64,000 bases of DNA, from contig NC_042509.1 of NCBI RefSeq assembly GCF_003054445.1, positions 1,319,545 through 1,383,544 of the forward strand. The letters are read 5' to 3'. The notes below the pieces were generated by a model. The model was not told where the DNA came from, searched no databases, and saw only the letters and a list, made by a program, of their open reading frames with translations. Source of the stretch: Pichia kudriavzevii (lineage: Eukaryota > Ascomycota > Pichiomycetes > Pichiales > Pichiaceae). Below, piece after piece: positions 1 to 64,000 of this stretch. Position 1 is the first letter of the stretch. Each line of letters starts with the position of its first letter. Both the position numbers and the translations under genes were made by a program.

Positions 1-2
1 AA

Positions 3-269
3 GGTGGGTTAGTTCATCCTCAAACTACTATACAAGACCAAGAAGAACTATCTTCCTTATTACAGGTGCCCATTGTTGCAGGTACTGTCAATAGAGGTTC
101 CAACGTTGTTGGTGCAGGTATGGTTGTCAATGATTGGTTAGCGGTTGCAGGCCTTGACACTACTGCTCCTGAATTGTCTGTTATTGAAAGTATCTTCAGG
201 TTACAAGATAATCAACCAGATGCTATTGGTTCTAACTTGAGAGATACTCTTATTGAGACCTACTCTTGA
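3..269 (+). CDS. TIF6: Translation initiation factor 6 (eIF6), 3' end only
   Basis: C-terminal part of eIF6, the anti-association factor that binds 60S pre-subunits, is needed for 60S biogenesis and blocks premature joining to 40S. The frame is open from base 3 and reads the family's closing repeats: [40 protein letters not shown] and a C-terminal ELSVIESIF segment. It ends with TGA at 267-269. The gene runs off the left edge of the window, so start and length cannot be judged. Nothing looks broken. Identification rests on the highly conserved pentein-fold sequence, which I recognise directly. Confidence 0.95.
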
Positions 270-601
270 GTTCCCCTCCATACTATCTTTTTCCTGTATA
301 CCTAGCCCACGCTTGACCATTTCACCTTTAAACTTTTCTATTCCTATATAGTAATTCTAATAAACAATGTGCATTACCGAAAGTACTGTATAATACTTGT
401 TTATATCTAGTCTCCTCCCCTCTAAATTTGGTATCTTTCTCAGAATTCTTAGTGGATGAAGGTAATTTGCAGTGACTCAAATTTATTCGCTCGTTCTAGT
501 GATGCATTCTTTTTGTGAACTTTCAAAGTTGCCGTATCCTTACTGTAGGCTATTGTTTCTCAGATACCCGGTTCGTAAGACAAGTCGTATTTACTGTTGA
601 G
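270..601. other. Intergenic spacer TIF6-STT4
   Basis: AT-rich spacer of about 330 bp holding the 3' region of TIF6 and the promoter of STT4, both on the plus strand. A CCCCT stress-element-like pentamer occurs near 417. No RNA gene or small ORF that I can support. Confidence 0.5.
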
Positions 602-3600
602 ATGGACTACATAGGCCTTCCAAACATAAATACCCGTGCTGCGGCTTGGAATAAGTTTGCACAGTTATGTGCTAACCAAAGTAGTGCTGATAGTCGTTCA
701 AACAAATCCGTCGGGTCTTCCTTCCAAATTTTGTTTTCAAAGTTGAGATATTCAAATGGTATAATCAATGATGGTGAAATTTTGAAAAACCCGGAACTTA
801 ATGTCTTGTTCTCAATTTGTGATAATTGCTCAAAGTTTAAAAATGAGTACCAAGTTGACGAGCTCTTCCCAGTTTTGATTAAGTATCTTGTCAATTCTCC
901 GAACTTTTCGTTCAGATCAGTTTCTAATTTTAAAGATCAAGATTTGACTCCTTGGACTAAATTGACCAACGTACTCACATTGGGTTTGATCTCGTTGGCA
1001 GAAAATTTCCCCAAGTTTGGAGAGCTACTGCTCAATGCATTTTATGACTATATTTCAAATTTGGACACTGATCAATTGTACCATCAATTTTCTTTGGTCG
1101 GCTTTCTACAAGCATTGATAAAATCTCCAAGTGCTATTAATGAGGATGTTTTCAAGTTAGTCAATTCTAAAGTACACATAGAATTTTTTGATGCAGTTGA
1201 AGATTCCATTTCCAGAATAAGTGATCCGAAAGATGTTGATCTGATTTATGTTTTCAGCGATTTAGGATTTGAATATTCTTCTCTTTTTTTTGTTGATTTG
1301 TTTGAGAAATTTCAGATGCAATATCTAAAACTCCAAATTCATGCTAATCTGGATAATTCCTTGTTAAGCCACTTGTTGGATTCTAAATCAATTTCTTTTT
1401 CTATTCTTGAAAAAAAACTTGATGTGTTCGATATCATTCTACAGAATCAATTCAAAATTGAGGATTTTATTGAAAACTCAAATGAAAGAGTGACCACTTC
1501 TTCAATTTACCGCCGTAAAACATGCCTGTCAATCCGTGCACAAGCTTTGGAAATCTACAGTTTCAACAATTCAATTTCCAAGCTTGACTTTGAGTTTGTC
1601 AATGCAAAAGTTTCCACTTATTTATCAGATTTTATGGTTTCAATTGAAGATGGTTCGCCAGTTGCACTTGATATGATATCCTCAAATTTACTACTCAACG
1701 TATTTGGCACCAGTGCTATTTTGTCTGAGGATAATCAAAGAGCAGGGCTACAAATCGTTAAACATTTCCCTATTATAATTCAAACTGTTATTATGCCAAA
1801 ACAATTTGTCAGAGAGCTCTCTAAAGCAGTGAGATATTGCTTGCACAGTTTATCAAAGGATGACTTCATTTCTTTAATCTACACTTTGATTAATATCATT
1901 GATGTACAGTCCAATAAATTGGGGAAATCAAAGCCTTCCAGACCTTCTACCGTTGCCACAGGTGATGCATCGCTAATAGCTGACTCGTACATCGTTGAAA
2001 GAAACGATTTGATCCCCCAGAATATCATTACTGCCGTTGTTGAAATATCAAGATCATCAAATGATGAGTCTGTTATCACCTTGGTTACCACGCTATTGTA
2101 CCAAAAAATTAGATCAGGCTCTAATGAATTAAACGCAATTTTATTGGATGGTCTAACTGAATTTATTGATAGTATGAATAAGAAGGACTTTTCATCTCTT
2201 TTGAAGTATTACTATGATTTGTCTGAAAGCTCTTTCAACAATTTATCTGACCTAAAAATTGGTATTGATACGTGGATCAGATTTTCAAAGGCAATGTTAA
2301 ACTCCTCCAATGAAGAGCTATACAACCTCTACTTAAACGGCTTATTAATGCAAATTATTTCTAAAGGTGATGTCGATGATCTAGAGCATCATAGGCCAAA
2401 CCAATCGGTTACTGCATCAGCAAATCAAATCGTAATATTCTTAAAGCCACTGGCCAACTTATTACCCCCTATCAATGAGAAACCAAGAATTCCAACTAAT
2501 AAAGAAACCATTCGTAGATTTCAAGATGCTTGGTTTAATCTATCCGTTCATGGATTTGCATATAACTCCTCTTTATACAAGGAACATTTGCCCGACTTAT
2601 TGAGAATTGCACATAGTACCCCTGCATTAGCTTCTGAGATCACCTGGAATAGAAGTGAAACATCTATCGAAATGAATACTATTCTGAGAAGGGGGACTTC
2701 AAAGACAACAGAGAGAATTCATAAAGATATTTTAAAACAAGTCATCTCTTTGAAGAGTAGCAACCTTGACGATTCACAGCTTTCTAGACCAGGCATAATG
2801 TTTTTGTCGTCTACCTTGATGCTCGAAATGTTGAGAGTACAAACGGGTAACTGTGCAAAGGCGTTGGAGTATATGTCCGATCCTTCTGTCATTATCGCTA
2901 AATTGAGCCCTCATATAGCTCACATATCTCAATATTGTGCTTCAAAATATGCAGACTTGCTACTCTCAAAAAATCGACAATTATCAATCGATAAAGTGAC
3001 TTTACGTTTAAAGGAACTTTTCATCTATTGTTGTCATCGTAATATTGATTTACAAAATTGCGCATTCAAATGTGTTGATATCATATTAGGCAAGATACCA
3101 TCGGCTTTATGCTACGAGCAGAGTTCTTTTGCGTTGCTGGATGTACTAGCTTTGTTATTCCAAAGTATAATCGATGCAGATACAAACGAGTATGAACCAT
3201 TGACTCAGTTTAAATCTAGAGTTACTGACATTAACTTATCATTATCCGATTCTTATGTTTGGAGACAAGAAACTCTAGATAGATTCAGTGCAAATGCCAC
3301 TCGTTGGGTCACCAATTCCTTGAGAATTTGTGATGGTGATATGAAATCCGTTTTGAGCTCTTATGTTACGAAGGCAGATGCTTCTCATAGAACTGTTAAT
3401 TACGGTGTTTCATTTGCATTGGACATGGCAAGCAAAGTTTTATCCAATGATAGAGAATTTTTCCAATTGCAAGGCATGCAATCGAAAAGACTGAACACTA
3501 CTGCTGGGTTCTTATCTCAAACACCGTGGAACACTGACTTGAAGTTATTTGAAAGCAGTTACAGTGAGATTGTCAAAGTAAGGTCTAACTTGGATAAAAA

Positions 3601-6151
3601 AATCAGTAAATTCATTGTCATGGCGAAAGAACAATCTAGAAAGGAGAATTTAAGCAAAGAACTAGGAAAATTGATTGAAGAGATAACCAGAGCAATAGTT
3701 GTTTTCTCAATTGATAAAATCGAATATGTTAAATGGATTGTTGATCTACCATTTTTATTGTTTGACTCACATTCTATTCAACATGCTTGTTCTAATTGGT
3801 TGGGAATCATGAATTCCAAACCAGAATGTTCGACTCTTCTATTATCTTATATTCTCACAAATTTTGAAAAAACTGTTTCTGATGGGTTGGGACTATATTC
3901 AAGAGAGCATGATTTGAAAGACCCTGGCTTTAGTACAATGGAATATCTGCCAACTAACAAGTTAGTGGTAGCACATAATTCTAAATTGGCGTCTTCCTCG
4001 TTAAAACCTCATCTACTTTTGATCAGATTTTTGTCTTCCCATTTCCATGCAACGCTTTATAGAAGTGATCATACTCTAAATATGTTTACCGAAACCGTTA
4101 TATTTGCATTGAAGAGTTTGAAATCTGCAAGTTTACATCCATTTGCACGTCTATCGAGGTTTGAAATTGTTAATTTTGGTTGTGCATTAGCTAAGCATCA
4201 CATTCTACTAGAGACTTCTTTTAAATATCCAATTATCAATGCATTATTAGATGGTTCATTATCTTGGTTTACGAAAGAAGTAGTAACACCGTTCGGCAAT
4301 AATAAATTGAAGGTAAAGGCAGATTATGAACTGTTGACTATGGTTGCTCAATTTTTCAGTCAAATGCAGTTTCGGGATTTGGAAGCTGAAAGAAAAAGGG
4401 TTATATTACTCTTATTCATTGAAGACGAAATGAAGATAATGAACACATGGATTAACCCTTTAAATCCTAGCGTCGTGCCCCCATATCTTATTAATGTCAA
4501 ATTAGATGAAAAAGTTCTCACTGATTGCTACAAGCTTGATGGTAAATTAGCCTTTAACTTGGTCTCAAGAACAGAAAAGAATGGCACCTTGTCATCTTCC
4601 TTGGTCAAAACATTGCGGTCATTGATTCTAAAGGATCCCTTTGCAGTGAGCGATATCCCTTCAGCAGTCAACTACATTTGTGATTCTGACGTTCCTGCGA
4701 TAGTATGTTGGACACCAGCAGCACCAGTAGACGCAATCAACAAATTTCTACCTCCATTTAATAGACGTCCGCTTGCTTTGCAGTATGCAATGAGATCAAT
4801 CGAAAGTTTTGATGCCCATTTGACATTTTTTTACGTGCCTCAAATTGTTCAGACTGTTAGACATGATGAATTAGGTTATATCCGTAGGTATATTCTTGAG
4901 ACTGCAAATGTGTCTCAGTTATTTGCACATCAAATTATTTGGAACATGTCAGCAAACTCATTTAAAGATGAAGATTCCACTATACCGGATGCGATCAAAC
5001 CACAATTAGACTCAATTAGAGAGAGCATGATTGCTTCATTTTCAGATCAAGACCGTGCGTATTTTGAGAAGGAATTTTCGTTCTTTGGTGAAGTTACTGG
5101 GATTTCCGGAAAGTTAAAACCTTTTATTAAGAAATCGAAGCCAGAGAAGAAAGCTAAGATTGATGAAGAAATGTCGAAGATTAAGGTTGAAGAAGGTGTC
5201 TATTTGCCGAGTAATCCTGATGGTGTAGTGATTGATATCGACAGGAAGTCAGGTAAGCCCCTTCAATCACACGCAAAAGCACCATTTATGGCAACTTTTG
5301 TCATAAAAAAGAAGAAGGAGAACTTGATTGCCGAAGAAGTTATGAATGAAGAGGAGAAATATGAGATTGTTAAAACAAGTGCAATTTTCAAAGTCGGTGA
5401 CGATTGTAGACAAGATGTTTTAGCATTACAGTTGATTTCAATGTTCAGAACAATTTGGATGACAGCAGGAGTTGACGTTTATGTTTTCCCATATAGAGTC
5501 ACTGCTACTGCGCCAGGTTGCGGTATTATTGATGTTTTACCTAGATCCATATCTAGAGATATGCTAGGTAGAGAAGCTGTTAACGGATTGTATGAATATT
5601 TTATTTCGCAGTTTGGACCAGAGACATCGCCTGAATTTCAACGTGCAAGAATCAATTTTGTTAAATCGTTAGCAGCGTATTCTATCATAACCTATCTATT
5701 AGCTATCAAGGATAGACATAACGGTAATATCATGTATGATCAAGATGGTCATATCTTGCACATTGATTTTGGATTTTGTTTTGATATTGTACCAGGTGGT
5801 GTTAAATTTGAACAGTCACCCTTTAAACTAACGAGAGAAATGGTTAGGGTTATGGGTGGTAATACAAGCACCCAGGCATATAAATGGTTTGAAGAGCTTT
5901 GCGTTAAATCTTTCCTTGCTTGTAGGCTACATATGCATGAGTTGATTGGTATGGTCGTGCCGATGTTAGAAAGTGGACTACCATGTTTCAAAGCAGCAAC
6001 TATCAAGCATTTGACTCAAAGGTTTGTTCCTAATAAGTCTGATAAGGAAGCGGCTATTTATATAAGGGGTTTGATTAAAAAGTCTTTTGAAAGTTTTGCT
6101 ACAAAAGGTTATGACGAATTCCAGAGAATAACCAATGGTATTCCGTATTAA
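602..6151 (+). CDS. STT4: Phosphatidylinositol 4-kinase, type III alpha
   Basis: Makes PI4P from phosphatidylinositol at the plasma membrane, feeding PI(4,5)P2 synthesis, actin and cell-wall signalling. The 1849 residues match the usual length of about 1900. Roughly the first 1500 are helical solenoid without a recognisable motif. The lipid-kinase domain fills the C-terminus: GDDCRQD near residue 1600, the catalytic loop DRHNGN near 1704, and the activation loop beginning DFGF near 1722, followed by the FKLTREMVRVMGG segment typical of PI4K-alpha. The frame stays open upstream to about 515 but contains no ATG there, so the ATG at 602 (MDYIGLPNIN) is the supported start. The next gene converges on it, with 185 bp between stops. 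Confidence 0.97.
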   Translation: MDYIGLPNINTRAAAWNKFAQLCANQSSADSRSNKSVGSSFQILFSKLRYSNGIINDGEILKNPELNVLFSICDNCSKFKNEYQVDELFPVLIKYLVNSPNFSFRSVSNFKDQDLTPWTKLTNVLTLGLISLAENFPKFGELLLNAFYDYISNLDTDQLYHQFSLVGFLQALIKSPSAINEDVFKLVNSKVHIEFFDAVEDSISRISDPKDVDLIYVFSDLGFEYSSLFFVDLFEKFQMQYLKLQIHANLDNSLLSHLLDSKSISFSILEKKLDVFDIILQNQFKIEDFIENSNERVTTSSIYRRKTCLSIRAQALEIYSFNNSISKLDFEFVNAKVSTYLSDFMVSIEDGSPVALDMISSNLLLNVFGTSAILSEDNQRAGLQIVKHFPIIIQTVIMPKQFVRELSKAVRYCLHSLSKDDFISLIYTLINIIDVQSNKLGKSKPSRPSTVATGDASLIADSYIVERNDLIPQNIITAVVEISRSSNDESVITLVTTLLYQKIRSGSNELNAILLDGLTEFIDSMNKKDFSSLLKYYYDLSESSFNNLSDLKIGIDTWIRFSKAMLNSSNEELYNLYLNGLLMQIISKGDVDDLEHHRPNQSVTASANQIVIFLKPLANLLPPINEKPRIPTNKETIRRFQDAWFNLSVHGFAYNSSLYKEHLPDLLRIAHSTPALASEITWNRSETSIEMNTILRRGTSKTTERIHKDILKQVISLKSSNLDDSQLSRPGIMFLSSTLMLEMLRVQTGNCAKALEYMSDPSVIIAKLSPHIAHISQYCASKYADLLLSKNRQLSIDKVTLRLKELFIYCCHRNIDLQNCAFKCVDIILGKIPSALCYEQSSFALLDVLALLFQSIIDADTNEYEPLTQFKSRVTDINLSLSDSYVWRQETLDRFSANATRWVTNSLRICDGDMKSVLSSYVTKADASHRTVNYGVSFALDMASKVLSNDREFFQLQGMQSKRLNTTAGFLSQTPWNTDLKLFESSYSEIVKVRSNLDKKISKFIVMAKEQSRKENLSKELGKLIEEITRAIVVFSIDKIEYVKWIVDLPFLLFDSHSIQHACSNWLGIMNSKPECSTLLLSYILTNFEKTVSDGLGLYSREHDLKDPGFSTMEYLPTNKLVVAHNSKLASSSLKPHLLLIRFLSSHFHATLYRSDHTLNMFTETVIFALKSLKSASLHPFARLSRFEIVNFGCALAKHHILLETSFKYPIINALLDGSLSWFTKEVVTPFGNNKLKVKADYELLTMVAQFFSQMQFRDLEAERKRVILLLFIEDEMKIMNTWINPLNPSVVPPYLINVKLDEKVLTDCYKLDGKLAFNLVSRTEKNGTLSSSLVKTLRSLILKDPFAVSDIPSAVNYICDSDVPAIVCWTPAAPVDAINKFLPPFNRRPLALQYAMRSIESFDAHLTFFYVPQIVQTVRHDELGYIRRYILETANVSQLFAHQIIWNMSANSFKDEDSTIPDAIKPQLDSIRESMIASFSDQDRAYFEKEFSFFGEVTGISGKLKPFIKKSKPEKKAKIDEEMSKIKVEEGVYLPSNPDGVVIDIDRKSGKPLQSHAKAPFMATFVIKKKKENLIAEEVMNEEEKYEIVKTSAIFKVGDDCRQDVLALQLISMFRTIWMTAGVDVYVFPYRVTATAPGCGIIDVLPRSISRDMLGREAVNGLYEYFISQFGPETSPEFQRARINFVKSLAAYSIITYLLAIKDRHNGNIMYDQDGHILHIDFGFCFDIVPGGVKFEQSPFKLTREMVRVMGGNTSTQAYKWFEELCVKSFLACRLHMHELIGMVVPMLESGLPCFKAATIKHLTQRFVPNKSDKEAAIYIRGLIKKSFESFATKGYDEFQRITNGIPY

Positions 6152-6336
6152 ATTTATAGTATATATTATTATACCTCTGTTTTTTTTTGTAAATAAGTAA
6201 GGACGATTGAAAGCATAAAAAAAAGTAGAAGGAAATGTAGGATATCAAACAAAGAGAGGAAAAGGGAACAGAGAGAAAGGGAGAGAGAGGGAAAACAGGT
6301 TAATAAATAAGGATATGAGTTTTTACTAATAAAACT

Positions 6337-8475
6337 TCATATTTCTAGGTTCTCATTAAGATTAAAAAAGCTATCTTGAACAACTGAGATTTGGTTTAAG
6401 CTCATCAAGTCAACGTTCTTTTCATTATTCTCAGAAAACAACCCCATCGGCTGGCCTAATGGAGGTTGCGGAGGAGGTACTTGTTGGTGGGGAGGCGTGA
6501 CTATTCCATGATACTGTTGATCTGGATTTTCGGGTATTTGAACATTTTTATGGTTTTTACTGTCAAGATTGTTCTTTAAATCATCATTGAGATTTGATAA
6601 TAGCTTTTGGGTTCTACTGTGGTCATTTAATTTTTTTGAGTTAGTCTTTGTATTTTTATTTTCTGGCTTTGTTACACCTTCTCTATCGATGCCACCAATA
6701 CAGATGTTTCTTTGTCTATGTCGTTTTAAGGCATCAATCCTAGGAAATTTCTTCCCACACGGACAAATATTTTGAGGGCCCGAATGTCCCTTTTTATGTC
6801 GTCCCAAATCATGATTTCTAACAAATCCCTTACCGCAAACATCACACACAAAGGGTCTATCAGAAAGATGTGTTTGAATATGCGCCCTAGTATTTGATAT
6901 TCTCGTGAATTTCCTATTACAAAAACATTGAATGTCCTCCTCAAAGAACTTACATGTAAATTTACCTTCTTCATCGGGGCCTTCAAAATATTTATCCAAA
7001 GTTCCTGCTTCTAAAGTTGATTTGATCGTCGGCTTTTTTCTTACTATCGGTCTCTTTGAGCATTTCAGCACATTTTGCTGTCTTAATAATTCTAATTTTG
7101 GTGATCCTGTTAAGTGAGTTGGTTGAGGCAACTGTGATTTTTTCTTTGTTGGAGTCACTAGAGCATCGTTGGAAAAATTGATTTTTTTTGAAGGAGTTGC
7201 CATTGCGGAGATTGTTTTGTCATCATCATTGATGTCTGCTAGTATGGTCGTTTCATTATCATTATCGTTAGTGCTTAGGCCTTTCAAACTCTTAATTTTA
7301 AACTTACTTTGTGAAGATATCAAAGCTTGCATTAAATTTTTGTTTGGTGATAATGAAGTCCTTGGGGTTTGTAAATTGATGTTTTTAATCGGTGAAGACT
7401 GTGCAAAAGATTGAATTGGAGAGATTTGAAGGGGCGAAGAAAGTTTGTTTGTTTTAGGCGATGTGAATTCCGACGGTGGTAATTTGATTGTTAAATCGGG
7501 ATTAACATTATTCTCTACTTTAATTTGATTTGTGACAAAAGGATTCAGATTAGAAGAAGCATTTGAATTAAATGTACCCTTAGGAGGTGATGGTGGGAAT
7601 TTGTAAGATCTTTGATTTCCTGACGGTACATAATAGTCTGGGTTTTCCTTTAAGTTTGGTTTTAATGGCGTGTGGGATAATGAGAGTGGGTTTGTGGTCT
7701 GTGAATTTTGTATATTATCGGATTTTTTAGGAAATAGTGTATTATCGACATTGTTTCTATCATTGCCATTTAATAAGCTTGTTGAGTTCAAATTATTCAA
7801 AAACTCAGTTGTTGAAATGTCATCTAAATTTAAATTTGAGTAGATGTCATCTTCTTTATAGAGCGGTTTCTTTTCATAAAATTGCACTGGTTCAACACCA
7901 GGTATTGACAATTGGGTGTTCTCACCTACACCTACAAATCCAAAAATACCCGAGCCACTCAATTGCCTCTTATGGCCTCTCTGAGGCTGTTTACTAGAGT
8001 GATCACAATGGGTATGATGTGGGTCATGTGACGGCGCCTCGGATATACCTAAATCCAGAAGAACTTTTTCAATATCATCCTCGTTTGATTCTTGTTGTTG
8101 TTGTGGTTTCATCAAGTGCGCATCAAGGTAATCATTGTCCAAATCATTAATATCATCTTTCAAATAGTTTTCAAAGTTGAAACTCATATTTTCATTATTA
8201 TCGAGTTGAGTCAAGGGTAAATTTCCATCAATGTCCAATGACATCCCCATCCCCATTCCCGGACCTAAATTCATATTCATATTCATGTTCAGACCAGGAT
8301 CAAATCCAATGATATCATCAGGTAGCGGGATGGGTTTAAAGGTCGAACTGTTTTGATTGATGTCTATTTTTAGAGGGTTTTGGTATTTAACATTGTATTG
8401 GTTCTTGATTGAAGCGGGAGTTGGAGAGTTCGAGAGGAAAGGATCCAATGAATCCTCTGGCCAACTTAAATCCAT
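6337..8475 (-). CDS. ACE2: C2H2 zinc-finger transcription factor, Ace2/Swi5 type
   Basis: Orthologue of the M/G1 factors Ace2 and Swi5, which switch on daughter-cell separation and early G1 genes. The 712-residue protein has a long, disordered, Asn- and Ser-rich N-terminal part with several SP/TP sites (candidate Cdk targets). Three consecutive zinc fingers lie at roughly residues 505-595. The second reads CDVCGKGFVRNHDLGRHKKGH and the third CPCGKKFPRIDALKRHRQRNIC, both diagnostic of this family. Basic and Asn-rich sequence follows. Start is the ATG at 8475 (MDLSWPEDSLDPF). Yeasts that did not undergo the whole-genome duplication usually have a single gene for the pair, so ACE2 or SWI5 are equally fair names. 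An upstream Mcm1/forkhead-like element fits G2/M expression. Confidence 0.9.
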   Translation of the reverse strand: MDLSWPEDSLDPFLSNSPTPASIKNQYNVKYQNPLKIDINQNSSTFKPIPLPDDIIGFDPGLNMNMNMNLGPGMGMGMSLDIDGNLPLTQLDNNENMSFNFENYLKDDINDLDNDYLDAHLMKPQQQQESNEDDIEKVLLDLGISEAPSHDPHHTHCDHSSKQPQRGHKRQLSGSGIFGFVGVGENTQLSIPGVEPVQFYEKKPLYKEDDIYSNLNLDDISTTEFLNNLNSTSLLNGNDRNNVDNTLFPKKSDNIQNSQTTNPLSLSHTPLKPNLKENPDYYVPSGNQRSYKFPPSPPKGTFNSNASSNLNPFVTNQIKVENNVNPDLTIKLPPSEFTSPKTNKLSSPLQISPIQSFAQSSPIKNINLQTPRTSLSPNKNLMQALISSQSKFKIKSLKGLSTNDNDNETTILADINDDDKTISAMATPSKKINFSNDALVTPTKKKSQLPQPTHLTGSPKLELLRQQNVLKCSKRPIVRKKPTIKSTLEAGTLDKYFEGPDEEGKFTCKFFEEDIQCFCNRKFTRISNTRAHIQTHLSDRPFVCDVCGKGFVRNHDLGRHKKGHSGPQNICPCGKKFPRIDALKRHRQRNICIGGIDREGVTKPENKNTKTNSKKLNDHSRTQKLLSNLNDDLKNNLDSKNHKNVQIPENPDQQYHGIVTPPHQQVPPPQPPLGQPMGLFSENNEKNVDLMSLNQISVVQDSFFNLNENLEI

Positions 8476-8842
8476 TGTTGGTTACTTTTGATTCTATAGC
8501 TAACTGTTAGAAAATTGCTCCTTTCTCGCTTTAGTTTTGGATGAATCAATCGGATAGTTATATCTAATATTTGTGATTATCGGATGAAGTGAAAGTTGTA
8601 GGTTGTGTATCGTTTTGAATTTGATTTATGGGTAAAAAGAAATAGGAGGTCTTGTGGATTGTATGTGTTACTTTCTAAAAAAAAAAAATAGTGATGAAAG
8701 CAAGTAAATATTACAATGAAGGTAATGAATGAAGTTTAACAGTAAAAAGGCATCAAAGGTAATTCTTAATCAGGTAAAAACCATTAAAATGCTTCTCAGT
8801 TATTGAAAATGCAACGAATAAACATCACCATGGCCCATAATA

Positions 8843-8868
8843 TTACCTATAGCGGAAAAATATAAACA
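8843..8868. promoter_or_regulatory. Mcm1-like plus forkhead-like composite site
   Basis: About 370 bp upstream of the zinc-finger factor start, TTACCTATAGCGGAAA (CC-N6-GG core, as in Mcm1 sites) is followed within a few bases by ATAAACA, a forkhead core. This is the arrangement of Mcm1-Fkh2 sites in the S. cerevisiae CLB2 cluster, which includes SWI5 and ACE2. The match to the Mcm1 palindrome is imperfect on the right side, so binding is inference. Confidence 0.45.
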
Positions 8869-8930
8869 ACGCGGCATGAAAAGGCCGCCATTCCCAATGA
8901 GGAAATTACTCTTTTAGGAATTTTATTTGT

Positions 8931-8976
8931 GTATATACTTATATATATATTTATATATATATATTTATATTCATAG
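8931..8976. repeat. TA-rich low-complexity tract
   Basis: Nearly uninterrupted TA/TTTA run between the 3' end of the USB1-like gene and the zinc-finger gene promoter. It may act in 3'-end formation of the minus-strand upstream gene; nothing else is seen. Confidence 0.6.
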
Positions 8977-9001
8977 AAGTTGCACAGCTATTTATCCATC
9001 T

Positions 9002-9895
9002 TTAATTCAATAAGATGTTTTCTCCATCCACAACTAGGACAACATCACCAGTAACGTGTAAGGCCTTAGTTTTCACAGCAGATAAGAAATGGTTCAAATA
9101 GGCCAACTCTAACATCCCAAAATTAGAGTCTGCAATATTATTTACCCCTATAGTCATATGTAGCAATGTTTCTTTCCAATTTACAATTCGAATATCACTA
9201 TCTACTTCACCTATTACATGACCCCTAAATGGCGACTTTTCTCTCAGTCGTGACACAAGATTTAGTAAAGAATACAGCTCCGTATTTTGGTGGTTGTTTA
9301 TAACCATGGAGAGGAAGAATTTGGAATAATCATATTTGGGAAGTATTTGTAAATCGCCATTGAAATGAACGTCGACCGAGTGAGTTTTAAAGCTTGACAG
9401 TTCATTTTTAAAATAGCTCAATAAAAAAGAGGACTCGTCAACATTATCGAACCTTAAAATAGGTAACAATGATACATGGAAATCATTTGTTTGCACTTTG
9501 GAAGCTAGGAATTTGAAGTTGGTTGGAAATATAGAATCAATTTCCAAGTCCTTTGGATAAACTTTTACATTCTTTATGAAGGCATTGTAGAATTGTTCTG
9601 ATGGGTCACCATCTTTACCGTCATCATTCATTTGCTTGATGAGGTCATGGTAGGGCACTGGAGCAGTAAGCGGAGAGCATGGATGGATATTTGGTATTAT
9701 ATAGTTAGAATTGAACTTACCCAACTTTAGCAATTTGGTATTTTTCTCCAGAATTTGGTTTGAGATCGACACTGTTTCAGATAACGATTTGAGTGTCAGA
9801 CTATTTTCAATTTTGATACGTAGATAACAAGTAGCATAATGTTGGCTATGGCCTAAGGATTCACCCAACGGGAGTAGGTACTTTTGGAATTGCAT
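9002..9895 (-). CDS. USB1: U6 snRNA 3' phosphodiesterase Usb1
   Basis: 2H-family phosphodiesterase that trims the 3' oligo(U) end of U6 snRNA and protects it from decay. The two hallmark HxS/T catalytic motifs are present: FHVSL with His140 and Ser142, and LHMTIG with His246 and Thr248, about 105 residues apart as in the family. The 297-residue length matches yeast Usb1. The frame also opens at a TTG one codon upstream, but the first ATG is at 9895 (MQFQKYLLPLGESLGHSQHY), so that start is used. Sequence outside the two motifs is poorly conserved, which is why confidence is not higher. Confidence 0.85.
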   Translation of the reverse strand: MQFQKYLLPLGESLGHSQHYATCYLRIKIENSLTLKSLSETVSISNQILEKNTKLLKLGKFNSNYIIPNIHPCSPLTAPVPYHDLIKQMNDDGKDGDPSEQFYNAFIKNVKVYPKDLEIDSIFPTNFKFLASKVQTNDFHVSLLPILRFDNVDESSFLLSYFKNELSSFKTHSVDVHFNGDLQILPKYDYSKFFLSMVINNHQNTELYSLLNLVSRLREKSPFRGHVIGEVDSDIRIVNWKETLLHMTIGVNNIADSNFGMLELAYLNHFLSAVKTKALHVTGDVVLVVDGENILLN

Positions 9896-10198
9896 CAACT
9901 CAAAGGGTGAAATGGTACATTAGTGATAACAAACAGGGGTTGATAAGTTATTGAGGGTGAAAAATGTACAAGAAAAGTCGATACAGGACAAGGTGAGGCA
10001 AAAAAAAAAGAAAAAAAAAAAACAAGGTGTGATTGTTTAAAGTTTAGAAAGTGAGTATGATTATTTATATATATTTATAAAATAAATATAAACGGAATAA
10101 TAAATAGTAATGGGAGGGGAAATAATAGTATAAAATCAAGAAAGGATAACCATCATAGAGGGGTCAATGGGAGAAAAAGGGAAGGCGACATGAGAGAA

Positions 10199-11590
10199 TT
10201 ACATCAACAACATCTTTCTTGGGTCTTCAATCAACTCCTTAACGGTTCTTAAGAAAGTGACAGCCTCTCTACCATCCAACATTCTGTGGTCATAAGTCAA
10301 TGCAACGTACATCATTGGTCTGGATTCGACCTTTCCATTAACAACGACTGCTCTGTTCTTAATACCGTGCAAACCTAAGACAGCGGTTTGAGGCATGTTA
10401 ATGATAGGAGTACCAAATAAGGAGCCAAAGACACCACCATTAGAGATGGTGAAGGTACCACCGGTCATATCTTCCAAGGTCAACTTACCGTCTCTAGCCT
10501 TCTTACCTAGGTTGGAAATTTCATTTTCAATTTCCAAAATTGATAAGGATTCTGCGTTTCTGACGATTGGAGTGACCAAACCTTTTGGAGTTGCAACGGC
10601 GATTGAAAGATCCATGTAGTCTCTGAAGACCATGGTGTTACCATTTTCGATTGCACCATTGACAGCCGGAATATCCTTAGCTGCCAAAGCGGAAGCACGA
10701 GAGAAGGCACCCATAAAACCCATCTTGACACCGGTTTTCTTTACAAACTCGTCCTTGTACAACGATCTCATTTCCATCAATGATGACATATCGATTTCGT
10801 TGAAGGTTGTCAAGGAGGCAGCGGTATTTTGTGCTTCCTTTAATCTTTCTGCAATTCTCATTCTCATTCTGTTCATCTTGATTCTTTCCTCGGATCTAGA
10901 GAAGTTACCAAATGGATTGATGTGTTCAGGGACATTACCATTGGATGATTTGGAAGCTGCAGCAGGAGAGGATGTTTGCGCCTTCTGAGGAGCTGGTTTT
11001 TCGTCCTTCTTTGGTGATTCTTCCTTCTTTGGTGATTCTTCCTTCTTTGGTGATTCGTCCTTCTTTGGTGCTTCGTCCTTCTTTGGTGCTTCGTCCTTCT
11101 TGGCATCCTTAGGAGCAGCAGCAGCAGCACCTGAAGGTGCTGCACCAGGTTCAATCTTTGCAATTTCCTGGCCAACCGTGACAGTGTCATCTGGAGAAAC
11201 CAAGAGCTCGGTGATGGTACCTGAGACCGGCGCATTCACCTCAACATCGATCTTGTCGGTCTCAATAGTGGCCAACAACTCGTCCTGGTTGATGTATTCG
11301 CCAACATCCTTGGAGAAGGAGGACAAGGTACCTTCGGTGATGGATTCCGCCATCTCGGGCACCTTGACAACCTGTGGCGCCCTCCACGAGGTGGCACAGG
11401 AGAATCTCCTAGACTGGAGAGCTGCAACGCCACCAATAACAGGCGCCCTAGTGGCATTGGAGATGGCATTAGACCGGACAACCTTTAAAGTGGATAGGGA
11501 TCTAACAGTGTTTCCCGTTGCTGTTGGGCTGCCGGAGAGAGTCCTTGCTCTGAATGCGGTTCTGGAGAGTCTGGCAGATGTTCTGAGCAT
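10199..11590 (-). CDS. KGD2: 2-oxoglutarate dehydrogenase E2 (dihydrolipoyl succinyltransferase)
   Basis: E2 core of the mitochondrial alpha-ketoglutarate dehydrogenase complex, passing the succinyl group from lipoyl-lysine to CoA. An Arg/Ser-rich N-terminus looks like a mitochondrial presequence. The lipoyl domain follows with the lipoylated lysine in ETDKIDV. Then comes a flexible Ala/Lys/Pro/Glu linker made of near-identical PKKDEA or PKKEES hexads, and the acyltransferase domain ending in TYDHRMLDGREAVTFL with the catalytic His and Asp. As usual for eukaryotic KGD2 there is no separate subunit-binding domain. The first ATG is at 11590 (MLRTSARLSRTAFR); the upstream extension starts only with TTG. 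The resulting 463 residues match S. cerevisiae Kgd2 in length. Confidence 0.96.
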   Translation of the reverse strand: MLRTSARLSRTAFRARTLSGSPTATGNTVRSLSTLKVVRSNAISNATRAPVIGGVAALQSRRFSCATSWRAPQVVKVPEMAESITEGTLSSFSKDVGEYINQDELLATIETDKIDVEVNAPVSGTITELLVSPDDTVTVGQEIAKIEPGAAPSGAAAAAPKDAKKDEAPKKDEAPKKDESPKKEESPKKEESPKKDEKPAPQKAQTSSPAAASKSSNGNVPEHINPFGNFSRSEERIKMNRMRMRIAERLKEAQNTAASLTTFNEIDMSSLMEMRSLYKDEFVKKTGVKMGFMGAFSRASALAAKDIPAVNGAIENGNTMVFRDYMDLSIAVATPKGLVTPIVRNAESLSILEIENEISNLGKKARDGKLTLEDMTGGTFTISNGGVFGSLFGTPIINMPQTAVLGLHGIKNRAVVVNGKVESRPMMYVALTYDHRMLDGREAVTFLRTVKELIEDPRKMLLM

Positions 11591-11616
11591 GCTGGTAGTG
11601 TCGAGACGTGGCAATG

Positions 11617-11690
11617 TATGTATATATCGTGTATATATATGTATCGTATGTATATATATATGTATATGTATATATATGTATATATGGATT
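11617..11690. repeat. (TA/TGTA)n microsatellite in KGD2 leader
   Basis: A run of TATATA and TGTATA units immediately upstream of the KGD2 ATG, followed upstream by an A8 stretch. It probably lies in the 5' leader or core promoter. Confidence 0.7.
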
Positions 11691-11852
11691 TATATCTCTC
11701 TCCTTCTCTAAGAAAAAAAAACACTCTTAAAACTGCCTTGTCCGTTTCCCTCTCATTCCGCAGAGACATTTTCCCACTCTCAAATTTGTTAACAAAAAAA
11801 AACAACCTTCAATTTGGCCGTTCCTTCACTAAACGCAGCACACCACACTCTG

Positions 11853-11857
11853 CCAAT
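11853..11857 (+). promoter_or_regulatory. CCAAT box upstream of KGD2
   Basis: CCAAT followed by CA, 263 bp upstream of the KGD2 start. KGD2 is a Hap2/3/4/5 target in S. cerevisiae, so a HAP site is plausible; a single pentamer is weak evidence. Confidence 0.3.
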
Positions 11858-12055
11858 CAATAGGAGGGTATCTACAATTCTATTAAAACAACTACTGTTC
11901 TTCATCTATACACATCGACACTGTATATACGACTCACTCATACTATCAAAACTCCATCTAACGCTAACATAGTCCACCCCTACCTTTTCCCCTCTTCGAT
12001 GAAACTCCAATGGTTCCGCCACTGAATAATCGGCTCCGACAAGGCCTTGTAAAAC

Positions 12056-13759
12056 TCATTTTCTTAAAACGGCCTCTGTTTTCGCGCATCCAGAGGAGAA
12101 AGTCGTTACAAACTGTTCTGGAATGGCAGTTTCCTCAAGTTCAAAGTCTTCTTCATCCTGTGAACCCCTTGGTATATTGACATTGAGTGCAGTACATCCA
12201 CTGCTGTAGAGGTAGATTCCATCCATGGATTCCTTAGAGAGGTAAACGTCAACACTCTCACTCTGGTCGACACTCAATACAGGAACGTTTGTGACAATTT
12301 GCACCTCGCATCGCTCACACTGTGTAACATCGACACTAGAGATGGCCCGGTCAATAACTAATCCACTCTTGTGACACTTGTTCATGCTGATGGCATTCAC
12401 CTTACCTGTGATTTGTACAATGACCCCGTCACAATCCCCCATGTAGATGCTCTGGTCCATGGACCCCTCGATCTTGAGGATGCCATCAGTGAAACCGTAC
12501 TTTGGGAGAATATCCTTGGTCAAACGCACAATCATCCACTTGTTATCAACAAGCTCAAACTGGCTAGGCTTTTGTACAGGCTTGTCGCTAGAACTTGAAC
12601 CTGCACCAGCATTTGCACCAGCGTCGTTACCGCTGGTGCTGGTACTGTTGCCACTACTGGAAAACTTCTTTGGCTTCTTTGGTGGCATTGGACCACTCTT
12701 CCTTCTCAATTCGGGATTCTTGTGTGTCATCTCACTCTTGTCAACCTTACGTAACCCGCTGGTGATTTTCTCTCCCTGGTTCAACTCCTCAAAGACAGCC
12801 CCCATGCCTCCACTCTTGACTGCAACCTTATTGGCACCGCCGCCATTGCTACCACCGTTCTTTGCCGCTGCAACTTCGTCGACAAACAAATCTGCAGGCG
12901 GTGGAGGTGGAGGTGGAGGAGGCACAGATGATGTACTACCACCAGAACCACCATTGCGAGCTTCCTCATCACCGGTTTTGATGGCATCCTCAAAATCTTG
13001 GGATCCTCCCCATGTAATACCAGTGCTATGGAACTCCTTCACATAATCTTTCAAGGCATCGAAAATGCTCAAAAAAGTCTTGACCCATTCAGTACCAACT
13101 TTCTCGTCTTCACTGCCCTTAACTTCCTTCAAAATCCGATTGGTCCAGAATTGGGCAGAATCCTTGAATTCCGGTACATACGAAACGGGCGTGTTGACAA
13201 CGATCCAACCCAACACAGCAACACCCTCACTGACTGCATTTAAATAGTTGAACTTCTCACTGTTTCTATTGCCATCTTTGATACTGATTATCTTCATAAT
13301 CAACTCATTGATGGGCTTGATAACTAGCTCCTGGAATTTCCCATCTTCAGCATTGAGCTTTTTACTCTTGCTTGCAGCCAACAAGACCCGTCTCTCTCTG
13401 TCAATTGCTTCCTTGAACAACTCAGCTTGCTCACCTAATTGACCATCAATCTCTTGTGATAGTTGAACATACGGATCAATCTTCTCCTTGATGAAATTAT
13501 CAAATTCCTTGATAGATTTAGGAACTTCTGGTGACACAATTCTAGGTGCAGCCGCAATTGCACTGGAAGGTGCCATTGTGGACTTTGGTGCAGTTGGTTC
13601 CACACTTGTTGTAGCTGCCGTTGCATCCACTACCGCTACAGCAGACTTGCTCTCCTGAAAAATCGTAACATCTTCTAATCTCGATGTAGCAGCTTCTAAT
13701 CTCTTTAATAGTGTGACAAGGTTGTACCCCTGGATGGAGAAATTTCCCTGATCTGACAT
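12056..13759 (-). CDS. SRV2: Cyclase-associated protein (CAP)
   Basis: Actin-recycling protein that binds adenylyl cyclase through its N-terminus and G-actin/cofilin through the rest. The 567 residues carry, in order: the N-terminal coiled-coil segment (YNLVTLLKRLEAATSRLEDV), the helical HFD domain to about residue 255, a run of nine prolines near residue 285, a WH2-like basic patch around SEMTHKNPELRRKSGPMPPK, and the C-terminal beta-helix CARP domain. Small repeated Ser/Gly/Asn tracts separate the parts. The ATG at 13759 gives MSDQGNFSIQGYN. Transcribed divergently from ARP5 across about 300 bp. All domains intact. Confidence 0.95.
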   Translation of the reverse strand: MSDQGNFSIQGYNLVTLLKRLEAATSRLEDVTIFQESKSAVAVVDATAATTSVEPTAPKSTMAPSSAIAAAPRIVSPEVPKSIKEFDNFIKEKIDPYVQLSQEIDGQLGEQAELFKEAIDRERRVLLAASKSKKLNAEDGKFQELVIKPINELIMKIISIKDGNRNSEKFNYLNAVSEGVAVLGWIVVNTPVSYVPEFKDSAQFWTNRILKEVKGSEDEKVGTEWVKTFLSIFDALKDYVKEFHSTGITWGGSQDFEDAIKTGDEEARNGGSGGSTSSVPPPPPPPPPADLFVDEVAAAKNGGSNGGGANKVAVKSGGMGAVFEELNQGEKITSGLRKVDKSEMTHKNPELRRKSGPMPPKKPKKFSSSGNSTSTSGNDAGANAGAGSSSSDKPVQKPSQFELVDNKWMIVRLTKDILPKYGFTDGILKIEGSMDQSIYMGDCDGVIVQITGKVNAISMNKCHKSGLVIDRAISSVDVTQCERCEVQIVTNVPVLSVDQSESVDVYLSKESMDGIYLYSSGCTALNVNIPRGSQDEEDFELEETAIPEQFVTTFSSGCAKTEAVLRK

Positions 13760-14061
13760 TCTGTTGTTAGTTAACCTGGTTACACCACTTGATGCAAAAA
13801 GAAAAAGACTAAATTACTAGAAGGAAAAACAAAACTTGCTCACATTCAAAACAAACAGGTGGCAACCCTTTGGATGCAGTCGAGTCACTTCTTGAGCTTT
13901 TCGAGCATGCCAAGCCACTCATTCGAAAATAAAGTACAACATATTTTAGCCATTTGCTATTCGCAAATGGAAAACCTTTTCAGTTAAGAATGTATATGTA
14001 GGTTATAAATATATTTGCACAATAGAAGTGCAGATCCCCTTCTCAGTATCCAACTGCCAGC

Positions 14062-16383
14062 ATGGAAAAGAGATTTTCCCATAACTTTGCCAAAAGGGAC
14101 GAAGGTTTACCACCAAGGGAAGTATACCCCTTGCCAGACTATCCAAAGAGAACCCATTTCGAACCATTTATACCATGTGCTAGTTACCAGAATGACCTAC
14201 CAATAGCCTTAGATTTTGGTAAGACTAATGTACGTATCGGTGTCGCTGGTATGGATGATCCCTATATGCAATTCCCAACATTGTATTCTCGTTACAGGGA
14301 TCGGACTCTGAATAGAAGTTCAACTTTTATTGGTTATGATATCTTTGTGGAATCAACCATAAAGTCATCAATGAAAAACCCATTCGATGGCCAAATGTTG
14401 ACTAACTGGGAGGCAACGGAGAAGATCTTGGATTATTCATTTCTACATTTGGGTGTTACTCCAAATAACGAGTGTGTTCCTAACCCTATTGTAATGAATG
14501 AAAGTTTAGCAACTCCTCTATCACAAAGGGAGAATTTATCACAGCTCTTGTTTGAAACATACCAAATTCCCTCATTGGCGTTTGGTGTTGATTCCTTATT
14601 CAGTTTTTATCAAAACAACGGTAAATCAGGCCTAGTTTTAGGTACAAATCATGAGGCCAGTTATGTTATACCGGTATCAAATGAAAAGCCTATGGTTGAC
14701 ATATCAAAGAGAATCAATATTGGAGGTCATCAGTTATATGACTTTATGAGAAGCTCAATCAATTTGAAGTATCCTTATTTTCCAACACGTCTAAATGATT
14801 GGCAAGTCCAATCATTGGTTAACCAATATTGCTTTGTATCTAAAGATTTCAATAGTGAGATTAAACAATGTCTGGATTTAGATTACCTTGAAAAACATGA
14901 TATTACAATTGAGGCTCCATTTAATGAAGTATTGAAAGAGGAAAAAACTGAAGAGCAAATTAGAATGGAGGAAATCAAACGAAAGGAGAATATCAAAAAA
15001 TTACAAGACCAAGCAAAGATCAAGAGACAAGAAAAGTTAAAATTGAAGCAGAAAGATTTTGAATATTATTCTAAAATTAAGTTGTCTTTTCAAAACATGA
15101 GCAAAAAGGAAGTTTTAAATATCATAAGGGAGGCCGGATTCGATGACGAATCTGACTTAGATAAATATTTATCGAACTTGGAAAAACAATTGAAAAAAGC
15201 CAAGTTATTGGAGATGGACGATGAAGACGGAAATGGGAGTGAGAATGACAACGAGTCAAACAAATATGATTTCTCCATATTAGATAAACCAAATTCAGAA
15301 TTAACACAAGAGGAACAAAGGGAGAAACGTAGGCTAAGATTGATTAAATCCGGTATGGAGGCAAAGGAACGTGCAAAGCAAGAAAAAGAAGAAGCTATTA
15401 GAGAAGCTGAAGAATTGCGCAAGCGTGATATTGAATTCAGGGAGAATGACTTGGATGGTTGGATTGTCGAAAAACGTAAGTTGCTTAATAATGTTGTTCA
15501 GAGACGTAAGGATAGGATCAAATTAAAGGAAGAATTAGGCGATCGTAAATCCCGTGCCTCACAACAAAGAATGAAGAATATTGCCTCGCTGGCTGACGAC
15601 GGTCCGGCCACTAACTCTGAAGGCTCTTCGAATGCTTCAAATAAACGACGCCGTCACGAAGCAACTATTGATAATGACCCAAATGATACATTCGGTGCCA
15701 ACGATGAAGACTGGGCAATTTATAGAGATATTGCAGGAGTAGACGATGAAGAACTATCTGCTGAAGAACTTGAAGAGATTTATACAATTGAGAAGCAACT
15801 ATTAGAGTTTGATCCTAATTTTACAATCGATGATACTCAAGAACGTCAATTTAATTATAAAACTTCAATCATCCATAAGTTTCTAAGAGGTCCAAGAGAG
15901 TTTGACAACGAAGATCAACATCAACTACACCAGTTCCACCTAAATGTTGAAAGAATTAGAATACCTGAACTTTTATTCCAACCTTCAATCACAGGAGTTG
16001 ATCAAGCAGGTGTAGTTGAAGTTATGGAGGATACAATCCTAAGGAGACTACCACAAGAACTAGGGTTCTCGGGTGATATTTCTAGTTGCGATCAAATTAA
16101 GAACATCTATAGTGATATTTTTATCACAGGCGGTTGCGCATTGTTTGAAAACATCCAAGATAGGATTAGGAACGAATTACGTTGTAGTTTACCTACTGAT
16201 CTAAATTTCAATATTAGAGTTGCAAATGACCCTATATTGGATGCATGGAGGGGGATGTCCAAATGGGCCTATAATCAATACAATTCTAATAATTTGGAAA
16301 GTTTCTGGTCTAGGAAACAGTATGAGGAACAAGGAGTTGGCTATATGGCTGAACACGGATTTGGTTGTGTTAAATTAATTTGA
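14062..16383 (+). CDS. ARP5: Actin-related protein 5, INO80 chromatin-remodelling subunit
   Basis: Nuclear actin-related protein of the INO80 complex, coupling ATP hydrolysis to nucleosome sliding. The actin fold starts at about residue 45 with ALDFGKTNVRIGVAG (the phosphate-binding loop region) and is interrupted, as in Arp5, by a large charged coiled-coil insertion of about 300 residues (roughly 290-590), rich in Lys/Glu. Actin subdomains resume at about 610 and close with FITGGCALFENIQDRI and an AWRGMSKWA motif. 773 residues against about 755 in S. cerevisiae. The start ATG at 14062 gives MEKRFSHNFAKRDEG. Confidence 0.94.
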   Translation: MEKRFSHNFAKRDEGLPPREVYPLPDYPKRTHFEPFIPCASYQNDLPIALDFGKTNVRIGVAGMDDPYMQFPTLYSRYRDRTLNRSSTFIGYDIFVESTIKSSMKNPFDGQMLTNWEATEKILDYSFLHLGVTPNNECVPNPIVMNESLATPLSQRENLSQLLFETYQIPSLAFGVDSLFSFYQNNGKSGLVLGTNHEASYVIPVSNEKPMVDISKRINIGGHQLYDFMRSSINLKYPYFPTRLNDWQVQSLVNQYCFVSKDFNSEIKQCLDLDYLEKHDITIEAPFNEVLKEEKTEEQIRMEEIKRKENIKKLQDQAKIKRQEKLKLKQKDFEYYSKIKLSFQNMSKKEVLNIIREAGFDDESDLDKYLSNLEKQLKKAKLLEMDDEDGNGSENDNESNKYDFSILDKPNSELTQEEQREKRRLRLIKSGMEAKERAKQEKEEAIREAEELRKRDIEFRENDLDGWIVEKRKLLNNVVQRRKDRIKLKEELGDRKSRASQQRMKNIASLADDGPATNSEGSSNASNKRRRHEATIDNDPNDTFGANDEDWAIYRDIAGVDDEELSAEELEEIYTIEKQLLEFDPNFTIDDTQERQFNYKTSIIHKFLRGPREFDNEDQHQLHQFHLNVERIRIPELLFQPSITGVDQAGVVEVMEDTILRRLPQELGFSGDISSCDQIKNIYSDIFITGGCALFENIQDRIRNELRCSLPTDLNFNIRVANDPILDAWRGMSKWAYNQYNSNNLESFWSRKQYEEQGVGYMAEHGFGCVKLI

Positions 16384-16552
16384 TTGGTGTTGCTGTCTAT
16401 ATATATTGGCAACAAGAAGGTTGTCTCTCAGTTTTGATAAATATTAAGTTTTTATATATTATATAGAAAGTTACACTAAATCTTTTAACCTATTTTCTTC
16501 AAACACCTTTTGGTTTTTTAACATCTTATATTATACTGGATTTTGTCTGACA

Positions 16553-18439
16553 TCATTTCTTTTCTTCCAACTTCTCAATTTTCTTCTCAATATCAACTTT
16601 TCTTGGATCAATTCCCTTCTTTTGTAAGTTGACCTTGATGGAATGTTTCATAATTTCTTTATCTTCTTCTGCCTCAAATTTGGCAAAATCATCGGAAATC
16701 AAACCTTCCTTCAATGCTTCTTCTCTGGCCATCTTCTCCTTTTCAAATGCGCCTGCCTTTGACTTATCAAATGGTGATGGTCCTAATTTCTTAAATTTAG
16801 CAACGAAGAACCCATCAACATTGTAAACATGAGGATAGTATCTCTTTGATAGTTTAACACTTGGGTCAAATTTTTTACCTCTGAAACTAGTAAATCCATC
16901 TTTACCAATAGTCAATCCCGTGTCAATCAATTTTACGTTTGGTCTTTTACGCAATGCATAATCAATAACAGCTTCATTCTCTTCAACCATAACAGAACAT
17001 GTAGAATAAACAATAATACCACCATTGGTTGAAGTATGATCGACAGAATCAATTGCACTTAGTAATAGCTGCTTTTGCAAATGTGGAATTTCAATGAAAT
17101 CTTTAGGCGTACGACTCGTTTTGACACTTTGATCCTTACCAATAACACCTGTACCCGAACATGGTGCATCTAATAAGATTCTGTCAAATCCTCCAATAAC
17201 TTTTGGAAATTCTCTTGCATCGTAGTTACAAACAATTGTATTCGAACAGTTTAAACGGTGAATGTTAGCAATTAACGATTTTGTACGTGCTTTATTTGCA
17301 TCATTAGCAAAAATACAACCGGTATTTTTCATCAATGCTGATATGTAGGTGGTTTTACCACCTGGCGCAGCTGCCATATCCAAAACCCTCTCATTTTCTT
17401 GTGGATCCAATGCCATAACTGGTAAGAAAGAAGATGCCGCTTGTAATATATATTGACCACTTAAGTATTCAGGAGTTGCACCAATTGGTACTTGAGAGTC
17501 AAAAATCTGTAAACCAACTTTTGTCCATGGACCAATTGGTTGTAAGTTTACACCTCTGTTGACCAATGCTTGTGCCAAGTTTCTTCTAGTTGTCAAGAGA
17601 GTATTTGTACGGATTGTAACTGGACGATGAATTTCATTTGCTTCAAAAAATTCTAACGCTTCACTTGGGGAGAATAAATTGAATAGTTTCTCAGCTAAAA
17701 ATGGGGTATATCCAAAATATTCACAAATATCTTTGATTAATTGATCGATATATTCACTACGGCTACGTCCTTCTTCAGCCAATTCTTTGAAATTTTCCAA
17801 AACCTTAACAATTTCAAGCATCCTAGTTCTAACAAATGTAAGATCAATAGCGCCGTCCTTTGTTTGGGCTGCTGGATCTTCTTCACCTTCTGCAGGCAAA
17901 ATTTTTGCTCTTGGCTGAACTTGGTTAACACCTAATAATTCTTCTTGTGCTTCTAAATCTTCTTGTTCCTTCTCCAAATCAAGTTGTTTAGAATATTCCT
18001 CCATATTTGCAGCGTTGACCTTTTCAATATCACCATCACTTTCGTCATCCGAAAACATTGGTCTTTCATGAACTTCATCATCATCATCAATATCTTCACC
18101 ATCAACATCGAATTCATCATCTAAATCATCAAGAGTCTCAAGTTTTTCCTCAACTTCTTCTTCTGATTCATCATCAAAAAGTGATTTCCTTGCTGCTGAC
18201 AATTCTTCATAATTGACTTCTGGTATGTCCTCTGCTATTTCGGTAATATCTTCTGATTCTTTGGATTTCTTTGAGCTTTTGCTTTTCTTTGGTTTATCGG
18301 CCTTTTGTTTCTTGTTGGTCTTATTATCTGCAATCTTATTGTCTCTTTGACGTTTCTTTTCCTCCTTACGCTCCTTTGCAGCTTGAAATTCTTCATAAGA
18401 TGGTGGGACACCTTGCTTGTTCTTTGCTCTTCTACCCAT
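16553..18439 (-). CDS. NOP2: 25S rRNA cytosine-C5 methyltransferase Nop2
   Basis: Nucleolar m5C methyltransferase required for 60S subunit assembly. 628 residues: a Lys/Glu-rich acidic N-terminus of about 190 residues, then the RsmB/Nop2 fold. The AdoMet loop is LDMAAAPGGKTTYIS. The two catalytic cysteines sit in DAPCSGTG (Cys427) and YSTCSVMVEENE (Cys481). A basic tail ends the protein. Divergent from TRM6 across 263 bp that contain A-tract/AAATTTC sequence resembling the ribosome-biogenesis RRPE element, though I saw no clear PAC partner. Confidence 0.96.
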   Translation of the reverse strand: MGRRAKNKQGVPPSYEEFQAAKERKEEKKRQRDNKIADNKTNKKQKADKPKKSKSSKKSKESEDITEIAEDIPEVNYEELSAARKSLFDDESEEEVEEKLETLDDLDDEFDVDGEDIDDDDEVHERPMFSDDESDGDIEKVNAANMEEYSKQLDLEKEQEDLEAQEELLGVNQVQPRAKILPAEGEEDPAAQTKDGAIDLTFVRTRMLEIVKVLENFKELAEEGRSRSEYIDQLIKDICEYFGYTPFLAEKLFNLFSPSEALEFFEANEIHRPVTIRTNTLLTTRRNLAQALVNRGVNLQPIGPWTKVGLQIFDSQVPIGATPEYLSGQYILQAASSFLPVMALDPQENERVLDMAAAPGGKTTYISALMKNTGCIFANDANKARTKSLIANIHRLNCSNTIVCNYDAREFPKVIGGFDRILLDAPCSGTGVIGKDQSVKTSRTPKDFIEIPHLQKQLLLSAIDSVDHTSTNGGIIVYSTCSVMVEENEAVIDYALRKRPNVKLIDTGLTIGKDGFTSFRGKKFDPSVKLSKRYYPHVYNVDGFFVAKFKKLGPSPFDKSKAGAFEKEKMAREEALKEGLISDDFAKFEAEEDKEIMKHSIKVNLQKKGIDPRKVDIEKKIEKLEEKK

Positions 18440-18702
18440 TTTTAATGCTTTTTAATGCTACTTAAATCTTAATACAAAGATACGTAATATGTGTGTCTTT
18501 CTATAACATGTGCTATCAAAAAAGGGAAAAAAATTTCATTACATGAGGAAAAAAAAAAATGAAAAGTTTCAGCTTTGGGAAAGCTCAAAAAAAAAAAAAA
18601 AATGGAAATAAAAAATTTAAATGTGAAGATGGAAATTTCCTTGTAGTTTGTCCATTGATAGTAATACTTGAATTGATATAATAGGCAGTATACAACAGAA
18701 AA

Positions 18703-20073
18703 ATGTCAGCGTATGAGCCTAACACACATATAACAGTGGATGAATATGCTATACTGCATCTACCTTCAGGCGCAAGAAAAATGATCCAGTTACGAGCTGA
18801 TGGCTTCATAAATTTGGGTAAATTTGGATCTTTCAACGTATGTGATGTTTTAGGTTATCCATACGGTCAAGCATTCGAGATTCAGAGTGAAAATTCGGTG
18901 ATTCCTATTTCAAGTTTAGAGGAAGGAATAACTGATCTCAATGAACTAGATAGCGAAGAATTAACAAATGGATCAAGCAAAGATAACAGAGAGCTGATTG
19001 ATGGTGCTAATGTTCAAAAACTAACCGTTGAAGAAATCGAAGAAATGAAAAGCAAGGCAGGAGGTAATGAAATTGCACGTGAACTAATCCAGAACATGAT
19101 TAAAAACCATGCTTCATTTGACAAGAAAACATCATATTCACAGGAGAAGTACCTTGATCGGAAGCATAAGAAATTTTTGCGTCGTTTCCAAATTAACTAT
19201 TTGACATCAACCGAAATGTTAGATTACTTATATTATGAAAAAGAACCTTTTAGAATCAATAATTTAAGCATTGAAATGCTAGGTCTAATTATGAGTATCG
19301 GCAACGTAATGCCAGGAGGTAATTACCTAGTTACTGATGAAACTGGAGGTTTAATTGTCTATGCAATGTTAGAGAGAATGGGAGGTAGAGGTAGAATAAC
19401 CCTTTTACATGAGAATGACCAACCAAGCGTACATTTATTGAATAAAACTAGATTTGCTAGGGAATTAGCATCTAGCCCTGAAAGTATGGTCCAGTACGTT
19501 AATGTTTTGCAATTTTTAGAACCTGAGAATGAGAGACCCGAGTTTACACCATTATCTGAAGAGGAAATCAAAGAATTACCCGAGATTGCACAGATTCAAT
19601 ATGAAAGGAAAGTCAAGAGATTTGAGATTGTGAATGCTGCTATCGATCGTGTTATTGCAAACGATTTTGAGAGTTTGATTTATGCCTCTACACTTAATCC
19701 AACTTCCTTCATTCCAAGAATTTTACCACGTTTACGTGGATCCTCACCGATTGTTATATATAATCAATACAAGGAAATTTTGATTGAATTAAATCATATT
19801 TTCTTAAGGCAGAAGAGTATATTATTACCAAATATTCATCATTCAGTGGTTACAAGATACCAAACAGTCCCTGGGAAAATTCATCCACTAATGACTTCGA
19901 GAGCCGACGGCGGTTATATTCTAACTGGTATCAAAGTATTTCCAATTGAAAACGTTGTTGCTGTTGGTAGAGGTACCAAGAAGAGAAAAACAGGTAAACC
20001 GCAAGAAACCAGCGATGATGCAACTCCCTGTCCTGAAATTAAGGATTCATCCCTAACACCAGAAACTCACTAA
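18703..20073 (+). CDS. TRM6: tRNA m1A58 methyltransferase, non-catalytic subunit
   Basis: Gcd10/Trm6, the RNA-binding partner of Trm61; together they methylate A58 in tRNAs, including initiator tRNA. The N-terminal segment HLPSGARKMIQL...GKFGSFNVCDVLGYPYG is characteristic. So is the central YFLTSTEMLDYLYYEK-like block (here NYLTSTEMLDYLYYEKEPFR) and the degenerate methyltransferase domain with LVTDETGGLIVYAMLERMGG, which lacks a functional AdoMet pocket. 456 residues. The C-terminal MTSRADGGYILTGIKV matches the family end. A basic KKRKTGK patch near 430 may be a nuclear signal. The start ATG is at 18703. Convergent with MTQ1. Confidence 0.93.
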   Translation: MSAYEPNTHITVDEYAILHLPSGARKMIQLRADGFINLGKFGSFNVCDVLGYPYGQAFEIQSENSVIPISSLEEGITDLNELDSEELTNGSSKDNRELIDGANVQKLTVEEIEEMKSKAGGNEIARELIQNMIKNHASFDKKTSYSQEKYLDRKHKKFLRRFQINYLTSTEMLDYLYYEKEPFRINNLSIEMLGLIMSIGNVMPGGNYLVTDETGGLIVYAMLERMGGRGRITLLHENDQPSVHLLNKTRFARELASSPESMVQYVNVLQFLEPENERPEFTPLSEEEIKELPEIAQIQYERKVKRFEIVNAAIDRVIANDFESLIYASTLNPTSFIPRILPRLRGSSPIVIYNQYKEILIELNHIFLRQKSILLPNIHHSVVTRYQTVPGKIHPLMTSRADGGYILTGIKVFPIENVVAVGRGTKKRKTGKPQETSDDATPCPEIKDSSLTPETH

Positions 20074-20166
20074 GCTTGGAAAAGCAACTAATAGCTGCCT
20101 TCTTTTGGCAGTGCCACCTTGCAATTTTATTCTTTGTATTCTTGTGTATTAATATCTTCTTCTCAC

Positions 20167-21051
20167 CTATAAACACTTATTGATCATTCCTTCTAGTACC
20201 TTAAACTCTGAATGCTTCCGCCAGCCAATAACGTTTCTCAGGTTACCTGAACTATCATTTCGTATTCCAATTGTCCATTCATTCCGATTCAAAAGCTCGG
20301 AAACCAATTTAGCTTGCGAGAAATACCCAAGTTCAAAGATAAACCCTTTAAATGACGGAAAGGGATTGATAATTTTGTCACATAGAGCTTCATAAAATTC
20401 CAGATCTCCAAGTAGAGCATCTGCAGGCTCATATTTGGAAACACTTGGTTCAACTTCTGGTCCATGTAAATCCCCTTCTGGTATATAGGGTGGATTACTC
20501 ACAAGAATATTGTTTCTAGCAGGATCTGCGATTACTGGATCCATCGGTAAGAACCCTTGCAGTAAATTGCCCTCTTTTATAGAAACTGGAATATTCAAAT
20601 CTACCTCATTTCTAATGGAGTTATCAGTAGACAGTTTTATTGCATCGTTTTTGTAATCAATCATATCAATTCTGCCAACTTTCACCAATTCAGATGCATA
20701 GCCGAGTCCGATGCACCCTGAACCGGTGCAATAATCAATTATTCTATCAATTTGTACATGTTGCAGCAAGCTTGCGGATTCCAAGACCCATTCCTCGGTA
20801 TCCAATCTTGGTATCAATACACCGGGTTTGCACATCAAATCAAGCTTACCGAAAGGTTGTGTACCAAGGATATACTGAAGTGGAACAAGTTGTGACCTTT
20901 TCTTAGATGCATTTATCCACTGAGATTGCGGGAGTTCTTTGGAAATCCACATCGCTTCTCTCCTTGCTTGTTCTAGAGGAAATGATTTAGATATTGTCCT
21001 CACCATCGATTCTATCAACAGCCGTGACATCTCTTGCCGGACCTTCATCAT
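20167..21051 (-). CDS. MTQ1: Mitochondrial release-factor glutamine methyltransferase
   Basis: PrmC/HemK-type N5-glutamine methyltransferase, expected to modify the GGQ motif of the mitochondrial release factor Mrf1. The catalytic signature NPPYIPEGDLHG is present, as is an AdoMet-binding segment IIDYCTGSGCIGLGYASEL. An N-terminal helical substrate-binding region carries PLQYILGTQPFG. 294 residues, similar to yeast Mtq1. Two adjacent ATGs open the gene (21051 and 21048). A second family member (Mtq2) modifies the cytosolic factor but is shorter and lacks the N-terminal domain, so MTQ1 is the better call. Confidence 0.9.
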   Translation of the reverse strand: MMKVRQEMSRLLIESMVRTISKSFPLEQARREAMWISKELPQSQWINASKKRSQLVPLQYILGTQPFGKLDLMCKPGVLIPRLDTEEWVLESASLLQHVQIDRIIDYCTGSGCIGLGYASELVKVGRIDMIDYKNDAIKLSTDNSIRNEVDLNIPVSIKEGNLLQGFLPMDPVIADPARNNILVSNPPYIPEGDLHGPEVEPSVSKYEPADALLGDLEFYEALCDKIINPFPSFKGFIFELGYFSQAKLVSELLNRNEWTIGIRNDSSGNLRNVIGWRKHSEFKVLEGMINKCL

Positions 21052-21274
21052 ACGCTGTGAAACTAAAGTACATCAGTGATGTAGAATTCAAGCAATTGTA
21101 AAAAAAACATAAAAAAAAAAAGTTATGCAGGGAGCATTTTCAGAGTGTAGGTTTGGAGCACAAATATATGGGCTTACTATATACATTTCGGCTAATTTCA
21201 ATAAATAGAAGTCGGTAAAATTACGATATATAATCATATATACAAGGGGAATTTATAGGAGATGCTCATAAGAG

Positions 21275-22714
21275 TTACATACCGTTCTTGACATAGTACA
21301 TGTAAGATCTTTCATGGATATCTTCATCAAAAGGAGAAATGACTTCAGATTCACCTGGTCGAGCAACTGGATCTCTCAAGTAAACTGCATGGCAGGTAGG
21401 AAATGAAATTTCAAGATGCTTAGGTAAGACCGCAAAAACAGGAAGAAATTGCCTTGGTTTCCATGGGGTAAAGTAACACTTTGATGGATCGGCCAAACCA
21501 AACATACCCTTTTGCCATGGTAGTCTCAAGAAATAACCACCCTTCTCTTCAACTTCGCTGAATGGTGGGATTGGGGGATGTTTCTTCAAGTTGTCACTCC
21601 AGATCTTAATCAATTCGTCTTCTGCTAATGGTTTCTCAGCGAAATCAACACGGATCTTTTCTAGATATTCGGTATGTAATTCAGACACTAAAGCTCTAAT
21701 CTTTTTAAAGTTTGAATCCTCATAAACTTCACCTACTGGCTTTCCGTCTTTGAAAGTTGGAATGATTTTATTAATCTCTTCCATTAGCTCCTTGTCGGTT
21801 CCTATTTTAGTAATCTTAGCTGGAAGCTGTTGATAAATTTGCAAAGCTTTAGAAGCAAGCTTATCACCGAACTGTTCCTTGAAAGAGTCTGGATTTTCCA
21901 CTGGAGTAGTTGAATCAAAGGGAATTGTTCTTATTATATCCTTCAAAACTGATTTCCTATCAATTGAGTTTTGGATTTCCTTCATCTTTTTCAATTTGTA
22001 GTCTTGCATATTCTTTTTTCTCTGTTCAATATCGGTAGAGACAAACGAGTTTTCTGTTAGAACGCCTGGAACTTCCAAATTTTTATAAAGAGAAGCCAGT
22101 TTCTTTTGCTTATCCATTTTCTTCTCCCAAACCTTTCTTGGATTTTGCTTCACCTCATTGACGTAGTTTTGCCACTTGATGACTTGAAATTTATCAATTT
22201 TGTAAGATTCTTTCAAACTTGGTTTCTTTGCACCCAAAGCCTCCAATACTCTATCTGGATCAACAGAAAAAATATCACCAGGACTTAAGGTATAGCTGGG
22301 GTGCTTAATTACAACACCGTTGACTTTAACATGTCCGTTTAAAATGAACTTTTTAGATTGTCTAACAGACGATGCAAATAAAGCCCTAAAAACCGCATAA
22401 TCCAATCTCTTTTCTAATGCAGCAAACGTTTGTAACACCATTGGAGTGGGTGGGACATTACCCTTCAAGGAAGCATCTAATTGTGCAACACCCTTTAACT
22501 TTTTCTCAAATAGTGTTTGCCATCTCTTTTCCTTGATATGTTCACCATGATAAGCTCTGGTTTCTTGTTTTGCAGCCCATTTTTGTTGGTACAATGTCAT
22601 GATCCTGAAATTTGGTTTGCTCTTTTTGTAAAGGTTGAACAAGTTATACTTGTTCATGGAAGGTCTGATTCTTCCACGAACCAAGGAGTTGAGGTTCTGT
22701 GCTCTTCTCGTCAT
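21275..22714 (-). CDS. NAM9: Mitochondrial small-subunit ribosomal protein uS4m
   Basis: Mitoribosomal S4 protein. 479 residues from the ATG at 22714 (MTRRAQNLNSLVRGRIRPSM); the frame extends six codons further, only to a GTG. An S4-type RNA-binding segment lies at about residues 100-165: RLDYAVFRALFASSVRQSKK then NGHVKVNGVVIKHPSY. A long Lys-rich insertion follows, and the yeast-specific C-terminus contains WKPRQFLPVFAVLPKHLEIS. Length matches S. cerevisiae Nam9 (486). Its promoter is shared with BST1 and contains two E-boxes. Confidence 0.93.
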   Translation of the reverse strand: MTRRAQNLNSLVRGRIRPSMNKYNLFNLYKKSKPNFRIMTLYQQKWAAKQETRAYHGEHIKEKRWQTLFEKKLKGVAQLDASLKGNVPPTPMVLQTFAALEKRLDYAVFRALFASSVRQSKKFILNGHVKVNGVVIKHPSYTLSPGDIFSVDPDRVLEALGAKKPSLKESYKIDKFQVIKWQNYVNEVKQNPRKVWEKKMDKQKKLASLYKNLEVPGVLTENSFVSTDIEQRKKNMQDYKLKKMKEIQNSIDRKSVLKDIIRTIPFDSTTPVENPDSFKEQFGDKLASKALQIYQQLPAKITKIGTDKELMEEINKIIPTFKDGKPVGEVYEDSNFKKIRALVSELHTEYLEKIRVDFAEKPLAEDELIKIWSDNLKKHPPIPPFSEVEEKGGYFLRLPWQKGMFGLADPSKCYFTPWKPRQFLPVFAVLPKHLEISFPTCHAVYLRDPVARPGESEVISPFDEDIHERSYMYYVKNGM

Positions 22715-23771
22715 TATGGCTCGATAATACACGTAAACTTCCTAGAAGGCAGAGTGATTTTAACCTTGTTATTCCGCAAACCAGTATTTTAGTCTTTAAT
22801 AATTAGATAATTGTCAATTTCATGATAAATCCCACACTGGAAAACGTTGGTGAGAAAAAAAAAAGGTGAACTAGATGGTGTTCAGACCGGGTAACACTGT
22901 CCTCCAGCAGTTTGAAGTTCATGGTATTTCATAACTCCAAATATTTACCATTTGAATGATTGCTACAGCTGGATGTCTGCCTCCGTTGGAGAAACCTCTG
23001 TTCAATGGTTAGCACATCAACCTATCTGGTTGCAAATGACCGGCTCAACTGTACACGACACGTGACCGCCACACATAAACATAATAAGTCACGTGATATA
23101 TTGGCGGAAGCGCACTTTCCATCATTATGAGAAAAATTTGATTAGAATCCCATAATGGTAACTGCCAAACAAGAAAAGTAAATAATATAAAGAAGTTGGT
23201 GATATCCAACTGCTGCAACGGGAGTTTCTACCGCGAGTTCTCTCCCGAAGCCAAGGGCAGGTTTACGGCCAGTTAGTAAGAGAGAGAGAAGCCACCCAAT
23301 TGAGGAGTGTTGTCGTCGACTAAAGGATACTATAACAGAGAATAAGAAGGCATCTTGTTTCATTACTTGTGATTTGTTCAACATCTGTATCAGTAAATCC
23401 TGCTTTTTTTATTTCCTTTTCGAAAAACTGGCAAATTAGAACCCAATCCACCGAAAGTTATTGCATTTAGTCTTGTGTTTTCCGTTTCCCTTTTCACATT
23501 TTACTTCCTACGTCTACTTGTTGTCATTACTATTATCCCTGCTATTATTACATCACTATATTTGCTGTTCTTGTTCGTTTTCTGATTTTCTTTACTACTT
23601 TTTTTTCTGAATACTATCCGAAGTTACAAATTGACTGCCCCATTAAATTACCTCACTGACATTCACGTTTGAGGTACTCTCCACAAAAGCTCTTTAAGAC
23701 TCCTTCCTTTTCAAAGATACATATAAAGATACAAATCGAAACACAAATAAGGAAAACGAAAAAGAAAAAAA
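22715..23771. other. Divergent NAM9-BST1 intergenic region
   Basis: Just over 1 kb, unusually long for this window. It holds two CACGTG boxes near 23060-23095 and T/C-rich promoter sequence close to BST1. A minus-strand ATG frame at 23142-23384 contains a perfect TACTAAC but has no recognisable product. No tRNA or conserved RNA seen. Confidence 0.6.
23059..23096. promoter_or_regulatory. Two E-boxes (Cbf1-type), one in TCACGTGA context
   Basis: CACGTG at 23059-23064 and again at 23090-23095. The second sits in GTCACGTGAT, the preferred context of Cbf1. They lie about 350 bp upstream of NAM9 and 680 bp upstream of BST1. The spacing of 31 bp is about three helical turns. Function is inferred from the motif only. 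Confidence 0.5.
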
Positions 23772-26700
23772 ATGACACCTGCCAAGCCCTCAATGTCAAC
23801 AGATACTGATAATTCTACAAACAGTGATGGAACGGATACTAAAGACTTCTTCAATGATATACTACCGTCCACAACTAACTATTTGATTCTCATTGGCTCA
23901 TCAATAGTTGGATTTGTTCTCTTGATTGCAATTACTCTAAGTTTTTTTAAGCCTTTTGACGGACCCGATGTTCCTAACTGTAAAGGTGTTTACATGTCTC
24001 CTGCTTACGCCAAAGTCCATGCGTTTGATTCTACACATACCAGATTTGCTTCCAAATACTCGCTATACTTGTATAGAGAACAGGGTAAAGATTCCATGCC
24101 AGGAGAGTCCTCGGAATTCTATTTATCCGGTACTCCCGTGTTATTTATTCCTGGTAATGCGGGTAGCTACAAACAAGTCAGATCCATAGCTGCTGAAACT
24201 GCAACCCAGTTTTTTGACAAAAGCTCTTATGTTACATCCCAAAATTCGAACGCCAATAATGTGGACTTCTTTACTGCAGATTTTAATGAAGATTTTACGG
24301 CATTTCATGGTAGAACCATGTTGGATCAGTCCGAATATTTAAATGATGCAGTTAAATTCATCCTGTCACTCTATGACTCAAACTCCTCGAACACCTCTCC
24401 AACATCAGTCATCCTACTGGGTCATTCAATGGGTGGAATTGTTGCCAGGGTAATGTTGAGCCTGCCCAATTATTTGGAGGGTTCTGTCAATACCATTATA
24501 ACCTTGTCAACCCCGCATAATGCGGCGCCTACAACCTTCGATGGTGATTTGTTAAATGTTTACAAATTGACTGATGACTTCTGGAGGAATGGTTTTAGTC
24601 ATGACGTAAGTACCCTTTCCACTAAAATGGCCACTATAGCAAGAAGAAGACTAGAAAATGTTTCCTTGATTTCTATTACTGGTGGTGTTCTAGACACAAC
24701 ACTACCAACTGATTATACTTCATTGACAGGCCTAGTGCCATCAAATCATGGGTTTTCAGTTTCCACAACAGGTATCCCAGGAGTGTGGACTCCTATTGAT
24801 CATTTGGCCATTGTGTGGTGTGACCAATTGAGGAAAGTTTTGGCAAAGACGATTCTACAAATAATAGACGTCAACTCACCAAGTCAAACATATCCTTTAG
24901 AAAAGAGAATGGAAATATTCAAGTCTAATCTATTGCCTGGTTTTGATAAGTTTTTGGATATAATGAAATACACCAACATCCAACACAACCTACCTTTCAA
25001 GTTGAAGATTGATTTGAAGCAGCTAAAAGATTCTATTAATGAGCGGTTTTTCCAGCTACCTCGAAAAAACGCAAAGAGAGATATAGCAGGCTTTCCCCCA
25101 ATTCATTTGTTCAATATTCCTAGAAAAGAGAGCTCCAAGTTTAATTTTATTAGTTCGATCAAACCCACAATGATTGATAAAATTACTTCTTCGGTAGAAT
25201 TGTCACTACTTCTTTGCCGCTCAATTTTAAGTGATGTGGGTAAGGCTAGTGCAAAACGCAATTTTAGGAAGGTGTTTGACTATACAACCGATATAACCCA
25301 GCAGTATGCTGAATTAGAATGTATTGATGTCAGTGAGTACATTTATGTGGTTCCTAAGTCATATTCCAGTAATAACGAACATTCAAATGAACCAACCGAT
25401 GTCTATTATTCTTTGGAAATTCCTTCGAATATCTTATCGTATTTTTCAAGTATTGTTATTGTGGAGCCAAAGACTATATTAACAGAATCTAGTGAAAATT
25501 TTGTTCTGGCAGATTTACATTCCGAAAGTTCCAGTGCTTTGACATTGGGAGACTCAAGTTTATGGAAATTGATTACAAGGGGTAACGATTTGACCATTCC
25601 TGCACACCGGCCAATAATAATTGATATTAACGTTCCCTCAATGAAGTCAAGTTTGTTGGCTTATAGACTAGACGTAAGGTATGCAAAGTCTAGCAATGAA
25701 AAGTTTTCGCCTCTGATTAGTCAAACGATCAAAGGTGAAACAAAATGGCATATAAATATTGACGATGATAAAATAATTACATCGATCATTAATGGTGACT
25801 CTCCTTATACACCATTCATTGTTGATGATCCTGAGTCTCATACTAGATTTAAAGTCTTTAGTGACTCGTTCTCATCAGATCAACTCATGGATATCTATAT
25901 AACAGTTGATTGGTTCCAAAGTCTGAAATTACTGGTTCTAAAGTACAGGTTATCTGTTGTCGGGTTCCCTCTTTTCTTCACGCTATTGGTTATCACATTA
26001 CAGTTTCGATATTACTCTAAAACAAACTTGTATCCTTCTTTCGGTGAAACAATGCTTTCTGTGTGTGACTATAGAGTTGTTACAGGTTTGGTAATTTTTT
26101 TTTCTTTCTTGTCGAAACTGACATCCTCAAATTCACTTTTCAACAAATTCATTGAATTCATGGATCCGGTTGAAAGGAATGAATTACATTTGATGGAAAA
26201 GATTGAAAATGCCGAAGTTCGTCTTAATGTCAGCTTTATGAGCATCGAGGAACCGTCGTTGTGGTTCTATGGAGTTTTTGTTTTATTTATATCCATTGGC
26301 TTGAACTTTCTCTTGTACAACTTGATCTTATTAGTAATCAAATGTCTCATTTATCTATCAGAGCTTGGGTTGCTTCAGGGAATAACTTCAAATATCCATT
26401 CATTTCCTAACCAAAGGAAGACAATAGGTATAATTACATTGCTATTTCTCGTGTTGCTCTATCTACCTTACCAATTTGCATTTGTGGTATGTGTTTTAAC
26501 TCAACTGTTCTCAACTTTAAAATTATTCTTGAGCAATACCAAATTGAACTCTTACCATACTTCATATAAAAATTTTGATGATTATAAAGGAAAAAAGGAC
26601 AGTGTACCAGATAATGAGTCAAATGAAAAGGCTGTCGTTTCTAATAAGGCACTATACTTTGTCGATAACTTTAAGAATTTCAACTTGTCCTTATTAATAT

Positions 26701-27083
26701 TGATGCTTTGGTTAGTTCCAATCAATGTTCCAGTATTGGTTGTTTGGCTGCATGATATTTCACTTAAATGGAGAACACCTTTTTCTTCGCACCACAATAT
26801 ACTAGCAATTCTCCCTATTATTTATTTAGTTCAGGCTTTAAACCAAGGCTTTATGGTACCACGACCAACGAAAAGGTTCAATGTCTTTTTCACTAAAGTG
26901 ATTTTGTTCTATTTTGCATTCTACTGCCTTTTTTTTGGAACTAGACATCTTTATTTATTGCATAGTTTATTTGATGCAATATGCACGTGGTTTTTAATCT
27001 TGTACATTCAAGGCTGGGGAAATGGATCGCTGGAAAATATAAGGACCATAACCATCATCAAAAATGAAACAAAAATTCACTGA
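23772..27083 (+). CDS. BST1: GPI inositol deacylase
   Basis: ER membrane hydrolase that removes the acyl chain from the inositol of GPI anchors, a quality-control step for export of GPI proteins. 1103 residues. A short cytosolic N-terminus precedes a membrane segment at about 37-57 (YLILIGSSIVGFVLLIAITL). The lumenal lipase domain has FIPGNAGSYKQVRS and the nucleophile elbow GHSMGG near residue 218. Several hydrophobic helices fill the C-terminal third (from about 720). The ATG at 23772 follows an A-rich leader. Length agrees with S. cerevisiae Bst1 (1029) allowing for loops. Converges on REV7 with 53 bp between stops. Confidence 0.95.
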   Translation: MTPAKPSMSTDTDNSTNSDGTDTKDFFNDILPSTTNYLILIGSSIVGFVLLIAITLSFFKPFDGPDVPNCKGVYMSPAYAKVHAFDSTHTRFASKYSLYLYREQGKDSMPGESSEFYLSGTPVLFIPGNAGSYKQVRSIAAETATQFFDKSSYVTSQNSNANNVDFFTADFNEDFTAFHGRTMLDQSEYLNDAVKFILSLYDSNSSNTSPTSVILLGHSMGGIVARVMLSLPNYLEGSVNTIITLSTPHNAAPTTFDGDLLNVYKLTDDFWRNGFSHDVSTLSTKMATIARRRLENVSLISITGGVLDTTLPTDYTSLTGLVPSNHGFSVSTTGIPGVWTPIDHLAIVWCDQLRKVLAKTILQIIDVNSPSQTYPLEKRMEIFKSNLLPGFDKFLDIMKYTNIQHNLPFKLKIDLKQLKDSINERFFQLPRKNAKRDIAGFPPIHLFNIPRKESSKFNFISSIKPTMIDKITSSVELSLLLCRSILSDVGKASAKRNFRKVFDYTTDITQQYAELECIDVSEYIYVVPKSYSSNNEHSNEPTDVYYSLEIPSNILSYFSSIVIVEPKTILTESSENFVLADLHSESSSALTLGDSSLWKLITRGNDLTIPAHRPIIIDINVPSMKSSLLAYRLDVRYAKSSNEKFSPLISQTIKGETKWHINIDDDKIITSIINGDSPYTPFIVDDPESHTRFKVFSDSFSSDQLMDIYITVDWFQSLKLLVLKYRLSVVGFPLFFTLLVITLQFRYYSKTNLYPSFGETMLSVCDYRVVTGLVIFFSFLSKLTSSNSLFNKFIEFMDPVERNELHLMEKIENAEVRLNVSFMSIEEPSLWFYGVFVLFISIGLNFLLYNLILLVIKCLIYLSELGLLQGITSNIHSFPNQRKTIGIITLLFLVLLYLPYQFAFVVCVLTQLFSTLKLFLSNTKLNSYHTSYKNFDDYKGKKDSVPDNESNEKAVVSNKALYFVDNFKNFNLSLLILMLWLVPINVPVLVVWLHDISLKWRTPFSSHHNILAILPIIYLVQALNQGFMVPRPTKRFNVFFTKVILFYFAFYCLFFGTRHLYLLHSLFDAICTWFLILYIQGWGNGSLENIRTITIIKNETKIH

Positions 27084-27136
27084 TTGTGTCTTTAAAATCT
27101 AATGAAAATTGTATAATATATCTGTAACTTATTTAA

Positions 27137-27835
27137 TCAATAACCGGCGATATAGCCTTCGATATTTAAATATCGCAATTTAACCTCTTTAAAAGATTTG
27201 ATTTTGACGTCTTTGAATGCCAGAGAATTTTCCCTGTTATCTTCGTCGTATGTTCTTTCTAGAATCCATTTATCATCTTTACTCATCTCAACATCGTCGG
27301 TTGTAGAAACTAAAATCTTGAAGTTGCCAGCTTCTTTTAATGGTTGTTTCTCTATTAAATTAAGCTCCTGAATAACCGAAAATAGAAAGCTTTTCAAGTT
27401 ATTTATTAACAGGAACGAATCGAATGAGAATTGTGACTCTCCGTACTCTAAGAACTGTGTATCATTCTTCAATTGTTCAAATAGTAAAGAGTTTCTGAAA
27501 CTAAATCCAACAGAGTATTTTTTGCTATCAGCTTCATAAACTTCAATGTACAGCTTCAAAAGTATTCCCTCATTGGCCATCTTTCTCAAGTTACTCATAA
27601 GTTCATCTGTGTATCCAATTACTGCTGGATGCCGAGATGAATATACCTGTAACTGATAAAACATGTATTCTGAAAATGATTCATGAGGGTACACCTCTAA
27701 ATGATACCATATTTGCTCTATAGTCACTCGAATAAACGATAGGAATGTATCTATTGCTTTAGTGGGGCTAATCTTATCAGCTGCCATGGTGTTTCCTGGA
27801 TACTCGTGCACATTGAAGAAAGGGCTACATTTCAT
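27137..27835 (-). CDS. REV7: DNA polymerase zeta HORMA subunit Rev7
   Basis: Accessory subunit of the translesion polymerase zeta (with Rev3). A single HORMA domain fills most of the protein; the YPHESF and RHPAVIGYTDELM segments near the start match the conserved Rev7 pattern YPxxSF and RHPALxxYIxEL. The first ATG is at 27835 (MKCSPFFNVHEYPG, 232 residues). A second ATG at 27787 (MAADKISPTKAIDT) begins just where the HORMA fold does and would give 216 residues; it is an equally good start. The frame above 27835 has only TTG. Divergent from PMS1 with about 115 bp between ATGs, sharing one MluI cell-cycle box. Confidence 0.85.
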   Translation of the reverse strand: MKCSPFFNVHEYPGNTMAADKISPTKAIDTFLSFIRVTIEQIWYHLEVYPHESFSEYMFYQLQVYSSRHPAVIGYTDELMSNLRKMANEGILLKLYIEVYEADSKKYSVGFSFRNSLLFEQLKNDTQFLEYGESQFSFDSFLLINNLKSFLFSVIQELNLIEKQPLKEAGNFKILVSTTDDVEMSKDDKWILERTYDEDNRENSLAFKDVKIKSFKEVKLRYLNIEGYIAGY

Positions 27836-27865
27836 ACGCAAATCAATGAGCCTCTAAAAAAGCAA

Positions 27866-27871
27866 ACGCGT
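27866..27871. promoter_or_regulatory. MluI cell-cycle box (MCB) shared by REV7 and PMS1
   Basis: A perfect palindromic ACGCGT in the 115-bp gap between the REV7 and PMS1 start codons, 31 bp from the REV7 ATG and 80 bp from the PMS1 ATG. MCBs bind MBF (Mbp1-Swi6) and drive G1/S expression of replication and repair genes in yeasts. Confidence 0.6.
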
Positions 27872-27895
27872 TCAACAATTTTTGATCGACAAGAG

Positions 27896-27936
27896 ATGAA
27901 CGTTGCTGCACCATGATGGTAGTAGCACTAAGATAA
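27896..27936 (+). promoter_or_regulatory. Two overlapping short upstream ORFs before PMS1
   Basis: An ATG at 27896 opens a six-codon frame stopping at 27916. A second ATG at 27913 opens a seven-codon frame stopping at 27936. Both are out of frame with PMS1 and end 14 bp or more before its ATG at 27951. They matter only if transcription starts upstream of 27896, which cannot be read from sequence. Confidence 0.45.
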
Positions 27937-27950
27937 GAGCTACTCTAGGC

Positions 27951-30428
27951 ATGCCCCTAAGATATATCTCAGAAGATGGTGTTCATAACATTACCTCAGG
28001 GCAGGTTATCACGGAACTGGCAAGCATTGTGAAAGAACTTGTTGAAAACTCTTTAGATGCACAGTCTACTTCCATTACGGTCAACTTCAAAAGATTTGGT
28101 ATGGACGGTATTGAAGTAATAGACAATGGAAACGGTATAGAGGAAGAAGATTTTGATAGTCTTTGTATGAAAAACTATACATCGAAGCTCGATAAGTTTG
28201 AAAATTTAGTTAAGGTTCAAACGTTAGGGTTTAGAGGTGAAGCACTAAACTCGATTTGTAATGTTGCTCAAATGATTATATCAACTGCTACACATGGTAG
28301 TGCGCCAAAGGGATATGAATTAATCTATGATAAAAGGGGCAATTTACAAAGTAAAAAACTAATTAATCAAAAGAAAGGTACTATTACGAGAGTGAATGAA
28401 ATATTTAAAGACTTACCTGTTAGAAAGATAAACCTTGAAAAACAGCACAGAAGAGAGTTCAATCATGCTATAAATGTCTTAACATCTTACCTCATTATAC
28501 GCAAGAATGTGAGGTTTATTGTTTCAAATACGGATGCTACGGGAAGGAAGAAAATAGTTTTGAAAACAGGTTGCAATAAACTGATAAAAGATAATATCAT
28601 AAACGTTTATGGATCGACTGGATTGCAAGGCCTAATAGATTTTTATGCAAAGATTGATTTGGATGTGTCGATTAGTATTGATATCAATGGTCTTCTGTCC
28701 AGTGCTTCAATTGGCGATGGGAGACTAACAAAAGATAGGCAGTTTATTTACATCAACAAAAGGCCAGTGACATTTAAAAGATTGAGTAAACTAATCAATT
28801 CGACCTATAAAAGATACAACTACTTGCAAAACCCTGTTTTTTTTCTAGATTTAGGTATACCAGAGGATATTATTGATATCAACGTGACGCCTGATAAGGG
28901 AATTGTATTACTATCTAGTAAGTACGAAAATATATTGATTGACCAATTGGAAACTAAATTTGAGGAATTTTGGGATAATTCAGGATCATATAGTATCCCA
29001 CTTAACTCTTCCTATCAGGAAAAGGTGGAATCCAGAAATCAGAGTTTATCACAACCAACTTTGGAGTCTTTTGCTTTTATATCAGGAGTAGAAAATGAAG
29101 GCACTAACGATAAAGCCCATGAGGTTAGTATGGTTGAACGAGCCTCAATTAGAAACTCTAGAGTTGTGAATAGAATTGGAGTTAAGCATGAAGGTGAAGC
29201 TAGCGAGTCGAATTATAATACACAAGACGTAGAAGAGATTTCCATAATTGAAGAAAACGCACAAGGATCGAGTTATCTTCTTGAGGAGGACACACAGATA
29301 TCTTTTAGAGGTGTCTCTACAAAGAAGGATTCGGAGAGAACCAATGATGATCTTTTATTAGAAGAAAACCTAGTTCTCAGCCAACTAGAGGAATCAATTA
29401 CAGCGCAAGAGGTGGGACACTCTCCGGTATCATGTTGCTCTCATAATGATCACGTGCAGGATAAGTCTCAACTCGAATCCTCACTGTTTGTTTCAGAAGA
29501 CCACGTTCAGGGAATAGATCACGATGAACAAGAATCCAAAGAACCAAAGCTGATTAGCAATCATCATGAAGAGATTGAGATTTCTAGACCGGTACCCACA
29601 GAGAAGGTTGTAGAGGATAGTCCCATAGTAAAAGTGGAAAACAGTGTGACTAAACATAAAATATCCATTTCAGATGAAGATCTAAAGCTTTTTCGGCTGA
29701 AAGAAACTTGCGAAATTTCTGCTAACTGCGAGAAGACGCTGACACCCTCTGATATTACCGATAGAGAAGGGTCGGAGCGTTACTTATCGCTTTCAATACA
29801 CAAAAAGGATTTCAAGAACATGAAGGTTATTGGTCAGTTTAATAAGGGATTTATTATTGTGTATAAAGAGGATACCGGTGATCTGCTTATCGTTGACCAA
29901 CATGCATCAGATGAAAAGTTTAATTTTGAAAACCTGCTTGCTAATACAACATTTAAAGATCAACCATTGGTTGTTCCTCAAAGAGTAGAGGTGAGCTCAA
30001 TGGAAAAGTTGATCATACTGGCAAATTTGAATACATTTGAAAAGAATGGATTTAGGTTCAAAACAATAAATGAGAAAAATGATGGAGATGACTCCATACA
30101 CGAGGAACTATACTTAACAAGTTTACCATACTCAAAGAATACAATCTTTACTACAAACGATATGAACGAATTGATTCAATTAGTGCAGGAAAGAGGGGTA
30201 TCTATTTCTTCAATACCCAGGCCATCAAAAGTTAGATCGATGTTTGCTATGAGAGCGTGTAGATCCAGTATCATGATTGGCCAGGCTTTGAACAGGACTA
30301 AAATGGAAACTATAGTGCAAAATCTATCCGTACTCGACAAGCCTTGGAATTGCCCACATGGAAGACCAACAATGAGACACATTTTGAATATAAACAAATG
30401 GAAACCGTTTGACGAAGATTATCTATGA
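27951..30428 (+). CDS. PMS1: MutL-alpha mismatch repair endonuclease Pms1
   Basis: Partner of Mlh1 in MutL-alpha, nicking the nascent strand after MutS recognition. 825 residues. The GHKL ATPase occupies the N-terminus: ELVENSLDAQ, DNGNGI and LGFRGEALNSI with the ATP-lid motif. The transducer domain ends near NVTPDKG at about residue 320. A long acidic, poorly conserved linker follows. The C-terminal endonuclease domain has the metal site DQHASDEKFNFE near 649 and CPHGRPTMRH near 802. All catalytic motifs are intact. The frame opens at a TTG at 27903, but the first in-frame ATG is 27951 (MPLRYISEDGVHNITSG), matching the family start. Confidence 0.96.
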   Translation: MPLRYISEDGVHNITSGQVITELASIVKELVENSLDAQSTSITVNFKRFGMDGIEVIDNGNGIEEEDFDSLCMKNYTSKLDKFENLVKVQTLGFRGEALNSICNVAQMIISTATHGSAPKGYELIYDKRGNLQSKKLINQKKGTITRVNEIFKDLPVRKINLEKQHRREFNHAINVLTSYLIIRKNVRFIVSNTDATGRKKIVLKTGCNKLIKDNIINVYGSTGLQGLIDFYAKIDLDVSISIDINGLLSSASIGDGRLTKDRQFIYINKRPVTFKRLSKLINSTYKRYNYLQNPVFFLDLGIPEDIIDINVTPDKGIVLLSSKYENILIDQLETKFEEFWDNSGSYSIPLNSSYQEKVESRNQSLSQPTLESFAFISGVENEGTNDKAHEVSMVERASIRNSRVVNRIGVKHEGEASESNYNTQDVEEISIIEENAQGSSYLLEEDTQISFRGVSTKKDSERTNDDLLLEENLVLSQLEESITAQEVGHSPVSCCSHNDHVQDKSQLESSLFVSEDHVQGIDHDEQESKEPKLISNHHEEIEISRPVPTEKVVEDSPIVKVENSVTKHKISISDEDLKLFRLKETCEISANCEKTLTPSDITDREGSERYLSLSIHKKDFKNMKVIGQFNKGFIIVYKEDTGDLLIVDQHASDEKFNFENLLANTTFKDQPLVVPQRVEVSSMEKLIILANLNTFEKNGFRFKTINEKNDGDDSIHEELYLTSLPYSKNTIFTTNDMNELIQLVQERGVSISSIPRPSKVRSMFAMRACRSSIMIGQALNRTKMETIVQNLSVLDKPWNCPHGRPTMRHILNINKWKPFDEDYL

Positions 30429-30754
30429 AGCTTTTAAATGCAATATTAGATTATTATGCGAAGACCCAGATGTACTTTTGTTCTCATACTTCAGAATAAC
30501 AGTAACCATCTGGATATTATAATTTAATAATTGAGTTCTCCCAAAAAGGAAATTTATGTATTATGAATCAACAAGATGAAACTTTTTCTTTTTTCTTGTT
30601 TTCAAACAGCTTTATCTCAAATAGCTAAATACTGTCTCTGCATAAAATAAATTAAGATGGAAATCCTCTTGATGTGCTGAAAAAGCAGCCGTATTTTCCT
30701 ATAGATTTTTTCTGCTAAATCGAAGTATACTTTAATAATAGCATTGTTCTCATC
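30429..30754. other. PMS1-STE2 spacer (STE2 promoter)
   Basis: AT-rich spacer of 326 bp. TGAAACT near 30578 is one base off the Ste12 pheromone-response element TGAAACA; no perfect copy is present. Confidence 0.4.
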
Positions 30755-31969
30755 ATGAGTATACACGATGATTTCACATATTCGATAGATCCTGAAAACA
30801 TCTTAGTGAACTATACCAGCTTCGAAGGGCCAGTAACGGCCACTCTTGGTAGTTTTGATGAGTACATGAAAACAGTGGTGGTTCTGGGTATAATTTTTGG
30901 TACACGGATCGGCTTATCTGTGGTATCTTTCCCTGTTATATTTATGATTACCAAAAATAAAAAATCACCTATTTTTGTGCTGAATATGACCTGCTTGGGA
31001 TTGCTTTTCTTACAATCATGCCTTTATGCCGTCACGTTGACCCGAACGTACAATACTATTTCATATAGATTTTCACATTCCGGTGAAATCAATTATGCAG
31101 CAAGCACGTTATCCGTTGTCTCCAACCTTTTTTACATTCTTTTGATTACATTTGTGGAGATTTCCTTCTGCTACCAGGTTTACATCATTTTTTCATCTCC
31201 ACAAAAAAACCTAAAGAGATTGAGTTACCTAGCAACAGCTTTTTCCGCTGCTCTGGGCATGGCATCCATTGCTCTTTATTTTACTTTCATGGTTTACTCC
31301 AACCTTGCATTTTTCGACAATAATGTGAGTGTCCCATCGTACCTATCAAACACGCCACTGATTTTGTTTGTAACGTCTTCTTGTGCAGTATGTTTACTGT
31401 TGCTACTAAAACTAGCTTTTGCTATTAGAACCAGACGTTATCTTGGGTTAAAACAGTTTAATTTGTTCCATATTTTATTTATTATGGCATTTCAGACAAT
31501 GGTCATCCCGACAATTTTAATCTTGATCTCCTTCAATGCTTTTTCTGATTCGGATCAGTACTCTTCTCAAACGTTTTCAGCGCTAGGGACTGCACTGATT
31601 ACTATTTCTTTGCCATTGACCACAATGTGGGCAAACTCATCAGTATCCAGTTCAAGCCCTACTTCAAGTTATAATGTCGGCTCTCCCGGCAGTTTTTCTT
31701 CTAGTGACGACAACAAAACTGATATCGAATCACCAAATAGCTACTACGGTAAAATTTCGGATGATATAGAGAGAAGTGACTCTATGTATGAAAATGAAAA
31801 TCATTCAACGGTTGACAATACAATGAGTCTTGTCAGTCCAGCAACTCAAAACGATCGTGAGTTTTGGAAAGAAGTTGAATTATACACAAAAGACCTGGGT
31901 AAAGCCAATGAGAAAGATGGCATTGAGCAGAGACTATTATCGGAAGTTCAACTTGAATCTAAATCCTAG
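30755..31969 (+). CDS. STE2: Alpha-pheromone receptor (GPCR, Ste2 family)
   Basis: Seven-helix receptor for the alpha-type mating pheromone at the plasma membrane, coupled to the Gpa1/Ste4/Ste18 G protein. 404 residues. Seven hydrophobic segments lie between about residues 40 and 300. The third intracellular loop and TM6 read RTRRYLGLKQFNLFHILFIM, nearly identical to the S. cerevisiae pattern, with the TM6 proline in IPTILILIS. TM7 has ISLPLTTMWANSS. The N-terminus carries two N-glycosylation sequons (NYTS type). The C-terminal tail of about 100 residues is Ser-rich and ends with Lys residues suited to ubiquitin-dependent endocytosis. The ATG at 30755 is the first. Confidence 0.95.
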   Translation: MSIHDDFTYSIDPENILVNYTSFEGPVTATLGSFDEYMKTVVVLGIIFGTRIGLSVVSFPVIFMITKNKKSPIFVLNMTCLGLLFLQSCLYAVTLTRTYNTISYRFSHSGEINYAASTLSVVSNLFYILLITFVEISFCYQVYIIFSSPQKNLKRLSYLATAFSAALGMASIALYFTFMVYSNLAFFDNNVSVPSYLSNTPLILFVTSSCAVCLLLLLKLAFAIRTRRYLGLKQFNLFHILFIMAFQTMVIPTILILISFNAFSDSDQYSSQTFSALGTALITISLPLTTMWANSSVSSSSPTSSYNVGSPGSFSSSDDNKTDIESPNSYYGKISDDIERSDSMYENENHSTVDNTMSLVSPATQNDREFWKEVELYTKDLGKANEKDGIEQRLLSEVQLESKS

Positions 31970-32197
31970 TTTAATTCCACGACATCTACTTAAACATTTC
32001 TTTTTGGTTGGCTTGGATGTCCCTTTCCATTTTTTTCTCCAAACTCTGCTTTTTATTTCTCGGCTTTATAAAGATTAACTACATTTTCAAAAGAGCGTGT
32101 GTAACTTCTAGGCACCTTTAAATTAATTGTCTTTTCGATTATCTCTAAAACATACAAAACTTATATATATTGAAAAAAAAAAGTTCAAAAACTGGAA

Positions 32198-34315
32198 CTA
32201 GTCCATTATCTCAGGGATGAAGGCCTGTGAATCTTCAGTATTTAGGGCATTGTAGAGAGTGTTAAGTTCTTCAGTGCTTGGGCAATCCAAATCAACAAAT
32301 GATTTCAAAATATCTATCAGCGGCTCTGAATAAGCAATAGATTCTGTCACATTATCATAAAGAATAGTACTATTAGCGGATAGAGCTTCCCTATTATATG
32401 TCGAACCATTCTTATCCCTTAACGTATACTGGTGTAACACGCTTCCTGTTCCGTGATTTCCATTTGGAGAAATTGTAAACTCAGCTGTTCCATTTTCCCT
32501 TGCATATCTTTCGGCCAACAATTTGTCATCCTTATAAGCGGCTGAACCGATACTGAGCGACAGGTCAACGTGGAATGGAATCTCTTTGGGCAATAAAGGT
32601 GTCAAAAATGACAGTTTACTTGCTAGTGTGGCGTTTGTAAGGCTTTGTGAATCCTTCAAAAGAGAGTTGTCGTCACCAATGACTTTGATCGAAGTGTTAG
32701 AAGACGGAATGTACAATCCAGTCTGGACATCTGCATTTTTGGTAAGTACAATCATAGAAGTCTGCTTAATGGTGTTCTCGTAAGAATAAAGAAGATTGGA
32801 TTCATTACCATCTTTGAAAACATGTGTGAGGTTTGTTAAGAAAGTGTTTGAATATGTAGCTTTAAGAATCTGAGTTAGCATTCCGCTAAATGGAGGATTA
32901 ACAGCAAATCTTTTGACTTTTGTGGAGTTATCAAATGAATGAATGTCACCATATGAAAAATCAATAGTTTCATCCTCCCAGATGGCTAGAGTAGCAGATG
33001 TTATCCAATTTGAACCAATGCCCGATTTGGCAGTAGCTGAATCCACATCATCGATACAATTTGAAATTTCAATTTCTAATTCTGCAGACTCATCCCAAAG
33101 CAAAGGAATAATTGGAGTCAAATCAACACGGTAAGGAATCAAATCAAACGCACCTGTAGAAACAATTGAATTCCAAAGACTTGGAGCAATACCGCCTGTA
33201 AAAATATATGGCGTTGGGTTGGTACTATGGACACGGATTCCATTGACAAACACATTAATAACCCTACAAGACCCGTGGCCGTAGAAATGGCGGTTATTGC
33301 TCAAAAACTGATCTTTGTATTCATCGAGTAAATTGCTATACCAAAATTCTTCGGCCGAGTTGCCTGATGTTGAAAGTAACATCAAGAGTTGGGTAGTATT
33401 TGCATTTATTTCAGGTAATGGAACCGAAACTTTAGCATCATAAGAAATTGGTGGCACTTCAACACCAAATTTAGAAGGTGTCAATGGATGGAATTTTGGA
33501 AGTTGTCTGGCTTCATTTTGGTCGTTATAATAATGGGCAGTCAAAGTGACGTTGAATTTTCCTGTTAGCTTTGGGGTAACCAAGTTATCCAACTGGATTA
33601 ACAAGTCACCTTCTTTCTCAAAGAGCGTTCTATATAATGTGACGTCTTTGACTACCCTGGAATGCGAAAGTCTGCCAGCCGGTTCTATAGTTGACGATCT
33701 CCAGATCTCATTGTTGTTCAGATAAACGTGGACCAATCGATCGTACTGTACACCGTCAACAGTGGTATCTAAAGTGAGTGCCACTCTGTTGAAAGTAGTG
33801 TTTGTTGGTGGGGAGTATTTCACCAAGACTGGTTTGTTCCAAGACAAACCAAACGTGTGGGACAATAAAGTTTTGTTGTAAACTGGCTCGCTCAAATTAA
33901 ACACCGGATAGTATGGGATGTCAATGACTTCATGCAAGGATTGATTTCCCACCAGAGAGGTTTGAAGAATGCCATCATCGATGGCATGTTGGATGTTGGA
34001 GAGATGGATTTCCTGGCCACCTTCACTGCAGGATTTCTGAAAAGATCGCAACATGCCTCCAAACAAAATATATAAGATTGCAGCAAGAGCAATGAAATTT
34101 TTGGAAAAGGATCTGAACGACATGGAATTGACCAATTGGTCGATCTTCTCTGGCTTTTTCTCAGGGGGATAAGCGTCATAGAGAAGCTTCTCCGAGACGG
34201 GTTGGTCAGGTTTGGTTTTGTGACAATGTCCTGAAAGTTTTGTTTTCGTAATCTTCTGTTGTAGCACCCACTGGTTCCACAATGACCACTCTCTATGCAA
34301 AGCACCTTCCTTCAT
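32198..34315 (-). CDS. Peptide N-glycanase A-like type II membrane protein
   Basis: Resembles the PNGase A (peptide-N4-(N-acetyl-beta-glucosaminyl)asparagine amidase A) family, which removes N-glycans from glycopeptides. Family-like segments include LTLDTTVDGVQYDRLVHVYL, NNNEIWRSSTIEP, DLLIQLDNLVTP and GHGSCRVINVFVNGI. From the ATG at 34315 (MKEGALHREWSLWNQ) the protein has 705 residues: about 75 cytosolic, one membrane segment FIALAAILYILFGGM, and a large lumenal domain with many NxS/T sequons, suggesting an ER, Golgi or vacuolar protein. The frame continues to ATGs at 34423 and 34582, giving an extra Ser/Phe/Leu-rich stretch over purine-rich, promoter-like DNA; I prefer the shorter form. 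S. cerevisiae has no orthologue that I know of. Confidence 0.75.
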   Translation of the reverse strand: MKEGALHREWSLWNQWVLQQKITKTKLSGHCHKTKPDQPVSEKLLYDAYPPEKKPEKIDQLVNSMSFRSFSKNFIALAAILYILFGGMLRSFQKSCSEGGQEIHLSNIQHAIDDGILQTSLVGNQSLHEVIDIPYYPVFNLSEPVYNKTLLSHTFGLSWNKPVLVKYSPPTNTTFNRVALTLDTTVDGVQYDRLVHVYLNNNEIWRSSTIEPAGRLSHSRVVKDVTLYRTLFEKEGDLLIQLDNLVTPKLTGKFNVTLTAHYYNDQNEARQLPKFHPLTPSKFGVEVPPISYDAKVSVPLPEINANTTQLLMLLSTSGNSAEEFWYSNLLDEYKDQFLSNNRHFYGHGSCRVINVFVNGIRVHSTNPTPYIFTGGIAPSLWNSIVSTGAFDLIPYRVDLTPIIPLLWDESAELEIEISNCIDDVDSATAKSGIGSNWITSATLAIWEDETIDFSYGDIHSFDNSTKVKRFAVNPPFSGMLTQILKATYSNTFLTNLTHVFKDGNESNLLYSYENTIKQTSMIVLTKNADVQTGLYIPSSNTSIKVIGDDNSLLKDSQSLTNATLASKLSFLTPLLPKEIPFHVDLSLSIGSAAYKDDKLLAERYARENGTAEFTISPNGNHGTGSVLHQYTLRDKNGSTYNREALSANSTILYDNVTESIAYSEPLIDILKSFVDLDCPSTEELNTLYNALNTEDSQAFIPEIMD

Positions 34316-34599
34316 TCTGTTCCGGTTAGCTGCTCGCAATAAGAAATGCAAAGGAAAGCAACAACTGAACACAAGAAGTAGCCACAAATGATAAGGTAAT
34401 GTCGATAAGGAGGAGCTGCACATTCGAGAAACAAAAACTGAGAAACCAAAAAGATGGAAAAAATGAGAAAATGAGAAAATGAGGAAACGAGACGGGGGGG
34501 AGGAGGAGGAAACGGTACAAGGAGGAAACGATATTGTCAAGAGAAGGACACGGTATACACTACCAGAGCTGTTGGAGAACATCAGAGTGCTTCTACGAG

Positions 34600-34758
34600 A
34601 TGGCGGAGCCCAATGTCTTTCAGAGTCTTCGACATGTGTTTATGTCGTACCGGACAGAAGAGGAGGAAAGAGCATACTCCCGGCAGGCGTTTTTCAACTT
34701 CATTGGGTTTGTGACTGTATCCATTGGGTTTTCATTTGTGGCAACCAAGATATTGTGA
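34600..34758 (+). CDS. Possible 52-residue tail-anchored microprotein
   Basis: An ATG at 34600 opens 52 codons: an N-terminal polar part (MAEPNVFQSLRHVFMSYRTE, then a short EEE-rich stretch) and one C-terminal hydrophobic helix (FFNFIGFVTVSIGFSFVATK) ending two residues later. The layout, polar head plus tail anchor with a basic residue at the end, is that of small mitochondrial or ER membrane subunits, but I do not recognise the family. It lies in the otherwise empty gap between two minus-strand genes, divergent from the PNGase A-like gene and convergent with the mitoferrin. Chance ORFs of this length are common; the coherent membrane layout is the only support. Confidence 0.4.
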   Translation: MAEPNVFQSLRHVFMSYRTEEEERAYSRQAFFNFIGFVTVSIGFSFVATKIL

Positions 34759-35274
34759 GACGATATGGGACTTGCACCTTCCCCGCTATATGTATGCTGT
34801 AGGATACGTGAGATAGGTGGATAGTAAACCAACGGAATGATTAATTAATTATACATTATACTGTTCATGATAAGTCGTGAGGAAAAGCTTGTCTAGAGAG
34901 GTGGGGGGGTCTATATATTTACAAGAATGTGGGTTGTGATTTGTAAACTGTGTACTGAAAGAATTCAAGAGTATTTGAGTCAATGTTGTATTGAGAGCTA
35001 ATGTCAAGTGACGTCCATTTGATTTTTGTTTTTTTTTTTCAAAGATAAAGAAAGTACTTCTTAAAGTGAACTAGCTTGTGTGGCTAATTTATGACAGATG
35101 CCAAGGATAGTAAGACTTGTGGGTACATCGTCTTTACCGGTTCAATCATATACAGGCACACAATCTTTATCCTTCTTTCTTTTTCTTTGTATTTTCTCCT
35201 TCTCTCTTTCTCTCTGTCTTTCTCTCTCCTTCTTTCTATTTCATTTGTTCTTTTGGTTCAAAGCATTTCTATAC
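34759..35274. other. Intergenic region with long pyrimidine tract
   Basis: Three-prime regions of converging transcripts. Holds a T/C-rich stretch from about 35160 to 35265 (TTTCTCTCTCTT-type repeats) that produces a spurious Ser/Leu/Phe-rich ORF. No gene supported. Confidence 0.6.
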
Positions 35275-36207
35275 TTACAATAGATAAGCCTTTGCCATTT
35301 CATATGCCGTCCAACTGATTGCAGTTGCAGGGACATTGAATACCACCCTTGGTCTCAAGCCTCTAAGAAATGCATTGTATCCGCCCTGTCTATATAGGCC
35401 CTGGGCCGCAGTGTACATGGAAGTTGCATTGGGGATGCTCTTTGTCTGTAAGACTGTTTTGATACAGTCCAGGGGCGTTGTGATTGCTGCTGCAAAGGCA
35501 CCAGAGATACCTCCAGAGACACAATGGACCATGGGATTATAATGCTGGTTAGGGTTGAGTTTGTCCGAGGCAAACTCGTAGATGCCGAAATTCAAGGCAG
35601 CAAACGGTATGCTCAAGATCAACGTTGTTGGATAGCTAATGAAGAATGCCCTTAGGCCTTCGTTTCTATAAATATAGGACGTTGAGTTAAAGAAGGACTT
35701 GATTGACGAGTTTGAGTTATTGATTTGCATTCGTTGTTTAATGACGTCAAAGGGGGTCATCAATGCGTCAGAGGTGACTGTTGCTGCAACACCGGATACG
35801 CTGGCAATCAAGGGATGTTTTTCGCTTGTGACGATGAAATTCGACACTTCGTTGATGTTGTTGATATTAGCAGCTGGATCTTTTAGAACGAGTCTATTAC
35901 ATAAAGCTGTTTTCGTGGATTCAAACACCATGTAATAGATGGCATGAGCCGGGCCAGCACCTAAGACAACAGAAGAAACGCCTCTCCATAGAGCCAATGA
36001 ACCTTCTGTTGCGCTGATCTTGCTAAACGAGGCCAAGATTCCCTCATTGTGTTTGATTTTGAGGGTCTGCATTCTAGTTTTAATGGAATCTATGGGGAAC
36101 ATGATTGTATGTTCCATGATTCCTGCAAATGCACCGGCCATGAGCTGGGAGAGCAGCGGGGAGTTGTCTGGAAGGGCCTCGTAGTCGATTTCGAGCGTTT
36201 GGGACAT
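35275..36207 (-). CDS. MRS4: Mitochondrial iron carrier (mitoferrin), Mrs3/Mrs4 type
   Basis: Inner-membrane carrier importing Fe(II) for heme and Fe-S synthesis. 310 residues with three carrier repeats, each with the PxDxxK signature: FPIDSIKTRMQ, TPFDVIKQRMQ and TPLDCIKTVLQ. The GPAHAIYYMVFE segment of helix 2-3 is specific to mitoferrins, and the first helix LMAGAFAGIMEHTIM fits. The start ATG at 36207 gives MSQTLEIDYEALPDN. It cannot be told from sequence whether this is the orthologue of MRS3 or MRS4, which arose by duplication in Saccharomyces. Confidence 0.93.
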   Translation of the reverse strand: MSQTLEIDYEALPDNSPLLSQLMAGAFAGIMEHTIMFPIDSIKTRMQTLKIKHNEGILASFSKISATEGSLALWRGVSSVVLGAGPAHAIYYMVFESTKTALCNRLVLKDPAANINNINEVSNFIVTSEKHPLIASVSGVAATVTSDALMTPFDVIKQRMQINNSNSSIKSFFNSTSYIYRNEGLRAFFISYPTTLILSIPFAALNFGIYEFASDKLNPNQHYNPMVHCVSGGISGAFAAAITTPLDCIKTVLQTKSIPNATSMYTAAQGLYRQGGYNAFLRGLRPRVVFNVPATAISWTAYEMAKAYLL

Positions 36208-36640
36208 TGTTTAAACGGTAGTTGAAGTGAAGTGGGGACGGGAAGGGGGCAAAGGGACCAGCACGGGTATCTATGGGAGTATCCTTCAACGGTTTACTAT
36301 TTTCTCTTTGAACCAACCAGCACTGAGAGATAGAGCAATAGAAGAGTCTAAACAGTTCAACAGTTCAAACAAAAGACACTTTGTTCAAGAACAAATTCTC
36401 AAAATATACCTTGGTTTCTGGAAAATATAGACAAGGGAAAAAAAAATTAAAAAATTAAAAAATTAAAAATGTTTCTTCTTCAATAACTTAATTATTACAA
36501 TTTTTTTTCCCTTTCCATAAAAGCGAGAACGCAAATGGAGAAATTGGATGAAATTTGAATGACATTTTTCTAACTTTTCTACCTTTTCACTTTAACACTT
36601 TTCCATTTGATTCTTTTAATTTTCATGATTTCCTTGTCCT

Positions 36641-36656
36641 CCCCCCTCCCCCCCCC
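36641..36656 (-). repeat. C6-T-C9 homopolymer (G-rich on minus strand)
   Basis: Sixteen-base run of cytosines with a single T. On the minus strand it is G9-A-G6, able in principle to form a G-quadruplex. It lies 434 bp upstream of the mitoferrin ATG. Confidence 0.6.
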
Positions 36657-36731
36657 GCTCCGTGCTTTCCTAATCCGGATAAAACAGCGAGCTGGCTCTG
36701 AAATCCTTATTCAAGTTCGGGTGCCGCGGAG

Positions 36732-36758
36732 ATGTCGGAAATGTCGGCAATGTCGGAA
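36732..36758 (+). repeat. Three tandem 9-bp ATGTCGGMA repeats
   Basis: ATGTCGGAA, ATGTCGGCA, ATGTCGGAA head to tail with no gap, giving three CGG triplets at 9-bp spacing. CGG triplets are the half-site of Zn2Cys6 regulators; the mitoferrin gene is the only promoter in range. Confidence 0.6.
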
Positions 36759-36901
36759 ATGAACTAGGATACTAAAGACATGATTTTCGCGTCTTTTTTT
36801 CTTTCTTTCTTTACTATGCAACACCCATTAGTTGCCGCATTCGGTAATGCCAATTTGCAGTCAAACACATGGAAACGATAATGGTGTGTATGTCAATAAA
36901 G

Positions 36902-36924
36902 ATATATATATATATATATATATA
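36902..36924. repeat. (TA)n microsatellite
   Basis: Uninterrupted TA dinucleotides just 3' of AIM23, possibly part of its 3'-end signal. Confidence 0.75.
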
Positions 36925-36961
36925 CAGGTAGTAGCAGTGGTGTGTTTCCCACACGGTGTAT

Positions 36962-38194
36962 TTACAGGGTCAGCTCCTTAAGCTGCTCTCGCTCCAGACG
37001 CTCTCGTTCGAGACGTCTCATCCGGTTCTTCTCTGCCTTCTCTGCCTTCTCTCTAGCCTTGGCCTCCTTGGCTGCCTTCTTGCTGTTCTCGTCCTTCTTC
37101 AAGAGCCCCTTCACATGGATCACCGTCCGGCTCTCTAAATACCCTCTCCGTCCATCAACATGCGTGGAGGGAAGCCTCTCGATGCCTTCCAGTATCTCTC
37201 CCACCTTCCCAATCACCTTCTCTCTAACAGCACGCTCAACGTCACTCAATTCCCGCCGCCGCCTCTTCTGCAGCTCCTGCCACTGTTCACTCCCCTCAGA
37301 GGGGCCGCTGTTCGCAGTCGCATAGTTGTCCTTATCTAGTTGCTCCTTATCATCGAAAATAATATCTACATCGTGCCCCTTTTTCAAGTGGTTCTCAATC
37401 TCAAACTTCTTCTGGCCAGCAAGATCGTTGCCACTGATCCCCCACCCAATCTGCACAACCTTCACTTCCTTACCACGGCCACCGTCCTTTTTGTCCTTAT
37501 TTTGCTTCCTCAAGATACTGCTGCCACTCATCTTCAGTTTGTCAACAACTTGCTCACTGAGGTAGTCGCCATATTGCTTTATCGCTTGGATACGATCAAC
37601 AACCTTTAAAATGAGTAACTTGTCGCCAACTTGTAGTCCATGCTTGTCGGTGTCCTCCTCCTTGATCCTCTTGTTTCCAACAATAATGACACCCTGCTCG
37701 CTCAACTTTAAGCCCTTGAAGGCATTGTAAACCTTCACAATTTCGGCACCACCTTCACGGATCAACTGGACTAGCCCGCCCTTGTTGGCTTGCAACGCTT
37801 CCGATAGGACCCGCTTTGCAGCAGCCTTGTCTCTGTCGTTTCCCGTCTCCATAAAAGCTAATAGATCCTCCTTCTTGTCGTATTTCTCCTTCCGATACTT
37901 CTTGTCCTTCTTCTCAAACCCTTGCTTACCATTGAACTCTTTCTTTCCTCTCCTTTCCTTGTTCATTCCGTCATTCTTCTTCTCCTGCACTTGTTTCCTC
38001 CTGTAATTCGGAGCAGACACTCGATCGGTGGGAGAGAAGTGGTTAACCTTGTCCCTTGTGGCGGGCTTCTTCTCTGTCTCCTTGAAAAACAAAGATTTGA
38101 GATCATTCACGCTTCCTTCGTTTAATAGGGGTGTCGCTTTACAAATTGCCCGGCTCTGTTTCAGGACAATCCTTACGACGGGTCGAGAGAACAT
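36962..38194 (-). CDS. AIM23: Mitochondrial translation initiation factor 3 (Aim23)
   Basis: Fungal mitochondrial IF3. From the first ATG at 38194 (MFSRPVVRIVLKQSRAICKA, a typical presequence) it has 410 residues; the longer frame begins only with TTG. A Lys/Glu-rich low-complexity region covers about residues 55-115. An IF3-N-like segment follows (GADKL-type LQVGDKLLILKVVD). The IF3-C-like domain includes VKVVQIGWGISGNDLAGQKK and FEIENHLKKGHDVDIIF. A charged coiled-coil tail ends it. S. cerevisiae Aim23 is 356 residues; the extra length is in the charged regions. Sequence conservation in this family is low, hence moderate confidence. Confidence 0.82.
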   Translation of the reverse strand: MFSRPVVRIVLKQSRAICKATPLLNEGSVNDLKSLFFKETEKKPATRDKVNHFSPTDRVSAPNYRRKQVQEKKNDGMNKERRGKKEFNGKQGFEKKDKKYRKEKYDKKEDLLAFMETGNDRDKAAAKRVLSEALQANKGGLVQLIREGGAEIVKVYNAFKGLKLSEQGVIIVGNKRIKEEDTDKHGLQVGDKLLILKVVDRIQAIKQYGDYLSEQVVDKLKMSGSSILRKQNKDKKDGGRGKEVKVVQIGWGISGNDLAGQKKFEIENHLKKGHDVDIIFDDKEQLDKDNYATANSGPSEGSEQWQELQKRRRRELSDVERAVREKVIGKVGEILEGIERLPSTHVDGRRGYLESRTVIHVKGLLKKDENSKKAAKEAKAREKAEKAEKNRMRRLERERLEREQLKELTL

Positions 38195-38485
38195 TGTCAA
38201 AACTCTCTTGCTGTAATTGAAGAGTAAAAACTTCAATAGGAGCAAATGATATCAACTGACTAACCAAAAAAAAAAATACTTGTCATAATCGTAACTCTCC
38301 TCAAAGGAGAAAAAGAAAGAATTCTTCTCTTTCATCCCAGTAATGAAAATCGAAAATTCCTCGCAACTCCACTTTTCAAAGAGTCAAATCTGGAAATTCA
38401 CACACAACCGTTACACTTCTATCATAACTAAGCTCTGCAGTAGAGTAACATTATATATTCAAGTATATACAATAAAAAACACTTT

Positions 38486-41706
<3,221 letters not shown>

Positions 41707-42261
41707 TCATTTTCCTTCTCCTCCTTCCTCCTGCTCGTCCTCGTCGTCTTCTTCTTCTTCTTCTTCTTCTTCTTCTTCTTCTTCTTCAGGTATATCTTCC
41801 ACGTTCAAATCAATTCCCGTTGCATATTCTGCCGATTCTAACGCCTCCTTGATCTCTTCGTTGGAACTGCCAATGATATCTATTGGTTTCAAGTTCTCCT
41901 TGTTGCGGATAGATGGATCGGCGCCGCAATTGATCAACTCGTTAATAATGAAAAGGCCGTATTGAGGGTCGTTGAATGAAAATGACGCAGCGTAATGAAG
42001 AGGTGTATTTCCATTGGACTGTGCTTGTATATTGACATCAACTCCATCAATATCCAGCAGCTGGTCCATCACCTCGTAATGTCCTAATTTAGCAGCCAAA
42101 TGCAACGCTCCATTACCTGATGAGTCTTTGGCATTGTTGATCAAATCAATTGCCTTCTGTGGTGTCTCGGCAAATTTAGAAAGTACCTCCTCTAAAAGGT
42201 CGGTGTTATTTCTACGTGCTGCTTCGAGTATTTGTTCTGATGGTGATGCTCCCTCACTCAT
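41707..42261 (-). CDS. Small ankyrin-repeat protein with polyglutamate tail
   Basis: 184 residues from the ATG at 42261 (MSEGASPSEQILEAARRNN); the frame above opens only at TTG. About three ankyrin repeats occupy residues 8-150, with the clear signatures GNGALHLAAKLGHYEVMDQL and GNTPLHYAASF. A C-terminal acidic tail includes about 14 consecutive Glu encoded by a CTT/TTC microsatellite. Length and layout resemble the uncharacterised S. cerevisiae YGL242C; the ribosomal chaperone Yar1 is a second candidate. No catalytic function expected. Divergent from the zinc-cluster gene across 196 bp. Confidence 0.8.
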   Translation of the reverse strand: MSEGASPSEQILEAARRNNTDLLEEVLSKFAETPQKAIDLINNAKDSSGNGALHLAAKLGHYEVMDQLLDIDGVDVNIQAQSNGNTPLHYAASFSFNDPQYGLFIINELINCGADPSIRNKENLKPIDIIGSSNEEIKEALESAEYATGIDLNVEDIPEEEEEEEEEEEEEDDEDEQEEGGEGK

Positions 42262-42457
42262 TGTAATCTCTGTAGATATTCGTTGTGTATACAGTGTACA
42301 ATCTCTAGTCAGAAGAAAGGCAGCGGACAAATAACCTCTCTGAAGATCCACTTTCGATACTGAGGCTTGCAAATAATGTCTCCTAAGGTGCGGTCCTTGC
42401 GTTCAATTTAGGAACAAATTATCCTTTTTTTTTTCTCCAACATTGTTAAATGTGTAA

Positions 42458-44029
42458 ATGCTTCGTTTGGTGAGACAAGTTCCCATGCAGGGTGGAAGAG
42501 CACCCAGAAATACAAAGGTGAAACCAAGAAGTAGGCTAGGATGCGATAACTGTAAAAAATTGAAAACAAAGTGTGATGAAACAAAGCCTTCATGTTTGAA
42601 ATGTTCCAAACGTGGAATCGATTGTGTCTATTCATTAGAAATGGTTTTCCAGAACCCTAAAATGGGGCATAGAAAGCCAAAGAGATTGTCCAAGTCACCT
42701 GTTTCAAACAAAAGAAGTAGCTTGGGAGCTTCAGAATCTGCACCACTGGAAAAGAGCGTTGAAAAGTGTCTCTTGTTACCATTTAATATGCCTTCGTTTA
42801 TTCCCTCCAGTGAAATACCAATACTTCCTCTTCCGGAGAACTTGCTAGATCACCCTTACTTTAGAGAAGCTTTTGACTTTTACAGGCATTTTACAGCCCA
42901 TTTTGTTGTTGCTGCAAAACCGCAGCTTTATCCCTGGAACCCACTACACACGATTGTTCCAGAACTAGCAAGAGATAACAAAAACTTACTGGACCTCTTG
43001 GTTTCACATGCACTAACACATCGAAGTCTAGTTCTCACTGATGAAAATTACAATCCTCATTTAATTGAGCTATTAGTTACTAGAGGTATGTACAACTTGA
43101 TATCTACGGTCGGCTCAGCTAGGAATGAGGTAACCTGTATATCGGCGTTGATGTTGTGCACCCAAAGGATTTTCTCAGTGGCAGATACAGATAAGTACCG
43201 TGAGATTATTGAAATAGCCCATACCAGCTATATGGCGTATATTGAAAATGACCTTGATATCACTAGAAACGACACAGGCCAATATGTTCTCCATGAGAAA
43301 AAAAACTGTTTGGCATACTTTCTAAGAAACTGGATTGGGTACTTTGAAATTATCGGTTTGATGATGTATATGGCACCCAATCGTGCCAACACATTTTTCC
43401 GGGAAAAATTGGTATATGAACAATTTGAATTGCGTAATGATTCTAAAATAGACCTCTTCTTAGGTTTCAACATTGATTTTCTACTGATTTTTGATAGATT
43501 GATTCCAATCCTAAAGGAGGCAGACAAGACGAACGATCATATTTCGTCTGATGTTCTTGCAAAGGCTTTAGAGTGGGAACATGAGCTTAGGGCGCAGTAT
43601 CAACAGTTCAGATCAACGCCGGCTAAACCGACCGATCCAACTGAGTCGGATGATATCCTAAACGCTACAAACGAAGTTTTTTATAATACCGGGCTATTGC
43701 AACTTTATCGCCGGGTTTACAAAATACCTAGAAATAGTAAGATAGTACAAAATATGGTCACAAAGATTTACAAAAGATTTAAGCATGTCATTGAATCTGC
43801 TTCAAGTGCAGAAAACTGTGCAATTTTGCCACTTTTTGTAGCAGCTTGTGAGTCGATCGAAAAGGAACATAGGAATTTTTTTTATGAAAGATTTAAAATC
43901 CAATTTTTGGGTGGAAACTTCCCGACGGGTGATGTACTAAAAATTTTGGTGGAAACATGGAATACAGGCGACCCATGGATCAAATCTGCAGAGAGAGTAG
44001 CAGGTGAAAATGGCTTTTTTCTAATATAG
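42458..44029 (+). CDS. Zn2Cys6 transcription factor next to the transporter array
   Basis: Fungal binuclear zinc-cluster regulator, 523 residues. The DNA-binding domain near residues 29-56 is CDNCKKLKTKCDETKPSC followed by LKCSKRGIDC (C-x2-C-x6-C-x6-C-x2-C-x6-C), preceded by a basic arm and followed by a Lys/Arg-rich linker. The rest is helical with no named subdomain, as in Upc2-like and other small zinc-cluster factors. I cannot assign an orthologue. Starts are possible at 42458 or 42485; the first ATG is used. It converges on the first of four tandem transporters, which makes it a candidate regulator of that block by position alone. Confidence 0.85.
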   Translation: MLRLVRQVPMQGGRAPRNTKVKPRSRLGCDNCKKLKTKCDETKPSCLKCSKRGIDCVYSLEMVFQNPKMGHRKPKRLSKSPVSNKRSSLGASESAPLEKSVEKCLLLPFNMPSFIPSSEIPILPLPENLLDHPYFREAFDFYRHFTAHFVVAAKPQLYPWNPLHTIVPELARDNKNLLDLLVSHALTHRSLVLTDENYNPHLIELLVTRGMYNLISTVGSARNEVTCISALMLCTQRIFSVADTDKYREIIEIAHTSYMAYIENDLDITRNDTGQYVLHEKKNCLAYFLRNWIGYFEIIGLMMYMAPNRANTFFREKLVYEQFELRNDSKIDLFLGFNIDFLLIFDRLIPILKEADKTNDHISSDVLAKALEWEHELRAQYQQFRSTPAKPTDPTESDDILNATNEVFYNTGLLQLYRRVYKIPRNSKIVQNMVTKIYKRFKHVIESASSAENCAILPLFVAACESIEKEHRNFFYERFKIQFLGGNFPTGDVLKILVETWNTGDPWIKSAERVAGENGFFLI

Positions 44030-44136
44030 CTTCATTCAGCACGTTAAAATAAAAATGAGGTGAAAAATAAATGTACGGCTTGGTGAGACCAAGAATACAA
44101 ACACTTTTTGAAATACATAGTTAACAAAGAGCACAG

Positions 44137-45681
44137 CTAAGCAGTTTTGTCTCTGCTTGGTTCAAAAGGCATTGCCAACGCAAGGACGGACAACGAACCA
44201 ATGATTCCACCACACACCCAGATAGGAACAGATGTTCCTGTTTGTTCTCCGTACCAATACACAACAGGTGCAAATGCTCCAGCAATCCGATCGCCAACTA
44301 AACACAAAGCAACACCTGTACCCCTGGCCTTGGTGGGGAACACTTCTGGTGTGTATGCGTATAGACATGCATAGTACACATTCATAAAGAAATACGTTGC
44401 GCTGCTGAACCCGGCATCTCCAGCAGGCGTCCTGACCGTGGTGTATCCAAAGAGGATTGCCATGGTGGATAAAGCGCCGAAGACCATGGTACCTCTCCTC
44501 CCCATTCTTGGTATTAGAATAAGCACTCCTCCGAATATCGGACCAAAGATACCGACAAAATTGGCAATGGTGGAGTTTCTATACGTGATGTATGGTGATG
44601 AACCGGTGTCTCCACCATGTGATGCAATATAGATGTAGAGGAAATTGTAAAAAACCGAATAGGAGATTCCAATAAACACCCAAGATGTGATGATCAAAAT
44701 AGTGGATCTGATAACTAATTTATCACAGAAGAGAACTTTTATATTCATTTTAGTAGAATAACATAGCTCTGTCAAACCAGTTTTGAAGTCTGATATTTTG
44801 GAGGGATCAAAATACGTGTCTTGAATTGTACCACATGCTTCTAGGTTTTCCACCGTCAGTGAACATGGACGGTTGTATTTAGCCGCAATTGTCTGGAGTT
44901 CATTAACTGCTTCCTGGTCTCTACCTGTAGAGACTAGAAACTTGGGAGTTTCTCCAAGTTGTAAGTAGACTAGACGAATGAGTGCTGCACCCATCACTAT
45001 ACCTGAGTTCACATACCAACAGTACCTCCACCCACGATTCAGACGTGATGTGCAATCTGGACTCGTAGGATCGTCGCACGAGTACGATGGTAGGAACCGC
45101 CATGCAATGAGGTTTGCAATTGTCTGTCCCACACCCCACCATGCTGCCATCGTGGTGTTCAAATATTGATATTTGGATGGTAAGAATTCAAGAAACACTG
45201 CAACGTCGGTTGCCAAGTTTCCACCTGCTGCAAGGGTTGACAGGAATAGGAAGATGCAGTACATTGCATAACTCGATGTTCCACCAGTGAAAAATCCAAA
45301 TGTCGAATTAAGTAATAGTGATAGGTTGAATGCTAGCTTACGGCCAATTAGATCTGCACCAAAACCAAACATGATGGAACCAATGATTAAATCTGCATAG
45401 AATATCTCTGTTGCAACGGGATATCCACCGCCTCTCATTTGACCATCAACATAACTTTTTACTCCCGATTGGATCATTGCCATTTGAGAATCTACCGAAT
45501 AACCAAACCTGGCAATACAGAATAACTTGAAATGAAACCAGGTAAATCCTAGTTCGTCGATGGCTTCGTTGATAATGCATATTTTTTGACTTAATACGAC
45601 ATCGCCAGTTTTGATTATTGAAATGTCTTTCTCTAAGATTTGAATTTCCTCTGTGGTAGTCTCAAATGATCCTTTCTGCAT
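44137..45681 (-). CDS. MFS transporter copy 1, with charged residues in TM1 and TM2
   Basis: Twelve-helix major facilitator of the fungal organic-anion/sugar type (SV2-like subgroup), by the loop 2-3 motif GADLIGRKLAFN, the segment DVAVFLEFLPSKYQYLNTTM, and PEVFPTKARGTG after TM10. Substrate unknown; S. cerevisiae lacks a close relative that I know of. It differs from its three paralogues at two otherwise invariant glycines: CIARFGYSV (Gly to Arg, TM1) and FYADLIIGS (Gly to Asp, TM2), each a single G-to-A change. The ATG at 45681 (MQKGSFETTTEE) aligns with the paralogues' N-termini and gives 514 residues; the frame runs on to an ATG at 45840, adding 53 unrelated residues. Possibly a decaying copy. 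Confidence 0.82.
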   Translation of the reverse strand: MQKGSFETTTEEIQILEKDISIIKTGDVVLSQKICIINEAIDELGFTWFHFKLFCIARFGYSVDSQMAMIQSGVKSYVDGQMRGGGYPVATEIFYADLIIGSIMFGFGADLIGRKLAFNLSLLLNSTFGFFTGGTSSYAMYCIFLFLSTLAAGGNLATDVAVFLEFLPSKYQYLNTTMAAWWGVGQTIANLIAWRFLPSYSCDDPTSPDCTSRLNRGWRYCWYVNSGIVMGAALIRLVYLQLGETPKFLVSTGRDQEAVNELQTIAAKYNRPCSLTVENLEACGTIQDTYFDPSKISDFKTGLTELCYSTKMNIKVLFCDKLVIRSTILIITSWVFIGISYSVFYNFLYIYIASHGGDTGSSPYITYRNSTIANFVGIFGPIFGGVLILIPRMGRRGTMVFGALSTMAILFGYTTVRTPAGDAGFSSATYFFMNVYYACLYAYTPEVFPTKARGTGVALCLVGDRIAGAFAPVVYWYGEQTGTSVPIWVCGGIIGSLSVLALAMPFEPSRDKTA

Positions 45682-45840
45682 GCTTTGATTGTATAACGAT
45701 CTTCCAAGCATAGCATTTGCAATTACCTTTTGGACGGTACAAGTAATCGACATATGTCCCAGCAGTAGCGTGTATAGCCGGATACCAAATGCTACTTGGG
45801 TGGTACTTAAAAATGGGATAACATTATATTTAATTTGCAT

Positions 45841-46253
45841 ATGCTTTAATCAAATTGGATTAGACACGTGTGTGGATTTCAATCTTAAGTGAAATTGACG
45901 AATGAGAATTTATATTGACTCATTAACACTCTTTCATGCAATATGCACAGGATTTTCTCCATTAAAGTGTTTACATATAATCAAAGGACCAATTTGGATG
46001 TTTTCAATCCGCTTCGGTTTATAGTCTCACATTATATAGGGGTGTACATGCAATTTGGTATTTTTGCACACTCGATATGTAAGAAGATTGTCTTTTTTTT
46101 TTCTTTATACGTTTCTGATCGTTCGTTAAAAGTTGCCTGGTCAGCTTCACCAGATAGTGAATGTTTGATGATAAGCACTTTTATTAAGTATAAAAAATCG
46201 GTTGCTAGAAAAAAATACACTATAGAAGAAGGATAGTTCTTGGCAAAGTGCAA
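45841..46253. other. Spacer between transporter copies 1 and 2
   Basis: AT-rich, about 410 bp, the promoter of copy 1. Holds one GATAAG at 46170-46175. No gene supported. Confidence 0.5.
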
Positions 46254-47834
46254 CTAAACAGTTCTTTGCCTACTAGGCTCAAAAGGCATTGCTAGTGTGA
46301 ATAAAGATAGAGAGCCAATAACAGCACCACACACCCAAATAGGAACCGACGTTCCAGATTTTTGGCCATACCAATAAATAACAGGCGCAAAGGAACCACC
46401 AATACGATTAGCAACCAAACAAAGAGCAACACCGGTACCTCTTGCCTTGGTAGGGAAAACTTCTGGAGTATATGCAAATAAGCAACCGTAGTATACATTA
46501 ACAAAAAAGTAGCTGGCACAGCCAAAACCAGCATCTGCTGACGGGGTTCTGACTGTAGTGTAGCCAAAGAAGATGGCCATTGATGCTAATGCTCCAAATA
46601 CCATGGTACCTCTTCTACCAACTCTTGGTATGTGAATTAGTAATCCCCCAAAAATAGGACCGAAGATACCAACAAAGTTGGCTAAAGTGGAATTCCGATA
46701 AGTTATGTAAGGAGTTGAGCCAATGTCACCACCGTGTGAAGCAATGTAAATGTATAAGAAGTTATAAAAAACAGCATATGCAACACCCATTAGAAGCCAT
46801 GAAGATATAATCAATGAAGTGGATCGAGCAACTAGTTTATTGGAGAAAAGTATCTTGCAGTTGGACTTTGTACTTTTGAATATTGATTTTAATCCCATTT
46901 TAAAATCAGAAACCTTTTCTGTGTCAAAGTATGTTTCTCCTACTTCACCGCATTCTTGTAGTTTTTCTATTGACAAAGAACAAGAACGGTTATACTTTGC
47001 TGCAATTGTCTGGAGTTCATTAACTGCTTCCTGGTCTCTACCTGTAGAGACTAGAAACTTGGGAGTTTCTCCAAGTTGTAAGTAGACTAGACGAATGAGT
47101 GCTGCACCCATCACTATACCTGAGTTCACATACCAACAGTACCTCCACCCACGATTCAGACGTGATGTGCAATCTGGACTCGTAGGATCGTCGCACGAGT
47201 ACGATGGTAGGAACCGCCATGCAATGAGGTTTGCAATTGTCTGTCCCACACCCCACCATGCTGCCATCGTGGTGTTCAAATATTGATATTTGGATGGTAA
47301 GAATTCAAGAAACACTGCAACGTCGGTTGCCAAGTTTCCACCTGCTGCAAGGGTTGACAGGAATAGAAAGATGCAGTACATTGCATAACTCGATGTTCCG
47401 CCGATGAAAAACCCAAACGCAGATGAAAGCAATAAGGACATATTGAAGGCCAATTTACGTCCTATCAAGTCAGCACCAAACCCAAAAACAATGGACCCAG
47501 TAAGCAAACCGGCATAGAATATCTCTGTGGCAATTGGATAACCACCACCTTTCATCTGACCGTCGACATAGCTTTTGACAGAAGACTGGACTATCATCAT
47601 CTGGGAGTCTACAGAATACCCAAAACCAGCAACGCAGAATAATTTGAAATGGAACCAGGTGAATCCAATCTCATCTATTGCATCGTTGATAAGACTGATC
47701 TTGTTGCTTAAATTCAAATCACCATTTTCAACCGCTGTCAAATCCTCCTCTATGTTCGGGCTTCCTAGTTCAGTATCGGTAGATGACGTTATATCATTTT
47801 TTGTTTCATCATAGGAAACTTTTTCTTCAGACAT
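46254..47834 (-). CDS. MFS transporter copy 2
   Basis: Paralogue of copy 1, 526 residues from the ATG at 47834 (MSEEKVSYDETKND). About 60 cytosolic residues precede TM1, which has the intact VAGFGYSVDSQMM. The central third (about 46.99-47.40 kb) is base-for-base identical to copy 1 over at least 360 bp, whereas the N-terminal and C-terminal thirds diverge at many silent and some coding positions. That marks the centre as recently converted. The loop 8-9 segment reads LIHIPRVGRRGTM. All family motifs are intact, so probably functional. Confidence 0.9.
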   Translation of the reverse strand: MSEEKVSYDETKNDITSSTDTELGSPNIEEDLTAVENGDLNLSNKISLINDAIDEIGFTWFHFKLFCVAGFGYSVDSQMMIVQSSVKSYVDGQMKGGGYPIATEIFYAGLLTGSIVFGFGADLIGRKLAFNMSLLLSSAFGFFIGGTSSYAMYCIFLFLSTLAAGGNLATDVAVFLEFLPSKYQYLNTTMAAWWGVGQTIANLIAWRFLPSYSCDDPTSPDCTSRLNRGWRYCWYVNSGIVMGAALIRLVYLQLGETPKFLVSTGRDQEAVNELQTIAAKYNRSCSLSIEKLQECGEVGETYFDTEKVSDFKMGLKSIFKSTKSNCKILFSNKLVARSTSLIISSWLLMGVAYAVFYNFLYIYIASHGGDIGSTPYITYRNSTLANFVGIFGPIFGGLLIHIPRVGRRGTMVFGALASMAIFFGYTTVRTPSADAGFGCASYFFVNVYYGCLFAYTPEVFPTKARGTGVALCLVANRIGGSFAPVIYWYGQKSGTSVPIWVCGAVIGSLSLFTLAMPFEPSRQRTV

Positions 47835-48608
47835 GTTAGCTATATACTTGTTGTTCTTGATAAAAAGGAAAAGCAGCAGAAGAAAGACTCAAGGGTTATA
47901 CTTCTAAACCCCGCACAGAATCGTATTCTATTCATCTTGACAGCTTTTCAGGGTGTAATGATTTTTTCTTTCCTCCAGGTAAAGAAAATTTTAACGTGAT
48001 TGTTTTTGCTTTTATGGGGAAAGCATACGTCATTTGGATATCATTGAAAAGTGAAGAGAAAAAAAAAATAATGAGAGCAGGAAAAAGCCGCACGTCACTC
48101 TAATTGAACGACTCGGCAATATGCGCACTGTCAACTATTTGGGGAAAAGAGGGCTGTACATCAAACTTTCCGTCTAGCTGAGAAGCATTTCCAAGTTGTA
48201 GATGTGATTGTAGAGACAGAGTGTTTGGTTTTCAAGAAGGTTGTGGCGTAACGGGTGATGCCGATATCCTTAAAGGCTATTAATCAACGTCCAAATTGTC
48301 CAACCAAGTGTTTTCCGCCAACAACAAGCCATTTGGTTAGGAAATAAAAAAATACACATTCAACTAAGTTTGTCTTGGCTGGCCATGCGTAATTTTACAG
48401 CTTCTTAGCAGACCATGCACAACTACTTAAATAATTATGGTCGAAGATTTCATTAGGTTGACACCAACCACTCCCATATGCTCCAGAGCTTCTATTTTCA
48501 AAATATTGTAGAGTGGCTATATAGGAAACTGCCAGGATTAATATTACACATACCAAGCTTTGTAACAAAGGTTGCAAGTACATTATGGAAAAAAAAAATT
48601 TAGAAACA
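47835..48608. other. Promoter region of transporter copy 2
   Basis: About 770 bp, AT-rich with an A-tract at 48060. One GATAAA near 47857 but no GATAAG pair of the kind seen upstream of copies 3 and 4. No RNA gene or ORF supported. Confidence 0.5.
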
Positions 48609-50183
48609 CTAGACAGATCTTTGTTTACTAGGCTCAAAAGGCATTGCCAACGCAAGGACGGACAACGAACCAATGATTCCACCACACACCCAGATAGGAA
48701 CAGATGTTCCTGTTTGTTCTCCGTACCAATACACAACAGGTGCAAATGCTCCAGCAATCCGATCGCCAACTAAACACAAAGCAACACCTGTACCCCTGGC
48801 CTTGGTGGGGAACACTTCTGGTGTGTATGCGTATAGACATGCATAGTACACATTCATAAAGAAATACGTTGCGCTGCTGAACCCGGCATCTCCAGCAGGC
48901 GTCCTGACCGTGGTGTATCCAAAGAGGATTGCCATGGTGGATAAAGCGCCGAAGACCATGGTACCTCTCCTCCCCATTCTTGGTATTAGAATAAGCACTC
49001 CTCCGAATATCGGACCAAAGATACCGACAAAATTGGCAATGGTGGAGTTTCTATACGTGATGTATGGTGATGAACCGGTGTCTCCACCATGTGATGCAAT
49101 ATAGATGTAGAGGAAATTGTAGTATACCTCGTATGCTATACCGATGAACACCCATGAAATAATAATTAAAATAGTAGATCTGATAACTAACTTGTTGCAG
49201 AAAAGGATCTTGATGTTCGTTTTCGTGGAATGGTACAACTCCTTAAGGCCCGATTGGAAACTGGATATTCTTCCCATGTTGAAGTATGTTGGCTCGATAG
49301 TACCACATGCTTCTAGGTTTTCCACCGTCAGTGAACATGGACGGTTGTATTTAGCCGCAATCGCCTGGATTGCTTCAACGGCTTCCCGGTCTCTACCTGT
49401 AGAGACAAGAAACTTGGGAGTTTCGTCGAGTTTCAAGTAGACTAGACGAATGAGTGCTGCACCCATCACTATACCTGAGTTTACATACCAACAGTACCTC
49501 CACCCACGATTCAGATGTGATGTGCAATCTGGACTCGTAGGATCGTCGCATGAGTACGATGGTAGGAACCGCCATGCAATGAGGTTTGCAATCGTCTGTC
49601 CCACACCCCACCATGCTGCCATAGATGTGTTCAAATATTGATATTTGGATGGTAAGAATTCAAGAAACACTGCAACGTCGGTTGCCAAGTTTCCACCTGA
49701 TGCAAGGGTTGACAAGAATAGGAAGATGCAGTACATTGCATAACTTGATGTTCCGCCAGTGAAAAATCCAAAAATTGCAGAAACCAAAAGTGATGAATTA
49801 AAAGCAAGCTTACGACCTATTAAATCAGCACCAAACCCAACAACAATAGAACCAACAATAAGACCAGCATAAAAAAGTTCCGAAGCTATTGGATACCCAC
49901 CGCCCTTCATTTGACCGTCAACATAACTTTTTACTCCCGATTGGATCATGGTCATTTGAGAATCTACCGAGTAACCAAACCCGGCAATACAGAATAACTT
50001 GAAATGAAACCAGGTAAATCCAATTTCATCTATTGCATCGTTGATGAGGTTGATTTTTCTACTCAACACTTCATCGCCACTCTCGACTATAGTAAGATCT
50101 TTTCTTTGACCTATGAAGCCATCTTCAAGATCCGCTGAAGATAGTTCGTGGTCAGAAACTTCAACTACTCTCTTTTCAGACAT
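48609..50183 (-). CDS. MFS transporter copy 3
   Basis: 524 residues, ATG at 50183 (MSEKRVVEVSDHELSS). The C-terminal 160 or so residues are encoded by DNA identical to copy 1 for 488 bp (48634-49121 against 44162-44649), while the adjacent segment (about 49.19-49.42 kb) instead matches copy 4 with only a couple of mismatches. TM1 is intact (CIAGFGYSVDSQMTMIQS). Unique changes include IAYEVYYNFLYIY in TM7, where copies 1 and 4 have ISYSVFYNF. GATAAG elements lie about 280 bp upstream of its start. Confidence 0.9.
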   Translation of the reverse strand: MSEKRVVEVSDHELSSADLEDGFIGQRKDLTIVESGDEVLSRKINLINDAIDEIGFTWFHFKLFCIAGFGYSVDSQMTMIQSGVKSYVDGQMKGGGYPIASELFYAGLIVGSIVVGFGADLIGRKLAFNSSLLVSAIFGFFTGGTSSYAMYCIFLFLSTLASGGNLATDVAVFLEFLPSKYQYLNTSMAAWWGVGQTIANLIAWRFLPSYSCDDPTSPDCTSHLNRGWRYCWYVNSGIVMGAALIRLVYLKLDETPKFLVSTGRDREAVEAIQAIAAKYNRPCSLTVENLEACGTIEPTYFNMGRISSFQSGLKELYHSTKTNIKILFCNKLVIRSTILIIISWVFIGIAYEVYYNFLYIYIASHGGDTGSSPYITYRNSTIANFVGIFGPIFGGVLILIPRMGRRGTMVFGALSTMAILFGYTTVRTPAGDAGFSSATYFFMNVYYACLYAYTPEVFPTKARGTGVALCLVGDRIAGAFAPVVYWYGEQTGTSVPIWVCGGIIGSLSVLALAMPFEPSKQRSV

Positions 50184-50460
50184 TGAGAGTTGCTGTCGAA
50201 ACTGCGTAGGATGACACTATTAAGGAGACCATTTAGAACTTTAAAAACAGAGTGGATGGAACAAGAGAGAACTGTACTATAGACTGTATGCCTCCAATTT
50301 ATCAGAATAAACAGTCAACTCTAGGAACACTCGGAATTGCGCTTGCATTACCCTATTCAGGTAAAAAATAAAGGCTGGATGTAAAGACTCGCCGAGGTTC
50401 TCATTAGGTTCCACTGGTGTATTGTTTTATGTCTTCGCTGCATATCTCTATTGTTCTGAG

Positions 50461-50480
50461 CTTATCGGGATTATCTTATC
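50461..50480 (-). promoter_or_regulatory. Clustered GATAAG elements upstream of transporter copy 3
   Basis: CTTATC (GATAAG on the minus strand, the gene's strand) at 50461-50466 and 50475-50480, with a further GATAA overlapping the second. Two close GATAAG sites form the classic nitrogen-responsive UAS bound by Gln3/Gat1-type GATA factors. They lie 278-297 bp upstream of the start. Confidence 0.55.
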
Positions 50481-50948
50481 CAATGAGTTGTGCATATCGC
50501 AAAAGGCGGACAATCTGTGGTTATTTTTTGATTAGAGAATTGACAATGTCGGATACAATAACAGTAGCCTTGACTATCTTCAAATTGTTGAGGGTGCGAA
50601 AAGAACGGCTTGGTTCTACCGCCTAAATAAGCATAAAAATGCTTCTGAAGTAGATATCCCGTAGAACCATTCTTGTGTTCCACCATTAGATCCTTAAAAC
50701 AGGTAGCTATGGAACAGTATTAAATAAAGATTTATGGCTTTCTGTTATGTTTTCTTCCTCTAAAGTATACGATGAATGTAATGTTTTTTTTTTCAGAGGA
50801 CTTCTGTAGGGAACCTCCTTTTACAGCTATCGTTTTTGAATTACTCTGGCTAAGAAAATAACTTGTTTACTCAGTGATTGGAGACAAATACGTTGAAGGG
50901 CTAACATCTTAACAATAAGTTTGGGCATTATATAACATCTTGGACTTT

Positions 50949-52523
50949 TTAAACAGTCCTTTGTTTACTAGGCTCAAAAGGCATTGCAAAAGCAAGGATG
51001 GACAACGAACCAATGATTCCACCACACACCCAGATAGGAACAGATGTTCCTGTTTGTTCTCCGTACCAATACACAACAGGTGCAAATGCTCCTGAAACAC
51101 GACCGGCGACTAAACATAGAGCAACACCTGTACCCCTTGCCTTGGTAGGGAACACTTCTGGTGTATATGCATATAAACATGCATAGTATATGTTAACAAA
51201 AAAATAAGTTGCACTGCTGAATCCGGCATCCCCAGCTGCTGTTCTGACCGTGGTGTATCCAAAGAGGATTGCCATGGCAGATAAAGCTCCGAATATCATT
51301 GTACCCTTTCTTCCGACCTTTGGGATGAGAATAAGGGCTCCTCCAAGAAGAGGACCAAAAATACCGACAAAATTGGCAATGGTGGAATTTCTGTAGACTA
51401 TATAAGGAGAAGAGCCGGTATCTCCTCCGTGTGCAGCAATGTAGATGTAAAGGAAATTGTAAAAAACCGAATAGGAGATTCCAATAAACACCCAAGACGT
51501 GATGATCAAAATAGTGGATCTGATAACTAACTTGTTGCAGAAAAGGATCTTGATGTTCGTTTTCGTGGAATGGTACAACTCCTTAAGGCCCGATTGGAAA
51601 CTGGATATTCTTCCCATGTTGAAGTATGTTGGCTCGATAGTACCACATGCTTCTAGTTTTTCCACCGTCAGTGAACATGGACGGTTGTATTTAGCCGCAA
51701 TCGCCTGGATTGCTTCAACGGCTTCCCGGTCTCTACCTGTAGAGACTAGAAACTTGGGAGTTTCTCCAAGCTGTAGGAAAAATAATCGAAGAAGTGCTGC
51801 ACCCATCACTATACCTGAGTTCACATACCAACAGTACCTCCACCCACGATTCAGACGTGATGTGCAATCTGGACTCGTAGGATCGTCGCACGAGTACGAT
51901 GGTAGGAACCGCCATGCAATGAGGTTTGCAATCGTCTGTCCCACACCCCACCATGCTGCCATAGATGTGTTCAAATATTGATATTTGGATGGTAAGAATT
52001 CAAGAAACACTGCAACATCTGTGGCAATATTACCACCAGCTGCAACAGTTGACAAGAATAGGAAGATACAGTACATTGCATAACTCGATGTTCCACCAGT
52101 GAAAAATCCAAATGTCGAAGTAAGTAATAGTGATAGGTTGAATGCTAGCTTACGGCCAATTAGATCTGCACCAAAACCAAACATGATGGAACCAATGATT
52201 AAACCTGCATAGAATATCTCTGTTGCAACGGGATACCCACCGCCTTTCATTTGACCGTCAACATAACTTTTCACCGATGACTGGATCATCTCCATCTGTG
52301 AATCCACCGAGTAACCAAACCCTGCAATACAGAATAACTTGAAATGAAACCACGTGAATCCAATCTCGTCTATTGCATCGTTTACGAGATTGATCTTTCT
52401 GCTTAAAACACTATCACTGCTTTCAACTATTGATAGATCTTTATTCAAATTAGGAAGGCCAGCTTCTGTATCTGAAGATGTTACTTCTTCATTTAAGACA
52501 TCATACACCACTTTTTCGGACAT
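50949..52523 (-). CDS. MFS transporter copy 4, divergent from the hydrolase
   Basis: 524 residues, ATG at 52523 (MSEKVVYDVLNEEVTS). Intact family motifs: CIAGFGYSVDSQMEMIQSS in TM1, GADLIGRKLAFN in loop 2-3, PEVFPTKARGTG after TM10. Its loop 8-9 (ALILIPKVGRKGTM) and last third differ from the other copies. Shares near-identical blocks with copy 3 (about 51.53-51.75 kb) and copy 1 (about 51.46-51.52 and 52.1-52.26 kb). It is transcribed away from the CocE-type hydrolase across a 501-bp shared promoter. Confidence 0.9.
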   Translation of the reverse strand: MSEKVVYDVLNEEVTSSDTEAGLPNLNKDLSIVESSDSVLSRKINLVNDAIDEIGFTWFHFKLFCIAGFGYSVDSQMEMIQSSVKSYVDGQMKGGGYPVATEIFYAGLIIGSIMFGFGADLIGRKLAFNLSLLLTSTFGFFTGGTSSYAMYCIFLFLSTVAAGGNIATDVAVFLEFLPSKYQYLNTSMAAWWGVGQTIANLIAWRFLPSYSCDDPTSPDCTSRLNRGWRYCWYVNSGIVMGAALLRLFFLQLGETPKFLVSTGRDREAVEAIQAIAAKYNRPCSLTVEKLEACGTIEPTYFNMGRISSFQSGLKELYHSTKTNIKILFCNKLVIRSTILIITSWVFIGISYSVFYNFLYIYIAAHGGDTGSSPYIVYRNSTIANFVGIFGPLLGGALILIPKVGRKGTMIFGALSAMAILFGYTTVRTAAGDAGFSSATYFFVNIYYACLYAYTPEVFPTKARGTGVALCLVAGRVSGAFAPVVYWYGEQTGTSVPIWVCGGIIGSLSILAFAMPFEPSKQRTV

Positions 52524-52837
52524 TGTACTTATTCTGGTACTGTACGAACTTGGTAGTCACGTATAAATCAAGTATATACTACAATAAATCATTCACGTGG
52601 AGGTGGGAAAGCTTATATAGATACGCCAAGCTTGATAGTTCAATCAACACCTCGCTAACAACTCCCCCGCTTACCTTGATAATCAATGGATGACCATTAA
52701 CAATGGGTTTATCGTACATTGAATATAGTGTATCTTCATTCTGCAGTTCGTAGAAAACAATACCGTGTACCGTTAATACGTCATACGGTTATTTTTACCT
52801 AATTGGGCAAGCTGTAAAGGTGGTAAAACGGATACTC

Positions 52838-52874
52838 CTTATCGCCTTATCGCTTATAACCGCTTCGGGCGAAG
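52838..52874. promoter_or_regulatory. Paired GATAAG sites and a CTTCGGGCGAAG palindrome in shared promoter
   Basis: CTTATC at 52838-52843 and 52846-52851, 8 bp apart (tandem CTTATCGC units), read GATAAG on the minus strand. A perfect inverted repeat CTTCGGGCGAAG follows at 52863-52874, flanked by CCG and CGG triplets. The first pair fits GATA-factor nitrogen control; the palindrome with CGG content could serve a zinc-cluster factor. They lie 150-190 bp from the hydrolase start and 315-350 bp from transporter copy 4. Confidence 0.5.
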
Positions 52875-53024
52875 TCGGTCATGTAAGTCGATGTTGTTTT
52901 TGTTTCAACATGCACATTTGGAATTGTTCAAAAGGAGATTTTGCTAACATATATGATGGAAGTTGAGAGACATGGGTTTAGTTAAGCTTTTGTTTTCGTT
53001 TTTTTTTTCTTCACCTAACAAGTC

Positions 53025-55094
53025 ATGGCTTTCAACGTCAGAAATACAAATCCAAAGGCACTCACTGAAGTTTTACCTTATCCTGAGATTGAAAAGGTGT
53101 ATGATATCAGGATCCCTCTACCTGATGGAAATTATATACATGCACATGCATGGACACCAAAGAGAGCGTTCGATAACTTGGAGAAAAGTTACGCAACTCT
53201 AATTGAGTATATTCCCTACAGAACAGACGTCACTGTGATCCGAGATTCGATTAGACATCCATATTACGCCGACCATGGATTTATTTCTATGAGAGTGGAT
53301 ATGAGAGGGTCCTGTAATTCTTCGGGAGTACTAGAAGATGAGTATTTGCCAATTGAACAGGAAGATGCCCTGGCTGTTTTCGACTGGATAGTTGCCCAAC
53401 CATGGTCAAATGGGAATATAGGTATGTTTGGCAAATCTTGGGCGGGTTTTAATGGCTTGCAAGTAGCAGCAAGACAACATCCTGCCTTGAAAACTATTAT
53501 AACCCTAATGTCGACAGATGATAGGTATTCAGACGACGTGCATTACAGAGGCGGGTGTCTTTTGGCTTCTGACATGCTTTGGTGGGGATCTACAATGAGT
53601 ACATATCAACCCAGGCCACAAGATCCCCTCGTTGTTGGTAAAGACTGGAAAGAAAACTGGTTAAAGAGGTTGGACGTACCTCCGATGTTAAACCAGTGGA
53701 TGGCGCATCAGACAAGGGATGACTATTGGAAACATGGTTCGGTGTGTGAGGATTGGTCTTTACTAGAGGTGCCCGTGCTGGCCATTGGGGGTTTTCGTGA
53801 TGGATATACCAACTCCGTATGGAGAATGGCGGAGAAGTTACCGAATCCAGAAAGTTGTTGCATTGTGGGGCCTTGGGTGCATGAATATCCTGAAATGGCA
53901 GAACCGGCCCCAAAAATTGATTATCAACAGCTTTCTACTCAGTGGTTTACCAAGTGGTTGTATCCAAACAAAAACGATCAGTTTTCATTGCCTAGGTTGA
54001 CCGTATATATTCAGGATCCTACTTCTATAGCAGAATCATATGTTTACAGGGAGGGGACTTGGATTTCAACTAATAAGCCGAACATTCATAAATACATTAC
54101 TTTCAATCTGACAGATGAGCTGAGACTAAAGAGGTCTTTGGGGGATACTGTTAAAGAACTGGCAATACCATTTAGTGGAAGCTTGTCCCACGGCTTATTT
54201 AGAGGAACTTGGTGTCCGTTTGGTTTCAAAGGTGATTTTCCAGGTGACCAAAGATACGAAGACTCAAAATGTCTATGCTTTGATTCAGACATATTTGAAA
54301 ACGACATTGACCTCTGTGGTTTGCCCTTTATCAAATTAGGAATATCATCTGATAAGAAACTGGCCAATGTCTCTGTCAGGTTAGTTGATATTTACCCTTC
54401 TGGAGAGTCTGTTCTTCTCTCCTGGGGCCAGCTAAACTTAACTCATCGTAACTCTCATGAATTTCCCGAATTTCTTCAGCCTAAAGAAAAGTATGACGTT
54501 AAAGTTAGTCTTGACTCTGTTGGAATAAAGCTTAAAAAAGGCCATAAGCTTAGAATTGCATTATCTCCGTGCGATTGGCCTCAAGCGTGGCCTTCTCCGG
54601 AGACGCCTACATTAATGTTGCACTACGGCTTATTATACCTTCCCGTACCCGATGATACTACACTCGTGGAAGCGCCAATCTTTGGAAAACCTTCAATTGT
54701 TGACTCTCCTCTAGAGTTAGTCAAAGAGAGGCCTTATGGTCGGAAGAAGAAGGTCGAGTACGATTATGAACTTGACGAATGGAAACTAACTGATATCCAG
54801 GATGGTGGGTGTACTAAAATCAACAGAAACGGTTACTTGTCTGGATTTTACTTTGGTGAATACAACAAGAACGAATGGAAAATCAGGATGGATGACCCGT
54901 CAAGCGCATGCAATCGTTGTGAATGGGTCTATGAAATGGGAAGAAATGACTGGAAAATCAGGATTGAAACAGAAACTGAGTTGACAGCCGATAGCGCAGA
55001 CTTCTACCTAATTACTAAAAGACGGGCTTATGAAGATGATAAACAGATCAGCGAAAGGGAATTCAGAGAAAAGTATGCTAGAAAATTCATCTGA
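53025..55094 (+). CDS. CocE/NonD-type serine hydrolase (peptidase S15-like)
   Basis: 689-residue alpha/beta hydrolase of the cocaine esterase/glutaryl-acylase/X-prolyl peptidase group. The nucleophile elbow is GKSWAGFNG with Ser138. The other triad residues are predicted as Asp259 (GGFRDGYTN) and His286 (GPWVHEYP). The oxyanion-side segment YIPYRTD and the DMRGSCNSSG block also match. The C-terminal jelly-roll domain (from about 420) contains GHKLRIALSPCDWPQAWPSP. No signal peptide, so probably cytosolic; physiological substrate unknown (ester or amide). The family is common in bacteria and some filamentous fungi and absent from S. cerevisiae, which suggests acquisition. Near the C-terminus it carries two similar 'EWKIRMD/DWKIRIE' segments. 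The ATG is 53025. Confidence 0.88.
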   Translation: MAFNVRNTNPKALTEVLPYPEIEKVYDIRIPLPDGNYIHAHAWTPKRAFDNLEKSYATLIEYIPYRTDVTVIRDSIRHPYYADHGFISMRVDMRGSCNSSGVLEDEYLPIEQEDALAVFDWIVAQPWSNGNIGMFGKSWAGFNGLQVAARQHPALKTIITLMSTDDRYSDDVHYRGGCLLASDMLWWGSTMSTYQPRPQDPLVVGKDWKENWLKRLDVPPMLNQWMAHQTRDDYWKHGSVCEDWSLLEVPVLAIGGFRDGYTNSVWRMAEKLPNPESCCIVGPWVHEYPEMAEPAPKIDYQQLSTQWFTKWLYPNKNDQFSLPRLTVYIQDPTSIAESYVYREGTWISTNKPNIHKYITFNLTDELRLKRSLGDTVKELAIPFSGSLSHGLFRGTWCPFGFKGDFPGDQRYEDSKCLCFDSDIFENDIDLCGLPFIKLGISSDKKLANVSVRLVDIYPSGESVLLSWGQLNLTHRNSHEFPEFLQPKEKYDVKVSLDSVGIKLKKGHKLRIALSPCDWPQAWPSPETPTLMLHYGLLYLPVPDDTTLVEAPIFGKPSIVDSPLELVKERPYGRKKKVEYDYELDEWKLTDIQDGGCTKINRNGYLSGFYFGEYNKNEWKIRMDDPSSACNRCEWVYEMGRNDWKIRIETETELTADSADFYLITKRRAYEDDKQISEREFREKYARKFI

Positions 55095-56413
55095 ATTTTG
55101 TAAACAATATGTAAAGCTTTGTACTAATTACAACATTAGAAGAACCATATCAGATTTAACACTTTGTCATCCAAATTATTCAGTAGTCAAGCGTTCATGT
55201 TTTCGTTCATCATAATGATCTCTTCTAATTGCAGAAGTTAAACGTGCTCTCACGTAACACATACTGCGTGCTTGACAAGAGGCGGAAAGAAAAGTGTAGT
55301 TGCATGTCTATGCATCAAACGGTGATTGCAAAATTTTCTTTTTAAATAGGCATCAACACGAAGTGAAAGTGCGACTGGATTTCCTGGCTTGAGGGTTATT
55401 TTGCAACACCTTTGCATGTGATCTTTCTTTTAAACTAGGTCTCCATTTAGACAAACGAATAACTACAGCATAGTGATTACAATTTGTAAAATGGTGTCTC
55501 AAGAGCACTATCATATGGGAAAATAGCGTCAGGAAGTTTCAATTCGTGGAATAGGTGATATCTTGACCCCGTCTTTTAAAAAGGAAATATTCAGGAAAAA
55601 GTTTATAACTGCTCATATGATTCATACAATATCACGGTATATTTATGAAGTTTTGGAATTATTCCAAGCGAAGGATTCTTTCCACTTCTAAATGATCAGG
55701 AGAGAAACTGATACTACATGCACCCTGAAATTCTAGATATAGCATATATGACTTGGCAAAGACAGACAAGACCTACTGTAACAGACATGCACAAAAGGGC
55801 AGATGAAGACTACGAAGCATAAATAGTGCCACGATATAAGCTATAGTGTCAGATTTGCAGCCACACGAAAATACAATACTAGGTCTGTAAAAGAAGGTCG
55901 TATGGCATATGGTGAGAATCCTAGTACTGCCTGTATGTAGCAGAGTAGGTGGAAGTACGATAGTAGGAGCAAGTTTGTATTGCAATATTGCATTTTTTTG
56001 ACCGCTTGAACGTTATTAGCAGAGAAAGAAGGGGGGGTTATGATACTGTAGTTAGTCGTCCATTGAAAACCAAATGAATGTTGCTTCTTGACAAACAGCC
56101 TTTGGAAGTGAGTAAAACTAAGGAATCATGGCTCGGTGCCATTGACTCTAAGTAACAAAGTGTTTCTAAGTGACCATGGGGTTTTCAAGTCTCTATAGTG
56201 CAAAATACTAGGTATCCATCACTTTGAAAAGAAAGAGGTATTCAATTCCATGACGAGAGAATTTGTCTTGGATTTAAGGCACGTGGTAAAGCTCAATAAA
56301 TAAAAAAGCTAAAATTTTAAATCCAACATGATTGCGATTATTCATATTGTACATCCTGGTATTCATGAAATTATGCACACAGTGCCATTTGGTTTCAAGC
56401 TTTGAAGGATAGA
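55095..56413. other. Gene-poor spacer, hydrolase to ACR3
   Basis: 1.3 kb of AT-rich DNA. I found no ORF above about 70 codons with a recognisable product, no tRNA and no repeat shared with the rest of the window. A G7 tract occurs near 56030. Confidence 0.6.
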
Positions 56414-57655
56414 ATGCCCCCTAGCTCGAGATACCGTCTCCTGCGTCGTTCATGGAGTGGCCTATCGCTTGCAGACAGGCTTCTTCCTATTGCCATTATT
56501 TTAGCAATTGTTCTAGGTGTTTTACTTTCTGTCTTTGTTCCCAGTTCGAGAGATAGATTCGAAGGTTCCGAAATTATGGGGGTATCGATTCCACTGGCCA
56601 TAGGGCTTATTATAATGATGGTACCTCCACTATGTAAGGTGGAATGGGAACGAATTCATGAATTAATCGTGCAAAAAAAATACATAAACCACATTATCAT
56701 ATCATTAACTCTAAACTGGATTATATGTCCGTTTCTAATGTTCGGTTTGGCCTGGTTGACATTATTCGACAAGCCGGAGTACCGTATTGGTATAATCATG
56801 ATTGGACTAGCTAGGTGTATTGCCATGGTTTTGGTGTGGAACGATATAGCTGATGGCGATACTAATTTGTGTGCAATACTAGTATTAATCAATAGCGTTT
56901 TGCAGATTGTCCTATATGCCCCCTACCAAATATTCTTTTGCTATGTGATAACAGGGGATCATCATAATATGAAGAACAGCGGTGTTTCTTATTCATTGGT
57001 TGCCAAATGTGTTGGTTTTTTTCTAGGTATACCTTTGGGATTTGGATTGTTGGTAAGACTTCTCGCTTTCTATACTATTGGTTTGAATATGTTTAAAAAG
57101 AAGGTGTTGAAGAATATATCGCCATTTTCTTTAATAGGTTTAGTATACACAATCGTTGTTATTTTTATCGAAAGAGGAAATTCATTTATAAAGGAAATCA
57201 GAACAGCCCTTCGTTGCTTTGTTCCCCTTGTCTGCTATTTTTTTATTTCTTGGATGGGTACCTTCTTCCTAGTCAGGTGGATATTTGGAAGGAAAACTCC
57301 GAACTTGGAGTTTTTCGAAACTGGGAATAACCATGACGAAATAGAAGAGGATGAAAAACAAAAGCTTTTGTGCGGTTGTGAAGAAGAGGTCTTGAATGGC
57401 TCAAGACGGATTGACGGTGTTTGTTCAGCTGATTACTCGGAAGTGGTAACACAAACTTTCACGGCGGCATCGAACAATTTTGAATTGAGTTTGGCCATTG
57501 CCATTGCAGTTTTCGGATCAGGTAGTAATCAATCCATTGCAGCAACCTTTGGCCCACTATTAGAAGTACCTATTCTATTGCTACTTTGTTTTGTGGCCCA
57601 GATTTTTAAGGCCCATTATGGCTGGCGTGACATTCCACCTTGTAATATCAACTAG
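56414..57655 (+). CDS. ARR3: Arsenite efflux transporter Acr3/Arr3
   Basis: Plasma-membrane arsenite (and antimonite) exporter of the BART superfamily. 413 residues with ten predicted helices. The family signatures are IMMVPPLCKVEWE in the TM2-3 region, LTLNWIICPFLMFGLAWL, the active-site cysteine in GLARCIAMVLVWNDIADGD, and FELSLAIAIAVFGSGSNQSIAATFGP near the end. A loop of about 55 residues rich in Glu/Asp precedes the last two helices. The first ATG is at 56414 (MPPSSRYRLLRR); the frame above begins only with TTG. The usual neighbours ARR1 and ARR2 are not in the window. Subtelomeric placement is common for arsenic-resistance genes in yeasts. Confidence 0.94.
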   Translation: MPPSSRYRLLRRSWSGLSLADRLLPIAIILAIVLGVLLSVFVPSSRDRFEGSEIMGVSIPLAIGLIIMMVPPLCKVEWERIHELIVQKKYINHIIISLTLNWIICPFLMFGLAWLTLFDKPEYRIGIIMIGLARCIAMVLVWNDIADGDTNLCAILVLINSVLQIVLYAPYQIFFCYVITGDHHNMKNSGVSYSLVAKCVGFFLGIPLGFGLLVRLLAFYTIGLNMFKKKVLKNISPFSLIGLVYTIVVIFIERGNSFIKEIRTALRCFVPLVCYFFISWMGTFFLVRWIFGRKTPNLEFFETGNNHDEIEEDEKQKLLCGCEEEVLNGSRRIDGVCSADYSEVVTQTFTAASNNFELSLAIAIAVFGSGSNQSIAATFGPLLEVPILLLLCFVAQIFKAHYGWRDIPPCNIN

Positions 57656-57842
57656 TAAATGGATTTTGATGCATTATTTCTTGTAAGAGTGGAATTGTTT
57701 AATTGTCGGGGTACACTGAGGAACGCAATGTTTGTTACTTATATCGTTTTATATTTCTAGTTCTGGAATTCCTATACGTTGACTGGACTTGCTTGTGCTT
57801 CTTCCCATGCGTTACAGGAAGTAAATTACGCATCGTCATTCA

Positions 57843-58236
57843 GCAATGCGAGAAGGAGAAAGTCGATCTGTGGGAGACACACCATGAAACTTGAAGTCCA
57901 TACCACACCCAGCAATAATGTGATTTCCAATTAGTTCTGCTGGCGGTTATCGAACCAGTGCCGATTGGTTTTTTACGCGGTGTCTTTTTCCACCGGACCA
58001 AGAGCGCAAGCAGATTTTTTCCAAAATTGTGGTTGATCTCATCAGCAGATTTTGGGTACTCTGTTTTACTTTGGTGGTTGTTGTTTGCACTCTAACTACC
58101 TTCTTGTATTGATTGAAGGACTACTATATAGCTTATTTGTACATTTCTTACAAATTGTAACTGGGGAGTTGTTTTTTTCAAAAATGTTTGACAAAAGTTT
58201 TTGAGTAAAAATTAGAAGTCAGTAGAAAAATAATTA
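57843..58236 (+). repeat. Subtelomeric dispersed element, copy A
   Basis: About 394 bp aligning in the same orientation with 62983-63387. The best-conserved part (about 57860-58060) includes TCGATCTGTGGG, CACACCATGAAACTTGAAGT and GTGCCGATTGGTTTTTTACG. Similarity weakens but continues to a shared AGAAAAATAATTA end. No terminal TG/CA or target-site duplication is visible, so it is not an obvious LTR. On the minus strand it carries a degenerate A-box (TGGTCCGGTGG) and a B-box-like GGTTCGATAACC. Confidence 0.8.
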
Positions 58237-59293
58237 CCATAATGTATAAGTCAAAAAGTGATTTTTCAAAAAGAACAAATTCTGAAATTAGTGATTGCAA
58301 TCATTCTTTTTTCCCACTAAGATAATTTTTACTGCCAATACAGAATCAAGTAATTGTATATTTTAAATGGAGATACCTATAGCGAGAGGTTAATCGAACA
58401 TCGAATATGAACCCTCCATTACTTTAAAAATCCGCAGAATCTTTGACTTGCAAAACAACAGGCTTTAATATACAAAGATGTGGACAATGTGTCGCTAAAC
58501 AGTACAAAACTAGATACAATACATATATTTATCTCTATTTTTTACTAACTATATCAGAGTATATTCTACCTAGCACTGTTGTAGCAACATATAGATTGGA
58601 ATCAAGTCAAAAAACGATGTATTAAAGGAGAGTTGGAAAATTGCAGTCACTAATGATAACCAATTATTTGATCCAATTGCTGTGCACTAGCGTATTATTT
58701 ACATGAAGCCATACCAACAAGTATCATGCTTTGAATTTCACGAGTGGTAAACATGGTATTGACAATCAAACTAATTAATTAACAATCTAAACATGTACAT
58801 ATTCTCGTGTAGGAAAACAATCACCCAGACAATCAAATCTGATAAAGGAGGGATTCTACCGTTATATGATGATATATATTAGCTCTACTGCAGATGTAGA
58901 TATCAATAGCCACTTATTGCACTGTTTCATGAGGAATTACAAAAACGCAAAACATAAAGCGTAAATGTAAGGATCAAAGGCTAGAAAGAAAAAAAGGATA
59001 TATGGGGTGTTTAATAAACTCAACCAAGGTATCTAAATACATTCTCAAAGTCAAACAATACAATTATAAGTCATATTAACTGGGAAAAAAAAAAGAAGTC
59101 ATGATGAAGCTACCAACTAGATTTTCATGGTTGAAAAAACCCCCCTTGAACTAAATGGCTAATGTTATAATTAGGCATCGCAAAAGATATGTAAATGCAT
59201 GTTGGTGTAGGTGTGAAATTTATTTAAGTTTGAAAAAAAAAAAACAGATCTTTATATAATATCTATTCAAGTGTATAAAATAACAATATAACT
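58237..59293. other. Gene-poor subtelomeric spacer
   Basis: About 1.05 kb of AT-rich sequence. A TACTAAC at 58543 has no exon structure around it. No supported gene. Confidence 0.6.
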
Positions 59294-60481
59294 TTAGGCA
59301 AAAGTTTTATATGCCTCAGTTTCAAACTCGCCAAAGGCCTGTAAACTTGATTTATCATAGAAAGGGAACAACTGTGTTGCAAAGAAACCAGCAATGCCTT
59401 TGTTGACGTCAATCCAGTAGTACAAGTTTGCCAATCCAGCCCAATTGAAAGAGTTTGCTGATCTTCCTGTTGGAAGCTCATCACCGGTTTTGTGGAAGCT
59501 TGCGGTCCAGCCCTGTTTTTCAAACAAGTCAAAATAGTCGACATAGTTTGATACATCAGGTTGAGACACTTCCAAAGTCGATTCGATCTTGACTCCCTCT
59601 GGCATCAAATTACTGAAAGAGTACTTTTGGATAGTCTCTGGCTTTAAAATAACAGCTCCTGTTTGTGGAGACTTTCCTTCGTGCAGAAATATTTCTAAGA
59701 ACTTCATGTAGTCACTGACTTTACCCCAACAGCCATGGCCACCAGCATGGAATTTAGGCTTTTTGACGTATGCATTCTCAAGCACCTGATAATCAGTAGG
59801 CCCTACTCTTTGATGAAGTTGGGCTTGTTGTTCAAATTGTTCAGGGAATCGTTCAAATGTCAACGAATTAGCTTCCAAAGGCCCAAAGATGTTTTTCTTG
59901 CAATACGCATCCAAGGTCAAACCGGAAACATTTTCAACGACTTTTCCAGCCCAGTCAATGTTAACACCGTAATGGAATTTTGTACCAGGCTCGTAAATGA
60001 AGGGTGTGTTGAAATGTTCCCAGGATGATTTTAGGATGTCACCGTTTCCCGTGCTCTTTAGATAGTCTGCATATTTATGACTGAAAAATGAGTATGAAAA
60101 CCCAGCAGTGTGTGTTAGCAAGTTTCGAAGGGTTGGTTTTTTGGTTGGTGTAACCAAGATAGGCTTGCCTTCATCATCGACCCCTGTCATCAACTTTGTA
60201 TCTTTGATTTCTGGAATGTATTTTTCCACTGGGTCGTCAATGGAGGTTATTTTACCGGATTCAAGCAGTTGCAGCAAAGCAGTGGTAGTCAAGGCTTTGG
60301 AAGTGGAGAATAATTTGACGACAGTTTCCTCATCTGCATGAGAGGATTCTTCGTCAACTCTTTTGAAGCCATAACCATTGTTATACACCAAGCCTTTGTC
60401 TCTGGTGACAACTGCACCAATGGCCAGAGGCAGTTGTTTTGAAGTTGTGTATTTTTCAAGAATATTGTCGATAGCAATCAT
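59294..60481 (-). CDS. Class C beta-lactamase-fold serine hydrolase (esterase/LovD-like)
   Basis: 395-residue member of the beta-lactamase/transpeptidase-like family (EstB, LovD, LACTB groups). The catalytic SxxK motif is STSK (Ser59, Lys62), in FSTSKALTTTALLQLLESG. The second motif Tyr is Tyr171 in KFHYGVNIDWAG. PTLRNLLTHTAGFSY is the standard structural segment, and a Gly-rich HAGGHGCWGKVSDYMKF replaces the KTG box. No signal peptide, so most likely an intracellular esterase or acyltransferase, not an antibiotic-resistance enzyme. The ATG at 60481 (MIAIDNILEKYTTSK) is clear. It stands alone in the subtelomere. Confidence 0.88.
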   Translation of the reverse strand: MIAIDNILEKYTTSKQLPLAIGAVVTRDKGLVYNNGYGFKRVDEESSHADEETVVKLFSTSKALTTTALLQLLESGKITSIDDPVEKYIPEIKDTKLMTGVDDEGKPILVTPTKKPTLRNLLTHTAGFSYSFFSHKYADYLKSTGNGDILKSSWEHFNTPFIYEPGTKFHYGVNIDWAGKVVENVSGLTLDAYCKKNIFGPLEANSLTFERFPEQFEQQAQLHQRVGPTDYQVLENAYVKKPKFHAGGHGCWGKVSDYMKFLEIFLHEGKSPQTGAVILKPETIQKYSFSNLMPEGVKIESTLEVSQPDVSNYVDYFDLFEKQGWTASFHKTGDELPTGRSANSFNWAGLANLYYWIDVNKGIAGFFATQLFPFYDKSSLQAFGEFETEAYKTFA

Positions 60482-62200
60482 AATTACTAGTGTTGGAATA
60501 AGGTTTTTTGTTGTCGAACGACTTACTTTGCTAACTCCAGCTACTCAAAGGTTAGTGGGAACATCACCTCTATTTATCCTTTAATCCAGTATACTTGGAA
60601 TGGGTACATCAATACATGCAATGCGGGGGGATTGATCCTGTTCCGAGAATTTTCATTGCGACCTCCAACTACCAGATTGGTTTCCCTGGTGTTTTTCATT
60701 CAATCATTCCAGTGCTTAATAATTAACCGCATATTGCTGCTCGATAACCTCTTTTAAAGTTCTCCGCATTGATCAACGAAAATTGCTGCACGCGGATAAC
60801 GGTGCACCAGATGAGGGGTTTCACACCCCCACCCCCGAAACGGGAATGACTTTTCTTTCCCCCACTCGTCTCGATATAGTAGGAAAGACAACGACTCTAC
60901 AGCTACACGGGGTTATACCGGTTCATTGAAAGAGCACCCGGAGCTTGCAAGAGTGTCAGAATTATACCACTTTCCCATGTAAATGAGAAAATATTCACAA
61001 TAATGATTTTTATTGCTAAGGAGTGCAAAGTTGAGGATGTGTGTGTAGGTTGGTATCAGCACAAACTTTTCATTCGGACTTACAGAAACTATCTGTACCC
61101 ATTATGGCAATTATCCAACGTGGCGATGTAACTCCAGTAAAAATTTGTGTGTGACTTAGTTCCAAGCTCTCTGAAAACATTTTAGAATGATCCTATTTTG
61201 AGAAAAGAGAATGCTTGACCATAAATAAAAGCAACAAAACTGCCGAAAATTCCTTTGTTTTTGCTAGTTCAGCAATAGAAGCTTGCTAAAGACACGCATA
61301 ATTTAAATTCCCCAATATTGTACATGTGGAAAGCTCAGTAACGTGTTTGTGGCAACTAAGATCTAATTGTTATTACGGCGCAAGCCAAAGTAAATGAAAT
61401 TAATTGAGACGCCAAATTGGCATGTTTATGGTGTTATTTCAAGATTGGCTCGTTCCCACCAAACACTTCAAACTGTATATTCATCGACAGTTTTGGCTTC
61501 CAGGAGCGTTATGTTAGTGGGAGCGGATTCCAATTTATGCAAAGAAAGTTGAAAACTCAAAATAATAGATAATATCATCCAATATTCACAACGACCAGAG
61601 CTTCATGCTGCCTCTTTCATACCGAACATCTCCATAAATTTTGTAATAGGTAGTGTGTATCAAAAGAAGTGTTTGTCGTTCTTTATATTCTCCGGGACGA
61701 TGCTGGAAAGACGGGAGGTGACATCCTACGTAGAACTTTTGAATTTGTTAGACTATGTGGGTCTTCTGAAACATTCTCTTAATGTTGCCTTGGAATCTCT
61801 CACCGAAAATCATTTTACAGATATACTTTCATGGAGTTTACTTTTCTCTTCCACACTGAGCTTATCCTACTCACGTTAATATTCCAGTTTTCTGCAACGC
61901 TCTATGGCACTTCACAAGTTAACGAGACCATCGTCTTTTCCAGAGTTGTTAATTGTAAATGACAAGACTTTGCAGCTTTCCCATAAGTGTACTTTCGTCC
62001 GGGTATATGTGATTCGTTGTAGGGGCGAGGCGCGTTAGAGTATGAGTTTGAATTTTGAATCTTAGCTTGGGGAGCTGACTGTCAATAATGCAAAAAATGT
62101 CTACTGTGTACCTGTTCAAAGCTCTGCAAATATAGGCTTTAATAAGGACCTTGAAACTTTAGTATTATGTTGCACCAAATAATGGATAAATAAAATTTCT
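60482..62200. other. Long subtelomeric spacer
   Basis: 1.7 kb without a supported gene. Near the hydrolase promoter there is an AGGGG stress-element pentamer at 60814-60818 and a C-rich ACCCCCACCCCC stretch at 60825-60836. A 74-codon frame at 61655-61879 has no recognisable product. Confidence 0.6.
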
Positions 62201-62209
62201 ATTTCTTTG

Positions 62210-62713
62210 ATTCTTTCACAAGACTCTCCTTTGTGGAAACTAATCGTTGATGGTTTCAAAGACGATGAAACTTTCGATACCTCCGTTGATTGTATGATTA
62301 CCATCGTGAACCAGATTGATGCTTTCGACAATCCAGACGATAATCTACCGTTGGTTCAGATTGTGTACTATGAACCTGTTGCTCTCCGTCTGATGATTCA
62401 GGAACACTGGGAAGATCCGATAGTTATCGAACGTTTGGCCAAGTTATATGCGTCTGCAGGTGAAGCTTGACATACACTCATTGTGAAAGATCCTAGTAAT
62501 TTCCTAGTTTTGATTGAAAGCGTTCTGCAAAGATCAAATTATTCTGAGGACTTGGACATTGTCAAGTACACATTCAAGTTTTGATATGAAATGAAGTCCA
62601 TTTTGGCCCTACCCACTTTCAAAGATTCTAAAGTCAACTTTTAACCAATTTATATTAAACTGACCGAAATTTTGATTGAGCACTTGAAGTACCCATTAGT
62701 CATTTAAGGGTTG
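62210..62713 (+). pseudogene. Decayed fragment of an MTR10/transportin-SR-type karyopherin
   Basis: One reading frame continues for about 500 bp with no frameshift but four stops: TGA at 62468 and 62582, TAA at 62642 and 62705. The translation matches the Mtr10/TNPO3 importin-beta family: PLWKLIVDGFKDDETFDTSV, then CMITIV; further on GEA-stop-HTLIVKDPSNF and YTFKF-stop-YEMKSILALP. Human TNPO3 has FNFWY at the last position, so the two TGA stops most likely replace Trp (TGG). No N-terminal or C-terminal remainder is visible. The family imports SR-type mRNA-binding proteins; a functional copy is presumably elsewhere in the genome. Family assignment is from memory of the pattern, not a search. 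Confidence 0.7.
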
Positions 62714-62982
62714 TATGTCGAGGTGGGGTTTCCCATGTATGCTAACAGCAGAACAGAAATTAAAGAGCACATCCGGTTAAACTTGAGTCTGGCTAAACTG
62801 CTACAGCGCTTACTATGTGGTTTATGGAGGAAGCTAGAGTTGGTAATGGATAGGAGAAATGACTGGAGTCTGTCTGGATGTTCAGCATATTGGTTCTATT
62901 TGCATATATTCCTGCAAGCATTGTCCGACATATTCAGAATTCGTGTGGTTAGTAGCGATACCTGGTCTCTGTTATCAAGCAG

Positions 62983-63387
62983 AGGCAATGCGAGAACAAA
63001 AAGTCGATCTGTGGGGGCACACCATGAAACTTGAAGTCCATACCACACCCAGCAATAATGTGATTTCCAATTAGTTCTGCTGGCGGTTCTCGAACCAGTG
63101 CCGATTGGTTTTTTACGCGGTGTCTTTTTCCACTGGACCAAGAGCGCGAGCAATTTTTTTCCAAAATTGTGGGAGACCTCATCAGCGGATTTTGGGTACT
63201 CTGTTACTGGTTGTTTTAGTTTGCTGGTTGTTATTTGCACTCCAGCTATCCGTTTGTATTGACCAAGGAACTATCTTTCATCTAATATTCATATTTCTGA
63301 CAAATTATATTTGGGGAGTGTTTTTTGTTCAAAAACGTTCAGCAAAAGTTTTCATGCAAAAATTAGAAGAAAGTAGAAAAATAATTA
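62983..63387 (+). repeat. Subtelomeric dispersed element, copy B
   Basis: Direct copy of 57843-58236. Over the best 200 bp only scattered substitutions separate the two. Minus-strand A-box-like TGGTCCAGTGG fits the TRGYNNARNNG consensus exactly, and GGTTCGAGAACC resembles a B-box with one extra base; the starts of the two boxes are 44 bp apart, as in tRNA genes. No cloverleaf forms. A minus-strand open frame through it (62896-63240) is interrupted in copy A, so coding is unlikely. Confidence 0.8.
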
Positions 63388-63607
63388 ATAATTTATTAGT
63401 TGAAGTTTGATCTTTTAGAATTCATCTGTAAGAAATCATGAAGAAAATGATCAGAGGAATTTGTTTCCAACATTAGTGTATCTACAACTGCTATCGCCAA
63501 AGTAGTGTTCTTTCAAACCAGGTAGAGTTATTATTACAGGGAATTTGTATCCAACATGAAACATGTAATTTCACTATATTATGAGCCTACAACAGATACC
63601 CCTCGAG

Positions 63608-63720
63608 AAACAATATGAACTAGGTAATTAAGAAGTCAGTCTATTAAATAAAAAAGCAAGTCCATTAGTGACAATGAGGCTAAATGGATTTAACACGGCA
63701 AACTAGGAGAATTGAACTAG
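63608..63720 (+). repeat. Degenerate telomere-repeat fragments at the subtelomere junction
   Basis: ACAATATGAACTAGG at 63610-63624 is 15 bases of the telomeric unit standing alone. Around 63700-63720, AACTAGGAG and GAACTAG, again parts of the unit, lead directly into the perfect array. Confidence 0.75.
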
Positions 63721-64000
63721 GTGTGTTACAATATGAACTAGGAGCGAGGTGTGTTACAATATGAACTAGGAGCGAGGTGTGTTACAATATGAACTAGGAG
63801 CGAGGTGTGTTACAATATGAACTAGGAGCGAGGTGTGTTACAATATGAACTAGGAGCGAGGTGTGTTACAATATGAACTAGGAGCGAGGTGTGTTACAAT
63901 ATGAACTAGGAGCGAGGTGTGTTACAATATGAACTAGGAGCGAGGTGTGTTACAATATGAACTAGGAGCGAGGTGTGTTACAATATGAACTAGGAGCGAG
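63721..64000 (+). repeat. Telomere: ten perfect copies of a 28-bp repeat
   Basis: Exactly 280 bp made of ten identical 28-bp units. Each unit begins GTGTGTTACAATATG and ends in ACTAGGAGCGAG, with no base lost at the junctions. The plus strand has nine G and three C per unit, so the G-rich strand runs 5' to 3' toward the right end, as a telomere should. The joined units create GGTGTGTTAC, with the GGTGT core seen in other yeasts with long telomeric repeats. The window stops at a unit boundary; the true array may be longer. Confidence 0.9.

Follow-up and report, generated by a model that had tools for sequence, protein, structure and literature searches.

A ten-unit array of a 28-nt sequence at the end of a yeast DNA window matches the published telomeric repeat of Pichia kudriavzevii

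The window considered here, the whole 64,000-nucleotide stretch of DNA that was analysed, ends in ten identical copies of a 28-nt unit that has already been published for Pichia kudriavzevii. Pichia kudriavzevii, also known as Candida krusei and Issatchenkia orientalis, belongs to the family Pichiaceae. Because the unit is identical to the published sequences, the feature is the known telomere repeat of this species, and the window is therefore very probably one of its chromosome ends. An earlier note, made from the letters alone, had read the array as telomeric, which is very probably right, and had presented the unit as longer than those its author knew, which is not supported as a novelty, and as sharing only a GGTGT core with them, which is too weak a statement. 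The finding is thus real but not new: publication of the repeat goes back to 2017, and the array confirms published work while marking the window as a probable P. kudriavzevii chromosome end.

The array and its published counterpart

The final 280 bases of the window (63721–64000) consist of GTGTGTTACAATATGAACTAGGAGCGAG repeated ten times, with all copies identical in an exact sequence check, and the identity at period 28 also takes in the two bases to the left, that is, from 63719. Tandem Repeats Finder describes the same array with a period of 28, 10.1 copies, 100% matches, and a score of 564, the highest among its 15 rows for the window. The units are arranged head-to-tail in tandem, and the array reaches the last base of the window. 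The plus strand of the array contains 90 G and 30 C per 280 bases, so the G-rich strand runs 5′ to 3′ towards the window end, although the G-richness of this strand is only moderate. The exact check, the Tandem Repeats Finder result, and the base counts together confirm the earlier description of ten perfect 28-bp units with the G-rich strand pointing outward. Coordinates of this and other features are given in Table 1.

A script comparison of all 28 letters showed that rotation alone turns the array unit exactly into the published TTACAATATGAACTAGGAGCGAGGTGTG, and that rotation of its reverse complement gives exactly the published ATTGTAACACACCTCGCTCCTAGTTCAT. In the excerpts of the papers concerned, ATTGTAACACACCTCGCTCCTAGTTCAT is a candidate telomeric repeat found at five scaffold ends of Candida krusei 81-B-5 (PMC5592916, G3 2017), and TTACAATATGAACTAGGAGCGAGGTGTG, described as long compared with the repeats of other yeasts, is found in CBS573 on six chromosome ends out of ten (2L, 3L, 4L, 4R, 5L, and 5R; PMC6053246, PLoS Pathogens 2018). 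For the other four ends of CBS573, rDNA was found on three and inferred for the fourth (PMC6053246). A 2025 genome announcement for a kombucha isolate quotes, in its excerpted text, a string identical to the CBS573 repeat (PMC12424327), and the excerpts of PMC6692504 contain nothing further on the P. kudriavzevii 28-nt repeat. A search for exact matches to the 28-nt unit gave none in bacterial and archaeal contigs and none in viral contigs, a result that is neutral because the sequence is from yeast.

Table 1. Positions, strands, and sources of the features discussed in the text
Feature	Position	Strand	Basis
Very probable telomeric array, ten perfect 28-nt units plus two periodic bases	63719..64000	+	Tandem Repeats Finder, exact check, identity with published unit
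12-bp Rap1-type site GGAGCGAGGTGT, nine copies, one per 28 bp, starts 63741, 63769, ... 63965	63741..63976	+	Pattern scan
Junction half-unit TGAACTAGG, directly into TGTGTTAC...	63713..63721	+	Read from sequence
Partial unit AACTAGGAG, 9 nt	63701..63709	+	Exact-match scan
Partial unit ACAATATGAACTAGG, 15 nt	63610..63624	+	Longest unit match outside array
Beta-lactamase family protein	59294–60481		Pfam
SBF-family transporter (bile acid symporter type)	56414–57655		Pfam

We hold it to be highly probable that the array is a chromosome-arm telomere of P. kudriavzevii, one that would be made by telomerase and coated by Rap1. The telomeric reading is supported because the published ends of two C. 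krusei strains, namely the five scaffold ends and the six CBS573 chromosome ends, carry the identical 28-mer. With these results, the authors of the two papers supplied the comparison of chromosome ends that the earlier note had asked for. The repeats do reach the last base of the window, which may not be the end of the record, and to this extent they could belong to an internal minisatellite or an interstitial telomere-like array that was cut by chance at the window boundary. However, three isolates have the identical 28-mer at scaffold or chromosome ends (excerpts of PMC5592916, PMC6053246, and PMC12424327), the array is uniform in all its units and has its G-rich strand facing outward, and the outermost 3.5 kb of the window is without an ATG-started ORF of at least 150 amino acids; against these observations, we give an interstitial array hardly any credence. 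That the array is instead the telomere of another, closely related Pichia species with an identical 28-bp repeat seems to us improbable. In a single comparison, the oligonucleotide described for a putative P. membranifaciens repeat (excerpts of PMC6510891) and the canonical array have no more than 8 consecutive nucleotides in common, and repeats can therefore differ within the genus.

An assembly artefact was also considered and was rejected because the identical unit recurs in separately made assemblies, although the number of units may still be inexact.

Telomerase RNA and Rap1 sites

From established telomere biology, we infer that telomerase synthesized the P. kudriavzevii array, with an RNA template from which the enzyme would add copies of the 28-nt unit to the chromosome end. 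The template predicted by the earlier note would hold at least one full complementary unit with a few bases of overlap. In the window sequence outside the array, which was scanned for an interstitial template copy, C-strand matches to the unit reach at most 11 nt (56341–56351). The longest unit match on either strand was likewise 11 nt in 80 of 200 Markov sequences, which puts this length at chance level, and there is therefore no copy of a full-unit template elsewhere in the window. An Rfam scan of the window returned no matches; nor did a tRNA scan, which was run in a bacterial setting that may miss intron-containing yeast tRNAs. In the excerpts of the open-access literature searched, we found no description of the P. 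kudriavzevii telomerase RNA, and the only telomerase RNA named in the excerpts of PMC6510891, besides general remarks and references, is that of Hansenula polymorpha. The 28-nt unit provides a query for the P. kudriavzevii molecule.

Judged by sequence, each unit has a Rap1 recognition site: both GGAGCGAGGTGT and the sequence of the 24-nt PICKU oligonucleotide, which is a piece of the unit, occur nine times in the array. We took GGAGCGAGGTGT to be the 12-bp core of PICKU on the basis of its one mismatch to the quoted motif GGTGYGAGGWGT. A pattern scan of the whole window for exact GGTGYGAGGWGT and two other Rap1 motifs gave no matches. The excerpts of PMC6510891, in which the P. kudriavzevii repeat is termed putative, place the 12-bp core of PICKU one letter away from GGTGYGAGGWGT and report in vitro binding of PICKU by Rap1B of H. 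polymorpha, a related yeast, at an apparent Kd of 0.27 ± 0.08 nM. Binding of PICKU by HpRap1A was absent; HpRap1A prefers the C. albicans oligonucleotide, whereas the P. kudriavzevii oligonucleotide is bound by HpRap1B only (PMC6510891). Because HpRap1B binds the 24-nt oligonucleotide in vitro and the 12-bp core is a single letter from a Rap1 motif, the claim that the unit has only a GGTGT core in common with the Candida and Kluyveromyces repeats was too weak.

The presence of a Rap1-type site in each unit leads us to propose that a Rap1 protein coats the array and that this protein, by analogy, would be the Rap1B paralogue of methylotrophic yeasts. Every 28-nt unit would supply one such binding site, and the resulting coat could protect the chromosome end and control the length of the array. 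Binding by Rap1B in P. kudriavzevii itself is what we infer from the H. polymorpha results.

Partial units at the inner boundary

Just inside the array, on the same strand, lie three partial units (Table 1). No match of 15 nt arose in 200 sequences generated from a first-order Markov model of the window body, in which the longest match was 14 nt, or in 5000 Markov sequences of 130 bp. The occurrence of at least two matches of at least 8 nt, as in the last 130 bp, was seen in 0.5% of these 130-bp sequences. The 9-nt partial units are weak on their own because there are 11 other matches of 9–11 nt elsewhere in the window. At the junction itself, TGAACTAGGTGTG is without the AGGAGCG (7 nt) that stands between two copies of AGG, relative to the canonical unit.

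In a post hoc comparison, the junction unit and the putative P. membranifaciens oligonucleotide, PICME, were found to have 12 nt in common, GAACTAGGTGTG, whereas PICME and the canonical unit have 8 nt in common, GAACTAGG. Of 2000 letter-shuffled oligonucleotides, 31 have at least 8 nt in common with three canonical units. PICME is read here as P. membranifaciens from the abbreviation used in the excerpts of PMC6510891. In PICME, ACTAGG adjoins TGTG, whereas the canonical unit has AGCGAGG between them, and the rest of the oligonucleotide differs. An open-access text search of the telomere literature for the junction 12-mer found it only in PMC6510891, and the excerpts of PMC5592916, PMC6053246, and PMC12424327 make no mention of partial units inside the array.

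On one reading of these observations, the proximal boundary keeps the repeat in an earlier state: the unit would have been lengthened to 28 bp by the insertion of 7 nt, and the partial units in 63610–63709 would be fossils of that history. We regard this reading as unlikely, and the junction form, observed here at one probable chromosome end, may instead reflect simple slippage from one AGG copy within the unit to the other. If the insertion reading were true, the telomerase RNA template would have gained the 7 nt between AGG copies, and the Rap1 site would have changed from one that starts with GGTGT to one that ends with it. Proximal partial units of this kind could help to trace change in long yeast telomere repeats.

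Neighbouring genes and the repeats of other yeasts

The genes of the window, as predicted from sequence, fit an ascomycete yeast; the assignment to P. kudriavzevii draws mainly on the repeat. Among 12 reading frames submitted to Pfam are an STE2-type receptor, a Gcd10-family protein, and a fungal zinc-cluster regulator, together with an acetylglutamate kinase fused to an N-acetylglutamyl-phosphate reductase. PMC6053246, consulted to place the window by its genes, mentions neither STE2 nor ARG5. The long ORFs read through in the standard code, with 55 occurrences of CTG across ten of them, which is not diagnostic of the species. The SBF-family transporter and the beta-lactamase family protein (Table 1) are the two outermost ORFs of at least 150 amino acids. 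Between the latter and the array (60482–63718, 3.2 kb), there is no ATG-started ORF of this length, and the ORF-poor character of the outermost 3.5 kb is compatible with a subtelomere.

Two further features of the window were observed. On the plus strand, in the gap that separates the outermost long ORF from the array, 62207–62700 looks like a degenerate coding frame interrupted by several in-frame stops, and it may resemble a nuclear import receptor. For its open portion (62207–62467), Pfam gives a single, sub-threshold match (E = 0.046), and the 27 rows from PDB sequences include nothing convincing, the best E value being 0.21. Farther inward on the minus strand, 44137–52523 holds four successive, similar transporter-like ORFs of 567, 526, 524, and 524 amino acids. 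These have long near-identical stretches in common, as judged by eye, which suggests recent amplification or gene conversion; the two of the four that were scanned with Pfam both match MFS_1.

The telomere units of Candida albicans and Kluyveromyces lactis are homogeneous. At 28 bp, the array unit is at the long end of yeast telomere units, yet it is not unique. The excerpts consulted give 23 nt for the C. albicans oligonucleotide (PMC6510891) and 25 nt for the K. lactis unit (PMC8211666), so these units are also long, but they are shorter than the array unit and have other sequences. Units of 28 nt have been reported for Tetrapisispora (excerpts of PMC8211666), a member of another family, the Saccharomycetaceae, that is likened to the array by length alone. 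Because the repeat was published in 2017 and Tetrapisispora has 28-nt units as well, the length that the earlier note had remarked on is not supported as a novelty. The closest counterpart is the published repeat of P. kudriavzevii and C. krusei itself: in the excerpted reports, it differs from the array unit in no letter, and its location is given as terminal.
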